The notes beneath the pieces are model-generated. The model saw only the letters and a program-made list of their open reading frames with translations. It was not told the DNA's origin and searched no databases. A stretch of DNA of 64,000 bases, from assembly GCF_028622875.1 (NCBI RefSeq), contig NZ_CP117709.1, positions 5,149,001 through 5,213,000 of the forward strand, read 5' to 3'. A program made the translations under genes and the position numbers. Within the stretch, counting starts at the first letter, position 1. Every line of letters starts with the position of its first letter. This document shows positions 1 through 64,000 of this stretch, piece after piece. This DNA is from Streptomyces sp. MMBL 11-1 (GTDB taxonomy: Bacteria > Actinomycetota > Actinomycetes > Streptomycetales > Streptomycetaceae).

Positions 1-2
1 AG

Positions 3-137
3 TGGAAGGTGCACCCCATGCAGGCGCACTACCAACTGCCGCCGCTGTGGACGTGGGAGTGGCGCGTCGAGGTCAAGTTCCCCGACGGGCGAACGCGCGA
101 GGGGCGCTGGCACCCCGACTGGATCTCCAAGGCGTAA
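3..137 (+). CDS. C-terminal end of a hypothetical protein (cut by window edge)
   Basis: Only the last 44 codons are visible, ending with TAA at 135-137. The tail is rich in tryptophan and basic/acidic pairs (WTWEWRVEVKFPDGR). It reads straight in from the left edge, so the start lies outside the window. A strong hairpin terminator follows about 30 bp later, making this the last gene of an upstream + strand transcription unit of the accessory segment. No family is recognised. Confidence 0.55.
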   Translation, partial: WKVHPMQAHYQLPPLWTWEWRVEVKFPDGRTREGRWHPDWISKA

Positions 138-168
138 GCGCCTGGTACGACAACTGACCCATGCGGCT

Positions 169-212
169 GAAAGGGAGCCACGGCGCGTGTATGTGCCGGG
201 TGGCTCCCTTTC
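169..212 (+). terminator. Hairpin terminator after the first partial gene
   Basis: A perfect 13-bp inverted repeat (gaaagggagccac / gtggctccctttc) with an 18-nt loop. It lies between the stop at 137 and the next start at 260, and it excludes the in-frame ATG at 161 as a real start because that codon sits at the foot of the stem. Confidence 0.8.
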
Positions 213-259
213 CGCTGCCCAAAATCAAAGCCCGTCCATCGAATGGCGGAAGGAAGCAT

Positions 260-763
260 ATGTTCACGGTCTGCATTCTGGAGCCCTGCTGCGAGAAAAC
301 CGAGCCGGGGTACACGCCCATGCCCAAGCCGTTCTACGTGCGCACGCCGGGATGGTCGGACACGTGCCAGCACAAGCGGTCGGAGCGGCGTAAGGCGACG
401 TTCACCGTCTACGACGACCGCGCGATGGCCGAGAGGGAGTACCAGGGTAGGGCGGGCGGTGGCTGGTACACGACGGACGGATACCTGTTCGAGGGTGAGA
501 TGCCGCCCGAGGGAGAACGATTCCGCATCATGCCCATCCGTGGAAATCTCACCTCGGGATACTTCCACTGCGAACCGGCCGAAATTCCGTTTCCCACCAT
601 TGAAACGGCAAGAGAGTACGCCGAGGATTACCACGAGTACCCGAGCGGCGTTCGTGACAAGCAGATCCTGTACAACATCGTCGGCGACCAGGACACCGTT
701 GTGCGCTGGTCGTCGTACAGGGTTCCGGTCGGTCGTGAGCTGACTCCCGGTGACTACGCCTGA
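260..763 (+). CDS. Hypothetical protein, 167 aa, first gene of the orphan operon
   Basis: No known family is recognised. The start is ATG 260, preceded by GGAAGGAAG at a good distance; a longer in-frame start at 161 falls in the terminator hairpin and is rejected. The N-terminus has a cysteine cluster (CILEPCCEKTEPGY). The rest is mixed charged/aromatic, with no signal peptide or membrane segment, so it is probably cytoplasmic. Its end overlaps the next gene by 14 bp, which fits translational coupling. It opens the long + strand operon that runs to 8718. Confidence 0.7.
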   Translation: MFTVCILEPCCEKTEPGYTPMPKPFYVRTPGWSDTCQHKRSERRKATFTVYDDRAMAEREYQGRAGGGWYTTDGYLFEGEMPPEGERFRIMPIRGNLTSGYFHCEPAEIPFPTIETAREYAEDYHEYPSGVRDKQILYNIVGDQDTVVRWSSYRVPVGRELTPGDYA

Positions 764-1049
764 CCTCGTCGAGGTGCTCTGGTTCTTCATGCTCCAGGTC
801 TACGAACCCCCGGCCGACGGCCGGCCGGCCTCGTGGACCGATACCGCGACCCGGTACGTGCAACTCATGCCACGCCGTGATGGGACCGAGCCCGATCCTG
901 TTGCGGCCTACTGCGTGCGCCATATGAGAGCACGCATGAGAAACGGCCTTCCCCAACTCCGTGTGCGAGTGCACGAATACCGGGGCGGCGCATTTTATGA
1001 AGCGTTTGTTGTGCACATCGATGCCACGCGCACACCTATCGGCGTTTGA
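750..1049 (+). CDS. Hypothetical protein, 99 aa
   Basis: GTG start at 750 overlaps the preceding gene by 14 bp; an ATG at 789 is an alternative start. The body contains RRDGTEPDPVAAYCVRHMRARM followed in the C-terminal third by alternating hydrophobic/charged residues typical of beta-strands. No family, signal peptide or membrane segment is seen. The overlap, continuous reading frame and Streptomyces-like third-position GC support a real gene. Confidence 0.55.
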   Translation: MTTPDLVEVLWFFMLQVYEPPADGRPASWTDTATRYVQLMPRRDGTEPDPVAAYCVRHMRARMRNGLPQLRVRVHEYRGGAFYEAFVVHIDATRTPIGV

Positions 1050-1064
1050 TACCGAGGGAGCAAT

Positions 1065-1268
1065 ATGTCTGAGCGGCAGTACGCGTACGACGGCAAGAAG
1101 GAATGCGTCGTGACAGTCGTGGCGAGCAGCCGCGAAGAGGCCGACCGGCTGGTGCGTGAAATCCTCGGCAAGGAGGAGCACTGCGGAATCCAGTTCGAAA
1201 ACGGAGTTCGCATCACCGGTGAAACCATCAACGAAATGCCGGTGTTCTTCGACTCTGACCCCGCGTAG
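1065..1268 (+). CDS. Hypothetical small protein, 67 aa
   Basis: ATG 1065 has a clear ribosome site (GAGGGAGC) upstream. The protein is small and acidic, with a central helix (SSREEADRLVREILG) between two strand-like stretches. This resembles small phage or plasmid accessory proteins in size, but no family is recognised. It lies 15 bp after the previous gene in the same operon. Confidence 0.6.
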   Translation: MSERQYAYDGKKECVVTVVASSREEADRLVREILGKEEHCGIQFENGVRITGETINEMPVFFDSDPA

Positions 1269-1385
1269 AGCAGGACCCCCAGCGTAACAGCGAGTGTCTG
1301 AGCTAACGGCAGTCCAGGACGCAGCAGCAATGCCGCGCCCCGGGCCTCCGACTGTCAGCCATTCAGAAATTAGGGAGGGATAGCG

Positions 1386-1973
1386 GTGCCCCACTACAAG
1401 CGGCCCGAAAAGTATTACCCCACGGTCGGCGAAACCGTGGTCGTCAAGATCCACGCTTCCGAGTGCATGATGCACCTCGGCCTGGTCGACAAGCGTCTGC
1501 CCGTCCGCATCCTGGAGAACGGCTACGGCCAGCTCCGGAACCCGGTCGACGGCCGCGACGACGGGATGCCGAACCCGCTGTCCTGGATCAGCGGCTTCTA
1601 CCGCGACTCCGAGGGCTACTACGGCACCGATGTCCTCGAAATCGGCGTCAGCCACTCGGTTACCCACACGGCCGGGCGCTTCTACGTCTACGTCAACGGC
1701 CGCCAGACCTACGGCGTCCAGTCGCTGCACTTCGAGGAGATGCGCGACGAAGCCCGCGCGATGCACGAGCGGGACATCCCGAGCGCCGAGGTCCGCTTCG
1801 TGGAGAACAGCCTGGTGCTGGGGAGCTGGTGGTCCCGCTCCGTACCGGTGCCCCTGGACACCGAGATCCGCGAGCGCGTCACCGGCACCGCCCGGGACAC
1901 CTGGGTCGACTTGCCGACTCACTTCAACCTGTTCGCCGGCCGATACCGCACCGAAGAATCGAGGGCAATGTGA
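1386..1973 (+). CDS. Hypothetical protein, 195 aa
   Basis: GTG start at 1386 follows a GAGGGA ribosome site. It comes after a 117-bp gap in which I see no convincing terminator. The protein is rich in Tyr, Arg and Glu, with alternating strand-like segments (GRFYVYVNGRQTYGVQSLHF) and no membrane segment. The stop overlaps the next start by 4 bp (ATGTGA context). No function can be assigned. Confidence 0.7.
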   Translation: MPHYKRPEKYYPTVGETVVVKIHASECMMHLGLVDKRLPVRILENGYGQLRNPVDGRDDGMPNPLSWISGFYRDSEGYYGTDVLEIGVSHSVTHTAGRFYVYVNGRQTYGVQSLHFEEMRDEARAMHERDIPSAEVRFVENSLVLGSWWSRSVPVPLDTEIRERVTGTARDTWVDLPTHFNLFAGRYRTEESRAM

Positions 1974-2473
1974 GCGCGGAAGAGAAGCGCCCCCCGGCCG
2001 TGTGGCCGTTCCACAGCACTGCTGACGCGTACGACGCGTGCCAGTGCAACGAGGACATCCGCGACGGTGACGTCCTCGTGATCGAAGACGAGAAGGTCGT
2101 CGGGATCGCATGGACGTGGCCGTTCGCGCTGACCGAGAACTTCAACGAGCTGCACGTGACGACCGCGAACCCGCGCACCTACCAGGGCGGCATTTTCGCT
2201 GCCGGTGTCGACCGGGCGGAGCAGATCGCACAGGAGCACGGCTGGAGGCTTATCCCGCTGATGGACCCGGTCACGGCCCGCGCGTTCTTCGCCGCGCACC
2301 CGCGCTGCGGTGAGCCGATCGGCTTCAAGGGTCTGTCGGTCAAGACGGCTGACAGCCGGAAGTGGGTCGGCTGGCTGCTCGCCGGGACCACGGGATACAT
2401 CGAGCTGGACTCCTACGGCCACATCAAGTTCGTCAACGAGTGGTCACCCCTCACGGAACCGAAGGAGGTCTGA
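1970..2473 (+). CDS. Hypothetical protein, 167 aa
   Basis: The chosen start is GTG 1970 (VSAEEKRPP), which overlaps the upstream stop and has GAGGG about 6 nt before it. An in-frame extension back to 1463 would run through the preceding gene and is rejected. The protein has a stretch EDIRDGDVLVIEDEKVVGIAW and later FKGLSVKTADSRKWVGWLL, both compatible with a compact beta-rich fold. No family is recognised. Confidence 0.65.
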   Translation: MSAEEKRPPAVWPFHSTADAYDACQCNEDIRDGDVLVIEDEKVVGIAWTWPFALTENFNELHVTTANPRTYQGGIFAAGVDRAEQIAQEHGWRLIPLMDPVTARAFFAAHPRCGEPIGFKGLSVKTADSRKWVGWLLAGTTGYIELDSYGHIKFVNEWSPLTEPKEV

Positions 2474-2475
2474 AC

Positions 2476-3183
2476 ATGGCTGTCGTCGGATACAGCTACA
2501 AGGCCGAGAACCTGTGCCCGAGCTGCACGGTGAAGGCGATGCGGGCGAACGGCATCAAGGTGCAGCGCGGTAAGGCTCACGAGGACGCGATCCGGGCCGC
2601 AGCCGCAACGCTGGGGATCGACTTCGAGGACGAACGCTCCTACGACCAGGACGAGTTCCCCAAGGTCGTCACGGAGCAGATGTGCGAGACCGAGCTGACC
2701 GAGGTGCCGGAAGGCGAGACCGGTGTGCGGCACGCCATCTCGGACGAGCGGTGCACCGGAGACAAGTGCGGCAAGTGGCTCGTGCTGGGGGAGAAGTCGC
2801 CGAGCGAGGCGGGTCTGGCGCGCACGATACGCGAGAAGTACGAGCTGCCCCGCGCCCTGGCCAAGCTGACGGCCGGCACGCTGCGGGAGTGGGGGTTGTC
2901 CCACCCGGAATTCATCGACGAGGACAACGTCAAGGAAGCCGCCGCGCAGCACCCGCACGCGTGGCTCAGCTATCGGTTCGTGCTCTACCCGACGTCCGCC
3001 AAGACCGTGGAGATCCGCACTCCGGAATCGGAGGACGAGGCATGCGTGCTCTGCGGGCAGCCCTGGGAGGCGCACACCTTCACCTGCGACACGTGCGGGA
3101 TCGACGTCTCGGTCATCGTGCCCCACACCCATCAGCCCCGGGTCGAGGGCCAGGTCAAGATCCGCATGGTTAAGGGGGAGTGA
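2476..3183 (+). CDS. Hypothetical protein with two CxxC zinc-ribbon-like motifs, 235 aa
   Basis: ATG 2476 is preceded by GAAGGAGGT, an almost ideal ribosome site. There is a CPSC pair near residues 14-17 and a paired CVLCG ... CDTCG around residues 190-206. The second arrangement looks like a zinc ribbon, which in phage and plasmid proteins often mediates nucleic-acid or protein contact; that role is inference. The middle is helical and acidic. It lies 2 bp after the previous stop. Confidence 0.7.
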   Translation: MAVVGYSYKAENLCPSCTVKAMRANGIKVQRGKAHEDAIRAAAATLGIDFEDERSYDQDEFPKVVTEQMCETELTEVPEGETGVRHAISDERCTGDKCGKWLVLGEKSPSEAGLARTIREKYELPRALAKLTAGTLREWGLSHPEFIDEDNVKEAAAQHPHAWLSYRFVLYPTSAKTVEIRTPESEDEACVLCGQPWEAHTFTCDTCGIDVSVIVPHTHQPRVEGQVKIRMVKGE

Positions 3184-3186
3184 GCC

Positions 3187-4047
3187 ATGGCGGAGATTTC
3201 CACGGACGCTATCGCGCAGGCTGCCGCTGATCTCGTAATCAGTCGTCTCGGCGAGAAGTACGAGCTGGTGCACATCGACCAGGGGGAGCGCCTGTCCGAG
3301 GAGCAGCTTCACCGGCTGTTCGCGGAAGACGAGGACGCATCCGGGCTCGACCACGCGGAAGGCGTGCTCGACTTCGACTGGCTGGACGAGAACCGCTACC
3401 ACGGCACGCAGCACGTTCTCGGTGAACTCCTGGATGACGATGCCCGGGAATTCCTGGAGAAACACGACGTGCTCGACCAGGTGCGCCACGCGATCGAGGA
3501 GCGCGACCAGTCCGACCCGATCGGCGACCTGATGAACGGGACCGGACCGCAACTGTTCCGCTACCGGCTCGACGGGGAAGCCGAGGCCGAGCCGTGGCGG
3601 TTCTCCGACGCGAAAGCCGAGGAAGTGGCCCGAGCGCTGGCCGCCGCAGCGGGCGTCGACTTCTGGGACAACGTCGGCGCATTGCAGGAGTTGGTTGCGC
3701 ACTCCTCCTATGGAGGCGGGCTGCACATTCTGTGGCGCGGTGACGTGCGCCCGGTCTGGGATGCGGTGAACAAGATCCGGGGTGCGCTTCCCGACGCGAA
3801 GCCGACCATCACCGTGCAGTGGACCGATCCCGAGCTGCTGGTGCTCGACACCTGGAACGGGTCGGGTCACACCGTGAAGGTGCGCGGCACCGTGCGCCTC
3901 CCGTTCGACCCGGCCCGCCTTTCCCTCGACACCGAGCGAGCCCCGGGCGGCTACTCCTGGACCAACGTCGTCGGGGGCGGCTACCAGCCCGAGGGGGACG
4001 AGCCCCAGTTCACCGAGACACACACCGAGGAGGCACAGCATGGCTGA
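3187..4047 (+). CDS. Hypothetical acidic protein, 286 aa
   Basis: Among the largest genes of the orphan operon, starting 3 bp after the previous stop with a GGGGGAG ribosome site. The N-terminal half is very acidic and helical (LSEEQLHRLFAEDEDASG). The C-terminal third has strand-like pairs (PTITVQWTDPELLVLDTW). The high acidity could suit an internal or DNA-mimic protein, but that is speculation; no family is recognised. It overlaps the next gene by 8 bp. Confidence 0.7.
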   Translation: MAEISTDAIAQAAADLVISRLGEKYELVHIDQGERLSEEQLHRLFAEDEDASGLDHAEGVLDFDWLDENRYHGTQHVLGELLDDDAREFLEKHDVLDQVRHAIEERDQSDPIGDLMNGTGPQLFRYRLDGEAEAEPWRFSDAKAEEVARALAAAAGVDFWDNVGALQELVAHSSYGGGLHILWRGDVRPVWDAVNKIRGALPDAKPTITVQWTDPELLVLDTWNGSGHTVKVRGTVRLPFDPARLSLDTERAPGGYSWTNVVGGGYQPEGDEPQFTETHTEEAQHG

Positions 4048-4408
4048 CATCAAGGCCGACACGATCGGTCTGGGAACCGGCACGTACGCGCTGAACTGCG
4101 GCTGCCGGATCTACGTGCACTTCCCCGGCGGTCACATCCACCTGTCGCACGGGTGGTCCCAGTGCCCGGAGCTGGCCCGCCTGTGGCGCCTGTACTCGCG
4201 AGCGTGCTCGTGGAGTGCGACCGACCCCCACGCCTGGGACTCGCTGACCCGGTACCTGTTCTGCCTCCGGCACGTGGGTGCGTGGCGGGGCCGGATCGAA
4301 CGGATCGAGGCGATGCGCTCCAAGTACCCCAGCCCGGCGGAGACCCGGGATTACCCGGCGACCGTGAACCTGGAAAAGAAGGAGATGAACGTTCGTGTCG
4401 CAGCGTAA
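4040..4408 (+). CDS. Hypothetical Cys/His-containing protein, 122 aa
   Basis: ATG 4040 lies inside the end of the preceding gene and follows GAGGCAC. The N-terminal half has C-x-C and several histidines (NCGCRIYVHFPGGHIHLSHG), a possible metal site. A Trp/Arg-rich helix follows (WRLYSRACSWS). No family is recognised. It overlaps the next start by 14 bp. Confidence 0.65.
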   Translation: MADIKADTIGLGTGTYALNCGCRIYVHFPGGHIHLSHGWSQCPELARLWRLYSRACSWSATDPHAWDSLTRYLFCLRHVGAWRGRIERIEAMRSKYPSPAETRDYPATVNLEKKEMNVRVAA

Positions 4409-4919
4409 GCCGCCCAGCGGACTCCGAGTCCTGATCGCCGACCAGGGCTGGCCCGAGGAGGGGCAGCCCGTCCAGCACCGGTTCCAGGAGAACCGGTACC
4501 GACTCGACGACTTCAACGACGAGGACGCAACAGAAATGCGCGCGGGTCGAAAGCTGCCGCTCGTCGCGATAGTCCAGGAGAAGAACGCGAGCGGCAACCG
4601 CTGGGTCGCGATCGACCACCTGTGGAACTTCGTCGGCGCCCCGGACATGCTCGGCGCTTTCGAGAACCCGAGAGAGATCCCGGACCCCGTCCTGCGCGCA
4701 TTCGTGGCCGACCTGTGGACCGGCGTCTTCGATCTGAGCATCGGCCAGTTCGTCTACCGAAGGGCGTCCCGCCGGACGTGGCGAGTGCTCGACCTGGAGA
4801 ACACGCCTTACGAGGGTGACAGCCACCTGCTGACGGGCTACGTGATCTGCGGCCCGGAGCACGGCACCGGTCAGGCGGTCCGCGTCCCCGTCGAACAACT
4901 GCGAAAGAGGTACCGATGA
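4395..4919 (+). CDS. Hypothetical protein, 174 aa
   Basis: GTG start at 4395 overlaps the previous gene, with GAAGGAGATG about 10 nt upstream as ribosome site. The sequence is soluble, with mixed strand and helix and several Trp/Tyr, and includes RKLPLVAIVQEKNASGNRW. The stop overlaps the next ATG by 4 bp (ATGA), a translational-coupling arrangement. No function is recognised. Confidence 0.65.
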   Translation: MSQRKPPSGLRVLIADQGWPEEGQPVQHRFQENRYRLDDFNDEDATEMRAGRKLPLVAIVQEKNASGNRWVAIDHLWNFVGAPDMLGAFENPREIPDPVLRAFVADLWTGVFDLSIGQFVYRRASRRTWRVLDLENTPYEGDSHLLTGYVICGPEHGTGQAVRVPVEQLRKRYR

Positions 4920-5359
4920 GCGACATCCCCGATGTCCGGCTGGTCCCGGTGACACGGGCGCAGCAGGAAGCGATCAACGAAGTCCTCGAAGCGCTCGCCC
5001 GTGAGAACCACCGGCTCGACGACGCGGCCGAGGGCGACAGCAACGACGCCGAGATCCAGGCCGGACACGACCTGGCGGCGGAAGCCGAGCGCCTCGTCAA
5101 GCTGCTCTACAGCTTGAATCTCGACGCCGCCCCGGCCCCCACCGAGGACGGGAACCGGATGTACACCGTCTTCGGTGTCCAGTCCGACTTCTCCGGAGAG
5201 CGGTTCGTCTCCGCCATCCTCGACGGCGAATTCCCCCTGCCGGACAACACCTTCGAAGGGGCCGACGATTTCACGTCCCGGGTCGCGCGGGTGAGTGCGC
5301 CGTCGAGCGAGGCCGCAGCCGCCGAGTTCCGCACCATGAATCAGGAGGACGACGCATGA
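4916..5359 (+). CDS. Hypothetical protein, 147 aa
   Basis: ATG 4916 overlaps the upstream stop (ATGA) and follows AAAGAGG. The N-terminal 60 residues form a long charged helix (RAQQEAINEVLEALAREN), which may be a coiled coil. The C-terminal half begins with a strand-like YTVFGVQSDFSGERF and carries a low-complexity alanine-rich tail. It overlaps the next gene by 4 bp. No family is recognised. Confidence 0.65.
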   Translation: MSDIPDVRLVPVTRAQQEAINEVLEALARENHRLDDAAEGDSNDAEIQAGHDLAAEAERLVKLLYSLNLDAAPAPTEDGNRMYTVFGVQSDFSGERFVSAILDGEFPLPDNTFEGADDFTSRVARVSAPSSEAAAAEFRTMNQEDDA

Positions 5360-5973
5360 GCGCAGTTGTGCAGGGCTGGACGATCGTCACGCAGACCCGG
5401 CAGCAGGTGGCACCCAACCACATGCAGGGGGTGTTCCTCGCCACCTGCGGGGAGCGCTGGATGGTGGGTCGGCAGTACGACGGGAAGAAGGGGACGACCG
5501 GCTTCTCCAAGGACGGGGAGTGGTGGCACGCCCGCTACTTCGACGGTGACACCGGCACCGACAACATGCTCGCGGCGCTGGACGCGTACCCCGACGCCGC
5601 GATGAAGGCCGCCGTCTGGGATCGCATGTTCCACCAGGACGCAACCGAAAGCGTGTGCCGCTTTCTCGCCGGCGGTGAGGAGGACGGTCGGCCGAAGCTC
5701 TCGGCCGGCTGGAAGCAGACCGAGGTGCTGTCCGGCGTCCCGGTGACCTCCTCCACGATCCCCATGCCGTTCCACGAGGCCAAGTACGAGCTGCTCTGGT
5801 TCATCATCTGGTCCACGCGCCTCAGCGCCAAGGTGCACCTCACCAAGGGCGTCACGATGAGCCGCCACGAGGCCGTCACCCTCGTCCGCCAGGCCACCGG
5901 TCCGATCCGGTTCGAGATGGGCTACAACACCTACTGGCTCGCCCAGGAAGAGGACTCCACCAATGCGCTGTAG
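5356..5973 (+). CDS. Hypothetical Trp-rich protein, 205 aa
   Basis: ATG 5356 overlaps the previous stop (ATGA) and has AGGAGGA just upstream. The N-terminal half is beta-like and aromatic-rich (ERWMVGRQYDGKKGTTGF, then EWWHARYFDGD), followed by helices and a second aromatic segment. No signal peptide or membrane segment is seen. Function unknown. It ends inside the next gene. Confidence 0.7.
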   Translation: MSAVVQGWTIVTQTRQQVAPNHMQGVFLATCGERWMVGRQYDGKKGTTGFSKDGEWWHARYFDGDTGTDNMLAALDAYPDAAMKAAVWDRMFHQDATESVCRFLAGGEEDGRPKLSAGWKQTEVLSGVPVTSSTIPMPFHEAKYELLWFIIWSTRLSAKVHLTKGVTMSRHEAVTLVRQATGPIRFEMGYNTYWLAQEEDSTNAL

Positions 5974-6820
5974 CACCCTCAAGGGCACGGCGCCGGACTG
6001 CACCGGCACCGCCACCCACATGCTGCTCTACCCCGACCCCGAGACACAGGAAGCTCTCCGCGACCCCGTCTGCAAGCCGTGCGGTGAGGGCTTCACCCGC
6101 AGGCCCCGACTCAAGGGCCGCATCGTCCCGCTCCACGTCCACATGCCCGAGAGCGCCTTCATCGAGGTCGCCGAGGGACACCGGCTGGTCCAGGACGACG
6201 AGCACGAGGCCCGGTGCTTCGACTGCGGCAAGACCGGCAGCCCCAACTGGTTCCGGTTCCAGACGAACGGCTGCCCCGGTCGCCCGGAGTCCATCACCGT
6301 GCTGTGCCACACGCGCGAGATGCTCGGCGCGGAGCCCGACGTCCGCGCCCGGGAGACCGCCCGCCTGTGGTGGGACTACGCAGTCGACTACCTGCACACG
6401 TTCGTCGGGGACTGGCGGGTGGTCACCGACAACACCTACGCCGCCTACTTCACCTTCCGTGACCGCGAGTACGGCGTACGGCACGACCTGCCCGCCGGCC
6501 GGTTCCAGGCCGAGAAGCTGCCCAACCGGGGGAAGCCCGAGCCGCGCATCATCGACGCCGACCTCAACCCCTACAACCAGGCGGTCTTCTACTTCCACGG
6601 CCGCACCACCGACTCCGGGTCCATGTCCTTCGCCACCTGGACCCCCAGCTACGTGGACATCGCCGCCCGCGAACTCGTCATCCTCTACGCCCCCGAGGGC
6701 CAGATCACCGAAATCCTGCGCGTCCCCGGCCTGCGTGACTGGACGGAGACCACCGGCGCGATCTGTGACGCCTTCGGCCCCATCAGCGACATCAAACTCC
6801 AGACCCGCATCTACGAGTAG
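5963..6820 (+). CDS. Hypothetical protein with N-terminal zinc-finger-like cysteines, 285 aa
   Basis: ATG 5963 overlaps the preceding gene by 11 bp. Cysteines 37 and 40 (CKPC) and 85, 88 and 104 (CFDC ... C) give two possible zinc sites in the first 105 residues. The remaining 180 residues are mixed strand/helix without membrane segments. Two CxxC knuckles suggest nucleic-acid or protein binding, but the family is not recognised. Confidence 0.7.
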   Translation: MRCSTLKGTAPDCTGTATHMLLYPDPETQEALRDPVCKPCGEGFTRRPRLKGRIVPLHVHMPESAFIEVAEGHRLVQDDEHEARCFDCGKTGSPNWFRFQTNGCPGRPESITVLCHTREMLGAEPDVRARETARLWWDYAVDYLHTFVGDWRVVTDNTYAAYFTFRDREYGVRHDLPAGRFQAEKLPNRGKPEPRIIDADLNPYNQAVFYFHGRTTDSGSMSFATWTPSYVDIAARELVILYAPEGQITEILRVPGLRDWTETTGAICDAFGPISDIKLQTRIYE

Positions 6821-6831
6821 GGATCTCCCCC

Positions 6832-7515
6832 ATGCCCACACCCACCTTCACCTTCCACCCCACCACCCCGCCCGACGAGAAGCCGACCAATTTCCAGGTC
6901 TACGCCGACAAGGTCCCCGACGTGGACGACGCCTACCTCGGCATCGTGTACCTCACCGCCGGGGGCGAGTGGGTCGCCGACTGGCACAAGCGCAACGGCG
7001 CCCCCTCGATCGCCATGCCCGGCTTCGGGTCCAAGCAGAGCGCGGCCGAAGCGCTGTGGTGGTACGCCCCGCCCTCCCAGTCGGTACGCAGCCGGCCGAT
7101 CGGGCAGACCACGCCCGTCTCGGACGAGCGAACCATCGACCTGTCCGCGTGCGGCTGCTGCATCACCAACGGCTGTGACTGCGAGGGACTCAACCGCAAC
7201 AGCCAGCGGTTCAAGACCGAGCAGACCTACCAGATCCACCCCTCCCTCATCCCGGCACCCGGCGTGCTGATCTCCCTGATGCCGATGGACAACGGCGACT
7301 TCCTCGTGGACCTCAACACCCGAGGGATGGGCACAGGGATCGGCTACCTCCAACGCCAGGAGAACGGCCGCTACGACGTGCTGATGGGGCAGAAGTCCCT
7401 CGGCACCGTCGAGGCGCCGGAGGTCGGCATGTGGGCTGTCCTCCAGGCGCACACCACCACCCGGTCCTACAGCCGCCTCGTCGAGTCCCTCGTCGACAGC
7501 AAGGAGACGAAGTGA
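6832..7515 (+). CDS. Hypothetical protein with a central cysteine cluster, 227 aa
   Basis: ATG 6832 follows its neighbour by 11 bp. A compact cluster at residues 107-117 (CGCCITNGCDC) has five cysteines in eleven residues, a probable metal or Fe-S ligand set. The flanks are soluble, aromatic and strand-rich. The stop overlaps the next start by one base (TGATG). No family is recognised; the cluster sets it apart from other genes in the operon. Confidence 0.7.
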   Translation: MPTPTFTFHPTTPPDEKPTNFQVYADKVPDVDDAYLGIVYLTAGGEWVADWHKRNGAPSIAMPGFGSKQSAAEALWWYAPPSQSVRSRPIGQTTPVSDERTIDLSACGCCITNGCDCEGLNRNSQRFKTEQTYQIHPSLIPAPGVLISLMPMDNGDFLVDLNTRGMGTGIGYLQRQENGRYDVLMGQKSLGTVEAPEVGMWAVLQAHTTTRSYSRLVESLVDSKETK

Positions 7516-8198
7516 TGCCTACCCCCGCTGGGTACCAGCCCGAACCGCGCTACGAAGTCCGCACGCTGAAGAACGAGAACGGCTCCGCCCGACGACTCGG
7601 CGTCTACGACAACCACCGGGGCACCTACGTCCGCAGGCTCCCGCTCGCCACCCCCGAGCGCCTGGTGCACCGTGTGATCGAGGAACTGGAGCGGACCTTC
7701 CGCCCGGCCTCCGTCATCTACCGGGAGAAGCGGACGACCCGCGAACTCAACGAACCGTGGGAGTACGCCACCCTCCACGGCGACATCGTCGAGGTCACAC
7801 CGAAATACCGCGTCGTGCTCGACAACGGCCGCAACCTGCACACCGTCCCGGCCAGCCGCCACGTCCGCACGATCTGGGGCAGCACCGTCGTGGACCACGC
7901 CCCCAACTCACGCTACGGGTTCCGGGGCGCCATCGTCACGGAGCGCCCCGACCATGTCGAGGGCTGGACGGAGCCCCGGCACCAGGAGCTGTACCACCTG
8001 GTCCACAACGGCTCCGTCGAGCCGTGGTTCGCCGACTTCGCGCTCCGGTTCGGGCTGGCCGGCAAACACTGGCAGTGGGACGAGATGGTCCAGGCCGGCC
8101 ACACGGTGCGACCGCTCAACAGCAACGGCCAGGCCCAGCGGCTGCTCCGGCACTGGGACCGCGAGCACCCGGACATCGCCCACCGTCTGTACGCCTGA
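7515..8198 (+). CDS. Hypothetical protein, 227 aa
   Basis: The start is ATG 7515, sharing one base with the upstream TGA and preceded by AAGGAGACGAAG; a longer in-frame version to 7431 lies in the previous gene. The protein is basic, with Arg/His-rich stretches (RHVRTIWGSTVVDHAPNSRY) that could contact nucleic acid. The C-terminal part looks helical. No known domain is recognised. Confidence 0.7.
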   Translation: MPTPAGYQPEPRYEVRTLKNENGSARRLGVYDNHRGTYVRRLPLATPERLVHRVIEELERTFRPASVIYREKRTTRELNEPWEYATLHGDIVEVTPKYRVVLDNGRNLHTVPASRHVRTIWGSTVVDHAPNSRYGFRGAIVTERPDHVEGWTEPRHQELYHLVHNGSVEPWFADFALRFGLAGKHWQWDEMVQAGHTVRPLNSNGQAQRLLRHWDREHPDIAHRLYA

Positions 8199-8259
8199 CA
8201 GCTACCGGGGCATCGCGGCCCCGCCACCCACTCGACCAACTGACCGGCAAGGGGAAGAA

Positions 8260-8718
8260 ATGAGCGAGACCGCAGCTATGCAAGCCGCTGAGTCGGAGGA
8301 CCCGACCGAGGACCAGTTCATCAGCTACCGCGTCACGTGGAAGGAGCCGGGGGCGGACACCTCCCGCACCACCCGGTGCCTGATCGACGCCGCCCACCTG
8401 TCCCGGCCCGGAGACGTGGAGCAGCGCAACGAGCTGCTGCGCAAGATGATCGCGATCCGGCACCTGCCGCGCGGCCTGGCGGAGGCGGACAGGATCGTGC
8501 TCCTGGACGTCCTCCCGATCTGCAACTGCATGACCTACCCCAACGGGCCCTGCCAGTTCGCCGAGTACGGGGGCACCCGTTTCCGTCTCCTGCCGTCCAC
8601 CCCCGCGAACTTCGAGGCCCTTCACGACCGGCACGACGACCAGATCATGGGTCGCGTGCACAACACGCTCAGTGTCGAATTCCTGACGATGGTGCGCGAG
8701 AAGTACAGCCACCAGTAA
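8260..8718 (+). CDS. Hypothetical protein, 152 aa, last gene of the orphan operon
   Basis: ATG 8260 is chosen because GGGGAAG precedes it and the 61-bp gap upstream is clean; in-frame starts from 7954 lie in the previous gene. It has a Cys motif (PICNCMTYPNGPC) and a helical N-terminal half. A canonical terminator follows within 25 bp, marking the operon end. Function unknown. Confidence 0.7.
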   Translation: MSETAAMQAAESEDPTEDQFISYRVTWKEPGADTSRTTRCLIDAAHLSRPGDVEQRNELLRKMIAIRHLPRGLAEADRIVLLDVLPICNCMTYPNGPCQFAEYGGTRFRLLPSTPANFEALHDRHDDQIMGRVHNTLSVEFLTMVREKYSHQ

Positions 8719-8739
8719 ACGGACACAGCAGCAACCTGT

Positions 8740-8769
8740 AGCGGCTCGCCATTCGGTAGCCGCTTTTTT
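8740..8769 (+). terminator. Rho-independent terminator with T-tract
   Basis: Stem agcggct / agccgct with an 11-nt loop, followed directly by six T (8764-8769). It ends the 260-8718 operon and isolates the clamp gene as its own unit. Confidence 0.85.
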
Positions 8770-8800
8770 CATGCCCGAAATCAGAGAACCGGAGTCAGCC

Positions 8801-9424
8801 ATGACCGCCACCGTCGTTGAGCCCACCGTCGAGACCTCGACCCCCGTCATCACCCTCCCCGAGCCCCAGAGCCTGTACCGGGCCGTGTCGAACGCGCTGC
8901 TGTTCACCATCGGCGCCAAGGAGCACATCCCGGCGCTGCGAGCGGTCCGCTTCGAGCGGGACCTGGACGGCACCCTGACGCTGGTGGCATGCGACCGGTA
9001 CCGGCTGTTCACCGAGACCGTCGAGAACACCATGGAGGGATGGAAGGGCCAGCTCCAGTTCCTCCTCGCCTGCGACGACGCGAAGCGTCTCGCCGACGTC
9101 CTCAAGGGAGCAGGCCGAATCGGAGAAGTCACGCTGACCGTGGACGACACCCGGATGACGGTGCGGGCCGGCGCCGTCGACATCAGCCTGGGCTTCGAGC
9201 AGGAGGCCACGTTCCCGCAGTGGCGAAACCTGCTGCCGAAGGAAGACGATGCCAGTGACGTCGGCGGCATCGCGCTCAACCCGGCGCACCTCGGACACAT
9301 CAGCAAGCTGAAGCTCGCCTCCGGCGGCCCCGCCCAGTTCAAGTTCTACGGCGCCAACAAGCCGTCCCAGATCAGCTTCAACGACGGCCCGGTCATCTGG
9401 CAGATGCCCGTCATCAGCAGGTAA
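8801..9424 (+). CDS. Shortened DNA polymerase III beta-clamp-like protein, 207 aa
   Basis: Related to the bacterial sliding clamp DnaN, which encircles DNA and tethers polymerase. Visible matches are LVACDRYRLF (E. coli domain 2 has VATDGHRLAV), FPQWRNLLPKEDD (E. coli FPDYRRVLPKNPD, end of domain 2) and a C-terminal IWQMPVIS like the terminal YVVMPMRL. Domain 1 and the first half of domain 3 appear absent: 207 aa against about 370. The start is ATG 8801 with GGAG upstream; ATG 8771 lies in the terminator. The gene stands alone between two terminators. Whether it forms a ring, caps the host clamp, or is non-functional cannot be told. Confidence 0.8.
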   Translation: MTATVVEPTVETSTPVITLPEPQSLYRAVSNALLFTIGAKEHIPALRAVRFERDLDGTLTLVACDRYRLFTETVENTMEGWKGQLQFLLACDDAKRLADVLKGAGRIGEVTLTVDDTRMTVRAGAVDISLGFEQEATFPQWRNLLPKEDDASDVGGIALNPAHLGHISKLKLASGGPAQFKFYGANKPSQISFNDGPVIWQMPVISR

Positions 9425-9494
9425 CTCCGCCGATTGGCCAGCCGGCCCCCGAATGGCCGGCAGTGCAATCCGAACTGTGCAGATTCACTGATGC

Positions 9495-9525
9495 CCAGCC
9501 CGCTGGAATCCGCAGCGGGCTGGTC
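9495..9525 (+). terminator. Terminator after the clamp-like gene
   Basis: Perfect 11-bp inverted repeat ccagcccgctg / cagcgggctgg with a 7-nt loop, then TCTTC. It lies 70 bp after the clamp stop codon. Confidence 0.8.
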
Positions 9526-9557
9526 TTCGGTGTACCCACACAATGAGGAGGTTTACC

Positions 9558-10043
9558 GTGCCTGAAATTCGGACCGATGTCTGGATCAGGAACGCCACGT
9601 CCGCAGAAGTCTTCCTGGACTACCTCGGCAAGCACCTGGTGGCGCTGCCTTTCGGCAGGGAGGAGGACAAGGTCGGAGGACAGTTCGTCGTCCTCGACCC
9701 CGCAGCCGAAACACTGTCGCTGCGGAACTACGCCACCGGCGCGATCACCGAACTGCCCTGGTTCACCACGCACTTCCGGTACAGCACCTACATCGAATCG
9801 CCGTTCACCGGTTTGGCGGTAGGGATGGTTCGCCGATTCGAGTGGCACCACGACCGCAACGGCAACCCCCTGGTCCTGCCGACCAGCCATCTCGGAACGG
9901 TCGACAAGGTCACCGACACGTACATCGACCTGTGGGTCCGAGACGCCTCCTACCAGGCAGGGGGTTGGTCGGGACGCATCAACGCCAGCGACGCGGCCCG
10001 CCACTCCGTCCGCGCCCCGCACCTCAAGAACCCCAGCGAATAA
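9558..10043 (+). CDS. Hypothetical protein, 161 aa
   Basis: GTG 9558 is the chosen start because GAGGAGG (9545-9551) sits at ideal distance; the in-frame ATG at 9543 overlaps that ribosome site. The sequence is strand-rich and soluble, with FVVLDPAAETLSLRNYATG and a Trp/His segment FEWHHDRNGN. It is monocistronic: a terminator lies before it and the first conserved palindrome after it. No family is recognised. Confidence 0.65.
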   Translation: MPEIRTDVWIRNATSAEVFLDYLGKHLVALPFGREEDKVGGQFVVLDPAAETLSLRNYATGAITELPWFTTHFRYSTYIESPFTGLAVGMVRRFEWHHDRNGNPLVLPTSHLGTVDKVTDTYIDLWVRDASYQAGGWSGRINASDAARHSVRAPHLKNPSE

Positions 10044-10051
10044 CGAATCCC

Positions 10052-10069
10052 GTCACTCGAATGGGTGAC
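10052..10069 (+). promoter_or_regulatory. Conserved accessory-region palindrome, copy A
   Basis: GTCACTCGAATGGGTGAC, an 18-bp imperfect palindrome with outer arms GTCAC/GTGAC. It starts 9 bp after a stop codon and 73 bp before the GTG at 10143. Three further copies lie in the same segment, all intergenic, so it reads as a regulator-binding site for the 10143-11639 operon. Confidence 0.65.
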
Positions 10070-10142
10070 CGGACCAATTCTGTCGGAACTCGTTGAGCCA
10101 TAAACGCCAGCGGCCCCGACCAGAACCCGAAAGGAACCAGCC

Positions 10143-10496
10143 GTGACCATGCCCGCACCCGAGGCGCTCCCCACCCCGCTCCCGCTGCCCATCCGCACCG
10201 TCGTCGCCGACTGGGAGACCGTCTCCGACGACCAGGGCTCCACCATCTCCCCGGACATGCGCCCGGTCGTCATCACCGTCACCGCCGACAGCAGCGACGC
10301 AGCGATCGACGCCGCGTCCGACAAACTCCAGGCCCGCTACGGCCCCCACGTCGAGGCCCTGCACCGGCAGCTCCTTACCCGCGACGACTGGTTCGGCCTG
10401 AACGACACCGACCCCCTGCTGCGGGTCTGCGCCGTCTTTGTCGGCGCCCCGATTCTCGACGATGACGGCGACGAGCACGCGGTCTACCTCGCCTGA
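10143..10496 (+). CDS. Hypothetical acidic protein, 117 aa
   Basis: GTG 10143 follows GAAAGGAACC. The N-terminus is Pro-rich (APEALPTPLPLP) and the rest is acidic and soluble, with VVITVTADSSDAAIDAASD (strand then helix). It is the first gene downstream of palindrome copy A and presumably its regulatory target. No family is recognised. Confidence 0.6.
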   Translation: MTMPAPEALPTPLPLPIRTVVADWETVSDDQGSTISPDMRPVVITVTADSSDAAIDAASDKLQARYGPHVEALHRQLLTRDDWFGLNDTDPLLRVCAVFVGAPILDDDGDEHAVYLA

Positions 10497-10565
10497 CCAC
10501 ACCGGCCCGGCCCCAAGCCCCGGACGCAGCCGCAACAACCAACAGCCCAGCAAGAGGAGCCCCGC

Positions 10566-11024
10566 ATGAGCGACCCCCGACCCGCCCCTACCACCGGCTG
10601 GTTTATCGACCTGTCCGAGGAGCAGCAGGCTGAGCTTCTCGGCGCCAGCCTCACCGTCTTCTGCAACATGAGGGCCACCACCGGCATCCTCACGGCCGTA
10701 CAGGACGGGATCGCCTACCTCTACCTGCCCAGCGAGGCCGACCCCGTGCAGTACCCGGTCGGCGGCAGCCGCTACGAGCGCGTCCCCGGCACCCCGATCA
10801 GGCCGGCCCTCGCCTCCGCGCTGCGCTACGAGGAGTCCTGGCGCCAGCGCACCAAGACCCTGACCGACGAGAACGGCGAACTCCTCGACGGGGTCGACCA
10901 GTCCGACTACGACCAGGCGGAGGCCAGGTACGAGGCGGGCCTGCCCGGCGTATTCGACAGCCTGCTCTCCGAGTCCATCGACGCCACGTTCAGCCGCCAC
11001 ACCGACCCTGTGAGGGAGAAGTAA
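10566..11024 (+). CDS. Hypothetical protein, 152 aa
   Basis: ATG 10566 has AAGAGGAGC upstream. It begins with a Pro-rich leader, then GWFIDLSEEQQAELLGAS. The C-terminal half is helical and acidic (SDYDQAEARYEAGLPG). No membrane or signal segment. It lies 70 bp after the previous gene and 3 bp before the next. Function unknown. Confidence 0.65.
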   Translation: MSDPRPAPTTGWFIDLSEEQQAELLGASLTVFCNMRATTGILTAVQDGIAYLYLPSEADPVQYPVGGSRYERVPGTPIRPALASALRYEESWRQRTKTLTDENGELLDGVDQSDYDQAEARYEAGLPGVFDSLLSESIDATFSRHTDPVREK

Positions 11025-11027
11025 CCC

Positions 11028-11639
11028 ATGACCACCAACAGCGCTCCAGTCTTCAAGGCCCCCTTCGGTGGGGCCGGGTGCCAGGTATCCGACCCCAGAG
11101 AGCACAAGGGCTACCACTACGTGGTCGCGTGGTGCATCGGCTTGGGCGCCACCTCGCGGGACTACGTCATCGGCCAGTGCAACCAGGCAGCGAAGGAGGA
11201 CGCCCCGGTCAACGCGATTTACAAGACCCGCGCCGCTCCCCACGAAGAGGACAAGGGCACGTGGGTGGTCTTCGACGAGATCGCCCGCCCGGAGAACAAG
11301 GAGCGCATCGAGCAGTACGTCCAGGCCATGGTCGACTACGAGAGGCGCCTTGCCGAGTGGCGCCAGGCGCAGAAGAACCACCCGCCGCTTCACTCCTACA
11401 CGCTGACCTTCCCCGCCACGGTGACCGTCACCGTTCGGGCGGTCTCACTCAAGGCCGCCGCCGTTGCCCTGGCCCCGGTGGACGGACAACAGCATCACGA
11501 GGTCAAGCAGGTGGTCCCGGCCTTCGGCGGCACGATGCGGCTCCTGCTGGATCGGACAGCCGCCGACCTGGTCGCCACCGACGACCCCGAGCACAAGGCC
11601 CCGCCGGCTCCCGAGCGTAGGATGCCTCTCGGCACCTGA
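11028..11639 (+). CDS. Hypothetical protein, 203 aa
   Basis: ATG 11028 follows GAGGGAGAAG. The middle is a charged helix (RIEQYVQAMVDYERRLAEW), then a strand-rich stretch (YTLTFPATVTVTVRAVSL) and a disordered Pro/Arg tail. It is the last gene of its operon and is followed by a hairpin terminator. No known family is recognised. Confidence 0.65.
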   Translation: MTTNSAPVFKAPFGGAGCQVSDPREHKGYHYVVAWCIGLGATSRDYVIGQCNQAAKEDAPVNAIYKTRAAPHEEDKGTWVVFDEIARPENKERIEQYVQAMVDYERRLAEWRQAQKNHPPLHSYTLTFPATVTVTVRAVSLKAAAVALAPVDGQQHHEVKQVVPAFGGTMRLLLDRTAADLVATDDPEHKAPPAPERRMPLGT

Positions 11640-11655
11640 ACAGCTCCTGGTACCG

Positions 11656-11705
11656 GCCCGGCCCTCCTTCGCGCCTCCTACGCGCCAAGGGGGGCCGGGC
11701 CTTTG
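11656..11705 (+). terminator. Terminator after the 10143-11639 operon
   Basis: Stem gcccggccc / gggccgggc with a 27-nt loop, followed by CTTTGC. GC-rich stem, weak T-tract. Confidence 0.65.
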
Positions 11706-11819
11706 CTATCCCCCGGGCTGGAGCAGACGATGTTCCCCCGCGCATTCGAGACGCAGTAGCGTCGCGGGCAGGGACACCGCAGCAACCAGGGAGCATCCTG
11801 CTGACGGCTTCGGCACCCC

Positions 11820-11837
11820 ATCACTCGTACGGGTGGT
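11820..11837 (+). promoter_or_regulatory. Conserved accessory-region palindrome, copy B
   Basis: Core TCACTCGTACGGGTGG, one base off copies A and D in the right arm. It is embedded in a larger inverted repeat (gcaccccatcac ... gtggtggggtgc). It lies about 80 bp upstream of ATG 11919, with a TAGAAT -10-like box at 11903-11908 between them. Confidence 0.55.
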
Positions 11838-11918
11838 GGGGTGCAGTGTTCGCCAGCCGAAAGTATCCCCGCCCATGGGGGCGACCTGATCATCGGCAGA
11901 AATAGAATCGGAGTGCGA

Positions 11919-12260
11919 ATGAGTGCCCGCGTCGGTATGAACTACGTGGACGAACACGGCAACCAGCAGAAGCTCTGGGAGAGCGGCGCGCAAAAGCTCG
12001 CCCATGTCGCCGAGAACGCCCCCGTCGGTCGGCTGCAAGCCCCTGGGCAGTGGCGGGTCACGGCCGTGAGGGACTTCCAGGACAGCGGTCTTTGGGAGGT
12101 GACGTGGGTAGAGCCGGGCGATACCGAGCGGGTTGGCGGCTGGATCATCACCGGGCTCACCGCCAAAGGTCGCAACCTGCTCAGCGACTGGAACCGCCGC
12201 GTCACCGTGGGCGGCGATCGAGGACCCGCCAGGAAGAACCGTCCAGGAGAGGCCACTTGA
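11919..12260 (+). CDS. Hypothetical protein, 113 aa
   Basis: ATG 11919 (MSARVGMNY) is chosen over an in-frame start at 11841 that would overlap the copy B hairpin region. A -10-like TAGAAT ends 10 bp upstream, so the message would have a very short leader. The protein is beta-like (QWRVTAVRDFQDSGLWEVTW) with a basic tail. Its TGA shares one base with the next ATG. Function unknown. Confidence 0.6.
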   Translation: MSARVGMNYVDEHGNQQKLWESGAQKLAHVAENAPVGRLQAPGQWRVTAVRDFQDSGLWEVTWVEPGDTERVGGWIITGLTAKGRNLLSDWNRRVTVGGDRGPARKNRPGEAT

Positions 12261-12577
12261 TGAGCAAGCTGCAAAACTGCTGCTGGACCCTGGTGCAGCA
12301 CTCCGCGTACGCAGCCAAGCAGGACCCCGTCTTCAGGAACGCGGTCGAACCTGCCGACCTCACCACCCACCAGCAGCTCGGCGAGGTCGTCGATGCCGGA
12401 GGGCTTCTTTTCACAAGCCTCCCCGACGCTGAGGAGGCAGCCGACGACGCCAGCAAACCAAGCCTCGACCAAACCCTGTACCCCGACCGGGTGAGCAGCG
12501 TCCCGCCAATCGAGCTGACTTTCCACGAAGCGCTCACCATCGGCGGCCGACCCCTATTCATCGGAGGGAATTCGTAG
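12260..12577 (+). CDS. Hypothetical protein, 105 aa
   Basis: ATG 12260 overlaps the preceding stop and follows AGGAGAGG. It is soluble, with a central helix (EVVDAGGLLFTSLPDAEEAA) and a C-terminal FHEALTIGGRPLFIGG. It is the second gene of the unit controlled from copy B. No family is recognised. Confidence 0.6.
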   Translation: MSKLQNCCWTLVQHSAYAAKQDPVFRNAVEPADLTTHQQLGEVVDAGGLLFTSLPDAEEAADDASKPSLDQTLYPDRVSSVPPIELTFHEALTIGGRPLFIGGNS

Positions 12578-12880
12578 TACCGGCTCTCGTCAGCCGAACG
12601 GGCTAGACGTGAGACCGCTCCTAAGCAGACAAACGCAGACAGGCATGGGGCGCACACCCGGCTCAACTGGGCTTTGCGCGGGCCTAGATGACGCCTGTCG
12701 TGCGCTTATGCGCCCGGCGTATGCGCCCCCAACTAGTAACGAAACTGTTCGGTCGCAAGACGCCAATCAGTCAAAATTTCGTATCCAAACCAACGTCCTG
12801 TACCCCCCTTTGGCTCCTTCACACGCTTGGCGGCGCTAGAGTGCGGCCTTACCCTTACCGCACCGCATGGAGGAACAGCC
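12578..12880. other. AT-richer intergenic region upstream of the Lsr2-like gene
   Basis: No gene is seen. It contains a direct repeat of TATGCGCCC (12708-12732 area), an AT-rich patch (gtcaaaatttcgtatcc) unusual for this GC content, and a small inverted repeat gtgcgg / ccgcac just before the ribosome site GGAGGAA. A TAGAGT near 12835 may be a -10 box. AT-rich tracts are where Lsr2-type proteins bind, so autoregulation is possible (inference). Confidence 0.5.
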
Positions 12881-13582
12881 ATGGCGCAAAAAGTTCAACT
12901 ATTGCTCATCGATGATCTCGACGGAGGTGAAGCCGCCGAGACCGTGACGTTCGCTCTGGACGGCCGCGTCTACGAGATCGACCTCAACCACCTCAACGCG
13001 CAGAAGTTGCGGGAGACGATCGAGCCTTTCCGCCGCGCAGGGCGCCGCGCCGGCACAACCAACCTGCGAGCCAGGGGCCTGCACGTTTCCCGCACCAGCC
13101 AACTACCGCCCCAGCCTGACGACAGCGGTCAGATCCGGCACTGGGCCAAGCGATATGGCATCCCGGTCAACAAGCGAGGCCGTGTGGCCGGCGAGGTGCG
13201 CGAAGCCTACGAAGCCTGTCAGCGCAACGATAGTGAGCCTCTCAAAAAGTTGCTCGCAGTAAACAATCTCGACCCTGACACCGAGCCCGCTCCGGAGACA
13301 ATCTCCACCGAGCCTGAGGCTCCCACGGTAATCACCTCGGAAGACCGTGCCCGCATCACAGCACGTCAGGCAGGCAAGCTCAGCAAGGCCCAACTCAACA
13401 GGCTCCGTGAGGCATATGCAGACGACAAGGGCCTAGGAATCTCCGACGGCCGCAGCAACGCCACGACTTACGAAGCTCTGGCCAACCGAGGACTCATGCG
13501 GAAGATCGAAGAGAACGTCTACGAGATCACCCTGGCTGGCCGACTCTGGTTCGAAGTCCACGACATCAGCCCGGCCGCCTAA
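12881..13582 (+). CDS. Lsr2-like nucleoid protein with C-terminal winged-helix-like extension, 233 aa
   Basis: Residues 1-112 match Lsr2, the actinobacterial DNA-bridging xenogeneic silencer. The dimerisation part begins MAQKVQLLLIDDLDGGEAAE and the DNA-binding part has IRHWAKRYGIPVNKRGRV, with the minor-groove RGR at residues 99-101. Host Lsr2 is about 110 aa. The extra 120 residues comprise an acidic linker and a segment (LSKAQLNRLREAY ... YEITLAGRLWFE) that looks like a winged helix. Start ATG 12881 with GGAGGAA. A second Lsr2-like gene follows. It probably silences the element or host AT-rich DNA; target unknown. Confidence 0.88.
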   Translation: MAQKVQLLLIDDLDGGEAAETVTFALDGRVYEIDLNHLNAQKLRETIEPFRRAGRRAGTTNLRARGLHVSRTSQLPPQPDDSGQIRHWAKRYGIPVNKRGRVAGEVREAYEACQRNDSEPLKKLLAVNNLDPDTEPAPETISTEPEAPTVITSEDRARITARQAGKLSKAQLNRLREAYADDKGLGISDGRSNATTYEALANRGLMRKIEENVYEITLAGRLWFEVHDISPAA

Positions 13583-13609
13583 CCTCAAGCCCACAACTGC
13601 ATACCCAAA

Positions 13610-13644
13610 GAAGCCCGTCAGCCTGCCGACGACTGACGGGCTTC
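13610..13644 (+). terminator. Terminator 1 after the first Lsr2-like gene
   Basis: Perfect 12-bp stem gaagcccgtcag / ctgacgggcttc with an 11-nt loop, 28 bp after the stop codon. Confidence 0.8.
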
Positions 13645-13655
13645 GCCGTACCTCC

Positions 13656-13680
13656 AAGGCCCCGTAGCCCGGGGCCTTTT
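13656..13680 (+). terminator. Terminator 2, tandem with the previous one
   Basis: Stem aaggccccg / cggggcctt with a 5-nt loop and TTTT ending at 13680, just 25 bp before the next gene. The tandem pair separates the two Lsr2-like genes into independent units, or attenuates read-through. Confidence 0.75.
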
Positions 13681-13704
13681 CCATGCACACCCAGGGAGAC
13701 AGCC

Positions 13705-14694
13705 ATGCTGCGCACCATCGTTACGACCACCGACGACCTCGCCAACGACGGCACCCTCGCCGATGAGACCATCCGCTTCGCCCTCGACGGCACCCAGTAC
13801 GAGATCGACCTCACCTCCGCCAACGCCGACACCCTGCGCTCCGCCCTCGCGCCCTACATCCGGGCCGGCCGCACCATCCGAACCGGACACAGCAACAACT
13901 CCAAGTCCGGCGCTGTGCCCATGGAGACGCCCGCCGGCGGCGGCGCAACGAGCAGCCGACACCAGGGCGGCATCAACCCCGCCGAGGTGCGCGCATGGGC
14001 GCGCGAGCACGACGTTCCTGTCCCCAAGCGAGGCCGCCTGCCCAAGGACGTCAAGGACGCGTACAGCGTGCACACGAAATTCGGAGACCGCACCCAGCTC
14101 GACGCCCTCCTGCGCAGGCAGAGCACCGACACCGAAGCCCTTACACCCGATCCCACTCCTCAGCCCCCCACCCCCAGCACACAGACCGAGGCAACGGAAG
14201 GCATGCTCCTGAACTTCGCCCCGCCCGCCCCCGCCGAGAACACCGACAAGCCGACCAGCGAGAGCACCGCACCGCAGCAGGACGCAAAACAGCAGCCCGC
14301 CGAGCCCGACACCAACACCCCCGACGACCCCGAAGAGGCCGAAGCCCGCAAGCACTACCGCAACCTCAAGGAGGCCGGGCTGCTCAGTGCCCGCGCATCG
14401 GCCGACGGGTACTGGGAACGGCGAACGGCAGGCGGTCTGGAGCGTACCGACAAGGTTGAGAGCATGACCCTCGCCGAGCGCATCAGCATCCTCACGGAAA
14501 GGAACGTCACCCTCCTGGGGAAGCTCGCCGGCATCCTCAACCTCGACAAGGGCGGCAAGATCAGCTACCTCGCAGGATCAATCCAGCGAATGGAGAACCT
14601 GGAGGTCATCGTCGAGGACCGAACCTCTCCTCACGGCTGGGCGATCACTGATTTCGGCCGCTACGCCCACAGCGTCCACAGTCTGGGCGAATAG
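13705..14694 (+). CDS. Second Lsr2-like protein with long C-terminal extension, 329 aa
   Basis: The Lsr2 core is clear at residues 1-121: a dimerisation part (ETIRFALDGTQYEIDL) and a DNA-binding part (EVRAWAREHDVPVPKRGRLP, RGR at 109-111). An insertion of about 25 residues separates them. Then comes a Pro/Thr/Ala/Glu-rich disordered linker (about 140-210) and a C-terminal domain of about 115 residues ending with HGWAITDFGRYAHSV, possibly winged-helix. ATG 13705 follows GGGAGAC. At 329 aa it is three times the usual Lsr2 length. It diverges enough from its neighbour to be an old duplication or a separate acquisition. Confidence 0.85.
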   Translation: MLRTIVTTTDDLANDGTLADETIRFALDGTQYEIDLTSANADTLRSALAPYIRAGRTIRTGHSNNSKSGAVPMETPAGGGATSSRHQGGINPAEVRAWAREHDVPVPKRGRLPKDVKDAYSVHTKFGDRTQLDALLRRQSTDTEALTPDPTPQPPTPSTQTEATEGMLLNFAPPAPAENTDKPTSESTAPQQDAKQQPAEPDTNTPDDPEEAEARKHYRNLKEAGLLSARASADGYWERRTAGGLERTDKVESMTLAERISILTERNVTLLGKLAGILNLDKGGKISYLAGSIQRMENLEVIVEDRTSPHGWAITDFGRYAHSVHSLGE

Positions 14695-14710
14695 CGTGGG
14701 GCGAAACTAT

Positions 14711-14743
14711 GGAACCCGGCGCGTATCGTCCTCGCCGGGTTCC
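14711..14743 (+). terminator. Terminator after the second Lsr2-like gene
   Basis: Perfect 11-bp stem ggaacccggcg / cgccgggttcc with an 11-nt loop, 16 bp after the stop codon. Confidence 0.8.
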
Positions 14744-14762
14744 GCAAGGCCCCGGACGGCGA

Positions 14763-14780
14763 TTCACCCATTCGAGTGTC
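14763..14780 (-). promoter_or_regulatory. Conserved accessory-region palindrome, copy C (inverted)
   Basis: TTCACCCATTCGAGTGTC on the + strand; its complement GACACTCGAATGGGTGAA matches copy A except at the ends. It lies about 90 bp upstream of GTG 14871. A possible promoter follows it: TTCCGG (14805-14810), 18 bp, TAGCTT (14829-14834). Confidence 0.6.
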
Positions 14781-14870
14781 GGTGAAACAATTCGTCCCAG
14801 TGCGTTCCGGACACAGCGACTTTCCCGCTAGCTTTGGTCCATCGTGACTCGATCAGCACAGGGAGTAACT

Positions 14871-15338
14871 GTGGCAGTAGAGACTACCGACTTCGTGCCC
14901 CCCTCCGAAGACGACGTGTACGCGCACATTGACTCCATCCCCCCACGGCTCCGCAGGTGCGCCGCAGCCCAGCACAACTGGCAGCCCCACGACTGGACCG
15001 GCTACAAGGCCAGCGGCGCTCTGCTCAAGCCCAAGGAAGACCCCAGGCGAGCTGTCAGCTTCGAGGTCACCGAGGTCTGCGGCGGTGGGGCAGGCTGCGG
15101 TCTTAGGCGCCACCATTCCTTCAGCGTTGCAGGCGAACGCGTCTACGACCGGACCGCGTTCACCTACTCCCAGCGCAACGAGAACCTCACCAGCCCCTAC
15201 GGCATTTCCACCACGGGCATCAGCGTCCGCCGCGAGGTCAGCAACGACAACATGTACCGCCGCATCATCGGGGCCGGCCGCGTCCACCTCGCGCCCGCTG
15301 GCGCCACCAAGAAGGCGCTCGGCAGGAAGGCCGCGTAA
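14871..15338 (+). CDS. Hypothetical Cys/His protein, 155 aa
   Basis: GTG 14871 follows GGGAG at good distance; a longer GTG start at 14844 has no ribosome site. Cys/His residues (RRCAAAQHNWQPHD, then CGGGAGCGLRRHHSF) could form a zinc site. The C-terminus is basic (ATKKALGRKAA). It shares one base with the next gene's start. No family is recognised. Confidence 0.65.
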   Translation: MAVETTDFVPPSEDDVYAHIDSIPPRLRRCAAAQHNWQPHDWTGYKASGALLKPKEDPRRAVSFEVTEVCGGGAGCGLRRHHSFSVAGERVYDRTAFTYSQRNENLTSPYGISTTGISVRREVSNDNMYRRIIGAGRVHLAPAGATKKALGRKAA

Positions 15339-16060
15339 TGGCCCGCCAACTCATCCAGACGGCAACCACCTCCTGCGACTGGCACGCTGCGCTCCCCGAC
15401 CCCCAGAAAATCGACGCGACCACCCAACGCACGCCCGCACTCGACAAAGAGATCGACCTCTGCGGCTTCTGCGCGCTGGTGTGGGACTTCGTCTTCCCGA
15501 GACTGGACGAGATCCACCAGATGCTCAAGCCGGACGTCGTCGAAATGCTGGTGCGCTCCGCCCGCAGTTCCAAGGACGCCGATGCCCGCGTCCCCGTACA
15601 GCTCGCCCTCCACGGGAACACAACACCAGCGGAGCCTGCACCATCGAAGGCAGGCGGAAAATCTCCAAAGGAGAAGAATGAAGCACGCGCGTCTGCACCC
15701 GCTCCTGCACGTGCAAGCAAGAACGGGCGTTGGCTCGCAAATGAAGATCAGGTCCGCTGCCCCCTCCCGCACCGTGCCGGCAGCCCGGCCACGTACTGGG
15801 TCAAGGTCCGCGACAGGGGCAGCCATGCGAAAAGTAGTCACGGGTTGCTCGGCCCTCAAATCGCCTACGAGTTCCCCCCAGCCCCGACCACGGGGAAGCA
15901 GCTCGACCTTCCCGTGAAGTGCTTCGTCCACAAGGTATGCGCCGAAGCCGGCGGCTTCGGCTTCAAGGACGAGGCGGGCCTTCGCTGCCACATCATCAAG
16001 GCCAAGGCGTGGGAACCGCACGAGGACGCCGCAGAAACCCCGCAGAGCGCAGCCGCGTAG
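15338..16060 (+). CDS. Hypothetical two-zinc-site protein, 240 aa
   Basis: Start ATG 15338 overlaps the previous stop (TAATG). The N-terminal module has C13-x2-H16 and C42-x2-C45 (CDWH ... CGFC) and then a helix, compatible with a zinc-stabilised domain. A basic, Pro/Ala/Lys-rich linker (about 95-130) joins it to a C-terminal module with CFVHKVC and a later CH pair. Two metal modules joined by a flexible linker fit a nucleic-acid-binding protein; that is inference. Confidence 0.65.
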   Translation: MARQLIQTATTSCDWHAALPDPQKIDATTQRTPALDKEIDLCGFCALVWDFVFPRLDEIHQMLKPDVVEMLVRSARSSKDADARVPVQLALHGNTTPAEPAPSKAGGKSPKEKNEARASAPAPARASKNGRWLANEDQVRCPLPHRAGSPATYWVKVRDRGSHAKSSHGLLGPQIAYEFPPAPTTGKQLDLPVKCFVHKVCAEAGGFGFKDEAGLRCHIIKAKAWEPHEDAAETPQSAAA

Positions 16061-16066
16061 AGCTGA

Positions 16067-16117
16067 AAATCAGCAGGGCCCCCGTCTTCTCCGTAGAGAC
16101 GGGGGCCCTGCTGATTT
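16067..16117. terminator. Bidirectional terminator, 21-bp perfect stem
   Basis: Inverted repeat of 21 bp per arm (16067-16087 and 16097-16117) starting AAATCAGCAGGGCC, with a 9-nt loop; A-rich on one side and T-rich on the other. It lies between convergent genes (stop 16060 on +, stop 16124 on -), so it can serve both. Confidence 0.9.
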
Positions 16118-16123
16118 CCGACC

Positions 16124-16705
16124 TCACAGACCCGGCCGTCGCTTAATAGTCGCCTGGAGGATGACAGTCTCCTCCTGCACCGGCCGACTCCGCTCCAGAA
16201 AATCGAGGAGCGCCGCCCGGCGCTCCGGGTCAGCGGTGAGCATCGCGTAGAGCTTCGGCTCGATAGCCACGGCCGCACCGCCGTACCACAGGGCAGAATT
16301 TAGCAGCCGCAGCCCTTCGATATCGTCGAGGAAACCGCCCTCCGGACGGCAACCCCAGGGGCACGCCAGGGCTTCCATCAGCCCCCAGATTCGGCAGACC
16401 ATCGGCCGGTCCTCGTACACCCGGCACACCAGACGTGAGAGATCCAGCGCTGAACAAGCAGTCCCTGCTGCCTCGCCGTTCGTCAAGGGGATCGCACGAC
16501 CGTCCACCCACCGGTGGCCCCGGGATTCGATACGGCGCCGCTCCAGGGGGCTGAGCTGCACGGGGCCGCACGCCGACGCACATTCCCCGATGCATTTCAT
16601 GCGTGGGAGGGAACGGTATAGCTCATCAAGCTTCTTCGGATTGGGCTCTCGGGCCGGCCCGCCGGCCAAGGCCGTGACCGTGGCTACCGCCTCGTCAATT
16701 TCCAT
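16124..16705 (-). CDS. YkgJ-family cysteine-cluster protein, 193 aa
   Basis: Eight cysteines are arranged as in the YkgJ (Fe-S/zinc cluster) family: C38, C42, C46, then C84, C94, C104, C115 and C119, including VCRVYEDRPMVCRIWG. Family members are small cytoplasmic metal-cluster proteins of unclear function. The start ATG 16705 is divergent from the 16873 gene, and palindrome copy D lies 42 bp upstream. It is the only minus-strand gene of the accessory segment. Confidence 0.8.
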   Translation of the reverse strand: MEIDEAVATVTALAGGPAREPNPKKLDELYRSLPRMKCIGECASACGPVQLSPLERRRIESRGHRWVDGRAIPLTNGEAAGTACSALDLSRLVCRVYEDRPMVCRIWGLMEALACPWGCRPEGGFLDDIEGLRLLNSALWYGGAAVAIEPKLYAMLTADPERRAALLDFLERSRPVQEETVILQATIKRRPGL

Positions 16706-16746
16706 GTCCAGCAGGTTATGTGCGCGACCATCGGGACGTGGTGCAC

Positions 16747-16764
16747 GTCACCCGTACGAGTGAC
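16747..16764 (-). promoter_or_regulatory. Conserved accessory-region palindrome, copy D (inverted)
   Basis: GTCACCCGTACGAGTGAC on +; complement GTCACTCGTACGGGTGAC. It lies in the divergent promoter region between the YkgJ-type gene (start 16705) and the 16873 gene, so one protein bound here could control both. Confidence 0.65.
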
Positions 16765-16830
16765 GGACTATCAATGCGGGCGTCATGGCCGTAACTGCGA
16801 CTTCGGCCCTCTTGATGACCGGTCCGACGG

Positions 16831-16836
16831 TATGAT
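16831..16836 (+). promoter_or_regulatory. -10 box TATGAT upstream of the 16873 gene
   Basis: A near-consensus TATGAT placed about 36 bp before the ATG. No good -35 sits 17-18 bp upstream, which would fit activator dependence. Confidence 0.5.
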
Positions 16837-16872
16837 CGCGAGCTGTTGGAGCAGTACGTGAGGGGGCGGGGC

Positions 16873-17190
16873 ATGAGGAAGAAGTCGCAGCAGACGTCGC
16901 AGGACCACCTGACGGAGTCTCTGCACCGGATCGTCGAAGAGGCGAACCTGGCGCTGGCTCAGACGGACGGTGAGTGCCTCGACGCCCGGCTCTCGCCGCG
17001 ACAGCAGGACTACCTCCGGGACCTGCTGCTGGGGCGGGATGACGAGGTCGCTGAGGGCATCCGGGCGCTCCTGGAGCGCGGGAAGCCCCATCTTCGGGTG
17101 CTTCCTGACCAGCGCCGCTGCGAAGAACCCGCAGGTCAGAACGATGATCCTACAACCAATGCGTTCTGGTACGGTTCGTCAATGCGATGA
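16873..17190 (+). CDS. Hypothetical helical protein, 105 aa
   Basis: ATG 16873 ([10 protein letters not shown]) has a GGGGGCGGGG stretch upstream; a TTG/GTG extension to 16846 is possible. It is mostly helical and acidic through residue 70 ([17 protein letters not shown], then [15 protein letters not shown]), with a disordered tail. Its stop overlaps the next small gene in an ATGA arrangement. No family is recognised; the pairing with a 46-aa partner recalls small two-gene modules, but nothing proves a toxin-antitoxin role. Confidence 0.65.
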
Positions 17191-17327
17191 AATCAGCTTT
17201 CATTCCTTTCGACGAACGTCTCGCCATGATCAACGACGTCGTCAAGCCCGGCTACGCGGAGCTGAAGTCCGAGTGGCTCTTCCGTCAGACCGCTGTGACC
17301 AGCGGCTCTGCCGTCTCCGGGGGCTGA
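17187..17327 (+). CDS. Small protein, 46 aa, translationally coupled
   Basis: ATG 17187 overlaps the preceding TGA (ATGA), the usual sign of coupled translation. The 46 residues start [19 protein letters not shown] and end in a Ser/Gly-rich GSAVSGG. A terminator begins 17 bp after the stop, so a transcript ends right after it. It could be a genuine microprotein, a peptide precursor or a remnant at the element edge; no homology is recognised. Confidence 0.45.
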
Positions 17328-17343
17328 GACATCCGACAGGGGA

Positions 17344-17375
17344 AAGGGCCGGGAAGGGAAATCCCGGCCCTTTTT
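17344..17375 (+). terminator. Rho-independent terminator at the right end of the accessory segment
   Basis: Stem aagggccggga / tcccggccctt with a 7-nt loop and five T. Everything after it shows core-chromosome composition. Confidence 0.88.
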
Positions 17376-17461
17376 CGCGTGTCGGGATGTTTGCGATAAG
17401 GGCAGCGGAATGGCTAGCTTGCAGAGCCGCTCACATCCCCTTCCCCAAGGATGAAATCTCC

Positions 17462-17764
17462 ATGAAGAAGTCTGCTGCCAAGACTCTCGGTGTCGCCGCT
17501 CTCGGCGCCGCTTTCGCCGCTGCCGCCGCCGGCAGCGCCTCCGCCGCCCCCTCGCTGCCGCTGGACGCCGCCGCCGGGGCGCTCCCCGTCTCGACGATGG
17601 CGCTCGACACCGTCGCGAAGTCGGCCCAGAACGCGCCGGTCCAGGAGACCGTCGGCAAGGTCCTCGGCGGCGACGCCACCGACGCGGCCGCCCCGGTCAC
17701 CGGCCTGCTCGGCGGACTGCCCACCAAGGGCCTCACCGCCAACGGGATTCCGCTCGGCGGCTGA
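17462..17764 (+). CDS. Small secreted alanine-rich protein, 100 aa
   Basis: ATG 17462 has AAGGA upstream. A clear Sec signal peptide (MKKSAAKTLGVAALGAAFAA ... SASA) is followed by a mature part of about 70 residues, hydrophobic and small-residue-rich, ending TKGLTANGIPLGG. It resembles the secreted protein at 24905-25324 in style, a type common in Streptomyces genomes and often misnamed ATP-binding protein. The function is unknown, presumably at the cell surface. Confidence 0.75.
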   Translation: MKKSAAKTLGVAALGAAFAAAAAGSASAAPSLPLDAAAGALPVSTMALDTVAKSAQNAPVQETVGKVLGGDATDAAAPVTGLLGGLPTKGLTANGIPLGG

Positions 17765-17870
17765 GAGGCCGCCGGGCCACCGGCGCCACCCCGCACATGC
17801 CGGTGGGGCGCACACCCTGATCCAGGGTGTGCGCCCCACCGCGCGTTCTCGCTCCCCGTGACGCGGCGCG

Positions 17871-18077
17871 TCACCAGGCCGTCGCGGAGGAAGCGGACTT
17901 CTCCGAGGGAAGCAGCGCCCACAGCGCCAGGTAGAGCAGGAACTGCGGGCCGGGCAGCAGACACGAGACGACGAAGATGACGCGCATCGTGCTTGCGGAG
18001 ATACCGAAGCGCCGGGCGAGGCCCGCGCACACTCCGCCGATCATGCGGCCTTCGCGGGGGCGGACAAGTGCGGCCAT
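17871..18077 (-). CDS. PspC-domain protein, 68 aa
   Basis: A single PspC domain: VRPREGRMIGGVCAGLARRF is the typical opening, followed by one hydrophobic segment (MRVIFVVSCLLPGPQFLLYL). PspC proteins take part in phage-shock/envelope-stress responses and sit in the cytoplasmic membrane. The start ATG 18077 gives the usual length for stand-alone PspC proteins. Confidence 0.85.
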   Translation of the reverse strand: MAALVRPREGRMIGGVCAGLARRFGISASTMRVIFVVSCLLPGPQFLLYLALWALLPSEKSASSATAW

Positions 18078-18172
18078 GGTGGGCTCCTTCGCGAACCGTT
18101 GCGGTGAGGAGCGGCCGTGTGCGCTCCCCGATGTATCCATGGTGCCGCCGCGAAGGGGGACAAAGCATCGCT

Positions 18173-18832
18173 CTACGGTGCGAGGCCGACCCCGGTAATC
18201 GTCGGGGTCGGCCCCCCAGGGGCCTCCCCCCTGAGACGGGTCTCCTGCCGGTAGTGGGGCAGGTCCCGTACCCCCGGCAGCCCCCGGCGGCGCAGCCGCG
18301 TCCGGCAGACCGGGACGACCAGCAGATGGGCCAGTACCACCCCGGTGGTGTTCAGCAGCAGCGAGTCGATGTCGACGATCTGACCGGGCACGCCGGTCTG
18401 GCCCAGCTCGATGGCCAGGGAGATGAGCGCCCCGGCGGCGACCGTACGCAGCAGGGAGACCCAGGGGGAGACGAAGATCCGGCCCCCGGCCATCGGCAGC
18501 AGCACCCCGAGCGGGGCCAGCAGCAACAACGCCCCGCCGATCCGGCGGGCCGCCTCGGCCGGTCCCAGCGCGAGGTCCGCCCTGATCCCGGCGAGCGGCT
18601 GGAAATTCGCCGCCGTGATCCAGGGAACGTCCAGCGGGCGCAGCGTCAGCCACCCGACGAACAGCAGATGCGCGACAAGGAGAGTGACCCCCGCCGCGCG
18701 GAAGTGGATGACGGTCTGGCCGTCCGAACTGTGACGCACGTCCACCAAGACGCCGCGACCGGCAGGATCGGTTCCGCGCTGCCGCGGACCGGAGCCCGGG
18801 CGGCTCTCCCGGCCGCCGCGCGACCCGATCAC
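18173..18832 (-). CDS. VanZ-family membrane protein, up to 219 aa
   Basis: Four to five hydrophobic segments with the VanZ pattern (TLRPLDVPWITAANFQPL, then ISLAIELGQTGVPGQIVDID and LLNTTGVVLAHLL). Streptomyces VanZ-like proteins are multipass membrane proteins of uncertain role. The GTG at 18832 gives an unusual basic N-terminus of 30 residues, so the real start may lie downstream. Confidence 0.8.
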   Translation of the reverse strand: MIGSRGGRESRPGSGPRQRGTDPAGRGVLVDVRHSSDGQTVIHFRAAGVTLLVAHLLFVGWLTLRPLDVPWITAANFQPLAGIRADLALGPAEAARRIGGALLLLAPLGVLLPMAGGRIFVSPWVSLLRTVAAGALISLAIELGQTGVPGQIVDIDSLLLNTTGVVLAHLLVVPVCRTRLRRRGLPGVRDLPHYRQETRLRGEAPGGPTPTITGVGLAP

Positions 18833-18939
18833 ACGGGACCCGTCCCGGCCGGGGCGGACCGCGCCGGTCCAGCCGGGCAGCGTCAGTGCAGCCGGGCCGT
18901 GTCGGCCGGGGCAGGCGATCTCAGTGCGACCGGGCCGCG

Positions 18940-19575
18940 TCAGTCCAGCCGGGCCGCGTCCGGCGTGGCCAGGTCACCCGGCCGGGACTTCGTCTGCGAG
19001 GTGCAGAGATAGCCGCGCGGCGGGTAGTCCCCGGGCCCGCCCAGGACCACCGAACCGTCCCTGACGAGCGTCTCACTCTCCGCGTACGTGCACACCAGCT
19101 GCGCCAGCGCCTCCGCCGACAGGTCCTCCGGCTGGCTGCTGAGGCGCACGGTGCCCGCCGGGTCGCCGTCCCGGGCCGGAGTCACCCGCAGCCCGGCCGG
19201 AACCGCGGTGGTGAACCCGGCCCGCCGCTCGTTCGCGGGCGGCGCCTGCTGGACCTCCTCCAGCAGCGCCCGGGCGACCACCACCGGATCGGCGCCCGCC
19301 GCGTCCGCCGCCACCGGCCGGTCCGCGGTGACCAGCTGCGAGGTGCACACCAGGTACACCGTGGCGCTCACGCCGTCCGGCGACCGGGTGGCGACGTCCG
19401 ACGAGGACAGCCGGCACGGCACCCGGGAGGGCGCGGCCCCCGCGTCCACCGGCACCGAGGTCGTACGGATCCCGCACCCGGAGGCCAGCGCCGCGGCCGC
19501 CAGTACGGCCGCCACCGAGGCCGCCGTACGCCGCCGGAGCGGACCTCGCCGGTACGTGACATCGCCGTGCTTCAC
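18940..19575 (-). CDS. Lipoprotein of the afsQ locus, 211 aa
   Basis: A lipobox (ALASGC) follows a basic N-region and hydrophobic core, so the mature protein starts at Cys34 and is lipid-anchored outside the membrane. The following 175 residues contain paired cysteines and a GerM-like stretch (VVVARALLEEVQQAP). ATG 19575 overlaps the afsQ2 stop by 4 bp, so it is the third gene of the afsQ operon. The S. coelicolor counterpart is, as I recall, SCO4905. It may modulate the sensor kinase, as CseA does for CseC; that is analogy. Confidence 0.82.
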   Translation of the reverse strand: MKHGDVTYRRGPLRRRTAASVAAVLAAAALASGCGIRTTSVPVDAGAAPSRVPCRLSSSDVATRSPDGVSATVYLVCTSQLVTADRPVAADAAGADPVVVARALLEEVQQAPPANERRAGFTTAVPAGLRVTPARDGDPAGTVRLSSQPEDLSAEALAQLVCTYAESETLVRDGSVVLGGPGDYPPRGYLCTSQTKSRPGDLATPDAARLD

Positions 19576-21101
19576 GTCGCCCCGTTCTCGTCCGGGGCGT
19601 GGGCCCCCGGTCCGTCGTGGTGCGCGAGCTTCTCGGCGTCGCGCGGCAGCCGCAGTTCGAAGACGGCACCGCCGTCCGGGGAGTTCGCCGCCGTGATGTC
19701 ACCGCCGTGGATGTGCGCGTTCTCCATGGCGATGGAGAGGCCGAGCCCGCTGCCCTCCGACCGAGGCCGGGAGGCGCTGGCCTTGTAGAAACGGTCGAAG
19801 ACGTGCGGCAGCACGTCCTCGGGGATGCCCGGACCGTGGTCCCGTACCTCGATGACCAGCTCCTCGCCCTCGGTCCGCACCCGGACGCCCACCGGCGAGC
19901 CCCCGTGCTTGAGTGCGTTGCCGATCAGATTGGCCAGGATCACATCGAGCCGGCGCGGATCGAGCCGGACCATCATGCCGCGTTCCGCGTCCAGGTCCAC
20001 CGCGTCCAGCCAGGCCCGCGCGTCGATGCACGCGGTCACCTGGTCGGCGACGTCGACCGTGTCCAGCACCAGACGGGCCGTGCCCGCGTCGAAGCGGGTC
20101 ACCTCCATCAGGTTCTCCACCAGGTCGTTCAGCCGCCGGGTCTCGCTGACCACCAGATGCACGGCGGGCGCGATCATCGGGTCGAGGGTGTCCGCCTCGT
20201 CCTCCAGCACCTCGGCCACCGCGGTGATCGCGGTCAGCGGGGTGCGCAGCTCGTGCGACATGTCGGCGACGAACCGCCGACTCGCCTCCTCCCGCGCGCT
20301 CATGTCCGCGACCCTCTTCTCCAGCGATCCGGCCGTTCTGTTGAACGTACGGGAGAGATCGGCGAGTTCGTCCGTGCCGGAGACCACGAGCCGGGTGTCG
20401 AGCTTGCCCTCGCCGAGCTTGCGGGCCGCGTCGCCGAGCCGCTGCACCGGGCGCAGCACCGTCGTGGCGGCGGCCTGCGCGAGCAGTGCCGAGCCGACCA
20501 GCGCGAGGGCGGTGGCGATCCCCAGCGACCAGGCCAGCGAGTTGAGGTCCTGCCGCTCCTGGTCGAGGGACTTGAGCATGTAGCCGGTCGGGCCGCCGCC
20601 GATGATCCGCGTACCGGCGACCAGGTACGGCGTGCCGGATATGCTCGTCCGCTGCCAGAACAGGTGGTACTCGTGCTCGTTGCTCGACGTCAGTGGCTGC
20701 TTCCGGGACACCTGTTCCTGCAGCGAGTCCGGCACATCGGCCCGGGTGAAGGTGTCCAGGTCGGAGTAGCCCACGATCGGCTTGCCGCGCTCGCGTTCGG
20801 CCTCCAGCAGCACGTCGTAGCCCAGGCTGCTGGACGCCATCCTCTTGGCGGCCCGCTGGAGGTCGTCCTTGGTGGTACGGGTCGGCAGCTCCGCCGCGGT
20901 GTCCTGCATCTGCCGCCGGAAGTCGTCGAGCGCGGTGTCCTGGGTGCGGGTCAGCACGGCCTCGCGGTTGAGCCAGTACGCGATCCCCGAAGCGGACACC
21001 GCGGCCGTCAGCGCCACCAGCGCGAACACCACGACCAGGCGCAGCCGCAGACTGGTCCAGCGCAGACCTGCCCGCAGGGACCGCTTGGCGGTTTCGGTCA
21101 C
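19572..21101 (-). CDS. afsQ2: AfsQ2 sensor histidine kinase, 509 aa
   Basis: Membrane sensor of the AfsQ1/AfsQ2 system, which links nitrogen/glutamate signals to antibiotic production and development. Order: short cytoplasmic N-terminus, TM1 (LVVVFALVALTAAVSASGIA), extracytoplasmic sensor of about 140 residues, TM2, HAMP (RPVQRLGDAARKLGEGKLD), HisKA with His283 in DMSHELRTPLTAI, and HATPase with GSGLGLSI. The GTG start at 21101 overlaps the afsQ1 stop by 4 bp. Identity rests on gene order with divergent sigQ and the downstream lipoprotein. Confidence 0.92.
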   Translation of the reverse strand: MTETAKRSLRAGLRWTSLRLRLVVVFALVALTAAVSASGIAYWLNREAVLTRTQDTALDDFRRQMQDTAAELPTRTTKDDLQRAAKRMASSSLGYDVLLEAERERGKPIVGYSDLDTFTRADVPDSLQEQVSRKQPLTSSNEHEYHLFWQRTSISGTPYLVAGTRIIGGGPTGYMLKSLDQERQDLNSLAWSLGIATALALVGSALLAQAAATTVLRPVQRLGDAARKLGEGKLDTRLVVSGTDELADLSRTFNRTAGSLEKRVADMSAREEASRRFVADMSHELRTPLTAITAVAEVLEDEADTLDPMIAPAVHLVVSETRRLNDLVENLMEVTRFDAGTARLVLDTVDVADQVTACIDARAWLDAVDLDAERGMMVRLDPRRLDVILANLIGNALKHGGSPVGVRVRTEGEELVIEVRDHGPGIPEDVLPHVFDRFYKASASRPRSEGSGLGLSIAMENAHIHGGDITAANSPDGGAVFELRLPRDAEKLAHHDGPGAHAPDENGAT

Positions 21102-21784
21102 TGAGGCGAGTCCAGCCGGTATCCCACGCCCCGCACCGTGCGGATCAGGGTCGGGGAGGACGGCACGTCCTCCACCTTCGCGCGCAGCCGCTGCACACAG
21201 GCGTCCACCAGACGGGAGTCGCCCAGGTAGTCGTGCTCCCACACCAGGCGCAGCAACTGCTGCCGGGACAGGGCCTGGCCGGGCCGGCGGCTCAGCTCCA
21301 GCAGGAGCCGCAGCTCGGTCGGTGTGAGCTGCAGATCCTCGCCGTCCTTGGTGACGGTCATGGCGGAGCGGTCGATCACCACGTTGCCGAAGGTCGCCGA
21401 GTCGGTCGACTCGCGCTCCCCCCGGCGCAGCACCGCCCGGATCCGGGCGTCCAGCACCCGGCCCTGGACAGGTTTCACCACATAGTCGTCCGCGCCGGAC
21501 TCCAGTCCCACCACGACGTCGATGTCGTCGCTGCGCGCGGTCAGCAGAATGATCGGCAGTTGGTCGGTGCGGCGGATACGCCGGCACACCTCGAAACCGT
21601 CGATCCCGGGCAGCATCACATCCAGCACGACCAGGTCGGGCCGCTGCTCGCGCAGCAGCTCCAGGCCGTCCTCTCCCGTCGCCGCGGTGGCCACACGGTG
21701 GCCCTGGCGTGACAGCGAGAGTTCGAGGGCCGTGCGGATGGCGTCGTCGTCCTCGATCAGCAACAGGAAAGGCACGGACGTCAT
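21098..21784 (-). CDS. afsQ1: AfsQ1 OmpR-type response regulator, 228 aa
   Basis: Receiver domain with acidic triad (LIEDDD), phospho-acceptor Asp55 (LVVLDVMLPG) and conserved Lys in DDYVVKPVQ, followed by a winged-helix DNA-binding domain (LTPTELRLLLELSRRPGQAL ... RLRAKVED). ATG 21784 is chosen by alignment to the receiver start; longer starts add an unrelated leader. It is divergent from sigQ, with a matching AfsQ1 box between them. In S. coelicolor AfsQ1 activates sigQ and antibiotic-pathway regulators. Confidence 0.94.
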   Translation of the reverse strand: MTSVPFLLLIEDDDAIRTALELSLSRQGHRVATAATGEDGLELLREQRPDLVVLDVMLPGIDGFEVCRRIRRTDQLPIILLTARSDDIDVVVGLESGADDYVVKPVQGRVLDARIRAVLRRGERESTDSATFGNVVIDRSAMTVTKDGEDLQLTPTELRLLLELSRRPGQALSRQQLLRLVWEHDYLGDSRLVDACVQRLRAKVEDVPSSPTLIRTVRGVGYRLDSPQ

Positions 21785-21857
21785 TCTGGCCCATGGTGGC
21801 GCTTCAGTTCGACCTGTGGCCCCGTCGGATCTTCCGGGCACGGCTCCGACCACCCCT

Positions 21858-21873
21858 GTGACAGGCCTGTGAC
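21858..21873 (+). promoter_or_regulatory. AfsQ1-binding box (GTGAC-N6-GTGAC)
   Basis: The direct repeat GTGAC AGGCCT GTGAC fits the published AfsQ1 consensus GTnAC-n6-GTnAC. It is in the sigQ/afsQ1 intergenic region, 85 bp from the sigQ start, as expected for AfsQ1 control of sigQ. Confidence 0.85.
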
Positions 21874-21957
21874 AGTCGGGGGACAGCGTCATGAAACTGC
21901 CCCGGCAAGCTCTTCGACATCAGGGAACGAACGGACTCCACCGATAGGGGGCGCGAG

Positions 21958-22725
21958 ATGAACGCACTGCACAGCACCAGCTCAAGCGCAGTTGTCACGC
22001 GTCTCCACGATGTCGGGCGGAGCACGGAGAAGTCCGGTGCGATGGCCGTGCGGGGGTGTGTCCGGAGCACCGGGCGGCAGCACCAGGCGACCGCGGAGCA
22101 GGTGCGCATGCCGTACATCGCGGTGGTCGATGTCCCCAAGGGGGCGGCGGACGCGTACGGGGAGTCCACGGGGGATCGCACGGCCCGGACGGAGAACGCG
22201 GACGCCGAAGCGGTGTTCACGGCCTACGTCCAGGAGCGACGGGCCTCCCTGTACGCGACCGCCTACCACCTGACCGGTGACCGGTTCGAGGCCGAGGACC
22301 TGTTGCAGAGCGCGCTGTTCTCGACGTACCGGGCGTGGGACCGGATCAGCGACAAGGCGGCGGTCGGCGGCTATCTGCGCCGCACCATGACCAATCTGCA
22401 CATCAGCGCCTGGCGCCGGCGCAAGCTCAACGAATACCCGACCGAGGAGCTGCCGGAGACGGTGGGCGACACGGACGCGATGCGCGGCACGGAGCTGCGG
22501 GCGGTGCTCTGGCAGGCACTCGCGCGGCTGCCCGAACTCCAGCGCACGATGCTGGTCCTGCGGTACTACGAGGGCCGCACCGACCCGGAGATCGCGTCGA
22601 TCCTCGACATCAGTGTCGGCACGGTGAAGTCCAGCATCTGGCGCTCCCTGCGCCGGCTGCGCGAGGACGAGGTCCTCAGCTTCGGACGTGACGAGCAGGA
22701 GTCCTTCGGCGAGCTGGTGGCCTGA
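21958..22725 (+). CDS. sigQ: ECF sigma factor SigQ, 255 aa
   Basis: Extracytoplasmic-function sigma factor of the SigE type. Region 2 is RASLYATAYHLTGDRFEAED with the DLLQSALFSTYRAWDRI helix; region 4 is LPELQRTMLVLRYYEGRTDP and SVGTVKSSIWRSLRRLRED. About 75 N-terminal residues precede region 2, so the start could be a later ATG (22042 or 22108). It is transcribed divergently from afsQ1-afsQ2, as in S. coelicolor, where it acts under AfsQ1. Confidence 0.92.
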   Translation: MNALHSTSSSAVVTRLHDVGRSTEKSGAMAVRGCVRSTGRQHQATAEQVRMPYIAVVDVPKGAADAYGESTGDRTARTENADAEAVFTAYVQERRASLYATAYHLTGDRFEAEDLLQSALFSTYRAWDRISDKAAVGGYLRRTMTNLHISAWRRRKLNEYPTEELPETVGDTDAMRGTELRAVLWQALARLPELQRTMLVLRYYEGRTDPEIASILDISVGTVKSSIWRSLRRLREDEVLSFGRDEQESFGELVA

Positions 22726-23044
22726 GGCTGGGCCCTTCGCTTCGGGGGAGGCGGGGGCCGCGGGGGGAGTACGGGGGAAATACGGGGGAGCAGTAGAAAC
22801 GGGGACCGAGGGGGTTCGGGGGAACCACGGGGGAACGGCCCGTCGCTTCGGGGGAGGCGTGGGTCACGGGGGAAACACAGCGGGGTCGTACGGGCCGGGG
22901 GGTCCTGTACGGCCCCGCTTTCCGTGGGGTCAAGAGGGCCAAGGGCACCGACGCCGCGGAGAACGCCAAGGGTGAGGCGAAGCAGAGCTGCATCACAGGC
23001 CGTGAAGAAGCGTATTCGGCCCTGCGGACCAGGAAGTGAGCAAA
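22726..23044. other. G-rich intergenic repeat region
   Basis: No gene is seen. Between about 22740 and 22880 the + strand carries at least six ACGGGGGAA/TCGGGGGA-type units. A near-perfect inverted repeat (agcggggtcgtac / gtacggccccgct, 22879-22919) follows and probably terminates sigQ transcription. Confidence 0.6.
22879..22922 (+). terminator. Probable sigQ terminator
   Basis: 13-bp stem with one mismatch (agcggggtcgtac / gtacggccccgct), 15-nt loop, followed by TTTCC. Confidence 0.65.
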
Positions 23045-24112
23045 GTGAGCACCGCAGCTGCGGGCCGAACGAGGCCGGCGTGGAAGGTCTGGGCGGTCGT
23101 GGCCGCCGTGGTCGTGGTGATCGCGGGGCTGTTGCACGCCTGGCGCAACACCAACGTGCTGACGGCGGACAGGCTCTGTGGGGACCTGGTCTCGGCGGAG
23201 AAGGCGGACGCGGTCCTTCCGGGGTCCGGGCGTCTGGACGCCGAAGGGGACGGTCTGGATGACGGCGACCTGACGGATACGACGTGCAGTGTCGAGAAGT
23301 CGTCCGTCGCCCTCGGCTCAGGCGAGGGCCGGCTGACTGTTCGGCTCTGGGGGGTACGAGGCTACGATCCGCTGACGTTCGAGAGTCAGCCCTACCCGAC
23401 GGGCGCTTCGTTCTTCAGCGGCGAGGTGACCGGCGGGGTCGACGCTCACAAGGCGTGGGTCATGCTGCCCGAGAAGTGCTGGACGGACCGGCCGGTGGTC
23501 GCCGAGTTCAACATCACCGAAGCGGCTGCCGACCGCACCGCCTTCGCCGTCCTGGCCACCGACACCGTACGGACCATCGCGGCTCGGACCGGATGCGGTG
23601 ACCTCCCAGGGAAGCCCGGAACGCTCGTGTCTCCTCGCTCCGACGCCGCCCGTCCGGTCTCCGCGGGACAGGTGTGCGGGCTGGACGGCCTGACCGTCCG
23701 AGGCCAGGTGCCGGCAGGGGCGAAGGTCCTCGACGAGGGGCAGAAGGCCCCCACCGACCTGTGGACCTGCAAGCTGACCCTGGACGACGGGACGCGCGGC
23801 CATGTCCGTGCGGACGGCTTCATGAAGTACACGGCCTCCCGGGACCCGCTGCTCATCGCCGCCATGCGGAAGTTTCCGGGCACGGTCAACGGCGCGGCGC
23901 GGGGCGGCCGGGAAGCGGAGACCGTCGACAAGGGTGCTGGATTCATCCTGCGCTGTGCGGAGGGCGACCCCCTCTACCTGGCGGTGGAGTCGGGACAGCA
24001 GTACCTGGAGGCGAGCAAGCTCCACGCGGACCTTCCGCGGCGGGACGCCTACGTCGAGCCCTTCGTGAAGGCAGCCGCCAAGACCTTCGGCTGCGCGGCC
24101 CCCACCGGCTGA
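23045..24112 (+). CDS. Membrane-anchored extracytoplasmic protein, 355 aa
   Basis: A short basic N-terminus leads into one membrane segment (WAVVAAVVVVIAGLLHAW). The remaining 315 residues, outside the cell, contain several cysteines that could pair (LCGDLVS, TTCSVEK, EKCWTD, GCGDLPG, WTCKL, RCAEGD). The GTG at 23045 has AGGAA at suitable distance; GTG 23036 is an alternative. No domain is recognised. Confidence 0.75.
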   Translation: MSTAAAGRTRPAWKVWAVVAAVVVVIAGLLHAWRNTNVLTADRLCGDLVSAEKADAVLPGSGRLDAEGDGLDDGDLTDTTCSVEKSSVALGSGEGRLTVRLWGVRGYDPLTFESQPYPTGASFFSGEVTGGVDAHKAWVMLPEKCWTDRPVVAEFNITEAAADRTAFAVLATDTVRTIAARTGCGDLPGKPGTLVSPRSDAARPVSAGQVCGLDGLTVRGQVPAGAKVLDEGQKAPTDLWTCKLTLDDGTRGHVRADGFMKYTASRDPLLIAAMRKFPGTVNGAARGGREAETVDKGAGFILRCAEGDPLYLAVESGQQYLEASKLHADLPRRDAYVEPFVKAAAKTFGCAAPTG

Positions 24113-24134
24113 GCGCGAGCGGGGGCGCCCGTCC

Positions 24135-24779
24135 CTACTCCGGGACCGGTGCCCCCACGCTCGCCCGACGGCACCGTCCGGCCGCCGCGGCGGCGAACCG
24201 CCCCAGCGCCTCCTCCTTGCCGCAGGGGTACGCCCCCAGAGCCGTCTGGCGGGCCACGATGCGGCGTTCGGCCCGCATCAGCCGCCAGCCCCGCCGCAGC
24301 AGGAACGGCACCGACTTGCGGCCCTCGCGCAGGTCCCGTACCAGCCGCCGCCGGAACGTGGTGGACGGGCGGCCGCGCAGACACAGCGCGTCCGCCAGCA
24401 GCCCCAGTTCCTGGCAGCGTTCGACGATGTCCGCCGCGAAGATCCCCTCCGCCACGAACAGCGGTGACCGCTCGATGTGGAAGGCCTCGTGGTGCGTACG
24501 GGAGCTGGTCGCGATGTCGTACACCGGCACCTCGGTGCGGCCGGCGCGGCACAGCTCGGCGATGGCGGCCACCGCCGCCTCCGCGTCCCAGGACCCGGCG
24601 GAGTCCCAGTCGATGTCCGTGGAGCCCGGCACCCGGGGCAGCGTCGGGTCGTTGTGCTCCTTGTAGAAATCGTCCAGACGCAGCACCGGCAGGCCGGTGC
24701 GGGCGGCCAGGACGGACTTGCCGGAGCCGGAAGGGCCCGCGAGCAGCACGACGCGGGTCGGGATCGGTTGGGAACTCAC
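24135..24779 (-). CDS. Uridine kinase-like P-loop kinase, about 214 aa
   Basis: Phosphorylates uridine/cytidine in the pyrimidine salvage pathway by family analogy. Walker A is LLAGPSGSGKS near the N-terminus, then LPVLRLDDFYK (the DDFY substrate motif of uridine kinases), DWDSAGSWD and EGIFAADIV. The chosen GTG 24779 puts the P-loop about 10 residues from the start; a GTG at 24848 would add 23 residues. Cytoplasmic. Its company (deoC, punA nearby) fits nucleoside metabolism. Confidence 0.8.
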   Translation of the reverse strand: MSSQPIPTRVVLLAGPSGSGKSVLAARTGLPVLRLDDFYKEHNDPTLPRVPGSTDIDWDSAGSWDAEAAVAAIAELCRAGRTEVPVYDIATSSRTHHEAFHIERSPLFVAEGIFAADIVERCQELGLLADALCLRGRPSTTFRRRLVRDLREGRKSVPFLLRRGWRLMRAERRIVARQTALGAYPCGKEEALGRFAAAAAGRCRRASVGAPVPE

Positions 24780-24904
24780 AGAACAGAAGTGTGAGGCATT
24801 GACCCGCGCAGGGGATCCCCCGGGCCTCCTGTTGGTATCCAGCGTCACACCTCAACTACTCTGCGCGCACAGACGATTACCCGAACAGCGATCAGGTGGA
24901 AAAC

Positions 24905-25324
24905 ATGGCACTTCACGCACGTAAGCCCGAACGTCGCGCCCTGCTGCGCGCCGGTCTGACCCTCACCGCGCTGGGGGCCGCGCTGGGAGCCGGTGCGGGC
25001 TCCGCGGGGGCCGTCCAGCTGCCCCCGGTGGCGGAGATCCCGGACCAGGGCACGTCGGCCCTCCAGGCGGTCGGCGAGACGGCCGGGCCGGCGGTCACCA
25101 GCGCCCTCGGGACCTCGCTGGCCAGCAGCATCGCCCCGGTCACCGAGCTCCAGCTGGACCCGCTGGCCAACACCGGGGTGGACCCCCTGGACAACGCGGT
25201 GGGCACCCAGATCGCCGACTTCAAGCCGCTGACCACGGCCATCCTCACGGACCCGATCACCAGCGGCGGCTCGCTGAGCGACCTGCCCGTGGTGGGGACG
25301 GCCACCGGGCTCGTCACCGGCTGA
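24905..25324 (+). CDS. Small secreted protein, 139 aa
   Basis: ATG 24905 with AGGTGG upstream. The signal peptide has an RR pair (ERRALLRAGLTLTALGAALG) and cleavage near GSAGA, so Tat or Sec export is possible. The mature part is about 100 residues of small hydrophobic and acidic residues without cysteines. It is divergent from the uridine kinase. Same secreted type as the protein at 17462; function unknown. Confidence 0.75.
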   Translation: MALHARKPERRALLRAGLTLTALGAALGAGAGSAGAVQLPPVAEIPDQGTSALQAVGETAGPAVTSALGTSLASSIAPVTELQLDPLANTGVDPLDNAVGTQIADFKPLTTAILTDPITSGGSLSDLPVVGTATGLVTG

Positions 25325-25345
25325 CGCCGGCCGCCGACGAACGGC

Positions 25346-25383
25346 GGACGGGGCCGCCCCGGGGTGGGAGGGCGGCCCCGTCC
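25346..25383. terminator. Terminator between convergent genes
   Basis: Perfect 13-bp stem ggacggggccgcc / ggcggccccgtcc with a 12-nt loop, between the secreted-protein gene (+) and the aldehyde dehydrogenase (-). Confidence 0.85.
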
Positions 25384-25399
25384 GGGCCTCGGGTGTCCG

Positions 25400-26329
25400 T
25401 CAGTACGAGGAGCCGGCCGCTCCCAGGGCGCCCGTCGGGTGCCACACCGTCTTGGTCTCCAGGAACGCCGTCAGGCGGTGCGTGCCGGGGGAGGCCGTCC
25501 AGTCCGCGAAATCCGCCCCGCCGTCCGCCCCGCCGTCCGCGTCCGCCGGCCCCGGGCGCAGGACACGCTTCAGGTTGTCCGCGGCCGCGATCTCCAGCTC
25601 CTTCGCCAGGGCGGTGTCCGCCCCGGTGAGGTCGATCGCGTTGACGTCCTGGTGGGCGGCGAGCGGGGCCGCCAGCTCCGCCGTGACGCCGGACAGGATG
25701 TTGACCACGCCGCCGGGCACGTCCGAGGTGGCCAGCACCTCGCCCAGCGAGAGCGCGGGCAGCGGGGCGTCGGCCGAGGCGACGACGACCGCCGTGTTGC
25801 CGGTCGCGATGACCGGGGCGATCACCGAGACCAGCCCGAGGAACGACGACTTCCGCGGCGCGAGGACCGCGACGACGCCCGTCGGCTCGGGGGTGGAGAG
25901 GTTGAAGAAGGGGCCCGCGACCGGGTTCGCCCCGCCGGAGATCTGCCCGATCTTGTCGGTCCAGCCCGCGTACCAGACCCAGCGGTCGATCGCCGCGTCG
26001 ACGACGGCCGCCGCCTTGGACTTCGACAGCCCCTCGGAGGCGGCCACCTCACGGACGAACTGGTCCTTGCGGCCCTCCAGCATCTCCGCGACGCGGTAGA
26101 GGACCTGGCCCCGGTTGTACGCGGTCGCGCCCGACCAGCCGCCGAACGCCTTGCGCGCGGCCACGACCGCGTCGCGCGCGTCCTTGCGGGAGGACTGCGG
26201 CGCGTTCGCCAGCCACTGGCCCTTGGAGTCGCTCACCTCGTACACCCGGCCGCTCTCGGAGCGGGGGAACTTGCCCCCGACGTACAGCTTGTAGGTCTTG
26301 AAGACGCCAAGTCGGTTGTTATCGGACAT
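25400..26329 (-). CDS. Truncated aldehyde dehydrogenase-family protein, 309 aa
   Basis: The N-terminal half is aldehyde dehydrogenase-like (YVGGKFPRSESGRVYEVSD, GVVAVLAPRKSSFLGLVSVI, VIATGNTAVVVAS), the cofactor-binding part. The protein stops before the catalytic cysteine region, and its last 60 residues are unrelated and Ala/Gly/Asp-rich. Full-length enzymes have about 480 residues, so this is unlikely to be an active dehydrogenase alone. It overlaps the full-length enzyme by 11 bp; a subunit or regulatory role is inferred. Confidence 0.85.
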   Translation of the reverse strand: MSDNNRLGVFKTYKLYVGGKFPRSESGRVYEVSDSKGQWLANAPQSSRKDARDAVVAARKAFGGWSGATAYNRGQVLYRVAEMLEGRKDQFVREVAASEGLSKSKAAAVVDAAIDRWVWYAGWTDKIGQISGGANPVAGPFFNLSTPEPTGVVAVLAPRKSSFLGLVSVIAPVIATGNTAVVVASADAPLPALSLGEVLATSDVPGGVVNILSGVTAELAAPLAAHQDVNAIDLTGADTALAKELEIAAADNLKRVLRPGPADADGGADGGADFADWTASPGTHRLTAFLETKTVWHPTGALGAAGSSY

Positions 26330-27758
26330 CGAGGTACGCCTCCAGGCCGTGGCGGCCGCCCTCGCGGCCGTAGCCCGACTCCTTGTAGCCGCCGAACGGC
26401 GACGTCGGGTCGAACTTGTTGAACGTGTTGGCCCAGACGACGCCCGCGCGGAGCTTGTTCGCCACCGCGAGGATGCGGGAGCCCTTCTCCGTCCAGATGC
26501 CCGCCGAGAGGCCGTACTGACTGTTGTTGGCCTTGGCGACCGCCTCGTCCGGGGTGCGGAACGTCAGGACGGAGAGCACCGGGCCGAAGATCTCGTCGCG
26601 GGCCACCGTGTGCGCCTGGGTGACGTTCGTGAAGAGCGTCGGGGCGAACCAGTAACCCGACGACGGCAGTTCACAGGGGGCGCTCCAGCGCTCCGCGCCC
26701 TCCGCCTCGCCGGTCTCCACCAGGGCGGTGATCCGGGCCAGCTGCTCGGCGGAGTTGATCGCGCCGATGTCGGTGTTCTTGTCCAGCGGGTCGCCCAGGC
26801 GCAGCGTGGACAGCCGGCGCTTCAGCGCGTCCAGCACCTCGTCCCGCACCGACTCCTGGACCAGCAGCCGGGAGCCCGCGCAGCAGACCTGGCCCTGGTT
26901 GAAGAAGATCCCGGTGACGATGCCCTCGACGGCCTGGTCGATCGGCGCGTCGTCGAACACGATGTTCGCGCCCTTGCCGCCCAGCTCCAGGGTGACCTTC
27001 TTGTCCGTGCCCGCGACGGAGCGCGCGATGGCCTTGCCGACGGCGGTCGAGCCGGTGAAGGCGACCTTGTTCACGTCCGGGTGCGTGACGAGGGCCTCGC
27101 CCGCGTCCCCGTAACCGGTCAGGATGTTGACGACGCCCTTCGGCAGACCCGCCTGGCGGCAGATGTCCGCGAAGAACAGAGCGCTGAGCGGGGTCGTCTC
27201 GGCGGGCTTCAGGACCACCGTGTTGCCCGTGGCGAGCGCCGGGGCGATTTTCCACGCGAGCATCAGCAGCGGGAAGTTCCACGGGATGACCTGGCCGGCC
27301 ACGCCCAGCGGACGGGGGTTCGCCCCGTACCCCGCGTGGTCCAGCTTGTCGGCCCAGCCCGCGTAGTAGAAGAAGTGCGCCGCGACCAGCGGGAGGTCCG
27401 CGTCGCGGGTCTCCTTGATCGGCTTGCCGTTGTCGAGGGTTTCGAGAACGGCGAGCTCGCGGCTGCGCTCCTGGATGATCCGGGCGATCCGGAACAGGTA
27501 CTTGGCGCGCTCGGAGCCGGGCAGCGCCGACCACTTCTCGAACGCCTTGCGGGCCGCCTTCACGGCCCGGTCCACGTCCGCCGCGCCGGCCCGCGCGACC
27601 TCGGAGAGGACTTCCTCGCTGCTCGGCGAGACGGTCTTGAAGACCTTGCCGTCGGCGGCCTCGGTGAACTCGCCGTCGATGAACAGCCCGTAGGAGGGCG
27701 CGATGTCGACGACGGCGCGGGACTCCGGCGCCGGTGCGTACTCGAATGCGGATGCCAT
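26319..27758 (-). CDS. Aldehyde dehydrogenase, 479 aa
   Basis: NAD(P)-dependent oxidation of an aldehyde to its acid. Visible motifs: VIPWNFPLLMLAWKIAPALA, FTGSTAVGKAI (cofactor loop), the general-base Glu in VTLELGGKGANIVF, the catalytic Cys in FFNQGQVCCAGSR, and EIFGPVLSV. Length is normal. It lies 5 bp downstream of deoC in the same direction, so it could oxidise acetaldehyde released by deoxyribose-phosphate aldolase (inference). Confidence 0.93.
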   Translation of the reverse strand: MASAFEYAPAPESRAVVDIAPSYGLFIDGEFTEAADGKVFKTVSPSSEEVLSEVARAGAADVDRAVKAARKAFEKWSALPGSERAKYLFRIARIIQERSRELAVLETLDNGKPIKETRDADLPLVAAHFFYYAGWADKLDHAGYGANPRPLGVAGQVIPWNFPLLMLAWKIAPALATGNTVVLKPAETTPLSALFFADICRQAGLPKGVVNILTGYGDAGEALVTHPDVNKVAFTGSTAVGKAIARSVAGTDKKVTLELGGKGANIVFDDAPIDQAVEGIVTGIFFNQGQVCCAGSRLLVQESVRDEVLDALKRRLSTLRLGDPLDKNTDIGAINSAEQLARITALVETGEAEGAERWSAPCELPSSGYWFAPTLFTNVTQAHTVARDEIFGPVLSVLTFRTPDEAVAKANNSQYGLSAGIWTEKGSRILAVANKLRAGVVWANTFNKFDPTSPFGGYKESGYGREGGRHGLEAYLDVR

Positions 27759-27763
27759 GGCGA

Positions 27764-28711
27764 TCAGTCCACCGTCACGTAATCGGGGCCGGAGTAACGG
27801 CCGGTGCTGAGCTTCTGGCGCTGCATCAGCAGGTCGTTGAGCAGGCTGGAGGCACCGAACCGGAACCAGTGCGGGTCCAGCCAGTCCTCGCCCGCGGTCT
27901 CGTTCACCAGCACCAGGAACTTCACCGCGTCCTTGGTGGTGCGGATGCCGCCGGCCGGCTTCACCCCGATCTGCACGCCGGTGGCCGCCCGGAAGTCCCG
28001 GACCGCCTCCAGCATGAGGAGGGTGTTGGCGGGGGTGGCGTTGGTGGCCACCTTGCCGGTCGAGGTCTTGATGAAGTCCGCGCCCGCCAGCATCCCGATC
28101 CAGGAGGCCCGGCGGATGTTGTCGTACGTGGACAGCTCACCGGTCTCGAAGATCACCTTGAGGCGGGCGGCCCCGCACTCCGCCTTCACGGCGAGGATCT
28201 CCTCGTACACCTTCAGGAACCGGCCGGAGAGGAACGCCCCCCGGTCGATCACCATGTCGATCTCGTCGGCCCCGGCCGCCACGGCGTCGCGGACGTCCGC
28301 GAGCTTGACGTCCAGCGCGGCGCGGCCCGCCGGGAAGGCGGTCGCCACGGACGCCACCTTCACGCCGGAGCCGGCCAGCGCGGCGGCGGCGGTGGCCGCC
28401 ATGTCGGGATAGACGCAGACCGCGGCGGTGCGTGGGGTCGTGCGGTCCGTCGGGTCGGGGTGGACGGCCTTGGCGGCGAGCGCCCGGACCTTGCCCGGGG
28501 TGTCCGCGCCTTCCAGCGTCGTCAGGTCGATCATCGAGATGGCGAGATCGATGGCGTACGCCTTGGCCGTCGTCTTGATCGAACGGGTTCCGAGGGAGGC
28601 GGCGCGCGCTTCGAGGCCGACGGCGTCGACGCCGGGCAGCCCGGACAGGAAGCGGCGCAGCGCACTGTCGGACGCCGTCGCGTCGGAAAATGCGGGAGCA
28701 GTGGTGGGCAT
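27764..28711 (-). CDS. deoC: Deoxyribose-phosphate aldolase, about 315 aa
   Basis: Cleaves 2-deoxyribose-5-phosphate to glyceraldehyde-3-phosphate and acetaldehyde in deoxynucleoside breakdown. Class I aldolase motifs: EIDMVIDRGAFLSG, KVIFETGELSTYD, the Schiff-base Lys in GADFIKTSTGKVATNAT, and GVKPAGGIRTTKDA. Start ATG 28711, or GTG 28717 two codons earlier; no ribosome site is visible, so the mRNA may be leaderless. A CTACGCGCGTAG palindrome is just upstream. The dehydrogenases follow in the operon. Confidence 0.93.
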   Translation of the reverse strand: MPTTAPAFSDATASDSALRRFLSGLPGVDAVGLEARAASLGTRSIKTTAKAYAIDLAISMIDLTTLEGADTPGKVRALAAKAVHPDPTDRTTPRTAAVCVYPDMAATAAAALAGSGVKVASVATAFPAGRAALDVKLADVRDAVAAGADEIDMVIDRGAFLSGRFLKVYEEILAVKAECGAARLKVIFETGELSTYDNIRRASWIGMLAGADFIKTSTGKVATNATPANTLLMLEAVRDFRAATGVQIGVKPAGGIRTTKDAVKFLVLVNETAGEDWLDPHWFRFGASSLLNDLLMQRQKLSTGRYSGPDYVTVD

Positions 28712-28730
28712 GGTCACCAGAGGAGCATAT

Positions 28731-28742
28731 CTACGCGCGTAG
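28731..28742. promoter_or_regulatory. CTACGCGCGTAG operator upstream of deoC
   Basis: A perfect 12-bp palindrome, 20 bp upstream of the deoC ATG and overlapping a TAGATAT -10-like box on the minus strand. The identical 12-mer occurs upstream of punA (32389-32400), with shared flank CTACGCGCGTAGAT. Confidence 0.7.
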
Positions 28743-28916
28743 CGACCTGTACAGGGGGCCGGGCCATCCGTGCGTCCCGCACCCGGCCCTCCACGCGTTC
28801 CGCTTCCGGGTGCCGTGCGCGCGGCCGACCCGCCCGACGGGCGCGGGGCCGACCCGCCTGACGGGCGCGGGCGGCCGCTCCGCCGCCCTCCGCGCCCGTC
28901 AGGCAGAATCGGCCCC

Positions 28917-29555
28917 ATGACGAGCCCCACACCTTCCGCGGAGCCGCCCCCCGCGACACGGACCTACCGTTCCGTCGCCGCGCTGGTCTGCGGGTCGCTG
29001 CTGCTCCTGCTGATCGCCTGGATGGCCGGCGACGCCATGATCCGGGGCGAGGGACGGGTGCCCTGGCTGGCGGCGGCCGCGCTGCTCCTCGTGGTGCCGC
29101 TGGTCGTGGCGTTCACCCTGCGGCCCGCCGTCTTCGCGGACGACGAGCGCATCCGGGTCCGCAACCCGTTCCGGACGATCCGGCTGCCCTGGACCGAGGT
29201 CGCCGACGTACGGGCCTCGTACTCCTCCGAGCTGCTCGCCCGGGACGGCACGAAGTACCAACTGTGGGCCATCCCGGTCTCCCTGCGCGCCCGCAAGCGC
29301 GCGGCGCGCAGCGCGGCCCGCGCGGCGCACGACGACCCCTACGGCCGCACCTCCGTCAGCGCCGACGTCCGCGACTCCGCCGCGCGCACCGCGTCCGCCG
29401 ACCAGACCGTCCGCGACCTGCGGGACATCGCCGAGCGGGCCGGCGACACGACCCCCGAGGGCGCGGACCGGGGCTCCGTGCGCTGGGCGTACGAAGTGAT
29501 CGTCCCGGCCGTCGCGGGGGCCGTCCTGCTGGTGGTGCTGGGGGCGACCGGCTGA
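28917..29555 (+). CDS. PH-domain membrane protein, 212 aa
   Basis: Two N-terminal membrane segments (ALVCGSLLLLLIAWMAGD and AAALLLVVPLVVAFTL) precede a bacterial PH-like module (DDERIRVRNPFRTIRLPWTE ... LWAIPVSLRARKR), then a charged helix and a last TM at the C-terminus. ATG 28917 directly follows the long GC-rich leader. This family is widespread in actinobacteria, with unknown role. It is divergent from deoC. Confidence 0.8.
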   Translation: MTSPTPSAEPPPATRTYRSVAALVCGSLLLLLIAWMAGDAMIRGEGRVPWLAAAALLLVVPLVVAFTLRPAVFADDERIRVRNPFRTIRLPWTEVADVRASYSSELLARDGTKYQLWAIPVSLRARKRAARSAARAAHDDPYGRTSVSADVRDSAARTASADQTVRDLRDIAERAGDTTPEGADRGSVRWAYEVIVPAVAGAVLLVVLGATG

Positions 29556-29573
29556 GGCCGACGCCACCGAACG

Positions 29574-29614
29574 CCGAAGGGCCGGCACACCCGGGAGGGG
29601 TGCCGGCCCTTCGG
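29574..29614. terminator. Terminator between the PH-domain gene and the phosphomutase gene
   Basis: 15-bp perfect stem ccgaagggccggcac / gtgccggcccttcgg, 11-nt loop, between convergent genes. Confidence 0.88.
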
Positions 29615-29629
29615 TGTGGGAGCGGTCCG

Positions 29630-31270
29630 TCAGATCCCCGCCGCCGCCGCGAGGCCCCGCTTGATCCCGGCGAGCAGCTCCGCGCCCCGGGCCCGCGCGG
29701 CGGGCAGCCCGGCCGCGTCCGCCACCGGGACGACGACCTCCAGGTAGCACTTCAGCTTCGGCTCGGTGCCGCTCGGGCGGACGATCACCCGCGCGCCCTC
29801 CAGGTGGTAGCGCAGACCGTCGGTGGGCGGCAGCCGGTCCGTGCCCAGCGCCAGGTCCTCGGCCGAGGTGACGGCGAGACCCGCCAGCGCGGTCGGCGGC
29901 TGCTCCCGGAGCCGGGCCATGGCGTCCGCGATGACCGACAGGTCCTCCACCCGCACCGAGAGCTGGTCGGTGGCGTGCAGGCCGTGCGCGATCGCCAGGT
30001 CGTCCAGCAGATCCAGCAGCGTGCGGCCCTGCTCCTTGAGTACGGAGGCGAGCTCGGCGACGAGCAGGGCGGCGGTGATGCCGTCCTTGTCGCGGACGCC
30101 CTCGGGGTCGACGCAGTAGCCGAGCGCCTCCTCGTACCCGTACCGCAGGCCGTCCACCCGGGCGATCCACTTGAAGCCCGTCAGGGTCTCCTCGTGGCCG
30201 AGGCCCGCCTTCTCGGCGATCCGGCCGAGCAGCGACGACGACACGATCGACTCGGCGAACACGCCGCTCACGCCCCGCTCCACCAGGTGCGCGGCGAGCA
30301 GCGCGCCCACCTCGTCGCCGCGCAGCATCCGCCAGCCGCCCTCCGTGGCGGTGTCGGGCACGGCGACGGCGCAGCGGTCCGCGTCCGGGTCGTTGGCGAT
30401 GACCAGGTCCGGCGCGGCCCGGCGCGCGGTGGCGAAGGCGAGATCCATCGCGCCGGGCTCCTCCGGGTTGGGGAAGGCCACGGTGGGGAACGCGGGGTCG
30501 GGCTCGGCCTGCTCGGCGACGAGGACCGGCGCGGGGAACCCGGCCCGCTCGAACGCGGCGGTCAGCACGGAGGTGCCGACGCCGTGCATCGCCGTGTATA
30601 CCGCGCGAGCCGTACGGGGGCTGCCGGGGGCCAGGACCGCGTCCGTACGGGCGAGGTAGGCGTCCAGGACCTCGTCGCCGAGGATCTCCCAGCCGTCCTC
30701 GGGGCGCACCACGCCCGCCAGCGGGCCGACCGCGTCGATGGCGGCGGCGATCTCGCCGTCGGCCGGGGGCACGATCTGCGAGCCGTCGCCGAGGTAGACC
30801 TTGTAGCCGTTGTCGCGCGGCGGGTTGTGGCTGGCGGTGACCTCGACCCCGGCGACCGCGCCCAGATGCCTTATGGCGTACGCCAGTACGGGGGTGGGGA
30901 GCGGGCGGGGCAGCACGGCGGCGCGCAGCCCGGCCCCGGTCATCACGGCCGCCGTGTCGCGTGCGAAGTCCGCCGACTTGTAGCGGGCGTCGTAGCCGAT
31001 GACGACGAGCCCGCCCTCCTCGCCCCGCGCCTTGAGGTAGGCGGCGAGGCCCGCCGCCGCCCGGATCACCACGGACCGGTTCATCCGCATCGGCCCGGCC
31101 CCCAGCTCCCCGCGCAGCCCGGCGGTGCCGAACTGGAGCGTGCCCGCGAAGCGGTCGGTGAGCTCCCGGGTGTCACCCGCCTCGATGAGCGCGCCCAGTT
31201 CCGCGCGCGTCTCGGGGTCGGGGTCCTCGGCCAGCCAGGTCCTGGCCTGCGCGATGAGGTCGTGCTGCAC
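29630..31270 (-). CDS. Phosphohexomutase family enzyme (phosphomanno/phosphopentomutase-like), 546 aa
   Basis: Interconverts sugar 1- and 6- (or ribose 1- and 5-) phosphates. Motifs: active-site phosphoserine loop EVTASHNPPRDNGYK, metal-binding DPDADR, sugar-binding GFKWIARV and the phosphate-binding RPSGTEPKLKCY near the C-terminus. The length fits the long actinobacterial PMM/PGM type. Starts with GTG 31270. Next to punA and deoC, a phosphopentomutase function linking ribose-1-phosphate to central metabolism is plausible, but specificity cannot be read from sequence. Confidence 0.9.
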   Translation of the reverse strand: MQHDLIAQARTWLAEDPDPETRAELGALIEAGDTRELTDRFAGTLQFGTAGLRGELGAGPMRMNRSVVIRAAAGLAAYLKARGEEGGLVVIGYDARYKSADFARDTAAVMTGAGLRAAVLPRPLPTPVLAYAIRHLGAVAGVEVTASHNPPRDNGYKVYLGDGSQIVPPADGEIAAAIDAVGPLAGVVRPEDGWEILGDEVLDAYLARTDAVLAPGSPRTARAVYTAMHGVGTSVLTAAFERAGFPAPVLVAEQAEPDPAFPTVAFPNPEEPGAMDLAFATARRAAPDLVIANDPDADRCAVAVPDTATEGGWRMLRGDEVGALLAAHLVERGVSGVFAESIVSSSLLGRIAEKAGLGHEETLTGFKWIARVDGLRYGYEEALGYCVDPEGVRDKDGITAALLVAELASVLKEQGRTLLDLLDDLAIAHGLHATDQLSVRVEDLSVIADAMARLREQPPTALAGLAVTSAEDLALGTDRLPPTDGLRYHLEGARVIVRPSGTEPKLKCYLEVVVPVADAAGLPAARARGAELLAGIKRGLAAAAGI

Positions 31271-31538
31271 GGGGGCCGCCTTTCGGGGGTCTGTAAGGGG
31301 GTACGGGGGTGGGGTACGGGTGGGGCGGGGGTGCGGGTGGGCGTGCGGGGCGGGCGCTGCGCGGGCTGTTCCCCTCCCCGCCCCTTCCCGAAACCGGGGC
31401 TCCGCCCCGGACCCCGGTCCTCAAACGCCGGACGGGCTGAAATACGCAGCCGGGGCGGGCTGAAAATACGCAACCCAGCGGGCGGGAAGCGCAACCGGGC
31501 GGGCTGAAAATGCGCAACCGGGCCGGCCGTGGCACGGC
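31271..31538. repeat. Intergenic region with a common Streptomyces repeat and degenerate tandem units
   Basis: Positions 31393-31442 carry a GGGCTCCGCCCCGGACCCC...TCAAACGCCGGACGGGCTGAA-type element of the sort found many times in Streptomyces genomes. From 31434 to 31523 about four degenerate units of 20-25 bp follow, each containing GGGCTGAAA...CGCA. No gene is supported here. Confidence 0.65.
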
Positions 31539-32363
31539 CTAGACGCGCTCCAGCACCCTCGCCAGCAGCGCGCCCATCCGGGTCGCCGAGTCGCGGCCGG
31601 CCTGGAGGACCTCCTCATGGTTGAGGGGTTCTCCGGACATGCCCGCCGCCAGGTTGGTGACGAGGGAGAGTCCGAGCACCTCGGCGCCCGCCTCCCGGGC
31701 CGCGATGGCCTCCAGGACCGTGGACATGCCCACCAGGTCGCCGCCCATGACCCGGACCATGTTGATCTCGGCCGGGGTCTCGTAGTGCGGGCCGGGGAGC
31801 TGGACGTAGACGCCCTCCTCGAGGGTGGCGTCGATCTCCTTGCACAGCGCGCGCAGCCGCGGGGAGTACAGGTCGGTCAGGTCGACGAAGTTGGCGCCGA
31901 TGATCGGGGAGGCGGCCGTCAGGTTGATGTGGTCGCTGATCAGGACCGGCTGTCCCGGGCGCATGCCCTCGCGCAGACCGCCGCAGCCGTTCGTCAGGAT
32001 GACGGTCCCGCAGCCCGCGGCCACCGCCGTACGGACCCCGTGCGCGACGGCGGCGACGCCCCGGCCCTCGTAGTAGTGCGTGCGGCCGAGGAAGACCAGC
32101 GCGCGCTTCTCGCCGATCCTGTACGAGCGGACCGTGCCGCCGTGGCCCTCGACGGCGGGCGCCGGGAAGCCGGGCAGCTCGGTCACGGGGAACTCGGCCT
32201 CCGGGACGCCGAGTGCTTCGCCCGCGGGCGCCCAGCCGGAGCCCATGACCAGGGCGACGTCATGGGTCTCGGCGCCGGTCAGCTCGCGCAGGCGGGCGGC
32301 GGCCCCGGCGGCGGCGGCCTGCGGGTCGCCCTGGATGTTGTCCGGAATAACTGATGCGTTCAC
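31539..32363 (-). CDS. punA: Purine nucleoside phosphorylase, 274 aa
   Basis: Phosphorolysis of inosine/guanosine to base and ribose-1-phosphate. It has the trimeric PNP motifs: VMGSGWAP (phosphate-binding Gly-Ser loop), [26 protein letters not shown], and the purine-site region [18 protein letters not shown] with VTNLAAGM. The GTG at 32363 is chosen; an extension to 32414 would overlap the palindrome. No ribosome site is seen, so it may be leaderless. Operator 32389-32400 precedes it. Confidence 0.93.
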
Positions 32364-32388
32364 GCGGACGAGCGTAACCGCTGAATCC

Positions 32389-32400
32389 CTACGCGCGTAG
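32389..32400. promoter_or_regulatory. CTACGCGCGTAG operator upstream of punA
   Basis: Same perfect palindrome as at deoC, 26-37 bp upstream of the punA start, where a promoter for a leaderless or short-leader message would lie. Confidence 0.7.
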
Positions 32401-32479
32401 ATGTCCGGGCGCAAAGACGCGTCGCGGGTCCTTGTGCTTTTGCACGAAGACGGCGTGACCGGGCCCTGGTCCGCCCTGG

Positions 32480-32917
32480 TCAGCAGGGACGCTTGCGCAG
32501 TTCCATCACGTAGTCGTGCGGTGCGCCGGAGGATTCCGCGGCGTCCGCGATCTCGCCCAGATAGCGGGCCGAGGGCAGCCCGCCCTCGTACCCGTTCAGC
32601 ACGTACATCCAGGCCGGCTCCTCACCGTCCAGGGTGTGCACGCGCACGCGCATCCGCCGGTAGATGTCGAGCCCGACACCCTCCCAGCGGTCCATCGAGT
32701 CCTCGTCCATCGGCGCCAGGTCGTACAGCGCGACGAAGACCTGGGAGCGCGGAGCCTCCACCACGGTGGCCAGCGCCCCCTCCCAGCCCATCTGCTCCCC
32801 GCCGAAGGTCAGCCGCCAGCCGTTGAGCCAGCCGGTGCTGCGCATCGGTGAATGCGGGGCGCGGCGAGTCATGAGCCGCGCGTCGAGGTTGCCGGCGTAC
32901 GCGGCGTAGAGCGACAT
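32480..32917 (-). CDS. Gamma-glutamylcyclotransferase-like protein, 145 aa
   Basis: GGCT/AIG2-like fold: [18 protein letters not shown] is the YGxLR-like substrate loop, followed by WRLTFGG and the acid in [14 protein letters not shown], with [11 protein letters not shown] near the end. Family members cleave gamma-glutamyl groups or are uncharacterised; the substrate is unknown. The start ATG 32917 gives the standard length. Confidence 0.85.
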
Positions 32918-33189
32918 GGGACCGAGGGTACGGGAGGTGGGCGCGGGAGCGGCGGTTCCTGTGACGAAGGCCCCGGTCGGGGGAGTGCGCGGCGGGTCCG
33001 CGGCCCCGTGCTTGACGGCTCGTTCCCCTGCGGCGGACGCCTTCTTTCCCGTATGGAGGGCCCCGGGGCGAAGCCCTTTGGCGCGTGCGGGACAATGGAG
33101 TACGTACTGCATTCCCCCGGGGCGATCCCCCGGACCCCCGGCCGGGGCGGCAGACGGCCGCGGGTTACACAACGCGAGGCGGACTTTTC

Positions 33190-34629
33190 GTGACCCGGAT
33201 CGTGATCATCGGCGGCGGCCCCGGCGGCTACGAAGCAGCCCTGGTGGGCGCCCAGCTCGGCGCGGAGGTGACCGTCGTCGACTGCGACGGTCTGGGCGGG
33301 GCCTCGGTCCTCACCGACTGCGTGCCCTCGAAGACCCTGATCGCCACGGCCGAGGTGATGACCACCTTCGACTCCTCGTACGAGGAGCTGGGCATCATCG
33401 TCGCCGACGACACCCCGCACGTGGAGCAGGCCGCCCGGGTCGTCGGCGTGGACCTCGGCAAGGTCAACCGCAGGGTCAAGCGCCTCGCGCTCGCCCAGTC
33501 CCACGACATCACCGCCTCGGTCACCCGGGCCGGTGCCCGCGTGATGCGCGGCCGGGGCCGGCTCGACGGGCTCCAGGCCGCCGACGGGTCCCGCCAGGTC
33601 GTCGTCACCGCCGCCGACGGCACCGAGGAGCGGCTAACCGCCGACGCCGTGCTGATAGCGACCGGTGGCCGCCCCCGGGAGATCCCGGACGCGCAGCCGG
33701 ACGGCGAGCGCATCCTGAACTGGACCCAGGTCTACGACCTCGACGAGCTTCCCGAGGAGCTCATCGTCGTCGGCTCCGGTGTCACCGGAGCCGAGTTCGC
33801 CGGGGCCTACCAGGCGCTCGGCTCGCGCGTCACCCTCGTCTCCTCCCGGGACCGGGTGCTGCCCGGCGAGGACCCGGACGCCGCGGCCGTCCTGGAGGAC
33901 GTCTTCCGCCGCCGCGGGATGAACGTCATGGCCCGCTCCCGCGCCCAGTCCGCCAAGCGTGTCGGCGACCGGGTCGAGGTGACGCTGGCCGACGGCCGGG
34001 TCATCAGCGGCTCGCACTGCCTGATGGCGGTCGGCGCGATCCCGAACACCGCGGGCATGGGCCTGGAGGAGGCCGGCGTACGGCTCAAGGACTCCGGGCA
34101 CGTCCTCACCGACCGGGTCTCGCGCACCAGCGCCCCCGGCGTCTACGCGGCCGGTGACGTCACCGGGATCTTCGCGCTGGCCTCGGTCGCCGCGATGCAG
34201 GGCCGCATCGCGATGTACCACTTCCTGGGCGACGCGGTCGCCCCGCTGAACCTCAAGGCCGTCTCCGCCAACGTCTTCACCGACCCGGAGATCGCCACCG
34301 TCGGCTACAGCCAGGCCGAGGTCGACGCGGGCAAGATCGAGGCCCGGGTGGTGAAGCTGCCGCTGCTGCGCAATCCGCGCGCCAAGATGCAGGGCATCCG
34401 CGACGGCTTCGTCAAGATCTTCTGCCGTCCCGGTACGGGGATCGTGGTCGGCGGCTGCGTGGTCGCCCCGCGCGCCAGCGAGCTGATCCACCCCATCTCG
34501 ATCGCGGTCGACAACAACCTGACGGTGGAGCAGATCGCCAACGCGTTCACCGTGTACCCGTCCCTGTCCGGATCGATCGCCGAAGTGGCCCGGCAGCTGC
34601 ACACCCGCAAGCTCACGGGCGAGGACTGA
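33190..34629 (+). CDS. NAD(P)H-quinone dehydrogenase of the flavoprotein disulfide reductase family, 479 aa
   Basis: FAD Rossmann start VTRIVIIGGGPGGYEAALVG, NAD motif IVVGSGVTGAEFAGAYQALG, GVYAAGDVTGIFALA, and a C-terminal dimerisation domain. In dihydrolipoamide dehydrogenases the redox motif has two Cys (CxxxxC); here it is GASVLTDCVPSK, with only the second Cys, as in mycobacterial LpdA (Rv3303c), which reduces quinones. So it should not act as an E3 component. GTG 33190 is the start. Cytoplasmic, FAD-bound. Confidence 0.9.
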   Translation: MTRIVIIGGGPGGYEAALVGAQLGAEVTVVDCDGLGGASVLTDCVPSKTLIATAEVMTTFDSSYEELGIIVADDTPHVEQAARVVGVDLGKVNRRVKRLALAQSHDITASVTRAGARVMRGRGRLDGLQAADGSRQVVVTAADGTEERLTADAVLIATGGRPREIPDAQPDGERILNWTQVYDLDELPEELIVVGSGVTGAEFAGAYQALGSRVTLVSSRDRVLPGEDPDAAAVLEDVFRRRGMNVMARSRAQSAKRVGDRVEVTLADGRVISGSHCLMAVGAIPNTAGMGLEEAGVRLKDSGHVLTDRVSRTSAPGVYAAGDVTGIFALASVAAMQGRIAMYHFLGDAVAPLNLKAVSANVFTDPEIATVGYSQAEVDAGKIEARVVKLPLLRNPRAKMQGIRDGFVKIFCRPGTGIVVGGCVVAPRASELIHPISIAVDNNLTVEQIANAFTVYPSLSGSIAEVARQLHTRKLTGED

Positions 34630-34735
34630 GAGCCCGGGAAGAGCGGCATTTCCGGCATCTCGCCGCCACCTGGCGGCAGTCCGGGCGGTGCGAGGACCGC
34701 CTGACGACCGCCTGACGATCACTGCTGAACAACAG

Positions 34736-34767
34736 AGGGGCCTCCTATACCACTTGGAGGCCCCTTT
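34736..34767 (+). terminator. Terminator after the quinone reductase gene
   Basis: Stem aggggcctcc / ggaggcccct with a 10-nt loop and TTT. Confidence 0.8.
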
Positions 34768-34836
34768 GAAGTACAACTTCTGTTATTCGGCGCAAACTGC
34801 TGAAAACTCACCGGCGGCCAGGTTACTGTCAGTTTC

Positions 34837-35799
34837 GTGTTCGCTGCAGAACGTCGTCAATTGATCCTCGAAATGGTGCGTGCCAACGGGGCGGTATCGC
34901 TCCGTGAGCTCGCCCGCGTCGTCCAGACCTCCGAAGTGACCGTACGGCGGGACGTGCGGGCACTGGAGGCAGAAGGACTCCTCGACCGCCGGCACGGCGG
35001 TGCGGTCTTGCCGGGCGGTTTCACGCGGGAGTCCGGCTTTCCGCAGAAATCCCATCTCTCCACCGCGGAGAAGACCGCTATCGCCGACCTCGCCGCAAGC
35101 CTCGTCGGCGAGGGCGAGGCCATCGTGGTCGGCGCCGGCACGACCACGCAGGAGCTGGCCCGCCGGCTCGCGCGGGTCCCCGGTCTGACCGTCGTCACCA
35201 ACTCCCTGCTGGTGGCCCAGGCGTTGGCCCACGCCAACCGGGTGGAAGTCGTCATGACCGGCGGCACCCTGCGCGGGAGCAACTACGCGCTGGTGGGCAG
35301 CGGGGCCGAGCAGTCCCTCCAGGGGCTGCGGGTCTCCCGGGCCTTCCTCTCCGGGAGCGGCCTCACGGCGGAGCGCGGCCTGTCCACCTCCAACATGCTC
35401 TCGGCCAGCGTCGACCGGGCTCTCGTACAGGCCGCCGCGGAGGTGGTCGTCCTGGCGGACCACACCAAGCTCGGCTCGGACACCATGTTCCAGACGGTGC
35501 CCACCGAGCTGATCACCCGTCTGGTGACGGACGAGCCCCCGCTCCACGACGAGCGGGCCGCCGCCGAGCTCCAGTCCCTGGCGGACCAGGGTGTGGAGAT
35601 CACGGTGGCCGGTCCGGGCGCGGACGCGTCCGGCGGGGACGGCGGCCCTCCGGGGCGTCAGCCCCGCCGGGAGATGCCGCTCCCCGGCCAGCGGCGCACG
35701 CAGAACGGCGGTCTCGGGCCGCAGCTCCGCAGTGCCTCCGCCTTGGCGGACGTGCCCGGCGAGCAGCGGGCCCGGGTGGCGGACCTGCGGCGGCGTTAG
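34837..35799 (+). CDS. DeoR/GlpR-family transcriptional regulator, 320 aa
   Basis: N-terminal helix-turn-helix (RQLILEMVRANGAVSLRELA ... VTVRRDVRALEAEGLLDRRHGG) and a C-terminal sugar-phosphate effector domain (EKTAIADLAASLV, VVGAGTTTQELARRL, VVTNSLLVAQAL, VVLADHTKLG). The last 60 residues are a disordered Arg/Gly/Pro tail. GTG 34837 has TTACTGT at -10 distance, so the mRNA may be leaderless. It lies near deoC, punA and the mutase and is a candidate for their regulator; inference only. Confidence 0.9.
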   Translation: MFAAERRQLILEMVRANGAVSLRELARVVQTSEVTVRRDVRALEAEGLLDRRHGGAVLPGGFTRESGFPQKSHLSTAEKTAIADLAASLVGEGEAIVVGAGTTTQELARRLARVPGLTVVTNSLLVAQALAHANRVEVVMTGGTLRGSNYALVGSGAEQSLQGLRVSRAFLSGSGLTAERGLSTSNMLSASVDRALVQAAAEVVVLADHTKLGSDTMFQTVPTELITRLVTDEPPLHDERAAAELQSLADQGVEITVAGPGADASGGDGGPPGRQPRREMPLPGQRRTQNGGLGPQLRSASALADVPGEQRARVADLRRR

Positions 35800-35802
35800 G
35801 CC

Positions 35803-35857
35803 CGCGTCGGGGGCGCTGCCCCCGAGCCCCCGCTCCTCAGACGCCGGAGGGGTTTGA
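35803..35857. repeat. Second copy of the common Streptomyces intergenic repeat
   Basis: GGGGGCGCTGCCCCCGAGCC...CTCCTCAGACGCCGGAGGGG resembles the element at 31393-31442. It may act as a terminator for the DeoR gene because its first half forms a hairpin (gggggcgctgccccc). Confidence 0.55.
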
Positions 35858-35876
35858 TCTGCCGCCGCAGGACCCG

Positions 35877-36473
35877 CTACTTCAGCCCGCGCAGCGTCAG
35901 CCGCAGCAGCCGCTCCGCCAACTCCGGGTCGTCGGGCGACTGCTCGGCTGCCAGCGCGATCGCGTTGGTGAGCTGGAGCAGATCGTCGATCGAGACGTCG
36001 GCCCGCACCGACCCGCTCTCCTGGGCCCGGCGCAGCAGCCCCGCGCCCGCCTCCCGGAGCGGCAGATGGCACTGCGCGAGGGCCGAGGTCTCGTTGCGCG
36101 AGGCGGACATCAGGCCGTGGGCCAGGCCGCGGTACTCACCCGCATGAGTGACGATCGCGCCCAGCCAGTCCACCAGCGCCCGGCACGGGGCTTCCGCCGC
36201 CGCCAGCTCCCGGGAGCGGTCCAGGAGCGAGCACAGGGCGTCCTGGAAGACCGCGTTCATCAGGGCGTCCCGGTTCGGGAAGTGCCGGTAGAGGGTGCCG
36301 ATGCCCACACCCGCCCGCCGGGCGATGTCCTCCAGCGACGCGTCCGTACCGTGCTCGGCGAAGGACCTGCGGGCCTCACCCACCAGCCGGTCGTGGTTCC
36401 GGCGCGCGTCCGCGCGCATCGGCCGGGCCGGCGCCTGTGCCGTGCTCGTCTCCATCGGGATCGCCCCTGCCAT
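35877..36473 (-). CDS. TetR-family regulator, 198 aa
   Basis: N-terminal helix-turn-helix RRNHDRLVGEARRSFAEHGT and SLEDIARRAGVGIGTLYRHF, followed by an all-helical ligand domain of about 140 residues. A run of 20 residues precedes the HTH, so the start could be ATG 36455. Its target is unknown. It is convergent with the DeoR gene, and accA2 lies behind it. Confidence 0.9.
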   Translation of the reverse strand: MAGAIPMETSTAQAPARPMRADARRNHDRLVGEARRSFAEHGTDASLEDIARRAGVGIGTLYRHFPNRDALMNAVFQDALCSLLDRSRELAAAEAPCRALVDWLGAIVTHAGEYRGLAHGLMSASRNETSALAQCHLPLREAGAGLLRRAQESGSVRADVSIDDLLQLTNAIALAAEQSPDDPELAERLLRLTLRGLK

Positions 36474-36529
36474 GGCTTCCGCCCCTCCCTCGGTCCTCGG
36501 ACCCTCGTGGGTTCCAGGATGCCACTGTG

Positions 36530-36576
36530 CCGAAGGGCCCGGCCCGCGTCGTCACGACGTGGACCGGGCCCTTCGG
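36530..36576 (-). terminator. Terminator downstream of accA2
   Basis: 13-bp stem ccgaagggcccgg / ccgggcccttcgg with a 21-nt loop, placed 14 bp after the accA2 stop on the minus strand. Confidence 0.8.
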
Positions 36577-36590
36577 GGCGTGCCGGGCGG

Positions 36591-38345
36591 TCAGTCCTTG
36601 ATCTCGCAGATCAGGGCGCCGGAGGTGACGGAGGCGCCGACCTCGGCGGCGAGGCCCTTGACGGTGCCGGAGCGGTGCGCGTTGAGCGGCTGCTCCATCT
36701 TCATGGCCTCCAGGACGACGACGAGGTCGCCCTCCTTGACCTCCTGGCCCTCCTCCACCGCGATCTTGACGATGGTGCCCTGCATGGGCGAGGCGAGGCT
36801 GTCGCCCGAGGCGGCGGAGCCGGCCTTCTTCGCGGCGCGGCGCTTGGGCTTCGCACCGGCGGCGAGGCCGGTGCGGGCCAGCGACATGCCCAGCGAGGAC
36901 GGCAGCGACACCTCCAGGCGCTTGCCGCCGACCTCGACGACGACGGTCTCCCGTCCGGCCTCGTCCTCCGCGTCCGCGTCCGCGGGGGCGGCGAAGGGCT
37001 TGATGTCGTTGACGAACTCGGTCTCGATCCACCGCGTGTGGACGGTGAACGGGTCCGCCGTGAAGGCGGGGTCCGCGACGACGGCACGGTGGAAGGGGAT
37101 GGCGGTGGCCATGCCCTCGACGGTGAACTCCGCCAGCGCGCGGGCGGCGCGCTGGAGCGCCTGCTCGCGGGTCGCGCCGGTCACGATGAGCTTGGCGAGC
37201 AGGGAGTCCCAGGCGGGGCCGATCACGCTGCCCGACTCGACGCCCGCGTCGAGGCGGACGCCGGGGCCGGTCGGCGGGGCGAAGGTGGTGACGGTGCCGG
37301 GGGCGGGCAGGAAGCCGCGGCCCGGGTCCTCGCCGTTGATACGGAACTCGAAGGAGTGACCGCGCACGGCGGGGTCGTCGTAGCCGAGCTCCTCGCCGTC
37401 GGCGATGCGGAACATCTCGCGTACGAGGTCGATGCCCGTGACCTCTTCGGTGACGGGGTGCTCGACCTGGAGGCGGGTGTTGACCTCCAGGAACGAGATG
37501 GTTCCGTCGACGCCGACGAGGAACTCGACCGTGCCGGCGCCGACGTAGCCGGCTTCCTTCAGGATCGCCTTCGACGCCGCGTACAGCTCCTCGTTCTGCG
37601 CCTGGCTCAGGAAGGGGGCCGGGGCCTCCTCCACGAGCTTCTGGTGGCGGCGCTGGAGCGAACAGTCACGGGTGGAGACGACGACCACGTTGCCGTGGGT
37701 GTCGGCCAGGCACTGGGTCTCCACGTGGCGCGGCTTGTCGAGGTAGCGCTCGACGAAGCACTCGCCCCGGCCGAACGCCGCCACGGCCTCGCGGACCGCG
37801 GAGTCGTACAGCTCCGGGATCTCCTCCAGCGTGCGGGCCACCTTCAGGCCGCGACCGCCGCCACCGAAGGCGGCCTTGATCGCGATCGGCAGTCCGTTCC
37901 GCTCGGCGAACGCGACGACCTCGTCGGACCCGGAGACCGGGTCCGGGGTGCCGGCCACCAGCGGGGCGCCCGCGCGCTGGGCGATGTGCCGGGCGGCAAC
38001 CTTGTCGCCGAGGTCGCGGATGGCCTGCGGCGGCGGGCCGATCCAGGTCAGCCCGGCGTCCAGGACGGCCTGGGCGAACTCCGCGTTCTCCGACAGGAAT
38101 CCGTAACCGGGGTGGACCGCGTCCGCCCCCGAATCCGCCGCGGCCCGCAGCACCTTGGCCATGTCCAGATAGCTGGCGGCCGGGGTGTCACCGCCCAGGG
38201 CGAACGCCTCGTCCGCCGCCCGGACATGCAGCGCGTCCCGGTCCGGCTCGGCGTAGACCGCGACGCTCGCGATCCCCGCGTCCCGGCACGCCCGAGCAAC
38301 GCGGACAGCGATTTCGCCACGGTTGGCGATGAGCACCTTGCGCAC
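36591..38345 (-). CDS. accA2: Acyl-CoA carboxylase alpha subunit: biotin carboxylase plus biotin carrier, 584 aa
   Basis: Carboxylates biotin with ATP and bicarbonate, then presents it to PccB or a related beta subunit to make methylmalonyl- or malonyl-CoA. Order: N-terminal biotin carboxylase [23 protein letters not shown]-grasp ([30 protein letters not shown]), C-terminal lid, then a linker of about 70 residues and the carrier domain with the biotinyl Lys in [16 protein letters not shown] 38345 follows GAGGAGGGAG. pccB, the epsilon subunit and biotin ligase lie upstream. Confidence 0.95.
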
Positions 38346-38710
38346 GATGACTCCCTCCTCGAAACAAGCTGAGTTTAGGGACTACCGACACGGCCGTACG
38401 ACCCGTCCCCAATGGTGAGCTTGCCCACACGGAGTGTGATCCGAGGCTTGCCCCAGTAGTGAAATCCCTTGTGGCACCACGGTACGCCGCGATCCTCCAC
38501 CGCACAGTAACCAGCCGGTGTGGTGCAGGTCTCTGTCTTTAGGGTCAACGCCTCACGGTGTTTCTTTGTGGAGTCCCTACGAACGGCCGCGACATTCTTT
38601 GCCCGGCGCACGGGCCCGTCCCGTCCCTGTCGCACCTCTTGTCCGACGGAATACCCGTGAGTAGGGTCCGCGCTACGCACGTACTGCAGGTAACAGGGGG
38701 TGGAACGGTC
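38346..38710. other. Divergent promoter region of accA2 and the 38711 gene
   Basis: 365 bp without a supported gene. It holds a clear + strand promoter (38639-38667) for the 38711 gene. On the left half I see no unambiguous -10/-35 pair for accA2. Composition is less GC-rich than neighbouring coding DNA. Confidence 0.6.
38639..38667 (+). promoter_or_regulatory. Housekeeping-type promoter of the 38711 gene
   Basis: TTGTCC (38639-38644), 17-bp spacer, TAGGGT (38662-38667): a good HrdB-like pair 44 bp before the ATG. Confidence 0.7.
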
Positions 38711-39157
38711 ATGCGCAGATGGGTGGCGATCGCGACCGCGCTCGTGCTGTCCGGGGAGGCGGTGGGCATCGTGCTCATCAACGCCGTCCTGGCCACGGTC
38801 GCCGAGAACCAGAACATGTCGCTCGCCGGTCTGGACCCGGACGCCATGTCCACCGGCACCTGGGTGATGGGCGGCGTCTTCGGGCTGCTGCTGGTCCTGT
38901 GCGGGCTGGTCGCCCTGCTGGCCGGGGCCCGCGACCGTGCCCCGGGGCGCCTCGGACGCGTCACCCTGATCGGCTGCGCGGTCGTGCACGGCGTCCTCGG
39001 CGCGGTCACCGTCGGCCTGGTGGGCTGGGGCGCCTTCGCGTTCATGATGCTCGTGCTCGCCCTGCTGGTGTTCACGCTGCTGGCGTACGGGCCCGGGCCC
39101 CGGGCCGAGGACGGCGTGAGCGACGAGGCCGGCCCGGCGGCGGCCCGGACCGCCTAG
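38711..39157 (+). CDS. Small multipass membrane protein, 148 aa
   Basis: Four hydrophobic segments: WVAIATALVLSGEAVGIVLI, WVMGGVFGLLLVLCGLVALL, a third around LIGCAVVHGVLGAVTVGLVG, and FAFMMLVLALLVFTLLAYG, then an acidic tail. ATG 38711 follows GGGGTGG. No domain family is recognised. It is conserved at this place in S. coelicolor as I recall (SCO4922). Confidence 0.8.
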   Translation: MRRWVAIATALVLSGEAVGIVLINAVLATVAENQNMSLAGLDPDAMSTGTWVMGGVFGLLLVLCGLVALLAGARDRAPGRLGRVTLIGCAVVHGVLGAVTVGLVGWGAFAFMMLVLALLVFTLLAYGPGPRAEDGVSDEAGPAAARTA

Positions 39158-39181
39158 AACCCGCACCGGGCCCACCGTGGC

Positions 39182-39784
39182 TCAGACCCACAGCTCCGTC
39201 ACGGAGACGTCCAGTTCGCCCAGCAGCCGGCGCAGCAGCGGCAGCGAGAGCCCGATGACATTGCCGTGGTCGCCCTCGATGGAGTCGACGAACGGGGCCG
39301 AGCGGCCGTCCAGCGTGAACGCCCCCGCGACATGGAGCGGTTCGCCCGAGGCCACGTACGCGGCGACCTCGGCGTCGCTCGGCTCGCCGAACCGTACGAC
39401 CGTGGACGCCGTCGCCGACGCCGTACGGCCGGAGGCTGTGTCGATCACGCTGTGCCCGGTCCGCAGGACACCCGACCGGCCACGCATCGACTTCCAGCGG
39501 GCGGTGGCCTCCTCGGCGTCGGCCGGCTTGCCCAGCGCCTCGCCGTCCAGCTCCAGTACCGAGTCGCAGCCGATGACCAGGGCGCCCGCCGCCTCGGGGC
39601 GCTCCGCGACCGCCGCCGCCTTGGCCCGGGCCAGGACGAGCGCCAGCTCGGCGGGGGTCGGCGCGCTCAGCGCGTCCTCGTCCACCCCGCTGACGATCAC
39701 CTCGGGGGCGAACCCGGCCTGGCGCAGCAGACCGAGACGGGCGGGGGAGGCGGAGGCGAGCACGAGACGGCGCTGATCAGTCAT
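39182..39784 (-). CDS. maf: Maf-family nucleoside triphosphate pyrophosphatase, 200 aa
   Basis: Hydrolyses non-canonical or excess nucleoside triphosphates to monophosphates. Motifs: [19 protein letters not shown] (phosphate-binding SxSxxR), [25 protein letters not shown] (acidic catalytic region), GVLRTGHSV and [18 protein letters not shown]. The start ATG 39784 gives standard length. Cytoplasmic. Confidence 0.92.
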
Positions 39785-39836
39785 GCGCGCCATCGTAGAA
39801 GGGCCCGTGGGGGCCGGGGAGCCGAGGGCCCGCCGC

Positions 39837-39965
39837 TCAGCGGATGCCGAGCACGAACATCGCCACCAGCATCGCCAGCGCCAGCAGGACGCCCGCTCTG
39901 CGCAGCATGGCCTGGGCGTCGCGCAGTTCCTTCGGCGGCTTGTTCTCGGGGTCGGACCACAGCAT
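39837..39965 (-). CDS. mmpB: 42-aa single-pass membrane protein, probable MmpB
   Basis: Starts ATG 39965 and ends TGA 39837. The peptide is [20 protein letters not shown] followed by [10 protein letters not shown] and a membrane helix ([12 protein letters not shown]). Sequence, length and place between maf and the epsilon subunit fit my recollection of the Streptomyces morphogenic membrane protein MmpB, described as acting with MmpA in sporulation septation. An almost perfect palindrome (40001-40016) lies upstream. Confidence 0.75.
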
Positions 39966-40000
39966 GCTCCCGATCCTGCTGCGCCGCCCGCCCCCACGCC

Positions 40001-40016
40001 TGAGTACAGGTACTCA
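40001..40016. promoter_or_regulatory. Perfect palindrome TGAGTACAGGTACTCA upstream of the MmpB-like gene
   Basis: Arms TGAGTAC / GTACTCA separated by AG, 36-51 bp upstream of the 42-aa gene. Position and symmetry fit a dimeric regulator site. Confidence 0.5.
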
Positions 40017-40017
40017 A

Positions 40018-40046
40018 AGCCGCCCCCGATCGGGACGGGGGCGGCT
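40018..40046 (-). terminator. Terminator downstream of pccE
   Basis: Perfect 10-bp stem agccgccccc / gggggcggct with a 9-nt loop, just past the epsilon-subunit stop on the minus strand. Confidence 0.75.
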
Positions 40047-40064
40047 CGCGGCCGGTCCGGCGGC

Positions 40065-40271
40065 TCAGGCCGGCCAGTACGTCCGGGCCCAGGCGCGGGG
40101 GCCCGGACGAGGGCGGCCGGTGCGGGCGATGCGTCCCGGGTCGGACCACTGCTCGGGCGGCAGCGGCGCGCCGGACGAGACGGCGGACGCCGCCGCGGCG
40201 CGCGCCCGGACCACCGCCAGCGCGGCGGCCAGCTCCTCCGGGGTGGGGTTGCCCCGTACGACCTTGATCAT
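40065..40271 (-). CDS. pccE: Acyl-CoA carboxylase epsilon subunit, 68 aa
   Basis: Small regulatory subunit that strengthens the alpha/beta carboxylase complex in actinobacteria. [20 protein letters not shown] is the family hallmark, followed by a Pro/Arg-rich tail ending [11 protein letters not shown] 40271; the gene follows pccB by 37 bp in the same operon. Confidence 0.9.
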
Positions 40272-40308
40272 GGGCGGACCTTTCTGCGAACGGGCGGGCG
40301 TACGGCTG

Positions 40309-41889
40309 CTAGAGCGGGATGTTGCCGTGCTTCTTCGGAGGCAGGGTTTCCCGCTTCGTCCGCAGTTGACGCAGCCCCTTGACGATGTGGGCCCGGGTGT
40401 CGGACGGCATGATCACCGCGTCGACGTAGCCGCGCTCGGCCGCCACGTACGGATTGAGCAGCGCGTCCTCGTAGTCCGCCATCAGCTCGGCCCGCGTCGC
40501 GTCCGGGTCCTCGGCGGCGGCGATGGCGCGGCGGTGCAGGATGTTCACCGCGCCCTGCGCCCCCATGACGGCGATCTGCGCGGTCGGCCAGGCGAGGTTC
40601 AGGTCGGCGCCCAGGTGCTTGGAGCCCATCACGTCGTACGCCCCGCCGAACGCCTTGCGGGTGATGACGGTGATCAGCGGGACCGTCGCCTCCGCGTAGG
40701 CGTAGATCAGCTTCGCGCCGCGCCGGATGATGCCGCCGTACTCCTGGTCCACGCCCGGCAGGAAGCCCGGCACGTCCACGAAGGTGACGACGGGGACGTT
40801 GAACGCGTCGCAGGTGCGGACGAAGCGGGCCGCCTTCTCGCTGGCGTTGATGTCCAGACAGCCGGCGAACTGCATCGGCTGGTTGGCGACGATGCCGACC
40901 GGGTGGCCCTCGACCCGGCCGAAGCCCGTGATGATGTTCGGCGCGAACAGGGCCTGGGTCTCCAGGAACTCGCCGTCGTCCAGCACGTGCTCGATCGCGG
41001 TGTGCATGTCGTACGGCTGGTTCGCCGAGTCCGGGATGAGCGTGTCCAGCTCGCGGTCCTCGTCGGTGGTGGCGAGGTCCGCCTCCTCCGGGAAGGCCGG
41101 GGCCTCGGAGAGGTTGTTCGACGGGAGGTAGGACAGCAGCGACTTGACGTACTCGATGGCGTCCTTCTCGTCGCCCGCCATGTGGTGCGCCACCCCGGAG
41201 GTGGTGTTGTGCGTACGGGCGCCGCCCAGCTCCTCGAAGCCGACGTCCTCGCCGGTGACCGTCTTGATGACGTCGGGGCCGGTGATGAACATGTGCGAGG
41301 TCTGGTCGACCATCACCGTGAAGTCGGTGATCGCGGGGGAGTAGACCGCACCGCCCGCGCACGGGCCGACGATCAGCGAGATCTGCGGGATCACCCCGGA
41401 GGCGTGCACGTTGCGGCGGAAGATCTCGGCGAACAGGCCGAGCGCGGCGACGCCCTCCTGGATGCGCGCGCCGCCGCCGTCGTTGATGCCGATGACCGGA
41501 CAGCCGGTCTTCAGCGCGAAGTCCATGACCTTGACGATCTTCTCGCCGTAGACCTCGCCGAGCGAACCGCCGAAGATCGTGAAGTCCTGCGAGTACACGC
41601 AGACCGGGCGGCCGTCGACCGTGCCGTAACCGGTGACGACTCCGTCCCCGTACGGGCGGTTCTTCTCGATGCCGAAGTTGGTGGAGCGGTGCCGGGCGAA
41701 CTCGTCGAGCTCCACGAAGGAGCCCTCGTCCAGCAGCAGCCCGACCCGCTCACGGGCCGTCAGCTTGCCCTTGGCGTGCTGCTTCTCGACCGCGCGGGCC
41801 GAACCGGCGTGCGTCGCTTCGTCGATGCGGCGCGTCAGGTCCGCGAGCTTGCCCGCGGTGGTGTGGATGTCGCTTAGCGGCTCGGACAT
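40309..41889 (-). CDS. pccB: Propionyl-CoA carboxylase beta subunit, 526 aa
   Basis: Carboxyltransferase subunit: transfers CO2 from carboxybiotin to propionyl-CoA (and often acetyl-CoA), giving methylmalonyl-CoA for polyketide and odd-chain metabolism. Crotonase-fold N and C halves: [48 protein letters not shown], and the C-half [20 protein letters not shown] 41889; a longer version to 42030 reads into the birA promoter. Divergent from birA. Confidence 0.95.
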
Positions 41890-42044
41890 CGGGGGGCGGC
41901 TCCCTGCCTGGTCACGGGGACGACGTCTGGCACCGGTCACGGGGGGACGGCCAGCTGTCAGTCCGGCTCTGGCTACTGACTCGTAGGGTATCGGCGCGCC
42001 TCCGGAAAGGCAGTGCGTCCTTTGCCACACCTAGGCTGGGTTGC

Positions 42045-42914
42045 ATGACACCACCGGATGCGCCACACAACCGCTGGTCGGATCTCGACCGGCCGCCCCT
42101 CAACGTGACCGCGCTGCGGCGCGGACTGCTGCGGCCGGACGCGCTGTGGACGTCGCTGGAGGTCGTGGGGTCCACCGGATCGACCAACACCGACCTCGCC
42201 GCGCAGGCCCGCGGCGGAGCGGCGGGCGAGGGCACGGTGCTGGTCGCCGAGGAGCAGACCGCGGGGCGTGGACGGCTGGAGCGGAGCTGGACCGCACCGC
42301 CCCGCTCCGGGCTGTTCCTCTCGGTGTACCTGGAGCCCGGTGACATCCCCGCGGAGCGGTGGGGGTGGGTGCCGCTGCTGGCCGGGGTCGCCGCCGCGAC
42401 CGGGCTCGCGAAGGCGGCGGGTGTCGACATGTCGCTGAAGTGGCCCAACGATCTGCTGGTCTCGGTGGAGGGGGAGGAACGCAAGACGGGCGGCATCCTC
42501 GGCGAGTTCGCCGGGGACGGCATCGTCGTCGGCCTGGGCATCAACGTCTCGCTCCGCGCCGACGAGCTGCCCGCCCCCACCGCCGGGTCGCTGGCGCTCG
42601 CCGGAGCGGTCTCCACCGACCGGGAGACCCTGCTGCGCGCCGTCCTGCGATCGCTGGAGCACTGGTACGGCCAGTGGAAGGCGGCCGGCGGCGACGCGGC
42701 CGCGAGCGGGCTCCAGGCCGCCTACGCGGCGGGCTGCGCGACGCTGGACCGGACCGTGCGGGCGGAGCTGCCGGGGGGAACGGCCCTGGTCGGCGAGGCG
42801 GTCGCGATCGACGGGGACGGGCGTCTCGTCCTCTCCACCGAGGGCGGACTCCAGCGGCCGGTGTCGGCCGGGGACATCGTCCACCTGCGGGGCGCGGCGG
42901 GCGGCCTGACCTGA
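42045..42914 (+). CDS. birA: Biotin-[acetyl-CoA-carboxylase] ligase, 289 aa
   Basis: Activates biotin with ATP and attaches it to the carrier lysine of AccA2 and related proteins. Motifs: VGSTGSTNTDLAAQA, GRGRLERSWTAPPRSGLFLS (biotinyl-AMP site), SLKWPNDLLV (substrate lysine), KTGGILGEF and IVVGLGINVS, then the small C-terminal domain. There is no N-terminal HTH, so it is a ligase without repressor function. It adjoins the carboxylase it serves. Confidence 0.94.
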   Translation: MTPPDAPHNRWSDLDRPPLNVTALRRGLLRPDALWTSLEVVGSTGSTNTDLAAQARGGAAGEGTVLVAEEQTAGRGRLERSWTAPPRSGLFLSVYLEPGDIPAERWGWVPLLAGVAAATGLAKAAGVDMSLKWPNDLLVSVEGEERKTGGILGEFAGDGIVVGLGINVSLRADELPAPTAGSLALAGAVSTDRETLLRAVLRSLEHWYGQWKAAGGDAAASGLQAAYAAGCATLDRTVRAELPGGTALVGEAVAIDGDGRLVLSTEGGLQRPVSAGDIVHLRGAAGGLT

Positions 42915-43092
42915 GAGGGGCCGCGCCCCCGACGGGCGTACGGGCGGATACCGCGTATGCCTGGGATGTCACGCGCGACGCACCGGGGGCGGGCCGCCAA
43001 GGACGTGAGCTGGGGCACACCTGCCGTATCGTTGAGGCGATCCAGCGACAGATCGGCAGGGCAGTGCGCAGGGAACGGGCAGGAGGCGGCTG

Positions 43093-44292
43093 GTGACCGT
43101 CGGCGACACGACGTCCGGTGCGGGTGAGGAGCCCGGGCCGGACTCCTCGGTCCACGCCACACCCCACCACGAGGTCGACCACACGGTGGAGCCGACCGAC
43201 GACCCCCTCGCCATCCGCCTCGAAGCGCTGATCCTGGGGGCCGACCGGCGCTACACGCCCTTCCAGGCGGCCCGCACCGCCGGGGTCTCCATGGACCTGG
43301 CCTCCCGGTTCTGGCGGGCCATGGGCTTCGCCGACATCGGCCAGGCCAAGGCGCTCACCGAGGCCGACGTGCTCGCCCTGCGACGGCTCGCCGGCCTCGT
43401 CGAGGCAGGGCTGCTCAGCGAGCCGATGGCGATCCAGGTCGCCCGCTCCACGGGGCAGACCACCGCCCGGCTGGCGGAGTGGCAGATCGACTCGTTCCTG
43501 GAGGGGCTGACCGAGCCGCCCGAGCCCGGCATGACCCGCACCGAGGTCACGTATCCGCTGGTCGAGCTGTTGCTCCCGGAGCTCCAGGAGTTCCTCGTCT
43601 ACGTGTGGCGGCGCCAGCTCGCCGCCGCCACCGGCCGGGTCGTGCAGGCCGCGGACGACGAGGAGATGGTCGACCGGCGGCTCGCCGTCGGCTTCGCGGA
43701 CCTGGTCGGCTTCACCCGGCTGACCCGACGCCTGGAGGAGGAGGAGCTCGGCGAACTGGTCGAGTCCTTCGAGACAACCGCCGCCGACCTGGTCGCCGCG
43801 CACGGCGGCCGGCTCATCAAGACCCTCGGAGACGAGGTCCTGTTCGCCGCCGACGACGCGGGCACGGCCGCCGAGATAGCGCTCCGCCTGATCGAGGCGA
43901 TGTCCCAGGACGAGACGATGCCCGCCTTGCGCGTCGGTATCGCCTTCGGCACGGTCACCACCCGGATGGGCGATGTCTTCGGCACCACGGTGAACCTCGC
44001 CAGCCGGCTCACCTCGATAGCGCCGAAGGACGCCGTCCTGGTCGACGGGGCGTTCGCCAAGGAACTGGTCCGGCACGGCGACGCCCCGGAGTCCGAGGCG
44101 CAGGCCGCCGAGGCCGTCGCGGCCGCCGCCGAACGGGCCCGGCTCGCCGAGAAGGAGGGCCGCGAGCCCGACGACGAGCCGCCGCTGCCCACGTACCGCT
44201 TCGGACTCCAGCCGATGTGGCAGCGTCCGGTGCGCGGCCTCGGAGTGGTGGAGCCGTGGCTGCTGGCCCGGCGGGGGAAGACCGGCTCCTGA
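43093..44292 (+). CDS. cya: Class III adenylate cyclase, 399 aa
   Basis: Makes cAMP, which in Streptomyces influences germination and antibiotic production through Crp. An N-terminal region of about 190 residues (LEALILGADRRYTPFQAART) resembles the regulatory part seen in actinobacterial cyclases. The cyclase domain has VGFADLVGFTRLTRRL, LIKTLGDEVLF and GTTVNLASRLTSIAP. An Ala/Glu insertion sits near the C-terminus. GTG 43093 follows CAGGAGG. Confidence 0.92.
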   Translation: MTVGDTTSGAGEEPGPDSSVHATPHHEVDHTVEPTDDPLAIRLEALILGADRRYTPFQAARTAGVSMDLASRFWRAMGFADIGQAKALTEADVLALRRLAGLVEAGLLSEPMAIQVARSTGQTTARLAEWQIDSFLEGLTEPPEPGMTRTEVTYPLVELLLPELQEFLVYVWRRQLAAATGRVVQAADDEEMVDRRLAVGFADLVGFTRLTRRLEEEELGELVESFETTAADLVAAHGGRLIKTLGDEVLFAADDAGTAAEIALRLIEAMSQDETMPALRVGIAFGTVTTRMGDVFGTTVNLASRLTSIAPKDAVLVDGAFAKELVRHGDAPESEAQAAEAVAAAAERARLAEKEGREPDDEPPLPTYRFGLQPMWQRPVRGLGVVEPWLLARRGKTGS

Positions 44293-44392
44293 GCGCGGTC
44301 CGCCCCTTCGGCGAGCCTCCGTCCTCGCGCCCCCGCCCCGGTCGTCACGCCCCCCGCGCCGTCCCGCCCTGTCGGGGCGGCGCCGTCCTGTC

Positions 44393-44421
44393 TAGGATCC
44401 GTGACGGTAACGCTCGTTAAC
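44393..44421 (+). promoter_or_regulatory. Promoter and operator-like palindrome before the enoyl-CoA hydratase gene
   Basis: TAGGAT (44393-44398) is a good -10. Ten bp downstream lies GTAACGCTCGTTAAC (44407-44421) with perfect arms TAACG / CGTTA, covering the expected transcription start. This is the placement of a repressor site, and the symmetry fits a TetR-type protein. Confidence 0.6.
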
Positions 44422-44447
44422 AGGCCGTCCATGACAGGGGTGCAGCC

Positions 44448-45260
44448 ATGACCGTCACGTCCGAGCAGCGGTACGGGGAGTTCGTCGTCGTACGGCGGCA
44501 CGAGGGGCAGGACCACGTCGCCGAGCTGGTCCTCGACCGGCCCAAGGCCATGAACGCCGTCTCCACCGACATGGCCCGCTCCCTCGCCGCCGCCTGCGAC
44601 GCGCTCGGCGCCGACCGGGACGTCCGGGCCACCGTCCTGACCTCCAGCCACGAACGGGCCTTCTGCGTGGGCGCCGACCTCAAGGAGCGCAACTCCTTCA
44701 CCGACGCCGACCTCGTACGTCAGCGGCCCACCGCGCGCGCCGCCTACACCGGGGTCCTGGAGCTGCCGATGCCGGTGATCGCCGCCGTGCACGGCTTCGC
44801 CCTCGGTGGCGGCTTCGAGCTCGCCCTCGCCTGCGATGTGATCGTCGCCGACACCACTGCCCTGGTCGGGCTGCCCGAGGTGTCCGTGGGCGTCATCCCG
44901 GGCGGCGGGGGTACGCAGCTGCTGCCGCGCCGGGTGGGGGCGGCGCGCGCCGCCGAGCTGGTGTTCAGCGCCCGCCGGGTCGAGGCCGCCGAGGCGCGCG
45001 AACTGGGCCTGGTGGACGAGCTGGTCGAGGCGGGCAGGGACCGCGAGGAGGCCCTCGCGCTGGGCGGCCGGATCGCCGCCAACTCGCCGGTCGGGCTGCG
45101 TGCGGCCAAGAAGGCGCTCCGGCTGGGCCAGGGGCTCGACCTGCGGGCGGGGCTGGAGGTGGAGGACGCGGCCTGGCGGTCGGTGGCCTTCTCCGGGGAC
45201 CGGGCGGAGGGGGTGGCGGCGTTCAACGAGAAGCGGCGCCCCGACTGGCCCGGTGAGTGA
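44448..45260 (+). CDS. Enoyl-CoA hydratase/isomerase family protein, 270 aa
   Basis: Crotonase fold: LDRPKAMNAVSTDMARSLAA, ERAFCVGADLKERNSF (oxyanion-hole strand), AAVHGFALGGGFELALACD, GLPEVSVGVIPGGGGTQLLP with the catalytic acidic position, and a C-terminal helical part. It probably hydrates trans-2-enoyl-CoA in beta-oxidation; exact substrate unknown. ATG 44448. A TetR-like operator lies upstream. Confidence 0.9.
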   Translation: MTVTSEQRYGEFVVVRRHEGQDHVAELVLDRPKAMNAVSTDMARSLAAACDALGADRDVRATVLTSSHERAFCVGADLKERNSFTDADLVRQRPTARAAYTGVLELPMPVIAAVHGFALGGGFELALACDVIVADTTALVGLPEVSVGVIPGGGGTQLLPRRVGAARAAELVFSARRVEAAEARELGLVDELVEAGRDREEALALGGRIAANSPVGLRAAKKALRLGQGLDLRAGLEVEDAAWRSVAFSGDRAEGVAAFNEKRRPDWPGE

Positions 45261-45388
45261 ACCGGGCCAGTCGCCCGGTGAGTGAACCGGAGCGTCGGCT
45301 ACGCGGAGTGAGTGCGCTTCCGGGAAATAGTTGAACTAGTTACGCATCACATTGATCAAAAGGGAACAAATCTACATAAGCTGTAGCA

Positions 45389-46543
45389 ATGGGTGGTGAC
45401 GATGTGCGGCTGCGGGCCGTGGTTTCGCTGGCGCAGACCATGGCCGCGGCCTACACGCCGCGCGAATCGTGGCGGGCGGCGGCGCTGGGCGCCTGCGAGG
45501 CGCTGAGCGGCAGCTTCGCCGCGCTCTCCGTGTGGGAGCGGGACCGGGGCAGGCTGCGGGTGCTGGTGAACGCGGGGCAGCGGGCCGAGGGGGAGGAGGA
45601 GTTCCCCGAGGAGGAGGCCTACCCGGTGCACGAGTTCCCGGAGATCACCGAGTTCCTCCATGAGCGGTGGGCCGGTGGTGGAGAGCCCGACGCGTGGGTG
45701 GAGACCGCCGACGGGCAGCCCGGCGCGGGCGGTCCGGCGCGCGGCGCCCGCCCCTACTGCCACCAGCGGGTCGCGGCGCTGCGGCGGCGCGGCCGGGGCT
45801 GCTGCGTGGTCGCGCCGATCGTGCTGCACGGCCGGGCCTGGGGCGAGCTGTATGTGGCGCGGCCGGCCGGGCGGCCCGTGTTCGACCGGGCCGACGCGGA
45901 CTTCGCGACCGTGCTCGCCGCTGTCGTGGCCTCCGGAATCGCCCAGACCGAGCGTCTGGAGGAGGTCCGCAAGCTGGCCTTCACCGACCCGCTGACCGGT
46001 CTGGCCAACCGCCGGGCGGTCGACATCCGGCTCGACGAGGCAGTCGAGCGCCACCGTGTCGACGACACGGTCGTCAGCCTCGTCGTCTGCGACCTGAACG
46101 GTCTCAAGGCGGTGAACGACACCCACGGCCACGCCATCGGCGACCGTCTGCTGGAACGTTTCGGCTCCGTGCTGTCGCTCTGCGGGGCGATGCTGCCGGA
46201 GGCGCTGGCGGCCCGGCTGGGCGGCGACGAGTTCTGCCTGCTCGCGGCGGGCCCCCCGGCCGACGCGGTGGTCGCCGTCGCCACCGAGCTGTGCGACCGG
46301 GCGGCGGTGATCGAGCTGGGCGACGGGGTCGCCTGCGGGGTCGCGTCGACCGGCGACCCGATCGGCCCGGTGCGCTCGGCCCGCCGGCTGTTCCGGCTCG
46401 CGGACGCCGCCCAGTACCGGGCCAAGGCCGCCCGCTCGCCGGGCCCGGTGGTGGCCGGGCGGGACGGCGAGGTCGTCCGGCTCGCGGACTCCCCGCCGAA
46501 GTCCGCGCACGACCGGCGCAGACTCCGCGGCAACCGACCGTGA
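45389..46543 (+). CDS. GAF-GGDEF diguanylate cyclase, 384 aa
   Basis: Makes the second messenger c-di-GMP, which in Streptomyces holds BldD dimers together and delays sporulation. An N-terminal GAF-like sensor (about 1-190) is followed by GGDEF from LAFTDPLTGLANRRAVDIRL, with active-site RLGGDEFCLL intact, so it should be catalytic. There is no EAL domain and no membrane segment. ATG 45389 without visible ribosome site. The S. coelicolor counterpart (SCO4931 as I recall) may be the one named cdgE. Confidence 0.9.
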   Translation: MGGDDVRLRAVVSLAQTMAAAYTPRESWRAAALGACEALSGSFAALSVWERDRGRLRVLVNAGQRAEGEEEFPEEEAYPVHEFPEITEFLHERWAGGGEPDAWVETADGQPGAGGPARGARPYCHQRVAALRRRGRGCCVVAPIVLHGRAWGELYVARPAGRPVFDRADADFATVLAAVVASGIAQTERLEEVRKLAFTDPLTGLANRRAVDIRLDEAVERHRVDDTVVSLVVCDLNGLKAVNDTHGHAIGDRLLERFGSVLSLCGAMLPEALAARLGGDEFCLLAAGPPADAVVAVATELCDRAAVIELGDGVACGVASTGDPIGPVRSARRLFRLADAAQYRAKAARSPGPVVAGRDGEVVRLADSPPKSAHDRRRLRGNRP

Positions 46544-46741
46544 GCCCGGGTGTGCCGTGCGCCCGGGTGTGCCGGGTGTGCCGTGCGCGCCGTGCGCGGG
46601 CGGGCGCGGGCGCGTCGTTCGGCTCGGTGGCGGCGCGCCAGGTCCCGGCGCGGGGCCGCTCACGCACTCCGCCGGTCCCGTAAGGGGCTCAGGGCCGCAC
46701 CACTAGTGACATGAAGGGTTTCAGTACGTACGCTGCTGAAT

Positions 46742-48292
46742 ATGGATATGCACACTGTCGTGGTGGGAACGTCCGGAACCACCGCCGAGGACGTCGTCGC
46801 CGTGGCCCGCCACGGCGCCCGGGTCGAGCTCTCCGCCGCCGCCGTGGAAGCCCTGGCCGCCGCCCGTCTCATCGTGGACGCGCTCGCCGCCAAGCCCGAG
46901 CCGGTCTACGGCGTCTCCACCGGCTTCGGCGCCCTCGCCAGCCGCCACATCAGCCCGGAACTGCGGGCGCAGCTCCAGCGCAACATCGTCCGCTCGCACG
47001 CGGCCGGCATGGGCCCCCGCGTCGAGCGCGAGGTCGTCCGCGCGCTGATGTTCCTCCGGCTGAAGACGGTCGCCTCGGGCCACACCGGCGTACGCCCCGA
47101 GGTCGCGCAGACCATGGCCGACGTGCTGAACGCGGGCATCACGCCCGTCGTCCACGAGTACGGCTCGCTCGGCTGCTCCGGCGACCTCGCCCCGCTCTCG
47201 CACTGCGCGCTCACCCTGATGGGCGAGGGCGACGCGGAGGGCCCCGACGGCACCGTCCGCCCGGCCGGGGAACTCCTCGCCGCGCACGGCATCAGCCCGG
47301 TCGAGCTCCGCGAGAAGGAGGGACTGGCCCTCCTCAACGGCACCGACGGCATGCTCGGCATGCTGGTCATGGCCCTCGCCGACCTGAAGAACCTCTACAC
47401 CTCGGCCGACATCACCGCCGCCCTCTCCCTGGAGGCGCTGCTCGGCACGGACAAGGTCCTCGCCCCCGAGCTGCACGCCATCCGCCCGCACCCCGGGCAG
47501 GGCGTCAGCGCCGACAACATGCTGCGGGTGCTGGCCGGTTCGGGGCTGACGGGGCATCACCAGGACGACGCGCCCCGGGTCCAGGACGCCTACTCGGTGC
47601 GCTGCGCCCCCCAGGTCAACGGCGCGGGCCGCGACACCCTCGACCACGCGGCGCTCGTCGCGGGGCGCGAACTGGCCTCCTCCGTCGACAATCCCGTGGT
47701 CCTCCCCGACGGGCGCGTCGAGTCCAACGGCAACTTCCACGGCGCGCCCGTCGCGTACGTCCTGGACTTCCTCGCGATCGTCGCCGCCGACCTCGGCTCC
47801 ATCTGCGAACGCCGCACCGACCGGCTGCTCGACAAGAACCGCTCGCACGGCCTGCCGCCGTTCCTCGCGGACGACGCCGGGGTCGACTCGGGCCTGATGA
47901 TCGCCCAGTACACCCAGGCCGCCCTGGTCAGCGAGATGAAGCGGCTCGCGGTCCCCGCCTCCGCCGACTCCATCCCGTCCTCCGCGATGCAGGAGGACCA
48001 CGTCTCCATGGGCTGGTCCGCCGCGCGCAAACTCCGTACGGCCGTGGACAACCTGGCCCGGATCGTCGCCGTCGAGCTGTACGCCGCGACCCGCGCCGTC
48101 GAGATCCGCGCCGCCCAGGGGCTGACCCCCGCCCCCGCCTCGCAGGCCGCCGTGGACGCGCTGCGGGCCGCCGGCGCCGAGGGCCCGGGCCCGGACCGCT
48201 TCCTCGCGCCGGACCTGGCCGCCGCCGACACGTTCGTACGGGAAGGGCGCCTGGTCGCGGCCGTGGAGCCGGTCACGGGACCGCTGGCCTGA
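46742..48292 (+). CDS. hutH: Histidine ammonia-lyase, 516 aa
   Basis: Deaminates histidine to urocanate, first step of histidine use. The prosthetic MIO group forms in GSLGCSGDLAPLSH: Cys-Ser-Gly in place of the usual Ala-Ser-Gly, as known for the S. griseus enzyme. Other motifs: GVSTGFGALASRHIS near the N-terminus, LLNGTDGMLG, and QDAYSVRCAPQVNGA. Length is normal. ATG 46742 is preceded by a palindromic TACGTACG stretch. Monocistronic, as hut genes often are in Streptomyces. Confidence 0.95.
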   Translation: MDMHTVVVGTSGTTAEDVVAVARHGARVELSAAAVEALAAARLIVDALAAKPEPVYGVSTGFGALASRHISPELRAQLQRNIVRSHAAGMGPRVEREVVRALMFLRLKTVASGHTGVRPEVAQTMADVLNAGITPVVHEYGSLGCSGDLAPLSHCALTLMGEGDAEGPDGTVRPAGELLAAHGISPVELREKEGLALLNGTDGMLGMLVMALADLKNLYTSADITAALSLEALLGTDKVLAPELHAIRPHPGQGVSADNMLRVLAGSGLTGHHQDDAPRVQDAYSVRCAPQVNGAGRDTLDHAALVAGRELASSVDNPVVLPDGRVESNGNFHGAPVAYVLDFLAIVAADLGSICERRTDRLLDKNRSHGLPPFLADDAGVDSGLMIAQYTQAALVSEMKRLAVPASADSIPSSAMQEDHVSMGWSAARKLRTAVDNLARIVAVELYAATRAVEIRAAQGLTPAPASQAAVDALRAAGAEGPGPDRFLAPDLAAADTFVREGRLVAAVEPVTGPLA

Positions 48293-48322
48293 GCCGCCCC
48301 CGTACGCACGGAGGCCGTACGA

Positions 48323-48356
48323 CAGTGGGCCCCGCACGATCGTGCGGGGCCCACTG
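48323..48356. terminator. Perfect 34-bp palindrome, bidirectional terminator
   Basis: cagtgggccccgcacg with its exact complement and no unpaired loop beyond the turn; outer GTACG sequences extend the symmetry. It lies between convergent hutH and the 48374 gene. Confidence 0.85.
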
Positions 48357-48373
48357 CCGTACGTACGGGAGGC

Positions 48374-48691
48374 TCAGAGCGCCGGGCGCGCCCCGGGCCC
48401 GGAGCGGCGTACCGAGTACGTGACGAAGCCCGCGCCGATCCCCAGCAGGGCCGTGCCGCCGATGAGGTACGGGGTGGTGTCCGCACCCGGCCCGGTGTCG
48501 GCGAGGAGCGCGCCGGAGGCGTCGTCGGGGCTCCCGGCGGACTGTTCGGCGGGGGCCCGGTCGGACGTGGCGGCCGGGGTGCCCTGAGCGCCGTCCTCAT
48601 CGGTCGCGTTGGCCGACGGGACGAACCAGAGAGCGGCCAGCAGGGTGCCTGCGGCGGTGGTGGTCAGCAGTGTGCGACGAGCGACGGACAC
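48374..48691 (-). CDS. Putative sortase-anchored surface protein, 105 aa
   Basis: Signal peptide (VARRTLLTTTAAGTLLAALWF ... ANA), a short disordered mature part, then LADTG followed by a hydrophobic segment (PYLIGGTALLGIGAGFVTY) and a basic tail. LAxTG is the sorting motif used by class E sortases in Streptomyces. The whole mature surface part is only about 40 residues, so it resembles a short cell-wall spacer. The ligand is unknown. Confidence 0.75.
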   Translation of the reverse strand: MSVARRTLLTTTAAGTLLAALWFVPSANATDEDGAQGTPAATSDRAPAEQSAGSPDDASGALLADTGPGADTTPYLIGGTALLGIGAGFVTYSVRRSGPGARPAL

Positions 48692-48799
48692 AGATTCGAT
48701 CCCCTTGCGACAACCATGAGTTAGCCCCGTGGGCCGATGCTAAGCAAAGCAGCGGGTCGGTGGAAAGTCGCTGCCTCGCCGGGCCTTACGCTCCGGCCT

Positions 48800-49249
48800 A
48801 TGAGCACAGAAGAGACATCCAGGTTTGTTCGACTTCGTGTGGAGATGGTGCTGGAGGTCACCGACCTCGACGCCCTGACCGGCACCGCCCTCGAATCCAT
48901 CGCCGCCGAGTACGGAGAGCCCGTCGCGGCTGTCGCCGGGAGCGACACCGCCGAGGAACGGATGCATGCGGAGGCCACCGTCCGGGCAGACGGTGCGGAG
49001 GCCCTCGCCTCGCTGGTCGACCCCTTCGACCTGGTCAGCGAGGTTCCCGGGGTCGAGCTGGCCCAGGCGTCCTGGAGCAGCGAGAGCATCGAGTACGACC
49101 CCGACGCGGAGGGCTGGGACGAGGCGGACGACGGCGACGAGGACCTCTTCCTGCCGTCGGACGGGGACGACGAGGAGGGATACGGCGGCGCGGTCGCGCA
49201 CAATGGGAAGGACGACGGCGAGGACGGTGGCCCCGCGCAGCGGGTGTGA
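48800..49249 (+). CDS. Hypothetical acidic protein, 149 aa
   Basis: ATG 48800 (MSTEETSRFVRLRVEMVLEV) is chosen; an earlier in-frame start at 48737 adds a basic leader. The first 95 residues form mixed strand/helix, and the last 50 are extremely acidic (DEADDGDEDLF). Cytoplasmic. No function is recognised. Confidence 0.7.
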   Translation: MSTEETSRFVRLRVEMVLEVTDLDALTGTALESIAAEYGEPVAAVAGSDTAEERMHAEATVRADGAEALASLVDPFDLVSEVPGVELAQASWSSESIEYDPDAEGWDEADDGDEDLFLPSDGDDEEGYGGAVAHNGKDDGEDGGPAQRV

Positions 49250-49500
49250 CGTCGGAGAACACCGGCCCCGGACCCGCTCGGCGGCGGGCCGGGGCCGCGC
49301 CGCACCCGCGGCGGGAAAGCGGGCCCGGCCACGGGAACCGCCACTGCCGGGGCCGCGTCGATGAGTGGTGTTCCCCACATCTGTCATGGATGGGGAACGG
49401 AGCACCCTTTCCGGGTGTTCTTGGAACATTGACGGGGAATAGCGGCCTGGCGGCCCCGTCCGGGGATTCTGGGGAATCGGCAACGATGGAGAAGCGTGTG

Positions 49501-50754
49501 ATGACGGACAGCAAGCGGCGCAGGGGCCTCATGGCCATGTCCGCACTGCTCGGCGGCGTGCTGGTGCTTTCGGCCTGTAGCGACGACGGCGACAAGGGCG
49601 GAAAGACGAATGCCGGGAGTTCGGAATCGTCGCAGCAGGAGGTGGACAAGGCGGCAGCCGCGGACGCCTCCGACGCGCAGATAGCGATCGAGCCGAAGGA
49701 CCGCGCGACCAACGCCAGTATCAACAACGCGGCCCAGGTCACCGTCGCCAAGGGCAAGCTGACCAAGGTCGTCATGACCACGGCGGACGGCACCCCGGTC
49801 GAGGGCACCCTGGCGGCCGACGGGTCCAGCTGGAAGCCCGCGGGCCAGCTGGAGCGGTCCACCACGTACAAGATCGACGCCACGGCGACCGACTCGAAGG
49901 GCCGCGAGGCCCACGAGAACAGCTCCTTCACGACCGTCTCGCCCGACAACAGCTTCATCGGGAACTTCACCCCCGAGGACGGCTCCACGGTCGGCGTCGG
50001 GATGCCCGTCTCGATCAACTTCAACAAGGAGATCACGGACAAGAAGGCCGTCCAGGACGGCATCACCGTGACCTCCAGCAGCGGCCAGGAGGTCGTCGGC
50101 CACTGGTTCAACTCCCAGCGCCTGGACCTGCGCCCGGAGAACTACTGGCAGGGCGGCTCCACCGTCACCCTGAAGCTGGCCCTCGACGGCGTCGAGGGTG
50201 CGGACGGCGTCTTCGGCGTCCAGCAGAAGACCGTGACCTTCAAGGTCGGCCGTAACCAGGTCTCCACCGTCGACGTGAAGTCCAAGACGATGACGGTCAC
50301 CCGCGACGGCAAGACGATCAAGACGATCCCGATCTCCGCGGGCTCCCCGGAGAACCCCACGTACAACGGTCAGATGGTGATCTCCGAGAAGCACAAGGAG
50401 ACCCGGATGAACGGCGCCACCGTCGGCTTCACCGATGACGACGGCAAGGGTGAGTACGACATCAAGGACGTGCCGCACGCCATGCGCCTGTCCACGTCGG
50501 GCACCTTCATCCACGGCAACTACTGGGGCAAGGGCATCTTCGGCAACGCCAACACCAGCCACGGCTGCGTGGGCCTCGCCGACGTGAAGGGCGCGAACGA
50601 CTCCAGCGCCCCCGGCGCCTGGTTCTACGACAACTCCCTCGTCGGCGACGTGGTCATCGTCAAGAACTCCCCGGACAAGACCATCACCCCGGACAACGGT
50701 CTCAACGGCTGGAACATGAGCTGGTCCGAGTGGAAGGCCGGCTCCCAGGCCTGA
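49501..50754 (+). CDS. L,D-transpeptidase lipoprotein, 417 aa
   Basis: Forms 3-3 peptide cross-links in peptidoglycan or attaches proteins to it. Lipobox LVLSAC at residues 22-27, two Ig-like repeats (about 55-250), and a YkuD catalytic domain with TFIHGNYWGKG and the active-site Cys in NTSHGCVGL. This matches the mycobacterial LdtMt2 architecture. ATG 49501 follows GGAGAAG; ATG 49486 is possible. Located outside, tethered to the membrane. Confidence 0.92.
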   Translation: MTDSKRRRGLMAMSALLGGVLVLSACSDDGDKGGKTNAGSSESSQQEVDKAAAADASDAQIAIEPKDRATNASINNAAQVTVAKGKLTKVVMTTADGTPVEGTLAADGSSWKPAGQLERSTTYKIDATATDSKGREAHENSSFTTVSPDNSFIGNFTPEDGSTVGVGMPVSINFNKEITDKKAVQDGITVTSSSGQEVVGHWFNSQRLDLRPENYWQGGSTVTLKLALDGVEGADGVFGVQQKTVTFKVGRNQVSTVDVKSKTMTVTRDGKTIKTIPISAGSPENPTYNGQMVISEKHKETRMNGATVGFTDDDGKGEYDIKDVPHAMRLSTSGTFIHGNYWGKGIFGNANTSHGCVGLADVKGANDSSAPGAWFYDNSLVGDVVIVKNSPDKTITPDNGLNGWNMSWSEWKAGSQA

Positions 50755-51442
50755 CCCACCCGCCGTATCCCCTCGGCCCCCCGTCCCCGCCCGAAGGCGG
50801 CGGCCCCGGAAGACTCCGGGACCGCCGCCTTCGGCGTTCGGCGGACCCCGGGCGTGCCGTCCCTCGTGTCCCCGGACAGGGTGCCTGACCGCCCACCGAA
50901 CTGTGCCCGAAGCAGCACTCCGGTGCGGTGAATATGTACACGTGCTCGGGGTCGTTGCGTTCACTCCAGCATGGAAACCTCGTCACTGCCGAGGATTTGT
51001 CCCTTCCTGGATACACGGAAATCTGCTCGGACAACGCCGCGGAGATCCTTTGGACCGCACCGTACTAAGGAGTCCACATCTTGGTGGCGGCGAACTTCGG
51101 CCGATGCCGGGGAAAGCCAGGCCAACATGCACGGGGACACGTTCGTCGTGGCCGAATCGGGATATTCCCAGCTCTACGAGGCCGATAAAGCCGGTTCCAC
51201 CGGCGAAGAGCATCGACGACGCCCGCTACGCCGCCAACGAGAAACCGAAGATGGAGCGCGAGAGCGCGGAGACGACCAGCAGGAAGGGCCCGGTCTCGCT
51301 GAACTTCTCCCGTACGGTGACCCGGAAGCCCACCGAACCCTGACAGAGGAACCGCGTCGGCGGCAGCGCACCTGACGTGACGATGGTGCCCTCGTCCGGG
51401 GGCGCGCGCCTGGAACAACCGCTCCCCGCACCAGGAGGATTC
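50755..51442. other. Long intergenic stretch with a terminator and a degenerate coding remnant
   Basis: A strong terminator of the L,D-transpeptidase gene lies at 50791-50834. From about 50900 to 51350 GC drops and no long frame has Streptomyces codon bias. On the minus strand, peptide pieces like GFRVTVREKFSETGPFLLVV and, after a frame change, FLVGGVAGVVDAL suggest a decayed small membrane-protein gene. I do not call a functional gene here. Confidence 0.5.
50791..50834 (+). terminator. Terminator of the L,D-transpeptidase gene
   Basis: 13-bp perfect outer stem ccgaaggcggcgg / ccgccgccttcgg, with further pairing inside (ccccgg / ccggg). Confidence 0.82.
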
Positions 51443-52930
51443 ATGTTATCCAGAGGAAGATCCGCGCTGCGGGGCGTCGCCGCACGGGGCATGGCCCTGG
51501 CTGTGGGAGCGGCCACGGTCGTCAGCGCCGGCCTCGCCGCCGCTCCCGCGGCCCACGCGTCGCCGGCCGCCGCCACCGGTGTGCTGCGATGGACGCCGTG
51601 TGACGCCGCGACGAAGCCCGGAGCCGAGTGCGCCACTCTTTCCGTGCCGGTCGACTGGGCCCGTCCCGCCGGGCCGAAACTCGATCTGGCCGTGGCCCGC
51701 CGCCAGGCCACCGACCCCGGCGCACGCGTCGGCTCGATGGTGTTCGGCCCCGGCGGCCCGGGCGACTCGGGTGTGAAGATGGTGGTCGACAGGATCGGCA
51801 GGTTCAGCTCCGAGGTCCGCCGCGGGTTCGACATCGTCAGCTTCGACCCGCGCGGCGTGGGCGGCAGCAGCCCAGTGGTCTGCTCCGACGACCTGCTCGC
51901 CGATCGGCCGTCGCCGGAGCTGAGGAGTCAGGCGGACTTCGATGCCACCATGGCGTACAACAGGCGGCTGCGCGCCGATTGCCGGGCCCGGACCGGACCG
52001 GTGTTCGACCACCTCGACACCGCCCAGACGGTCCGGGACCTGGACGCTCTCCGGGCTGCCCTCGGCGAGCGGAAGCTGACCTTCCACGGCAGTTCGTACG
52101 GCACGGTGCTCGGCGCCCAGTATGCCGAGACCTACCCGCGCCGCGTGCGCGCGATGGTGCTGGAGAGCGTCATGGACCACAGCGTCCCGACCACCCGGGA
52201 GTTCCTGCGGTCCGAGGCGGCCACGGCGGAGGATTCGTTCCGGGAGTTCGTGAAGTGGTGCGACGCTGCCGCGGAGTGCGCGCTGCACGGCCTCGACGTC
52301 CGCACCGTCTGGCAGGACCTGTTGGACCGGGCCGGGCGCGGTGAGCTGGAGGACCCGGCGAAACCGGGCATCTCGCTGTCGCCTTCGGACCTGGTCAACA
52401 AGACGGCGTTCCGGAAGTTCTATTCGGCCGACTACGCGGGCCTGGCCGAGGCGATCGCAAAAATGCGCGCCAGCAGGCCGCTGCCCGCGTCGCCCACCTC
52501 GACAGAGCCGCTGCATCCGGCCACCCCGGTCTTCTGCTCCGACTGGCGCCTGCCGGTGCGCGACTACCAGGAGTACGCCTCGCTGGTCTCCATGATGCGC
52601 ACGACCGCGCCCGACCTGCCCTACCTGCTTCCGGTGCACATGGTCGCGGCGTGTCTGGGCGCGCCGACCGCCAACCCGCAGCATCGCCTGCGTGTGCGCG
52701 GTGCACCGCCGATCCTGTTGTCCAACGCGCTGCACGATCCCGCGACCGGCTACGCGTGGGCGGTCTCGGTGGCCCGGCAGCTCGGCCGCAGCGGTGTGCT
52801 CCTCACGTACGAGGGCCACGGTCACGGCAGCGTCACCAGCGGCCCCTGCATGGAACGCGCAGTGGACAGCTACCTCACGGACCTGGAGGTCCCTCCACGG
52901 GGCATGAGCTGCCCCGCTGTGCCTTTCTGA
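51443..52930 (+). CDS. Secreted tripeptidyl aminopeptidase-like alpha/beta hydrolase, 495 aa
   Basis: S33-family exopeptidase/esterase. Signal peptide through AHASPAA; oxyanion stretch MVFGPGGPGDSG; nucleophile Ser in FHGSSYGTVLG (about residue 217); C-terminal TAP domain with NALHDPATGY (Asp) and EGHGHGS (His). The triad is complete. ATG 51443 follows CAGGAGG. The second codon is TTA, so translation needs the rare bldA tRNA and is likely confined to development. Confidence 0.9.
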   Translation: MLSRGRSALRGVAARGMALAVGAATVVSAGLAAAPAAHASPAAATGVLRWTPCDAATKPGAECATLSVPVDWARPAGPKLDLAVARRQATDPGARVGSMVFGPGGPGDSGVKMVVDRIGRFSSEVRRGFDIVSFDPRGVGGSSPVVCSDDLLADRPSPELRSQADFDATMAYNRRLRADCRARTGPVFDHLDTAQTVRDLDALRAALGERKLTFHGSSYGTVLGAQYAETYPRRVRAMVLESVMDHSVPTTREFLRSEAATAEDSFREFVKWCDAAAECALHGLDVRTVWQDLLDRAGRGELEDPAKPGISLSPSDLVNKTAFRKFYSADYAGLAEAIAKMRASRPLPASPTSTEPLHPATPVFCSDWRLPVRDYQEYASLVSMMRTTAPDLPYLLPVHMVAACLGAPTANPQHRLRVRGAPPILLSNALHDPATGYAWAVSVARQLGRSGVLLTYEGHGHGSVTSGPCMERAVDSYLTDLEVPPRGMSCPAVPF

Positions 52931-53402
52931 CAGCCTGCCGTTCCGGATCCGTCCAGTAGGCGCCGAATACCGGGTTCCGGGTTCCGGGCCGCCAACTCCC
53001 TCGCGGTCATGGCTCCCCCGGGGCGCCGCCGCTAGGTGCACGGTGCGCGACTCCGCGATCTCCGACGACCGATTCGATGAACCGGGGGCGGCCTTCGAGA
53101 GGGAGAAGCTGGTGGTGAGGCGGGCAAGTCGGCGGTGCTGCGGCCTGCTTGGCCGGGCCGGCCGAAGTGGTTGCCCGCGCTGAGGGATGGCAGGTCGGGC
53201 ACCGGCCGCGTGCCGCCGTCGGCTGATGTGACGGCAGGTCGGGCACCGGCCCCGTACCGCCGCCGGTTGATGTGACGGCAGGTCGGGCGCCGGGCCCGTA
53301 CCGCCGCCGGCTGATGCGACGGCTCAGGTCGCGGGGTCCGTCCGACCGTGATCTGCCGGTGCGCCGCCTCCCCGGCAACCGGTTCGTGGAACACTCCCGC
53401 AG
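52931..53402. repeat. Intergenic region with a 44-bp tandem repeat
   Basis: Three full units of 44 bp starting GGCAGGTCGGGCACCGG at 53189, 53233 and 53277, with a partial fourth from 53321. Unit 3 differs by a few substitutions. No gene is supported in the rest. Confidence 0.7.
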
Positions 53403-53717
53403 GTGTCTCACTGGATAACCTGGATTACTCCGCGCCGCCTGGGCGCCACCGCCGCCCTGTACGCCGTCTTCGTCTGTGGTTGGCACCTCGGCCAGCCCCT
53501 TCCTCACGTCGGCTGCGAAGAGGAGACCACAGCCGCTTCCTCCGCCCCGGTGACGATCGGGGAACCCGGGGACGTCAGCGGTGGCTTCAGCCGGGTGGCG
53601 CGCGACGTCGGGCGGGCCGTCACCCACGATTTCGTCTCCACCCGGCTGATCGCCGAGTGCGACCCGTACACGGCCCGCCCCCGCCTCGTCGCCTGGATCA
53701 CCGGCGACTGGCGCTGA
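53403..53717 (+). CDS. Small membrane-anchored hypothetical protein, 104 aa
   Basis: GTG 53403 leads into an uncleaved signal or single membrane segment (LGATAALYAVFVCGWHLG). The exported remainder has two cysteines and no recognised domain. It lies immediately after the 44-bp repeats and before the convergent RDD gene. Coding is supported by frame length and GC bias only. Confidence 0.55.
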   Translation: MSHWITWITPRRLGATAALYAVFVCGWHLGQPLPHVGCEEETTAASSAPVTIGEPGDVSGGFSRVARDVGRAVTHDFVSTRLIAECDPYTARPRLVAWITGDWR

Positions 53718-53764
53718 CAGGGCCCCCTCCCACCTGTCTCACCTGAAGGTTTCGCCGAGCAGGC

Positions 53765-54484
53765 TCAGTCGGGACGCCCCGCCATCGCCGCCCGGTAGGA
53801 CCGCAGGTCGCTGCACCGGACCTGGCGCACGCCCGCGAGGTCCTCGTGCGGCGCGGAGGGGCGGCCCGGGGCGCTCTCCGGGCCTCCGGCCGCCCCCTGG
53901 CCGCGGCGAAGCCGCCGCCAGGGCTGGCGCGGCAGCCAGAGGAGCCCGTACAGCCAGCGCAGCACCAGCACGCGGAATCCCGGCCGGCCCGCGTCGGGCA
54001 GCCGGATCACGCGGACGCCCATGATGAGCTTTCCGGCGCTCGCCCGGACGGCCATCGTCAGCAGCACCTGATTGGCGAACGACAGTGTGACCAACTGGAC
54101 GACCAGCAGGGCGACCGCGCGCCCGGTCCCTCCGGCGTTCAGACAGGACCGCACCAGGAGCCCGACGGCCAGCAGGCACAGATAGCTGTCGAGGCCGACC
54201 GCCAGATAGCGCCGCATGTCGCCCGTGCCCCTGGGGATGCGGGGCTGCCCCCGGGGCATGGGGGCGGGGTACGCCGAACGGGCGTACGCCGGATACGCCG
54301 CCCGCGGCAGCGAGGGCCCGGACGGCGGCACGGTCGGCGGGGTCGGCGTCGCGGGCGGGGCCGGGCGGGGCCGGGTGGCGCCGCTCCCGGCCCGGGTGGC
54401 GCCGCTCCCGGCCCGGCGAACACCGTGCAGCGCCCGTAATGCGTCAGGAGGCTGCCCACTCCGACGCCCCCGCGGCTTCGTCAT
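53765..54484 (-). CDS. RDD-family membrane protein, 239 aa
   Basis: A Pro/Arg/Ala-rich cytoplasmic tail of about 85 residues precedes the RDD-like domain (YLAVGLDSYLCLLAVGLLV, then VVQLVTLSFANQVLLTMAVR and GKLIMGVRVIRLPDAGRPGF). RDD proteins are small multipass proteins of mostly unknown function. ATG 54484; no ribosome site is obvious. Confidence 0.8.
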   Translation of the reverse strand: MTKPRGRRSGQPPDALRALHGVRRAGSGATRAGSGATRPRPAPPATPTPPTVPPSGPSLPRAAYPAYARSAYPAPMPRGQPRIPRGTGDMRRYLAVGLDSYLCLLAVGLLVRSCLNAGGTGRAVALLVVQLVTLSFANQVLLTMAVRASAGKLIMGVRVIRLPDAGRPGFRVLVLRWLYGLLWLPRQPWRRLRRGQGAAGGPESAPGRPSAPHEDLAGVRQVRCSDLRSYRAAMAGRPD

Positions 54485-56797
<2,313 letters not shown>

Positions 56798-56962
56798 CCG
56801 GAGGCAGCGGGGCGCCGGTGCCGGCGCGGTCGCCGACGGAACCGCCGACGGAACCGCCGACCCGCGTGGGCGAGGCCGCCAGGTGGGGTCTCCCCCGAGC
56901 GGGGGAGCGGGTTGGCTCGCTCGGGTGATTCCTCGTCATGTCTGCTCCGGGAGGGTGGAGTC

Positions 56963-57556
56963 ATGACGCTGAAGATCCTTCACCGCCCCCCGTCCGTCGG
57001 TGACACCGAGCGGCCCGTTCCTCGGTGGGCGATGCGCCTGGCCTACCTGCTCCCCCTGCTTCTGCTGCCGGCGTGCCTGTGGCGGCTGCCCTTCGCTCTG
57101 CACTTCACGATGGGGCAGGAGGCCCAGGAGGGCAGTCTGCCCGCCCTCTGGCTGAGCATTCCGTACGTTCTCGGGCTCAGCGTGCTGACGGAAGTGGTCG
57201 CGATCCTGACCATCGGGCTGGTCCGGGGCTGGGGGGAGGTGGCGCCCGCCTGGATACCGGTCATCGGCGGCAGACGCGTCCGGCCGCTGGCGGCCGTCGT
57301 CCCGGCTGTGCTCGGCGGCCTGATCCTCACCTTCCTGTTCACCGCCGTCCCGCTGGGCGACGATCGCGAGCTCACCCTGTACGGCGTCGTCGACTCCATC
57401 GGGTACGCCAACGGCGCCTGGGACGCGCTGGCGATGGTGGTTGGCACCCCCCTCGCCGCCTGGGGGCCCATCACCGTCGCTCTCGCGATCGCCTACTACC
57501 GGCGTCGAGTTACCGGCGTCGGGGTCCCGCCGTCGCCGGGTGAACACGCCGCCTGA
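56963..57556 (+). CDS. Multipass membrane protein, 197 aa
   Basis: ATG 56963 with GAGGGTGGAG upstream. Four or five hydrophobic segments: LAYLLPLLLLPACLWRLPFA, SIPYVLGLSVLTEVVAILTI, LAAVVPAVLGGLILTFLFTA, and DALAMVVGTPLAAWGPITV. No recognised family; probably a membrane protein of unknown function. It stands alone between gdhA and the XRE regulator. Confidence 0.8.
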   Translation: MTLKILHRPPSVGDTERPVPRWAMRLAYLLPLLLLPACLWRLPFALHFTMGQEAQEGSLPALWLSIPYVLGLSVLTEVVAILTIGLVRGWGEVAPAWIPVIGGRRVRPLAAVVPAVLGGLILTFLFTAVPLGDDRELTLYGVVDSIGYANGAWDALAMVVGTPLAAWGPITVALAIAYYRRRVTGVGVPPSPGEHAA

Positions 57557-57750
57557 ACCCCTGTCCCCCCCGTCGCCTCCGTCACCCCTGTCGCCTCCGG
57601 GCCCCCGGGTCCGGCCGCCCCAGTACCGGCCCTCCCGGCACCGCCCTCCCGGTACCGGCCGCCTGTCACGCGACTTCGCCGTCAGCAGATCCGCCCGGAG
57701 CGCAACGCCCGACCCGTGCCCGGGCGGTGCCGCGCTCCTAGGCTGGGACG

Positions 57751-58215
57751 GTGAGTATCCGAACGACGAACCAGGCCGACGTGATCCCTCTGCGCCCGCT
57801 CCCGACGGCGGCTGTCCCGGTGGCCCCGGCTCCGCCCCGGGAACCGCTCTGGCGTGATCTCGTCGGGGAGGTGCTGCGCCGCGAACGCCGGGCGCAGGGA
57901 CGGACGTTGAAAGACGTTTCCGGCGCTTCCCGGATCTCCATGGCGTATCTCTCCGAGGTGGAGCGGGGCCGCAAGGAGGCCTCCTCCGAGGTGCTGGCCG
58001 CCGCCGCCCAGGCGCTCGGCCTGAGCCTTGCCGACGTCCTGGCGCTGGCGGGGGAGCGGCTGGTCAGCCTCGCGGCAATCCGCTCCCGGTCCGGTTCGCT
58101 CGGGGCGGCCGGCGGGCACCGGTCCGTGCGGTCGACCGGCCCGTCGGGCCCGGCGGGTTCGGCCGGAGCGATGCGTCCGTCGGGCCCGATGGGCGGCGTG
58201 CTGCTGGCGGCCTGA
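57751..58215 (+). CDS. ClgR/PopR-like XRE-family regulator, 154 aa
   Basis: A helix-turn-helix of the ClgR type (LVGEVLRRERRAQGRTLKDV, then RISMAYLSEVERGRKEASSE). ClgR and PopR activate Clp protease genes and are themselves degraded by ClpP through C-terminal alanines. Here the protein ends GGVLLAA, like an ssrA-type degron. N- and C-terminal extensions are Pro/Gly/Ser-rich and probably disordered. GTG 57751. Confidence 0.85.
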   Translation: MSIRTTNQADVIPLRPLPTAAVPVAPAPPREPLWRDLVGEVLRRERRAQGRTLKDVSGASRISMAYLSEVERGRKEASSEVLAAAAQALGLSLADVLALAGERLVSLAAIRSRSGSLGAAGGHRSVRSTGPSGPAGSAGAMRPSGPMGGVLLAA

Positions 58216-58293
58216 CCCCGGGGAGGGCCGTTACGCGGCCGTCGGCCCCGGGGAACGGGCGCTCCGCGTGGCTGCCCGTCCAGGGGAGGGCCG

Positions 58294-59208
58294 TTACGCG
58301 CGGTCGTCGACCCGGGCGGCCCGGTCCGCGAGCGCCCGTACCTCGGCGGCGACGGCGGTGTGCCGCTCGCGCGGGATGTCGTGACCGACGCCCGGTTGGA
58401 GGACGAGCCGGGCGTCGGGGATCGCGGCGGCGGTGGCCCGGCCGGCGGAAGGCTTGAGCAGCGGGTCGTCCGTGCCGTGGAGCACCAGTGCGGGGACCCG
58501 CAGTCCGGCCAGGGAGGGGCCGTGCCAGGGCGCCCCGATCTGGCGGGACTGGGCGTCCGGGTCGGCGATGCCGGTGTCCACGTCGGCGGTGATCCGTTCC
58601 AGGGCCTCCGCCTCGTCGAACGGGTAGCTGGGCGACGCGCAGAGCCGCGCCACCGCGAGCCCGGTCGCGATCCGCTCCTCCCGGTCCCGGGCGGGCTTGA
58701 TGCGGGCGAACTTCGCGAGCGTGCCGAGCCGCAGATGGCGGAAGGTTCCCAGCCCACCGACATCGCTGGGGAGCGCGGCGGACGAGGTGAGCGTGCGCAC
58801 CCGGTCCGGGTGGCGCAGGGCGACGCGCTGGGCGACGACGCCGCCCAGGGAGTGCCCGAAGAGGTGCGCCGACTCCCAGCCGAGCGCGTCCATGACGGCG
58901 ACCGCGTCGTCCGCCATGTCCTCGGCGGTGTAGGCCGCGCTGCGGCCGGCGGCCAGGGCGGCGAAGGGGTTGCCCCGGGCGGTGCGCTTCGGCACCCGGC
59001 TGGACTCGCCCGCGTCCCGCTGGTCGTAGCGGGCGACCGCGAACCCGGCGTCGGCGAAGGCCGCGCACAGCTCCCCTGGCCACCAGTGCCGGGAGACCGC
59101 CAACCCCATCACCAGGAGCAGCGGTTCGCCGTCCCCGCCCTCCCGGAGCCGGTCGTGGGCGAGCTCGACCGCACCGTTGCGGGCGAAGCGGCGTTCGGTC
59201 CAGGGCAT
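58294..59208 (-). CDS. Alpha/beta hydrolase, 304 aa
   Basis: Serine hydrolase with LFGHSLGGVVAQRVAL (nucleophile), LVLHGTDDPLLKP (acid) and a His near VLQPGVGHDIPRE: a complete triad. Resembles haloperoxidase/epoxide-hydrolase-type enzymes; the substrate is unknown. ATG 59208. Divergent from a TetR gene across a perfect operator, so it is probably that repressor's target. Confidence 0.9.
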   Translation of the reverse strand: MPWTERRFARNGAVELAHDRLREGGDGEPLLLVMGLAVSRHWWPGELCAAFADAGFAVARYDQRDAGESSRVPKRTARGNPFAALAAGRSAAYTAEDMADDAVAVMDALGWESAHLFGHSLGGVVAQRVALRHPDRVRTLTSSAALPSDVGGLGTFRHLRLGTLAKFARIKPARDREERIATGLAVARLCASPSYPFDEAEALERITADVDTGIADPDAQSRQIGAPWHGPSLAGLRVPALVLHGTDDPLLKPSAGRATAAAIPDARLVLQPGVGHDIPRERHTAVAAEVRALADRAARVDDRA

Positions 59209-59231
59209 GGCGGGCTCCTCCGGTGGACGAA

Positions 59232-59258
59232 AATACTGCGAACTATGTTCGCAGTATT
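59232..59258. promoter_or_regulatory. Perfect 27-bp TetR-type operator
   Basis: aatactgcgaac TAT gttcgcagtatt: 12-bp perfect arms with a 3-bp centre, in the 103-bp region between the hydrolase start (59208) and the TetR start (59312). Confidence 0.85.
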
Positions 59259-59311
59259 AGACTACAGCCGTTCCGGACCCCGGACGAGGACCTGAAGGAA
59301 AGGAGGCGGCC

Positions 59312-60055
59312 GTGGCCGATCGCGAGACCCGGCCGACGACTGTCTGGTCGCGCCCCGACCGGGGCGCGCGCGGACCCGCACCCGAACGGAGCCGCACCCA
59401 GATCACGGCGGCCGCCCTCGCGCTCGCCGACGCGGAGGGGCTGGCGGCCGTGTCGATGCGCGCGATCGCGCAGCGGCTGGGCACGGGGCCCGCCTCCCTC
59501 TACCGCTACGTGGGCAGCCGGGACGAGCTGCTGGACCTCATGGCGGACGCGGTCGCGGGCGAACTGGACCTCTCGGGGACCCCCGGCGGCGACTGGCTGG
59601 ACGATCTCGTCGGCCTGGCCCTTCAGTCCAGGGCCGCGCACGTCCGGCACCCGTGGCTGGCCGATCTGAACGACCGGCGCGGCGAGGTGCTGGGCCCGCA
59701 CGCGATCGATTACCTCGACCACGCGCTCGCGATCCTGGCCCCCGCGCCGGGGACCGGCGGGCAGAAGCTGGAGGCCATCGGTCTCATGGGCGGCCTGGCC
59801 GTCCTCTTCGCCCGCCGGGAGGTCGGCGCCACAGCCGGCACCGCAGCCGGCGCCACTGCCGGCGCGGCCACCGACGGCGATCCGGCCGCCGCCCGGGCGG
59901 CCCACCTGGCCGCCGTCGCCGCCGAGGGCCGCCACCCCCACCTGCTCGCCGCCCTCACCACGGCGGGCGCACCGCCCCCGGCCGACCGGGACGCCCTGTT
60001 CGTCACGCTGTTGCGGCGGCTGCTTCCGGCGATGCTCGGCCAGGGGGACGCGTAG
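59312..60055 (+). CDS. TetR-family repressor, 247 aa
   Basis: HTH: SRTQITAAALALADAEGLAA and MRAIAQRLGTGPASLYRYVG. The ligand domain has the TetR_C (tetracycline-repressor-type) pattern with LMADAVAGELDL, and an Ala/Thr/Gly-rich insertion near residue 180. GTG 59312. Likely represses itself and the divergent hydrolase through the palindrome between them. Confidence 0.9.
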   Translation: MADRETRPTTVWSRPDRGARGPAPERSRTQITAAALALADAEGLAAVSMRAIAQRLGTGPASLYRYVGSRDELLDLMADAVAGELDLSGTPGGDWLDDLVGLALQSRAAHVRHPWLADLNDRRGEVLGPHAIDYLDHALAILAPAPGTGGQKLEAIGLMGGLAVLFARREVGATAGTAAGATAGAATDGDPAAARAAHLAAVAAEGRHPHLLAALTTAGAPPPADRDALFVTLLRRLLPAMLGQGDA

Positions 60056-60065
60056 GGGCCCGGGA

Positions 60066-60731
60066 TCAGCCCTCGGCCGGGGCCACGCCGATCGGGCAGG
60101 AGACCCCCGTGCCGCCGATGCCGCAGTAGCCGCCCGGGTTCTTGTCCAGGTACTGCTGGTGGTACGCCTCCGCCGGCCAGAACGGGCGGCCCTCGGCCGG
60201 GAGGATCTCCGTGGTGATCTCCTGGTGGCCCGACGCCGTCAGGACCTTCTGGTACGCCTCGCGGGAGGCGTCGGCGGCGGCTGCCTGGGCGGGGGAGTGG
60301 GTGTAGATCGCGGAGCGGTACTGGGTGCCCACGTCGTTGCCCTGGCGGAAGCCCTGCGTCGGGTTGTGCGACTCCCAGAAGAGCTTCAGCAACTCCGTGT
60401 ACGGGACGACGGCGGGGTCGAAGACCACGCGTACCGCCTCCGTGTGCCCGGTCAGACCCGAGCAGGCCTCCTCGTAGGAGGGGTTCTCCGTGTAGCCGCC
60501 CTGGTAGCCGACGAGCGTCGTCCAGACGCCCTCGGTCTGCCAGAACTTCCGCTCGGCACCCCAGAAACAGCCCAGCGCGAAGTCCGCCACCTCCAGGCCC
60601 TCCGGATACGGGCCCACCAAGGGGTTGCCGAGGACCGTGTGGCGGGAGGGGACGGTGAACTCGGGGACGGGGCGGCCGCGCAGGGCCTGCTCCGGGGTGG
60701 GGAGCTCGGGGGTGCGGTGGTTCAGGAACAT
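60066..60731 (-). CDS. msrA: Peptide methionine sulfoxide reductase MsrA, 221 aa
   Basis: Reduces methionine-S-sulfoxide in oxidised proteins. The catalytic Cys is in [46 protein letters not shown] and the C-terminal resolving cysteines ([12 protein letters not shown]) follow. ATG 60731. Convergent with the TetR gene, which stops 10 bp away. Cytoplasmic. Confidence 0.95.
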
Positions 60732-60891
60732 GCGGGGGCTCCTCCGGGGGTCGGTGTTCGGTAGCTACAACAAGGGAGCGGCCGTCGGGATTCCGAGGCC
60801 GGGGGCCGGGGGCCGGGGCCCGGGGTCGGTTGGGCCCGGGGGCGTTGGAGGCGGGGTGAGCCGCGCGGCCCGCCCGCTCACCTGCCTACGC

Positions 60892-61815
60892 CTACGCCTC
60901 CGCCTCAGCCTCCGTCTGGGCCTCCGCCGCCGTCACCGCTGCCAGCGCCCGTGCGAAGCCCCGCGTCCGGGCCGTCTCGTGGTTCCGGTGCCACACCAGC
61001 GCGAGGGACGAGTCGGGGAGACCGGTCACCGGGACGAAGGCCACGGCGTGGCTGCCGTAGTAGTCCGCCGTCGGGTCGCACAGCAGCATCGCGCCCCGGC
61101 CCGCCCGCACCAGGGCCAACCCCTCCTGCAGGCTGCTCACCGTGGGCCCGGCCGGAATGGCACGGCCGCCCGGCGTGACGACCGGGGCCTGGGCCAGCCG
61201 CCAGTACTCCGGGGCCGCCCCGTGGACGCCGATGAGCGGGCAGCCCGCCAGCTCATCGGCGTCGATGCGGGGCCGGCGTGCGTACGGGTGCCGTTCGGAG
61301 ACGGCGAGGGTCAGCGGCCGGGCGGAGAAGACCGGGCCGAGCACCAGCGCGTCGTCCAGGACCGGCATCAGGACCACCGCCGCGTCCACCTCCCCGCGGT
61401 GCACCGCGCCGAACGGGTCGGAGAGCGGGATCTCCACTATCTCGGCGGTGCAGTCGGGATGCCCGTCGCGGAAAGCCACGACCGCCCGCATGAACGGGTC
61501 GTTCGCCGTCCCCTGGAAACCGACGCGGAACACGCCGCCGACACCGCGCGCCACCTCGCGCGCCTCCTCCACCGTCGCGACCATCGCGTCGAAGGCGGGA
61601 CGCAGCCCCGCGTGGAGCTGTTCGCCGAGCGGGGTGAGCCGGACCCGGCGGCTCGTGCGGTCGACCAGCCGGCCGCCGATCCGGCTCTCCAGGGCCCGCA
61701 GCAACTGGCTGATCCGGCTCTGCGAGAGGTGGAGGCGCTCTCCGGCACGGCCGAAGTGAAGCTCCCGGGCCAGCGCGAGGAAGGCCTCCAGCTCCCGGAT
61801 CTCCGGATTGCTCAC
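60892..61815 (-). CDS. LysR-family regulator, 307 aa
   Basis: N-terminal winged HTH (EIRELEAFLALARELHFGRA, LHLSQSRISQLLRALESRIG) and a periplasmic-binding-like effector domain. The start is GTG 61815 (VSNPEIREL); the longer in-frame extension only reads through the hexanucleotide tract. An Ala/Glu-rich tail ends the protein. Divergent from the broken MFS transporter gene, its likely target. Confidence 0.88.
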   Translation of the reverse strand: MSNPEIRELEAFLALARELHFGRAGERLHLSQSRISQLLRALESRIGGRLVDRTSRRVRLTPLGEQLHAGLRPAFDAMVATVEEAREVARGVGGVFRVGFQGTANDPFMRAVVAFRDGHPDCTAEIVEIPLSDPFGAVHRGEVDAAVVLMPVLDDALVLGPVFSARPLTLAVSERHPYARRPRIDADELAGCPLIGVHGAAPEYWRLAQAPVVTPGGRAIPAGPTVSSLQEGLALVRAGRGAMLLCDPTADYYGSHAVAFVPVTGLPDSSLALVWHRNHETARTRGFARALAAVTAAEAQTEAEAEA

Positions 61816-61856
61816 GTGTTTTCCCTCCGCCGCCTGTCCTCTTCGTCGCGACCGCT

Positions 61857-61928
61857 CCCCGTCCCCGTCCCCGTCGCCGTCCCCGCCCCCCGTCCCCGTC
61901 CCCGTCCCCGTATCCGTATCCGTATCCA
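61857..61928. repeat. Hexanucleotide microsatellite (GTCCCC)n / (GTATCC)n
   Basis: About twelve units of a hexamer, mainly GTCCCC with variants GTCGCC and GCCCCC, then three GTATCC units ending at the ATG-like 61928. It lies between the divergent lysR and MFS genes, where slippage could change promoter spacing. Confidence 0.8.
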
Positions 61929-61998
61929 TGAGCTCAGCTCATAGAAGGATGAGAGTTCGGCCGTTGTTCCCGTCCTCCGCCCCCGATTGGCTGGAGAC

Positions 61999-63230
61999 AT
62001 GACACCGGCTCAGGAATCATCGACCTCCCCTTCTGTCCGGCCCGCACCCGTGCCCCACGGCTGGCCGGGTGTGGCGGTCCTCGCTCTCGGCACGTTCACG
62101 GTGGTCACGTCCGAGATGCTGCCCGTCGGGCTGCTCACGCCGATGGGCCGCTCGCTCGGCGTCCCGGAGGGCGTGGCCGGTCTGACGCTGACCGTCACCT
62201 CGTCGCGGCGCTCTCGGCCCCCGCCCTCGTACCCCTGCTCGGCCGCGCCGACCGGCGTACGGCCCTGTGCGTGCTGGTCGCGGTGCTGGTCGCGGGCAAC
62301 CTCGGCGCGGCCTGGGCGCCGGACTTCGGGACCATGGTCGCCGCCCGCGTCCTGGTCGGCATCGGCATGGGCGGCGTCTGGGCGGTCGCGGCCGGGCTCG
62401 CGGTGCGCCTGGTCCCGGCGAAGTCCGCCGGCGCCGCCACCTCCCTGGTCTTCAGCGGCGTCGCGGTGGCATCCGTCCTGGGCGTCCCGGCCGGAACGTA
62501 CCTCGGCGCCCTCGCGGGCTGGCGCGCCGCGTTCCTGGCGGCTGCCGGGCTCGGAGCCGTCGTGCTGGTCGCGGCGGCGCTCCTGCTGCCCCGGCTGCCC
62601 GCCGAGCGCGCGGTTCCGTTCGGTGGGGTGCTGCGGCTGACCCGCGACCCCCGGCTGCGTACCGGTCTCCTCGTCGTCGGCTTCCTGGTCACCGGGCACT
62701 TCGCCGCGTACACCTACGTCAGGCCGGTCCTGGAGGACGTCACCGGCGTCGGCGCGGGCACGATTGGCACCCTGCTCCTGGTGTACGGAATCGCCGGCGT
62801 GGCCGGTAACTTCCTCGCCGGGGCCGGTGCCGCCCGCTCGCCGCGCACGACGATCCTGGTGATCGCCGCGGTCCTGGCGCTCACCGTGGCCGTTCTGCCG
62901 CGGCTGGGCGGTTCCCCCGCCCTCGCGGCCGTCCTGATGGTGGTCTGGGGCCTCGGCTACGGCGGTGTCTCGGCGGGCACCCAGACCTGGGTGCTGCTCG
63001 CGGCCCCCGATGCCCGCGAGGCCGCCTCCTCGCTGTTCGTCGCGGTGTTCAACGGGGCCATCGCGCTCGGGGCGCTGGCCGGCGGGCTGGTGGCGGACCG
63101 CGTCGGCGTCACGGCGGTCATGGGGACGGGCGCGGCGCTCATGGCCGGTGCGCTGGTGACCACGGCGGTCGGCCGGGCCCCCGCACCCGCGCCCGCCCCC
63201 GAACCCGCGCCCGGCCCTGCCAGGAAGTGA
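61999..63230 (+). pseudogene. MFS efflux transporter, frameshifted
   Basis: A drug/sugar-efflux MFS protein in two frames. The N-terminal part (ATG 61999; WPGVAVLALGTFTVVTSEML) runs in one frame to about 62200. The rest (VAALSAPALVPLLGRADRR, TYVRPVLEDVTGVGAGTIGT, through to a Pro/Ala tail) continues in another frame to 63230. The shift fits loss of one or four bases in the sequence between TVT and VAALSAP. Unless it is a sequencing error, no full transporter is made. Confidence 0.8.
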
Positions 63231-63242
63231 TCCGTACGGAGG

Positions 63243-64000
63243 TCAGTGCGGCAGCGTCGCCGGGCTCCCGCCGTTCGCCTCGTACCCCGCGACCGCCAGC
63301 GCCCGGTAGACCGTGTACTGGGCGGCCGGGTCCGCGTCCGCCGTCCACGGCAGCGCGCCCACGTGGCCGTCGATCCGGATCAGCTGGTGCATCGCCTCCG
63401 ACCAGCGCTCCATGTGGACCAGGAAGAGCACCAGGAGGTGGCGGACATGGGCGAGCATCGGATCGTCCGGCTGCGCCGCGTGCACCGCGAACATGGCGCC
63501 CTCGACCGCCCTGGTGACCACCTGGCTCCGGTAGAAGCCCTGCACGAGGTTGACCTCCGGCAGGTGCTCATACACCGCGAACAGCGGGAGCGCCGCGAGC
63601 AGCGAACCCCGCGGGGCGCGGGCGGCGGCGGCCGTGGCGAAGGCCTCGGCGTCCTTGCGCGAGCCGTGCCACTTCTCGCAGTGGAAGTGCAGCGCCGCGA
63701 GGTGCGCGCCCATGTGGGCCGGGGCCCGGTCGATGATCTTCGCCCAGAGCTGGTCGAACTGCTCGGGGGTGTAGCCGAGCCCCCGGGCCACCGCCAGCTC
63801 CACGATGTACGGGACGGGGTCGCCCGGTGCGAGCAGGGCCGCTTCGCCGCAGACCGTACGGGCCTCCTCCAGGATGATCCGGAAGTCGTCGCTCCCCGCC
63901 GCCGAGGACCGCCACGCCTGCTGCACCAGGAACTCCGCGTGCACCGCCGCGCCGCCCGCGTCCTTCGGGGACTCCGCGCGCCAGGCCCGCAGCCACGCGC
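63243..64000 (-). CDS. Hypothetical helical-repeat protein (N-terminus beyond the window edge)
   Basis: The frame stays open to the window edge (AWLRAWRAESPKDAGGAAVH precedes the possible internal GTG at 63944), so the start is outside. It is rich in helix pairs with TPR/SEL-like spacing (FDQLWAKIIDRAPAHMGAHL, FHCEKWHGSRKDAEAFATAA). No family name is certain. Convergent with the MFS remnant, 12 bp apart. Confidence 0.75.
   Translation of the reverse strand, partial: AWLRAWRAESPKDAGGAAVHAEFLVQQAWRSSAAGSDDFRIILEEARTVCGEAALLAPGDPVPYIVELAVARGLGYTPEQFDQLWAKIIDRAPAHMGAHLAALHFHCEKWHGSRKDAEAFATAAAARAPRGSLLAALPLFAVYEHLPEVNLVQGFYRSQVVTRAVEGAMFAVHAAQPDDPMLAHVRHLLVLFLVHMERWSEAMHQLIRIDGHVGALPWTADADPAAQYTVYRALAVAGYEANGGSPATLPH

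Follow-up and report, generated by a model that had tools for sequence, protein, structure and literature searches.

Known systems in which host regulators act on phage genes

Host regulators of development or of the cell cycle are already known to control phage genes, as in the phi29 family, with Spo0A, and in the CtrA-controlled phages of alphaproteobacteria (PMC9437464). Like the prophage described here, these phages have several sites for a host response regulator in their promoters; they are lytic and subject to repression or deferral, whereas in our case the phage is a temperate actinomycete myophage, the regulator is BldM and the effect at one promoter is probably activation. The use of BldM would add a further variation to this pattern. 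For BldM itself, Al-Bassam et al. (2014, PMC4125116) give a 16-bp palindrome, TCACcCgnncGgGTGA, as the consensus of the Group I promoters of Streptomyces venezuelae, which are bound by the homodimer and whose expression requires bldM but not the whi genes, and a non-palindromic consensus, TGnnCCGnnCGGGTGA, for the Group II promoters of BldM–WhiI. The palindrome that we describe is the same as that of Group I and is likewise intergenic; the targets in that text are host developmental genes, whereas here the genes are those of a prophage and the sites are predicted.

Among the papers listed by searches of open-licence PMC literature, no report was seen of such phage-gene control by BldM or in a Streptomyces prophage. 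A further comparison is offered by the operator sets of actinophages, i.e. the CIRs of phiC31 and the stoperators of L5, which belong to the phage repressor. They share with our locus the presence of several near-identical intergenic palindromes in one prophage, but they are the phage repressor's sites, whereas the palindrome in the genome studied here (Streptomyces sp. MMBL 11-1, denoted G000) is also a conserved host promoter element.

Palindromes in a 108-kb prophage

The window, i.e. the whole stretch of 64,000 nucleotides that was analysed, was scanned for GTCACTCGWAYGGGTGAC with up to three mismatches, using shuffles as the chance control. The preliminary description had placed an 18-bp palindrome at four promoters of an accessory segment, twice inverted, always between genes and with exact arms in the first and last copies, and the palindrome itself was confirmed: four copies (A to D) stand against 0.25 matches expected by chance and a top count of two in 100 shuffles, A and D carry no mismatch, and all four are intergenic relative to the ORFs taken as genes. 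The scan of the genome and of relatives that it had called for revealed a fifth copy, E, which is exact, and counterparts in the relatives G091 and L040.

10052-10069, + strand, site A, exact 18-mer with 0 mismatches, 73 bp upstream of GTG 10143
11820-11837, + strand, site B, 3 mismatches, 81 bp upstream of ATG 11919
14763-14780, − strand, site C, 2 mismatches, 90 bp upstream of GTG 14871 or 63 bp upstream of GTG 14844
16747-16764, − strand, site D, exact 18-mer with 0 mismatches, its + strand reading TCACCCGTACGAGTGA
36135-36152, − strand, further match with 3 mismatches, in host DNA
G000:C1:5134991-5135008, site E, same sequence as A, between called ORFs of the same element, 14 kb beyond the left edge of the window

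A weaker copy is found in the prophage at 5136270 (G000:C1), and B sits in the middle of a longer near-palindrome spanning some 32 bp, as read from the sequence. The shuffle counts reject a chance origin for the close copies, not for the loose ones. The relaxed 16-mer TCACYCGNNCGRGTGA at up to three mismatches shows no enrichment in the window (27 matches versus 19.8 expected, 7 of 100 shuffles being as high), and thus only close copies count; across the prophage, the 18-mer at two mismatches gives a count of five, a number that the top one of 60 shuffles also attains.

What had been called an accessory segment forms the right-hand end of a prophage of 108 kb, contractile-tailed and inserted within the adenosine deaminase gene of the host, and homology to the locus of a related prophage picks up again at 17178. 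An integrated plasmid or ICE was rejected, the protein content being that of a contractile-tailed phage. Near and distant DNA searches of plasmids, and a distant search of phages, gave short matches only; the matches listed from the distant searches lie in Lsr2 genes, bar one record that is unannotated there.

10143..11639, + strand, unit downstream of A (ORFs 10143-10496, 10566-11024 and 11028-11639), no Pfam match
11919..12260, + strand, gene downstream of B, with counterparts in L040 and G091 recognised by eye
12827-13582 and 13705-14694, + strand, two Lsr2-like prophage genes (PF11774 and PF23359)
14871..16060, + strand, unit downstream of C (ORFs 14871-15338 and 15338-16060), no PHROG match
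16124..16705, − strand, putative target gene of D, CxxCxxCC (putative zinc- or iron-chelating) protein of 193 aa (PF03692, E 2.6e-5)
17187..17327, + strand, final codons of the host adenosine deaminase gene interrupted by the prophage, whose right border lies just upstream
G000:C1:5129468-5130385, XRE/DUF5753 candidate repressor gene

The distance of 73–110 bp to a start that was claimed for all four copies holds for A, for B and, with GTG 14871 as the start kept in relatives, for C, and also for D if measured to the + strand ATG at 16874 (about 110 bp). D lies 41 bp from the start of the − strand gene at 16705, and this divergent gene is its better-supported partner. The element is, beyond the view taken in the preliminary description, a prophage with at least five sites, of which D most likely serves the divergent − strand gene. 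Sites A to C have replication-type and Lsr2-like genes around them. Among the proteins of the prophage are WhiB-like, SpoVS-like and Lsr2-like ones, the first and last of which recall phages that carry a regulator gene; what distinguishes the present case is that the prophage carries a predicted binding site instead.

Fit to the BldM consensus

The prophage sites match the published Group I consensus with the same spacing, D fitting TCACNCGNNCGNGTGA exactly and A, B and C departing from the relaxed 16-mer at one, one and two positions, and A to D lie upstream of putative target genes. The consensus alone is not specific, since a crude consensus score of at least 20, which is the value of C, is reached at four places within some 46 kb of host DNA. 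Group II sites were rejected, as none of A to E begins with TGnnCC in either orientation (by eye). The host encodes a protein that we take to be BldM (G000:C1:4909689-4910300), and a protein 100% identical to it is found in 29 of 31 genomes, so that one site can serve in all hosts. Such identity is also stated for BldM in PMC4125116.

Together with the conservation in related prophages, the palindromes at the bldM promoter and the geometry at D set out below, this fit makes it probable that the palindromes are sites for host BldM homodimers of the Group I type and that selection has maintained them close to promoters of the prophage, a large temperate myophage. The earlier suggestion of BldM sites in an integrated element is in this respect supported, with the element now recognised as a prophage.

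Conservation in related prophages

Sites A, C, D and E have counterparts at corresponding places in the diverged prophage of G091, with identities of 17/18, 18/18, 13/18 and 16/18, respectively, C being unchanged there, with 60-bp flanks that are 66–68% identical. In L040 the counterpart of A reads ATCACTCGAATGGGTGAC, B is present and C is identical, and the counterparts of D in both relatives retain the form of a palindrome. Several sites at phage promoters are thus kept among related phages. The protein encoded by the first ORF downstream of C (14871-15338) is 90% identical in L040 and 39% in G091, and the product of the D gene is 56% identical in G091. Site B was not found in the matching stretch of G091, where the best match has six mismatches; the distant prophages G224 and G048 contain one and zero matches, not above shuffles, and lytic relatives zero or one. 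A search for relatives via the gene downstream of C returned none in genome contigs and, among viral contigs, only one that was already known.

Several near-identical palindromes within one prophage, absent from distant prophages, would suit the operators of a phage-encoded repressor, which was the alternative raised in the preliminary description. The foremost candidate for such a repressor is an XRE/DUF5753 protein, accompanied by a DUF397 partner and present in both prophages: DUF5753 and DUF397 matches were obtained in G000, and a similar gene pair is seen by eye in G091. Nevertheless, none of the seven palindrome matches of the prophage adjoins the candidate gene, and the distribution of the palindrome outside the prophage argues for a different owner.

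The palindrome on host chromosomes and in other elements

Two related palindromes lie upstream of bldM itself. The upstream one has at most two mismatches in all 28 promoters read, a level reached by 1 of 560 shuffled promoters, and the nearer one has two mismatches in 11 promoters, three in 15 and four in 2. Across the genus, 175 perfect 16-mers were counted in 56 of 61 streptomycetes, compared to two for the reversed pattern, and 76 of 104 distinct chromosomal sites fall outside called genes, compared to 111 of 623 control positions. The promoters with the 18-mer include those of a MarR-like/HTH gene family. Five stretches of viral contigs also carry the exact 18-mer, and of their 54 ORFs none matches the G000 prophage. 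Palindromes that occur at bldM, at intergenic places genus-wide and in viral contigs whose proteins show no detectable similarity do not belong to the phage in the way that an operator set does; a phage repressor is accordingly improbable, and these observations, together with the spacing at D described below, point to a host protein, with BldM the likeliest. GerE-type DNA-binding domains number 55 in the genome and none inside the prophage.

The owner could also be some other host regulator, acting on bldM and on the prophage too, as the palindromes before bldM could be those of an upstream regulator. Consistent with this, the palindrome exceeds its reversed control outside Streptomyces (34 versus 1 in 254 Mb of other actinomycetes), and whiB, a known BldM target used as a positive control, has no clean palindrome in G000; SsgA-family loci were scanned there as well, and ssgR was not located. 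On the other hand, the published, footprinted BldM consensus is the same 16-mer with the same spacing, and we regard another regulator as quite improbable. The BldD box, which is shorter and differently spaced, was rejected for its spacing.

Promoter geometry and direction of the effect

Between site D and its putative target gene lies a possible promoter element.

16713..16718, − strand, TAACCT, −10-like box, 28 bp from site D and 7 nt before the ATG at 16705

The box at offset 28 reads TAACCT in G000 and TAGCCT in both L040 and G091, and the start at 16705 is putatively leaderless. Of 140 clusters of sequence flanking the chromosomal palindromes, 7 have TAnnnT at 28 bp (about five of them independent, and D not among them), the mean being 0.43 per offset; this spacing supplies a criterion by which more targets of the regulator could be sought. 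Activation would be the most likely outcome at D: the centre of the palindrome falls some 50 bp upstream of the presumed leaderless start, and 28 bp to a −10-like box is also the spacing seen repeatedly at chromosomal promoters that carry the palindrome. For A, B, C and E, neither direction shows a TAnnnT box at 28 bp, and the direction of any effect at these sites is one that we infer.

It may be instead that BldM binds but keeps the early genes of the prophage off during sporulation, a deferral comparable to that of phi29 by Spo0A. The position of A to C among replication-type and Lsr2-like genes, without the 28-bp spacing, is in line with this, as are the phi29 and CtrA precedents and two related viral contigs in which the palindrome stands 11 bp before a start codon. 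BldM is, however, mainly an activator, since its loss in the bldM mutant lowers 131 direct targets and raises 6 (PMC4125116), and the geometry at D is that of an activated promoter, which leaves deferral a somewhat unlikely reading.

Probable timing of prophage genes by host development

If the sites are those of BldM acting as a developmental signal, the prophage probably times some of its genes by host development: when a hypha enters development and BldM is made, the protein would bind the prophage palindromes and alter the transcription of several prophage units, and the units near the sites may form one regulon, as the preliminary description had proposed. The coupling of phage to sporulating hyphae is directly testable because the BldM protein does not differ across the genus and laboratory strains with bldM mutations are available. 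We tentatively extend this to other elements, and it is quite possible, if short of probable, that temperate Streptomyces phages and other elements have repeatedly adopted the BldM palindrome as a developmental clock, the prophage described here and no fewer than three further groups of elements switching genes at aerial hypha formation; what makes the site portable is the identity of BldM in all streptomycetes sampled. Such a clock would perhaps serve in steering or surviving sporulation and in riding in spores. For the D gene itself, a search for relatives retrieved one distant protein, from a record titled [Actinomadura] parvosata.

Palindromes and the prophage that carries them

The preliminary description had placed four copies of an 18-bp palindrome in the window, and they are indeed there: all four are intergenic in the ORF reading, with 0, 3, 2 and 0 mismatches at A, B, C and D, where the window scan would expect 0.25 matches. 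A copy identical to A, and among the closest genome matches to the 18-mer GTCACYCGNNCGRGTGAC, lies left of the window at 5134991.

Window 10052-10069 (+): site A
Window 11820-11837 (+): site B
Window 14763-14780 (-): site C
Window 16747-16764 (-): site D
G000:C1:5134991-5135008: site E

The window corresponds to G000:C1:5149001-5213000. Across the 8.5 Mb genome (G000), GTCACYCGNNCGRGTGAC at 2 mismatches occurs at 45 places versus 10 for the reversed control, and TCACNCGNNCGNGTGA at four places, including D, versus none. Host DNA beyond the right end of the prophage also contains a 3-mismatch copy (TCACCCGCATGAGTGA as 16-mer), at window 36135-36152.

A low-G+C stretch, spanning ~5057.9 to 5166.2 kb, encodes a serine recombinase, RecA, DNA polymerase A, helicase and primase as well as virion and packaging proteins (terminase, portal, capsid, tail tube, tail sheath and baseplate J), and this segment is a ~108 kb prophage with a contractile tail. 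The host adenosine deaminase gene is split by it, the left piece departing from the family sequence after ...WFTVN, and the complete second adenosine deaminase gene that the prophage carries may be a replacement.

G000:C1:5056824-5058092 and 5138131-5139252: adenosine deaminase pieces/copy
Window 17187-17327: last residues of the split adenosine deaminase
G000:C1:5057933-5059633: serine recombinase
G000:C1:5075037-5075324 and 5077316-5077681: SpoVS-domain and WhiB-like protein genes, outside the window
G000:C1:5128897-5130638 and G091:C1:3335737-3337434: DUF5753/DUF397/HATPase set

The prophage encodes WhiB-like, SpoVS-like and two Lsr2-like proteins, along with a DUF5753-DUF397-HATPase set that has a similar set, by eye, in the related prophage of genome G091 (DUF5753 gene of XRE type by eye); in both prophages the set is similar to Streptomyces developmental clusters of the whiJ type. 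Because of these proteins and this set, further ties to host development are plausible. The SpoVS-domain and WhiB-like proteins are both of sporulation-tied kinds. A tyrosine integrase-type gene (PF00589; G000:C1:5124178-5125203) is present besides the serine recombinase, and has a counterpart in G091.

Distribution of the palindrome

Perfect 16-mers number 175 in 56 of 61 streptomycetes, versus 2 for the reversed motif, and 76 of 104 distinct chromosomal sites fall outside called genes versus 111 of 623 control positions. Since 65 other actinomycete genomes (254 Mb) hold 34 sites (reversed, 1), compared with 0.34 per Mb in Streptomyces, the palindrome is denser in this genus yet not exclusive to it. 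The exact 18-mer occurs in 7 of 295 same-genus genomes, at 9 places of which 3 are in G000; genes of a single MarR-like/HTH family follow it at 4 of the 6 others, and such a gene was seen by eye at 15 of 33 chromosomal loci.

Six viral-contig stretches also contain the exact 18-mer, one being a relative of the prophage. By tblastn, none of 54 ORFs from the other five matches the prophage, and three of these five are joined by shared ORFs, giving at least three groups. This weakens the alternative offered in the preliminary description, that the sites are operators of a repressor encoded by the element: with the 18-mer in chromosomes and in viral contigs whose ORFs do not match the prophage, a phage-private repressor fails to account for the spread, and an invariant host protein accounts for it. 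In two related viral contigs, L071 (site 327-344) and L072 (1784-1801), only 11 bp separate the end of the palindrome from a start codon, a position more suggestive of an operator than of a site for an activator.

BldM as the candidate binding protein

Inside the prophage (5057933-5166330) there are no GerE domains, out of 55 matches in the genome. The NarL-type regulator encoded at 4909689-4910300 has a 100% identical counterpart in 29 of 31 genomes; the remaining two, which gave no match, are assemblies of 630 and 1300 contigs. We take it to be BldM because, according to PMC4125116, BldM is the sole response regulator identical in all streptomycetes. The same paper gives the Group I (BldM homodimer) consensus TCACcCgnncGgGTGA, with footprints at two promoters. 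The reading of the sites as BldM sites in an integrated element, proposed earlier, is favoured by the published consensus, and A-E are likely BldM sites. In G000, whiB, a known BldM target, has no clean site.

G000:C1:4909539-4909700: two conserved palindromes before bldM

Of 29 bldM loci, 28 could be parsed, and in all 28 promoters GTAAC(T/C)CTTTCG(A/G)GTGAC, at 2 mismatches, begins 149-162 bp upstream of the start codon (2 mismatches are reached in 1 of 560 shuffled promoters). A second palindrome begins 73-86 bp upstream; 11 of its copies carry 2 mismatches, 15 carry 3 and 2 carry 4. The two palindromes suggest that bldM is autoregulated, a statement not found in the portions of PMC4125116 consulted.

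Conservation in related prophages

Terminase relatives occur in three other genomes of the 295 (G091, 87% identity; G224, 66%; G048, 60%). The G091 prophage occupies the same locus and is collinear; a closer relative is found in a viral contig 108,057 bp long. By tail sheath, the nearest named phages are BRock, GiJojo, LuckySocke, Alone3 and pSt2308 (112-116 kb; 36-37% identity).

The close viral-contig relative L040 has A-D, and E on the same contig. At matching positions in G091, the counterparts of A, C, D and E are identical at 17, 18, 13 and 16 of 18 bases, their 60-bp flanks at 62-81%, and the substitutions in D largely preserve the palindrome. No counterpart of B was found there (best match, 6 mismatches); an additional site, GTCACTCGAACGGGTGAG, lies at 3325351.

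With 1 mismatch, TCACYCRNNYGRGTGA matches A-E and two weaker sites in the G000 prophage, 7 in all (shuffles 0.37, largest 2), 5 in G091 (0.33, largest 2), 1 in G224 (0.38) and none in G048 (0.33); reversed, it has none in any of the four. The 18-mer at 2 mismatches gives 5, 5, 1 and 0, respectively, a weak test because shuffles (~0.9) reach 5. Three of the five lytic relatives lack any 1-mismatch match, and the other two contain a single one each, within a reading frame.

Promoter geometry and proposed mechanism

Window 16124..16705 (-): D gene, CxxCxxCC (putative zinc- or iron-chelating) protein, ATG at 16705

The oriented flanks of 106 chromosomal loci form 140 clusters. In 7 of them TAnnnT stands at 28 bp from the 18-mer and in 2 at 29 bp, against a mean of 0.43 per offset; because three of the 7 belong to a single gene family, about five are independent, and D is not in that set. 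At D the hexamer is TAACCT, also at 28 bp, and in its L040 and G091 counterparts TAGCCT stands at 28 bp, a spacing kept despite diverged DNA in between, as an activator contacting RNA polymerase would preserve it. As TAACCT in G000 ends 7 nt upstream of the ATG, the D gene start is likely leaderless, with the palindrome centre near -50. No TAnnnT-type box at 28 bp was found for A, B, C or E.

Most likely, BldM produced during hyphal differentiation would bind the prophage sites and activate the D gene, if not others; its effect at A, B, C and E could be activation or repression. Among the open-licence PMC papers listed by our searches, none was recognised as tying phage promoters to BldM, and the nearest known cases are phi29/Spo0A and the CtrA phages (PMC9437464). 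In Streptomyces, infection is limited by development, and bldM and whi transcripts drop early in infection (PMC10117723); Samy is a Streptomyces prophage (PMC11302927).

In the chromosomal MarR-like/HTH family (L001, L027-L030, L097, L098, L102, L103, L105, L108-L110, L114, L116, L117), the 18-mer precedes a -10-like box by a fixed distance, 28 bp for TACGTT and, in another subgroup, 40 bp for TATGCT.
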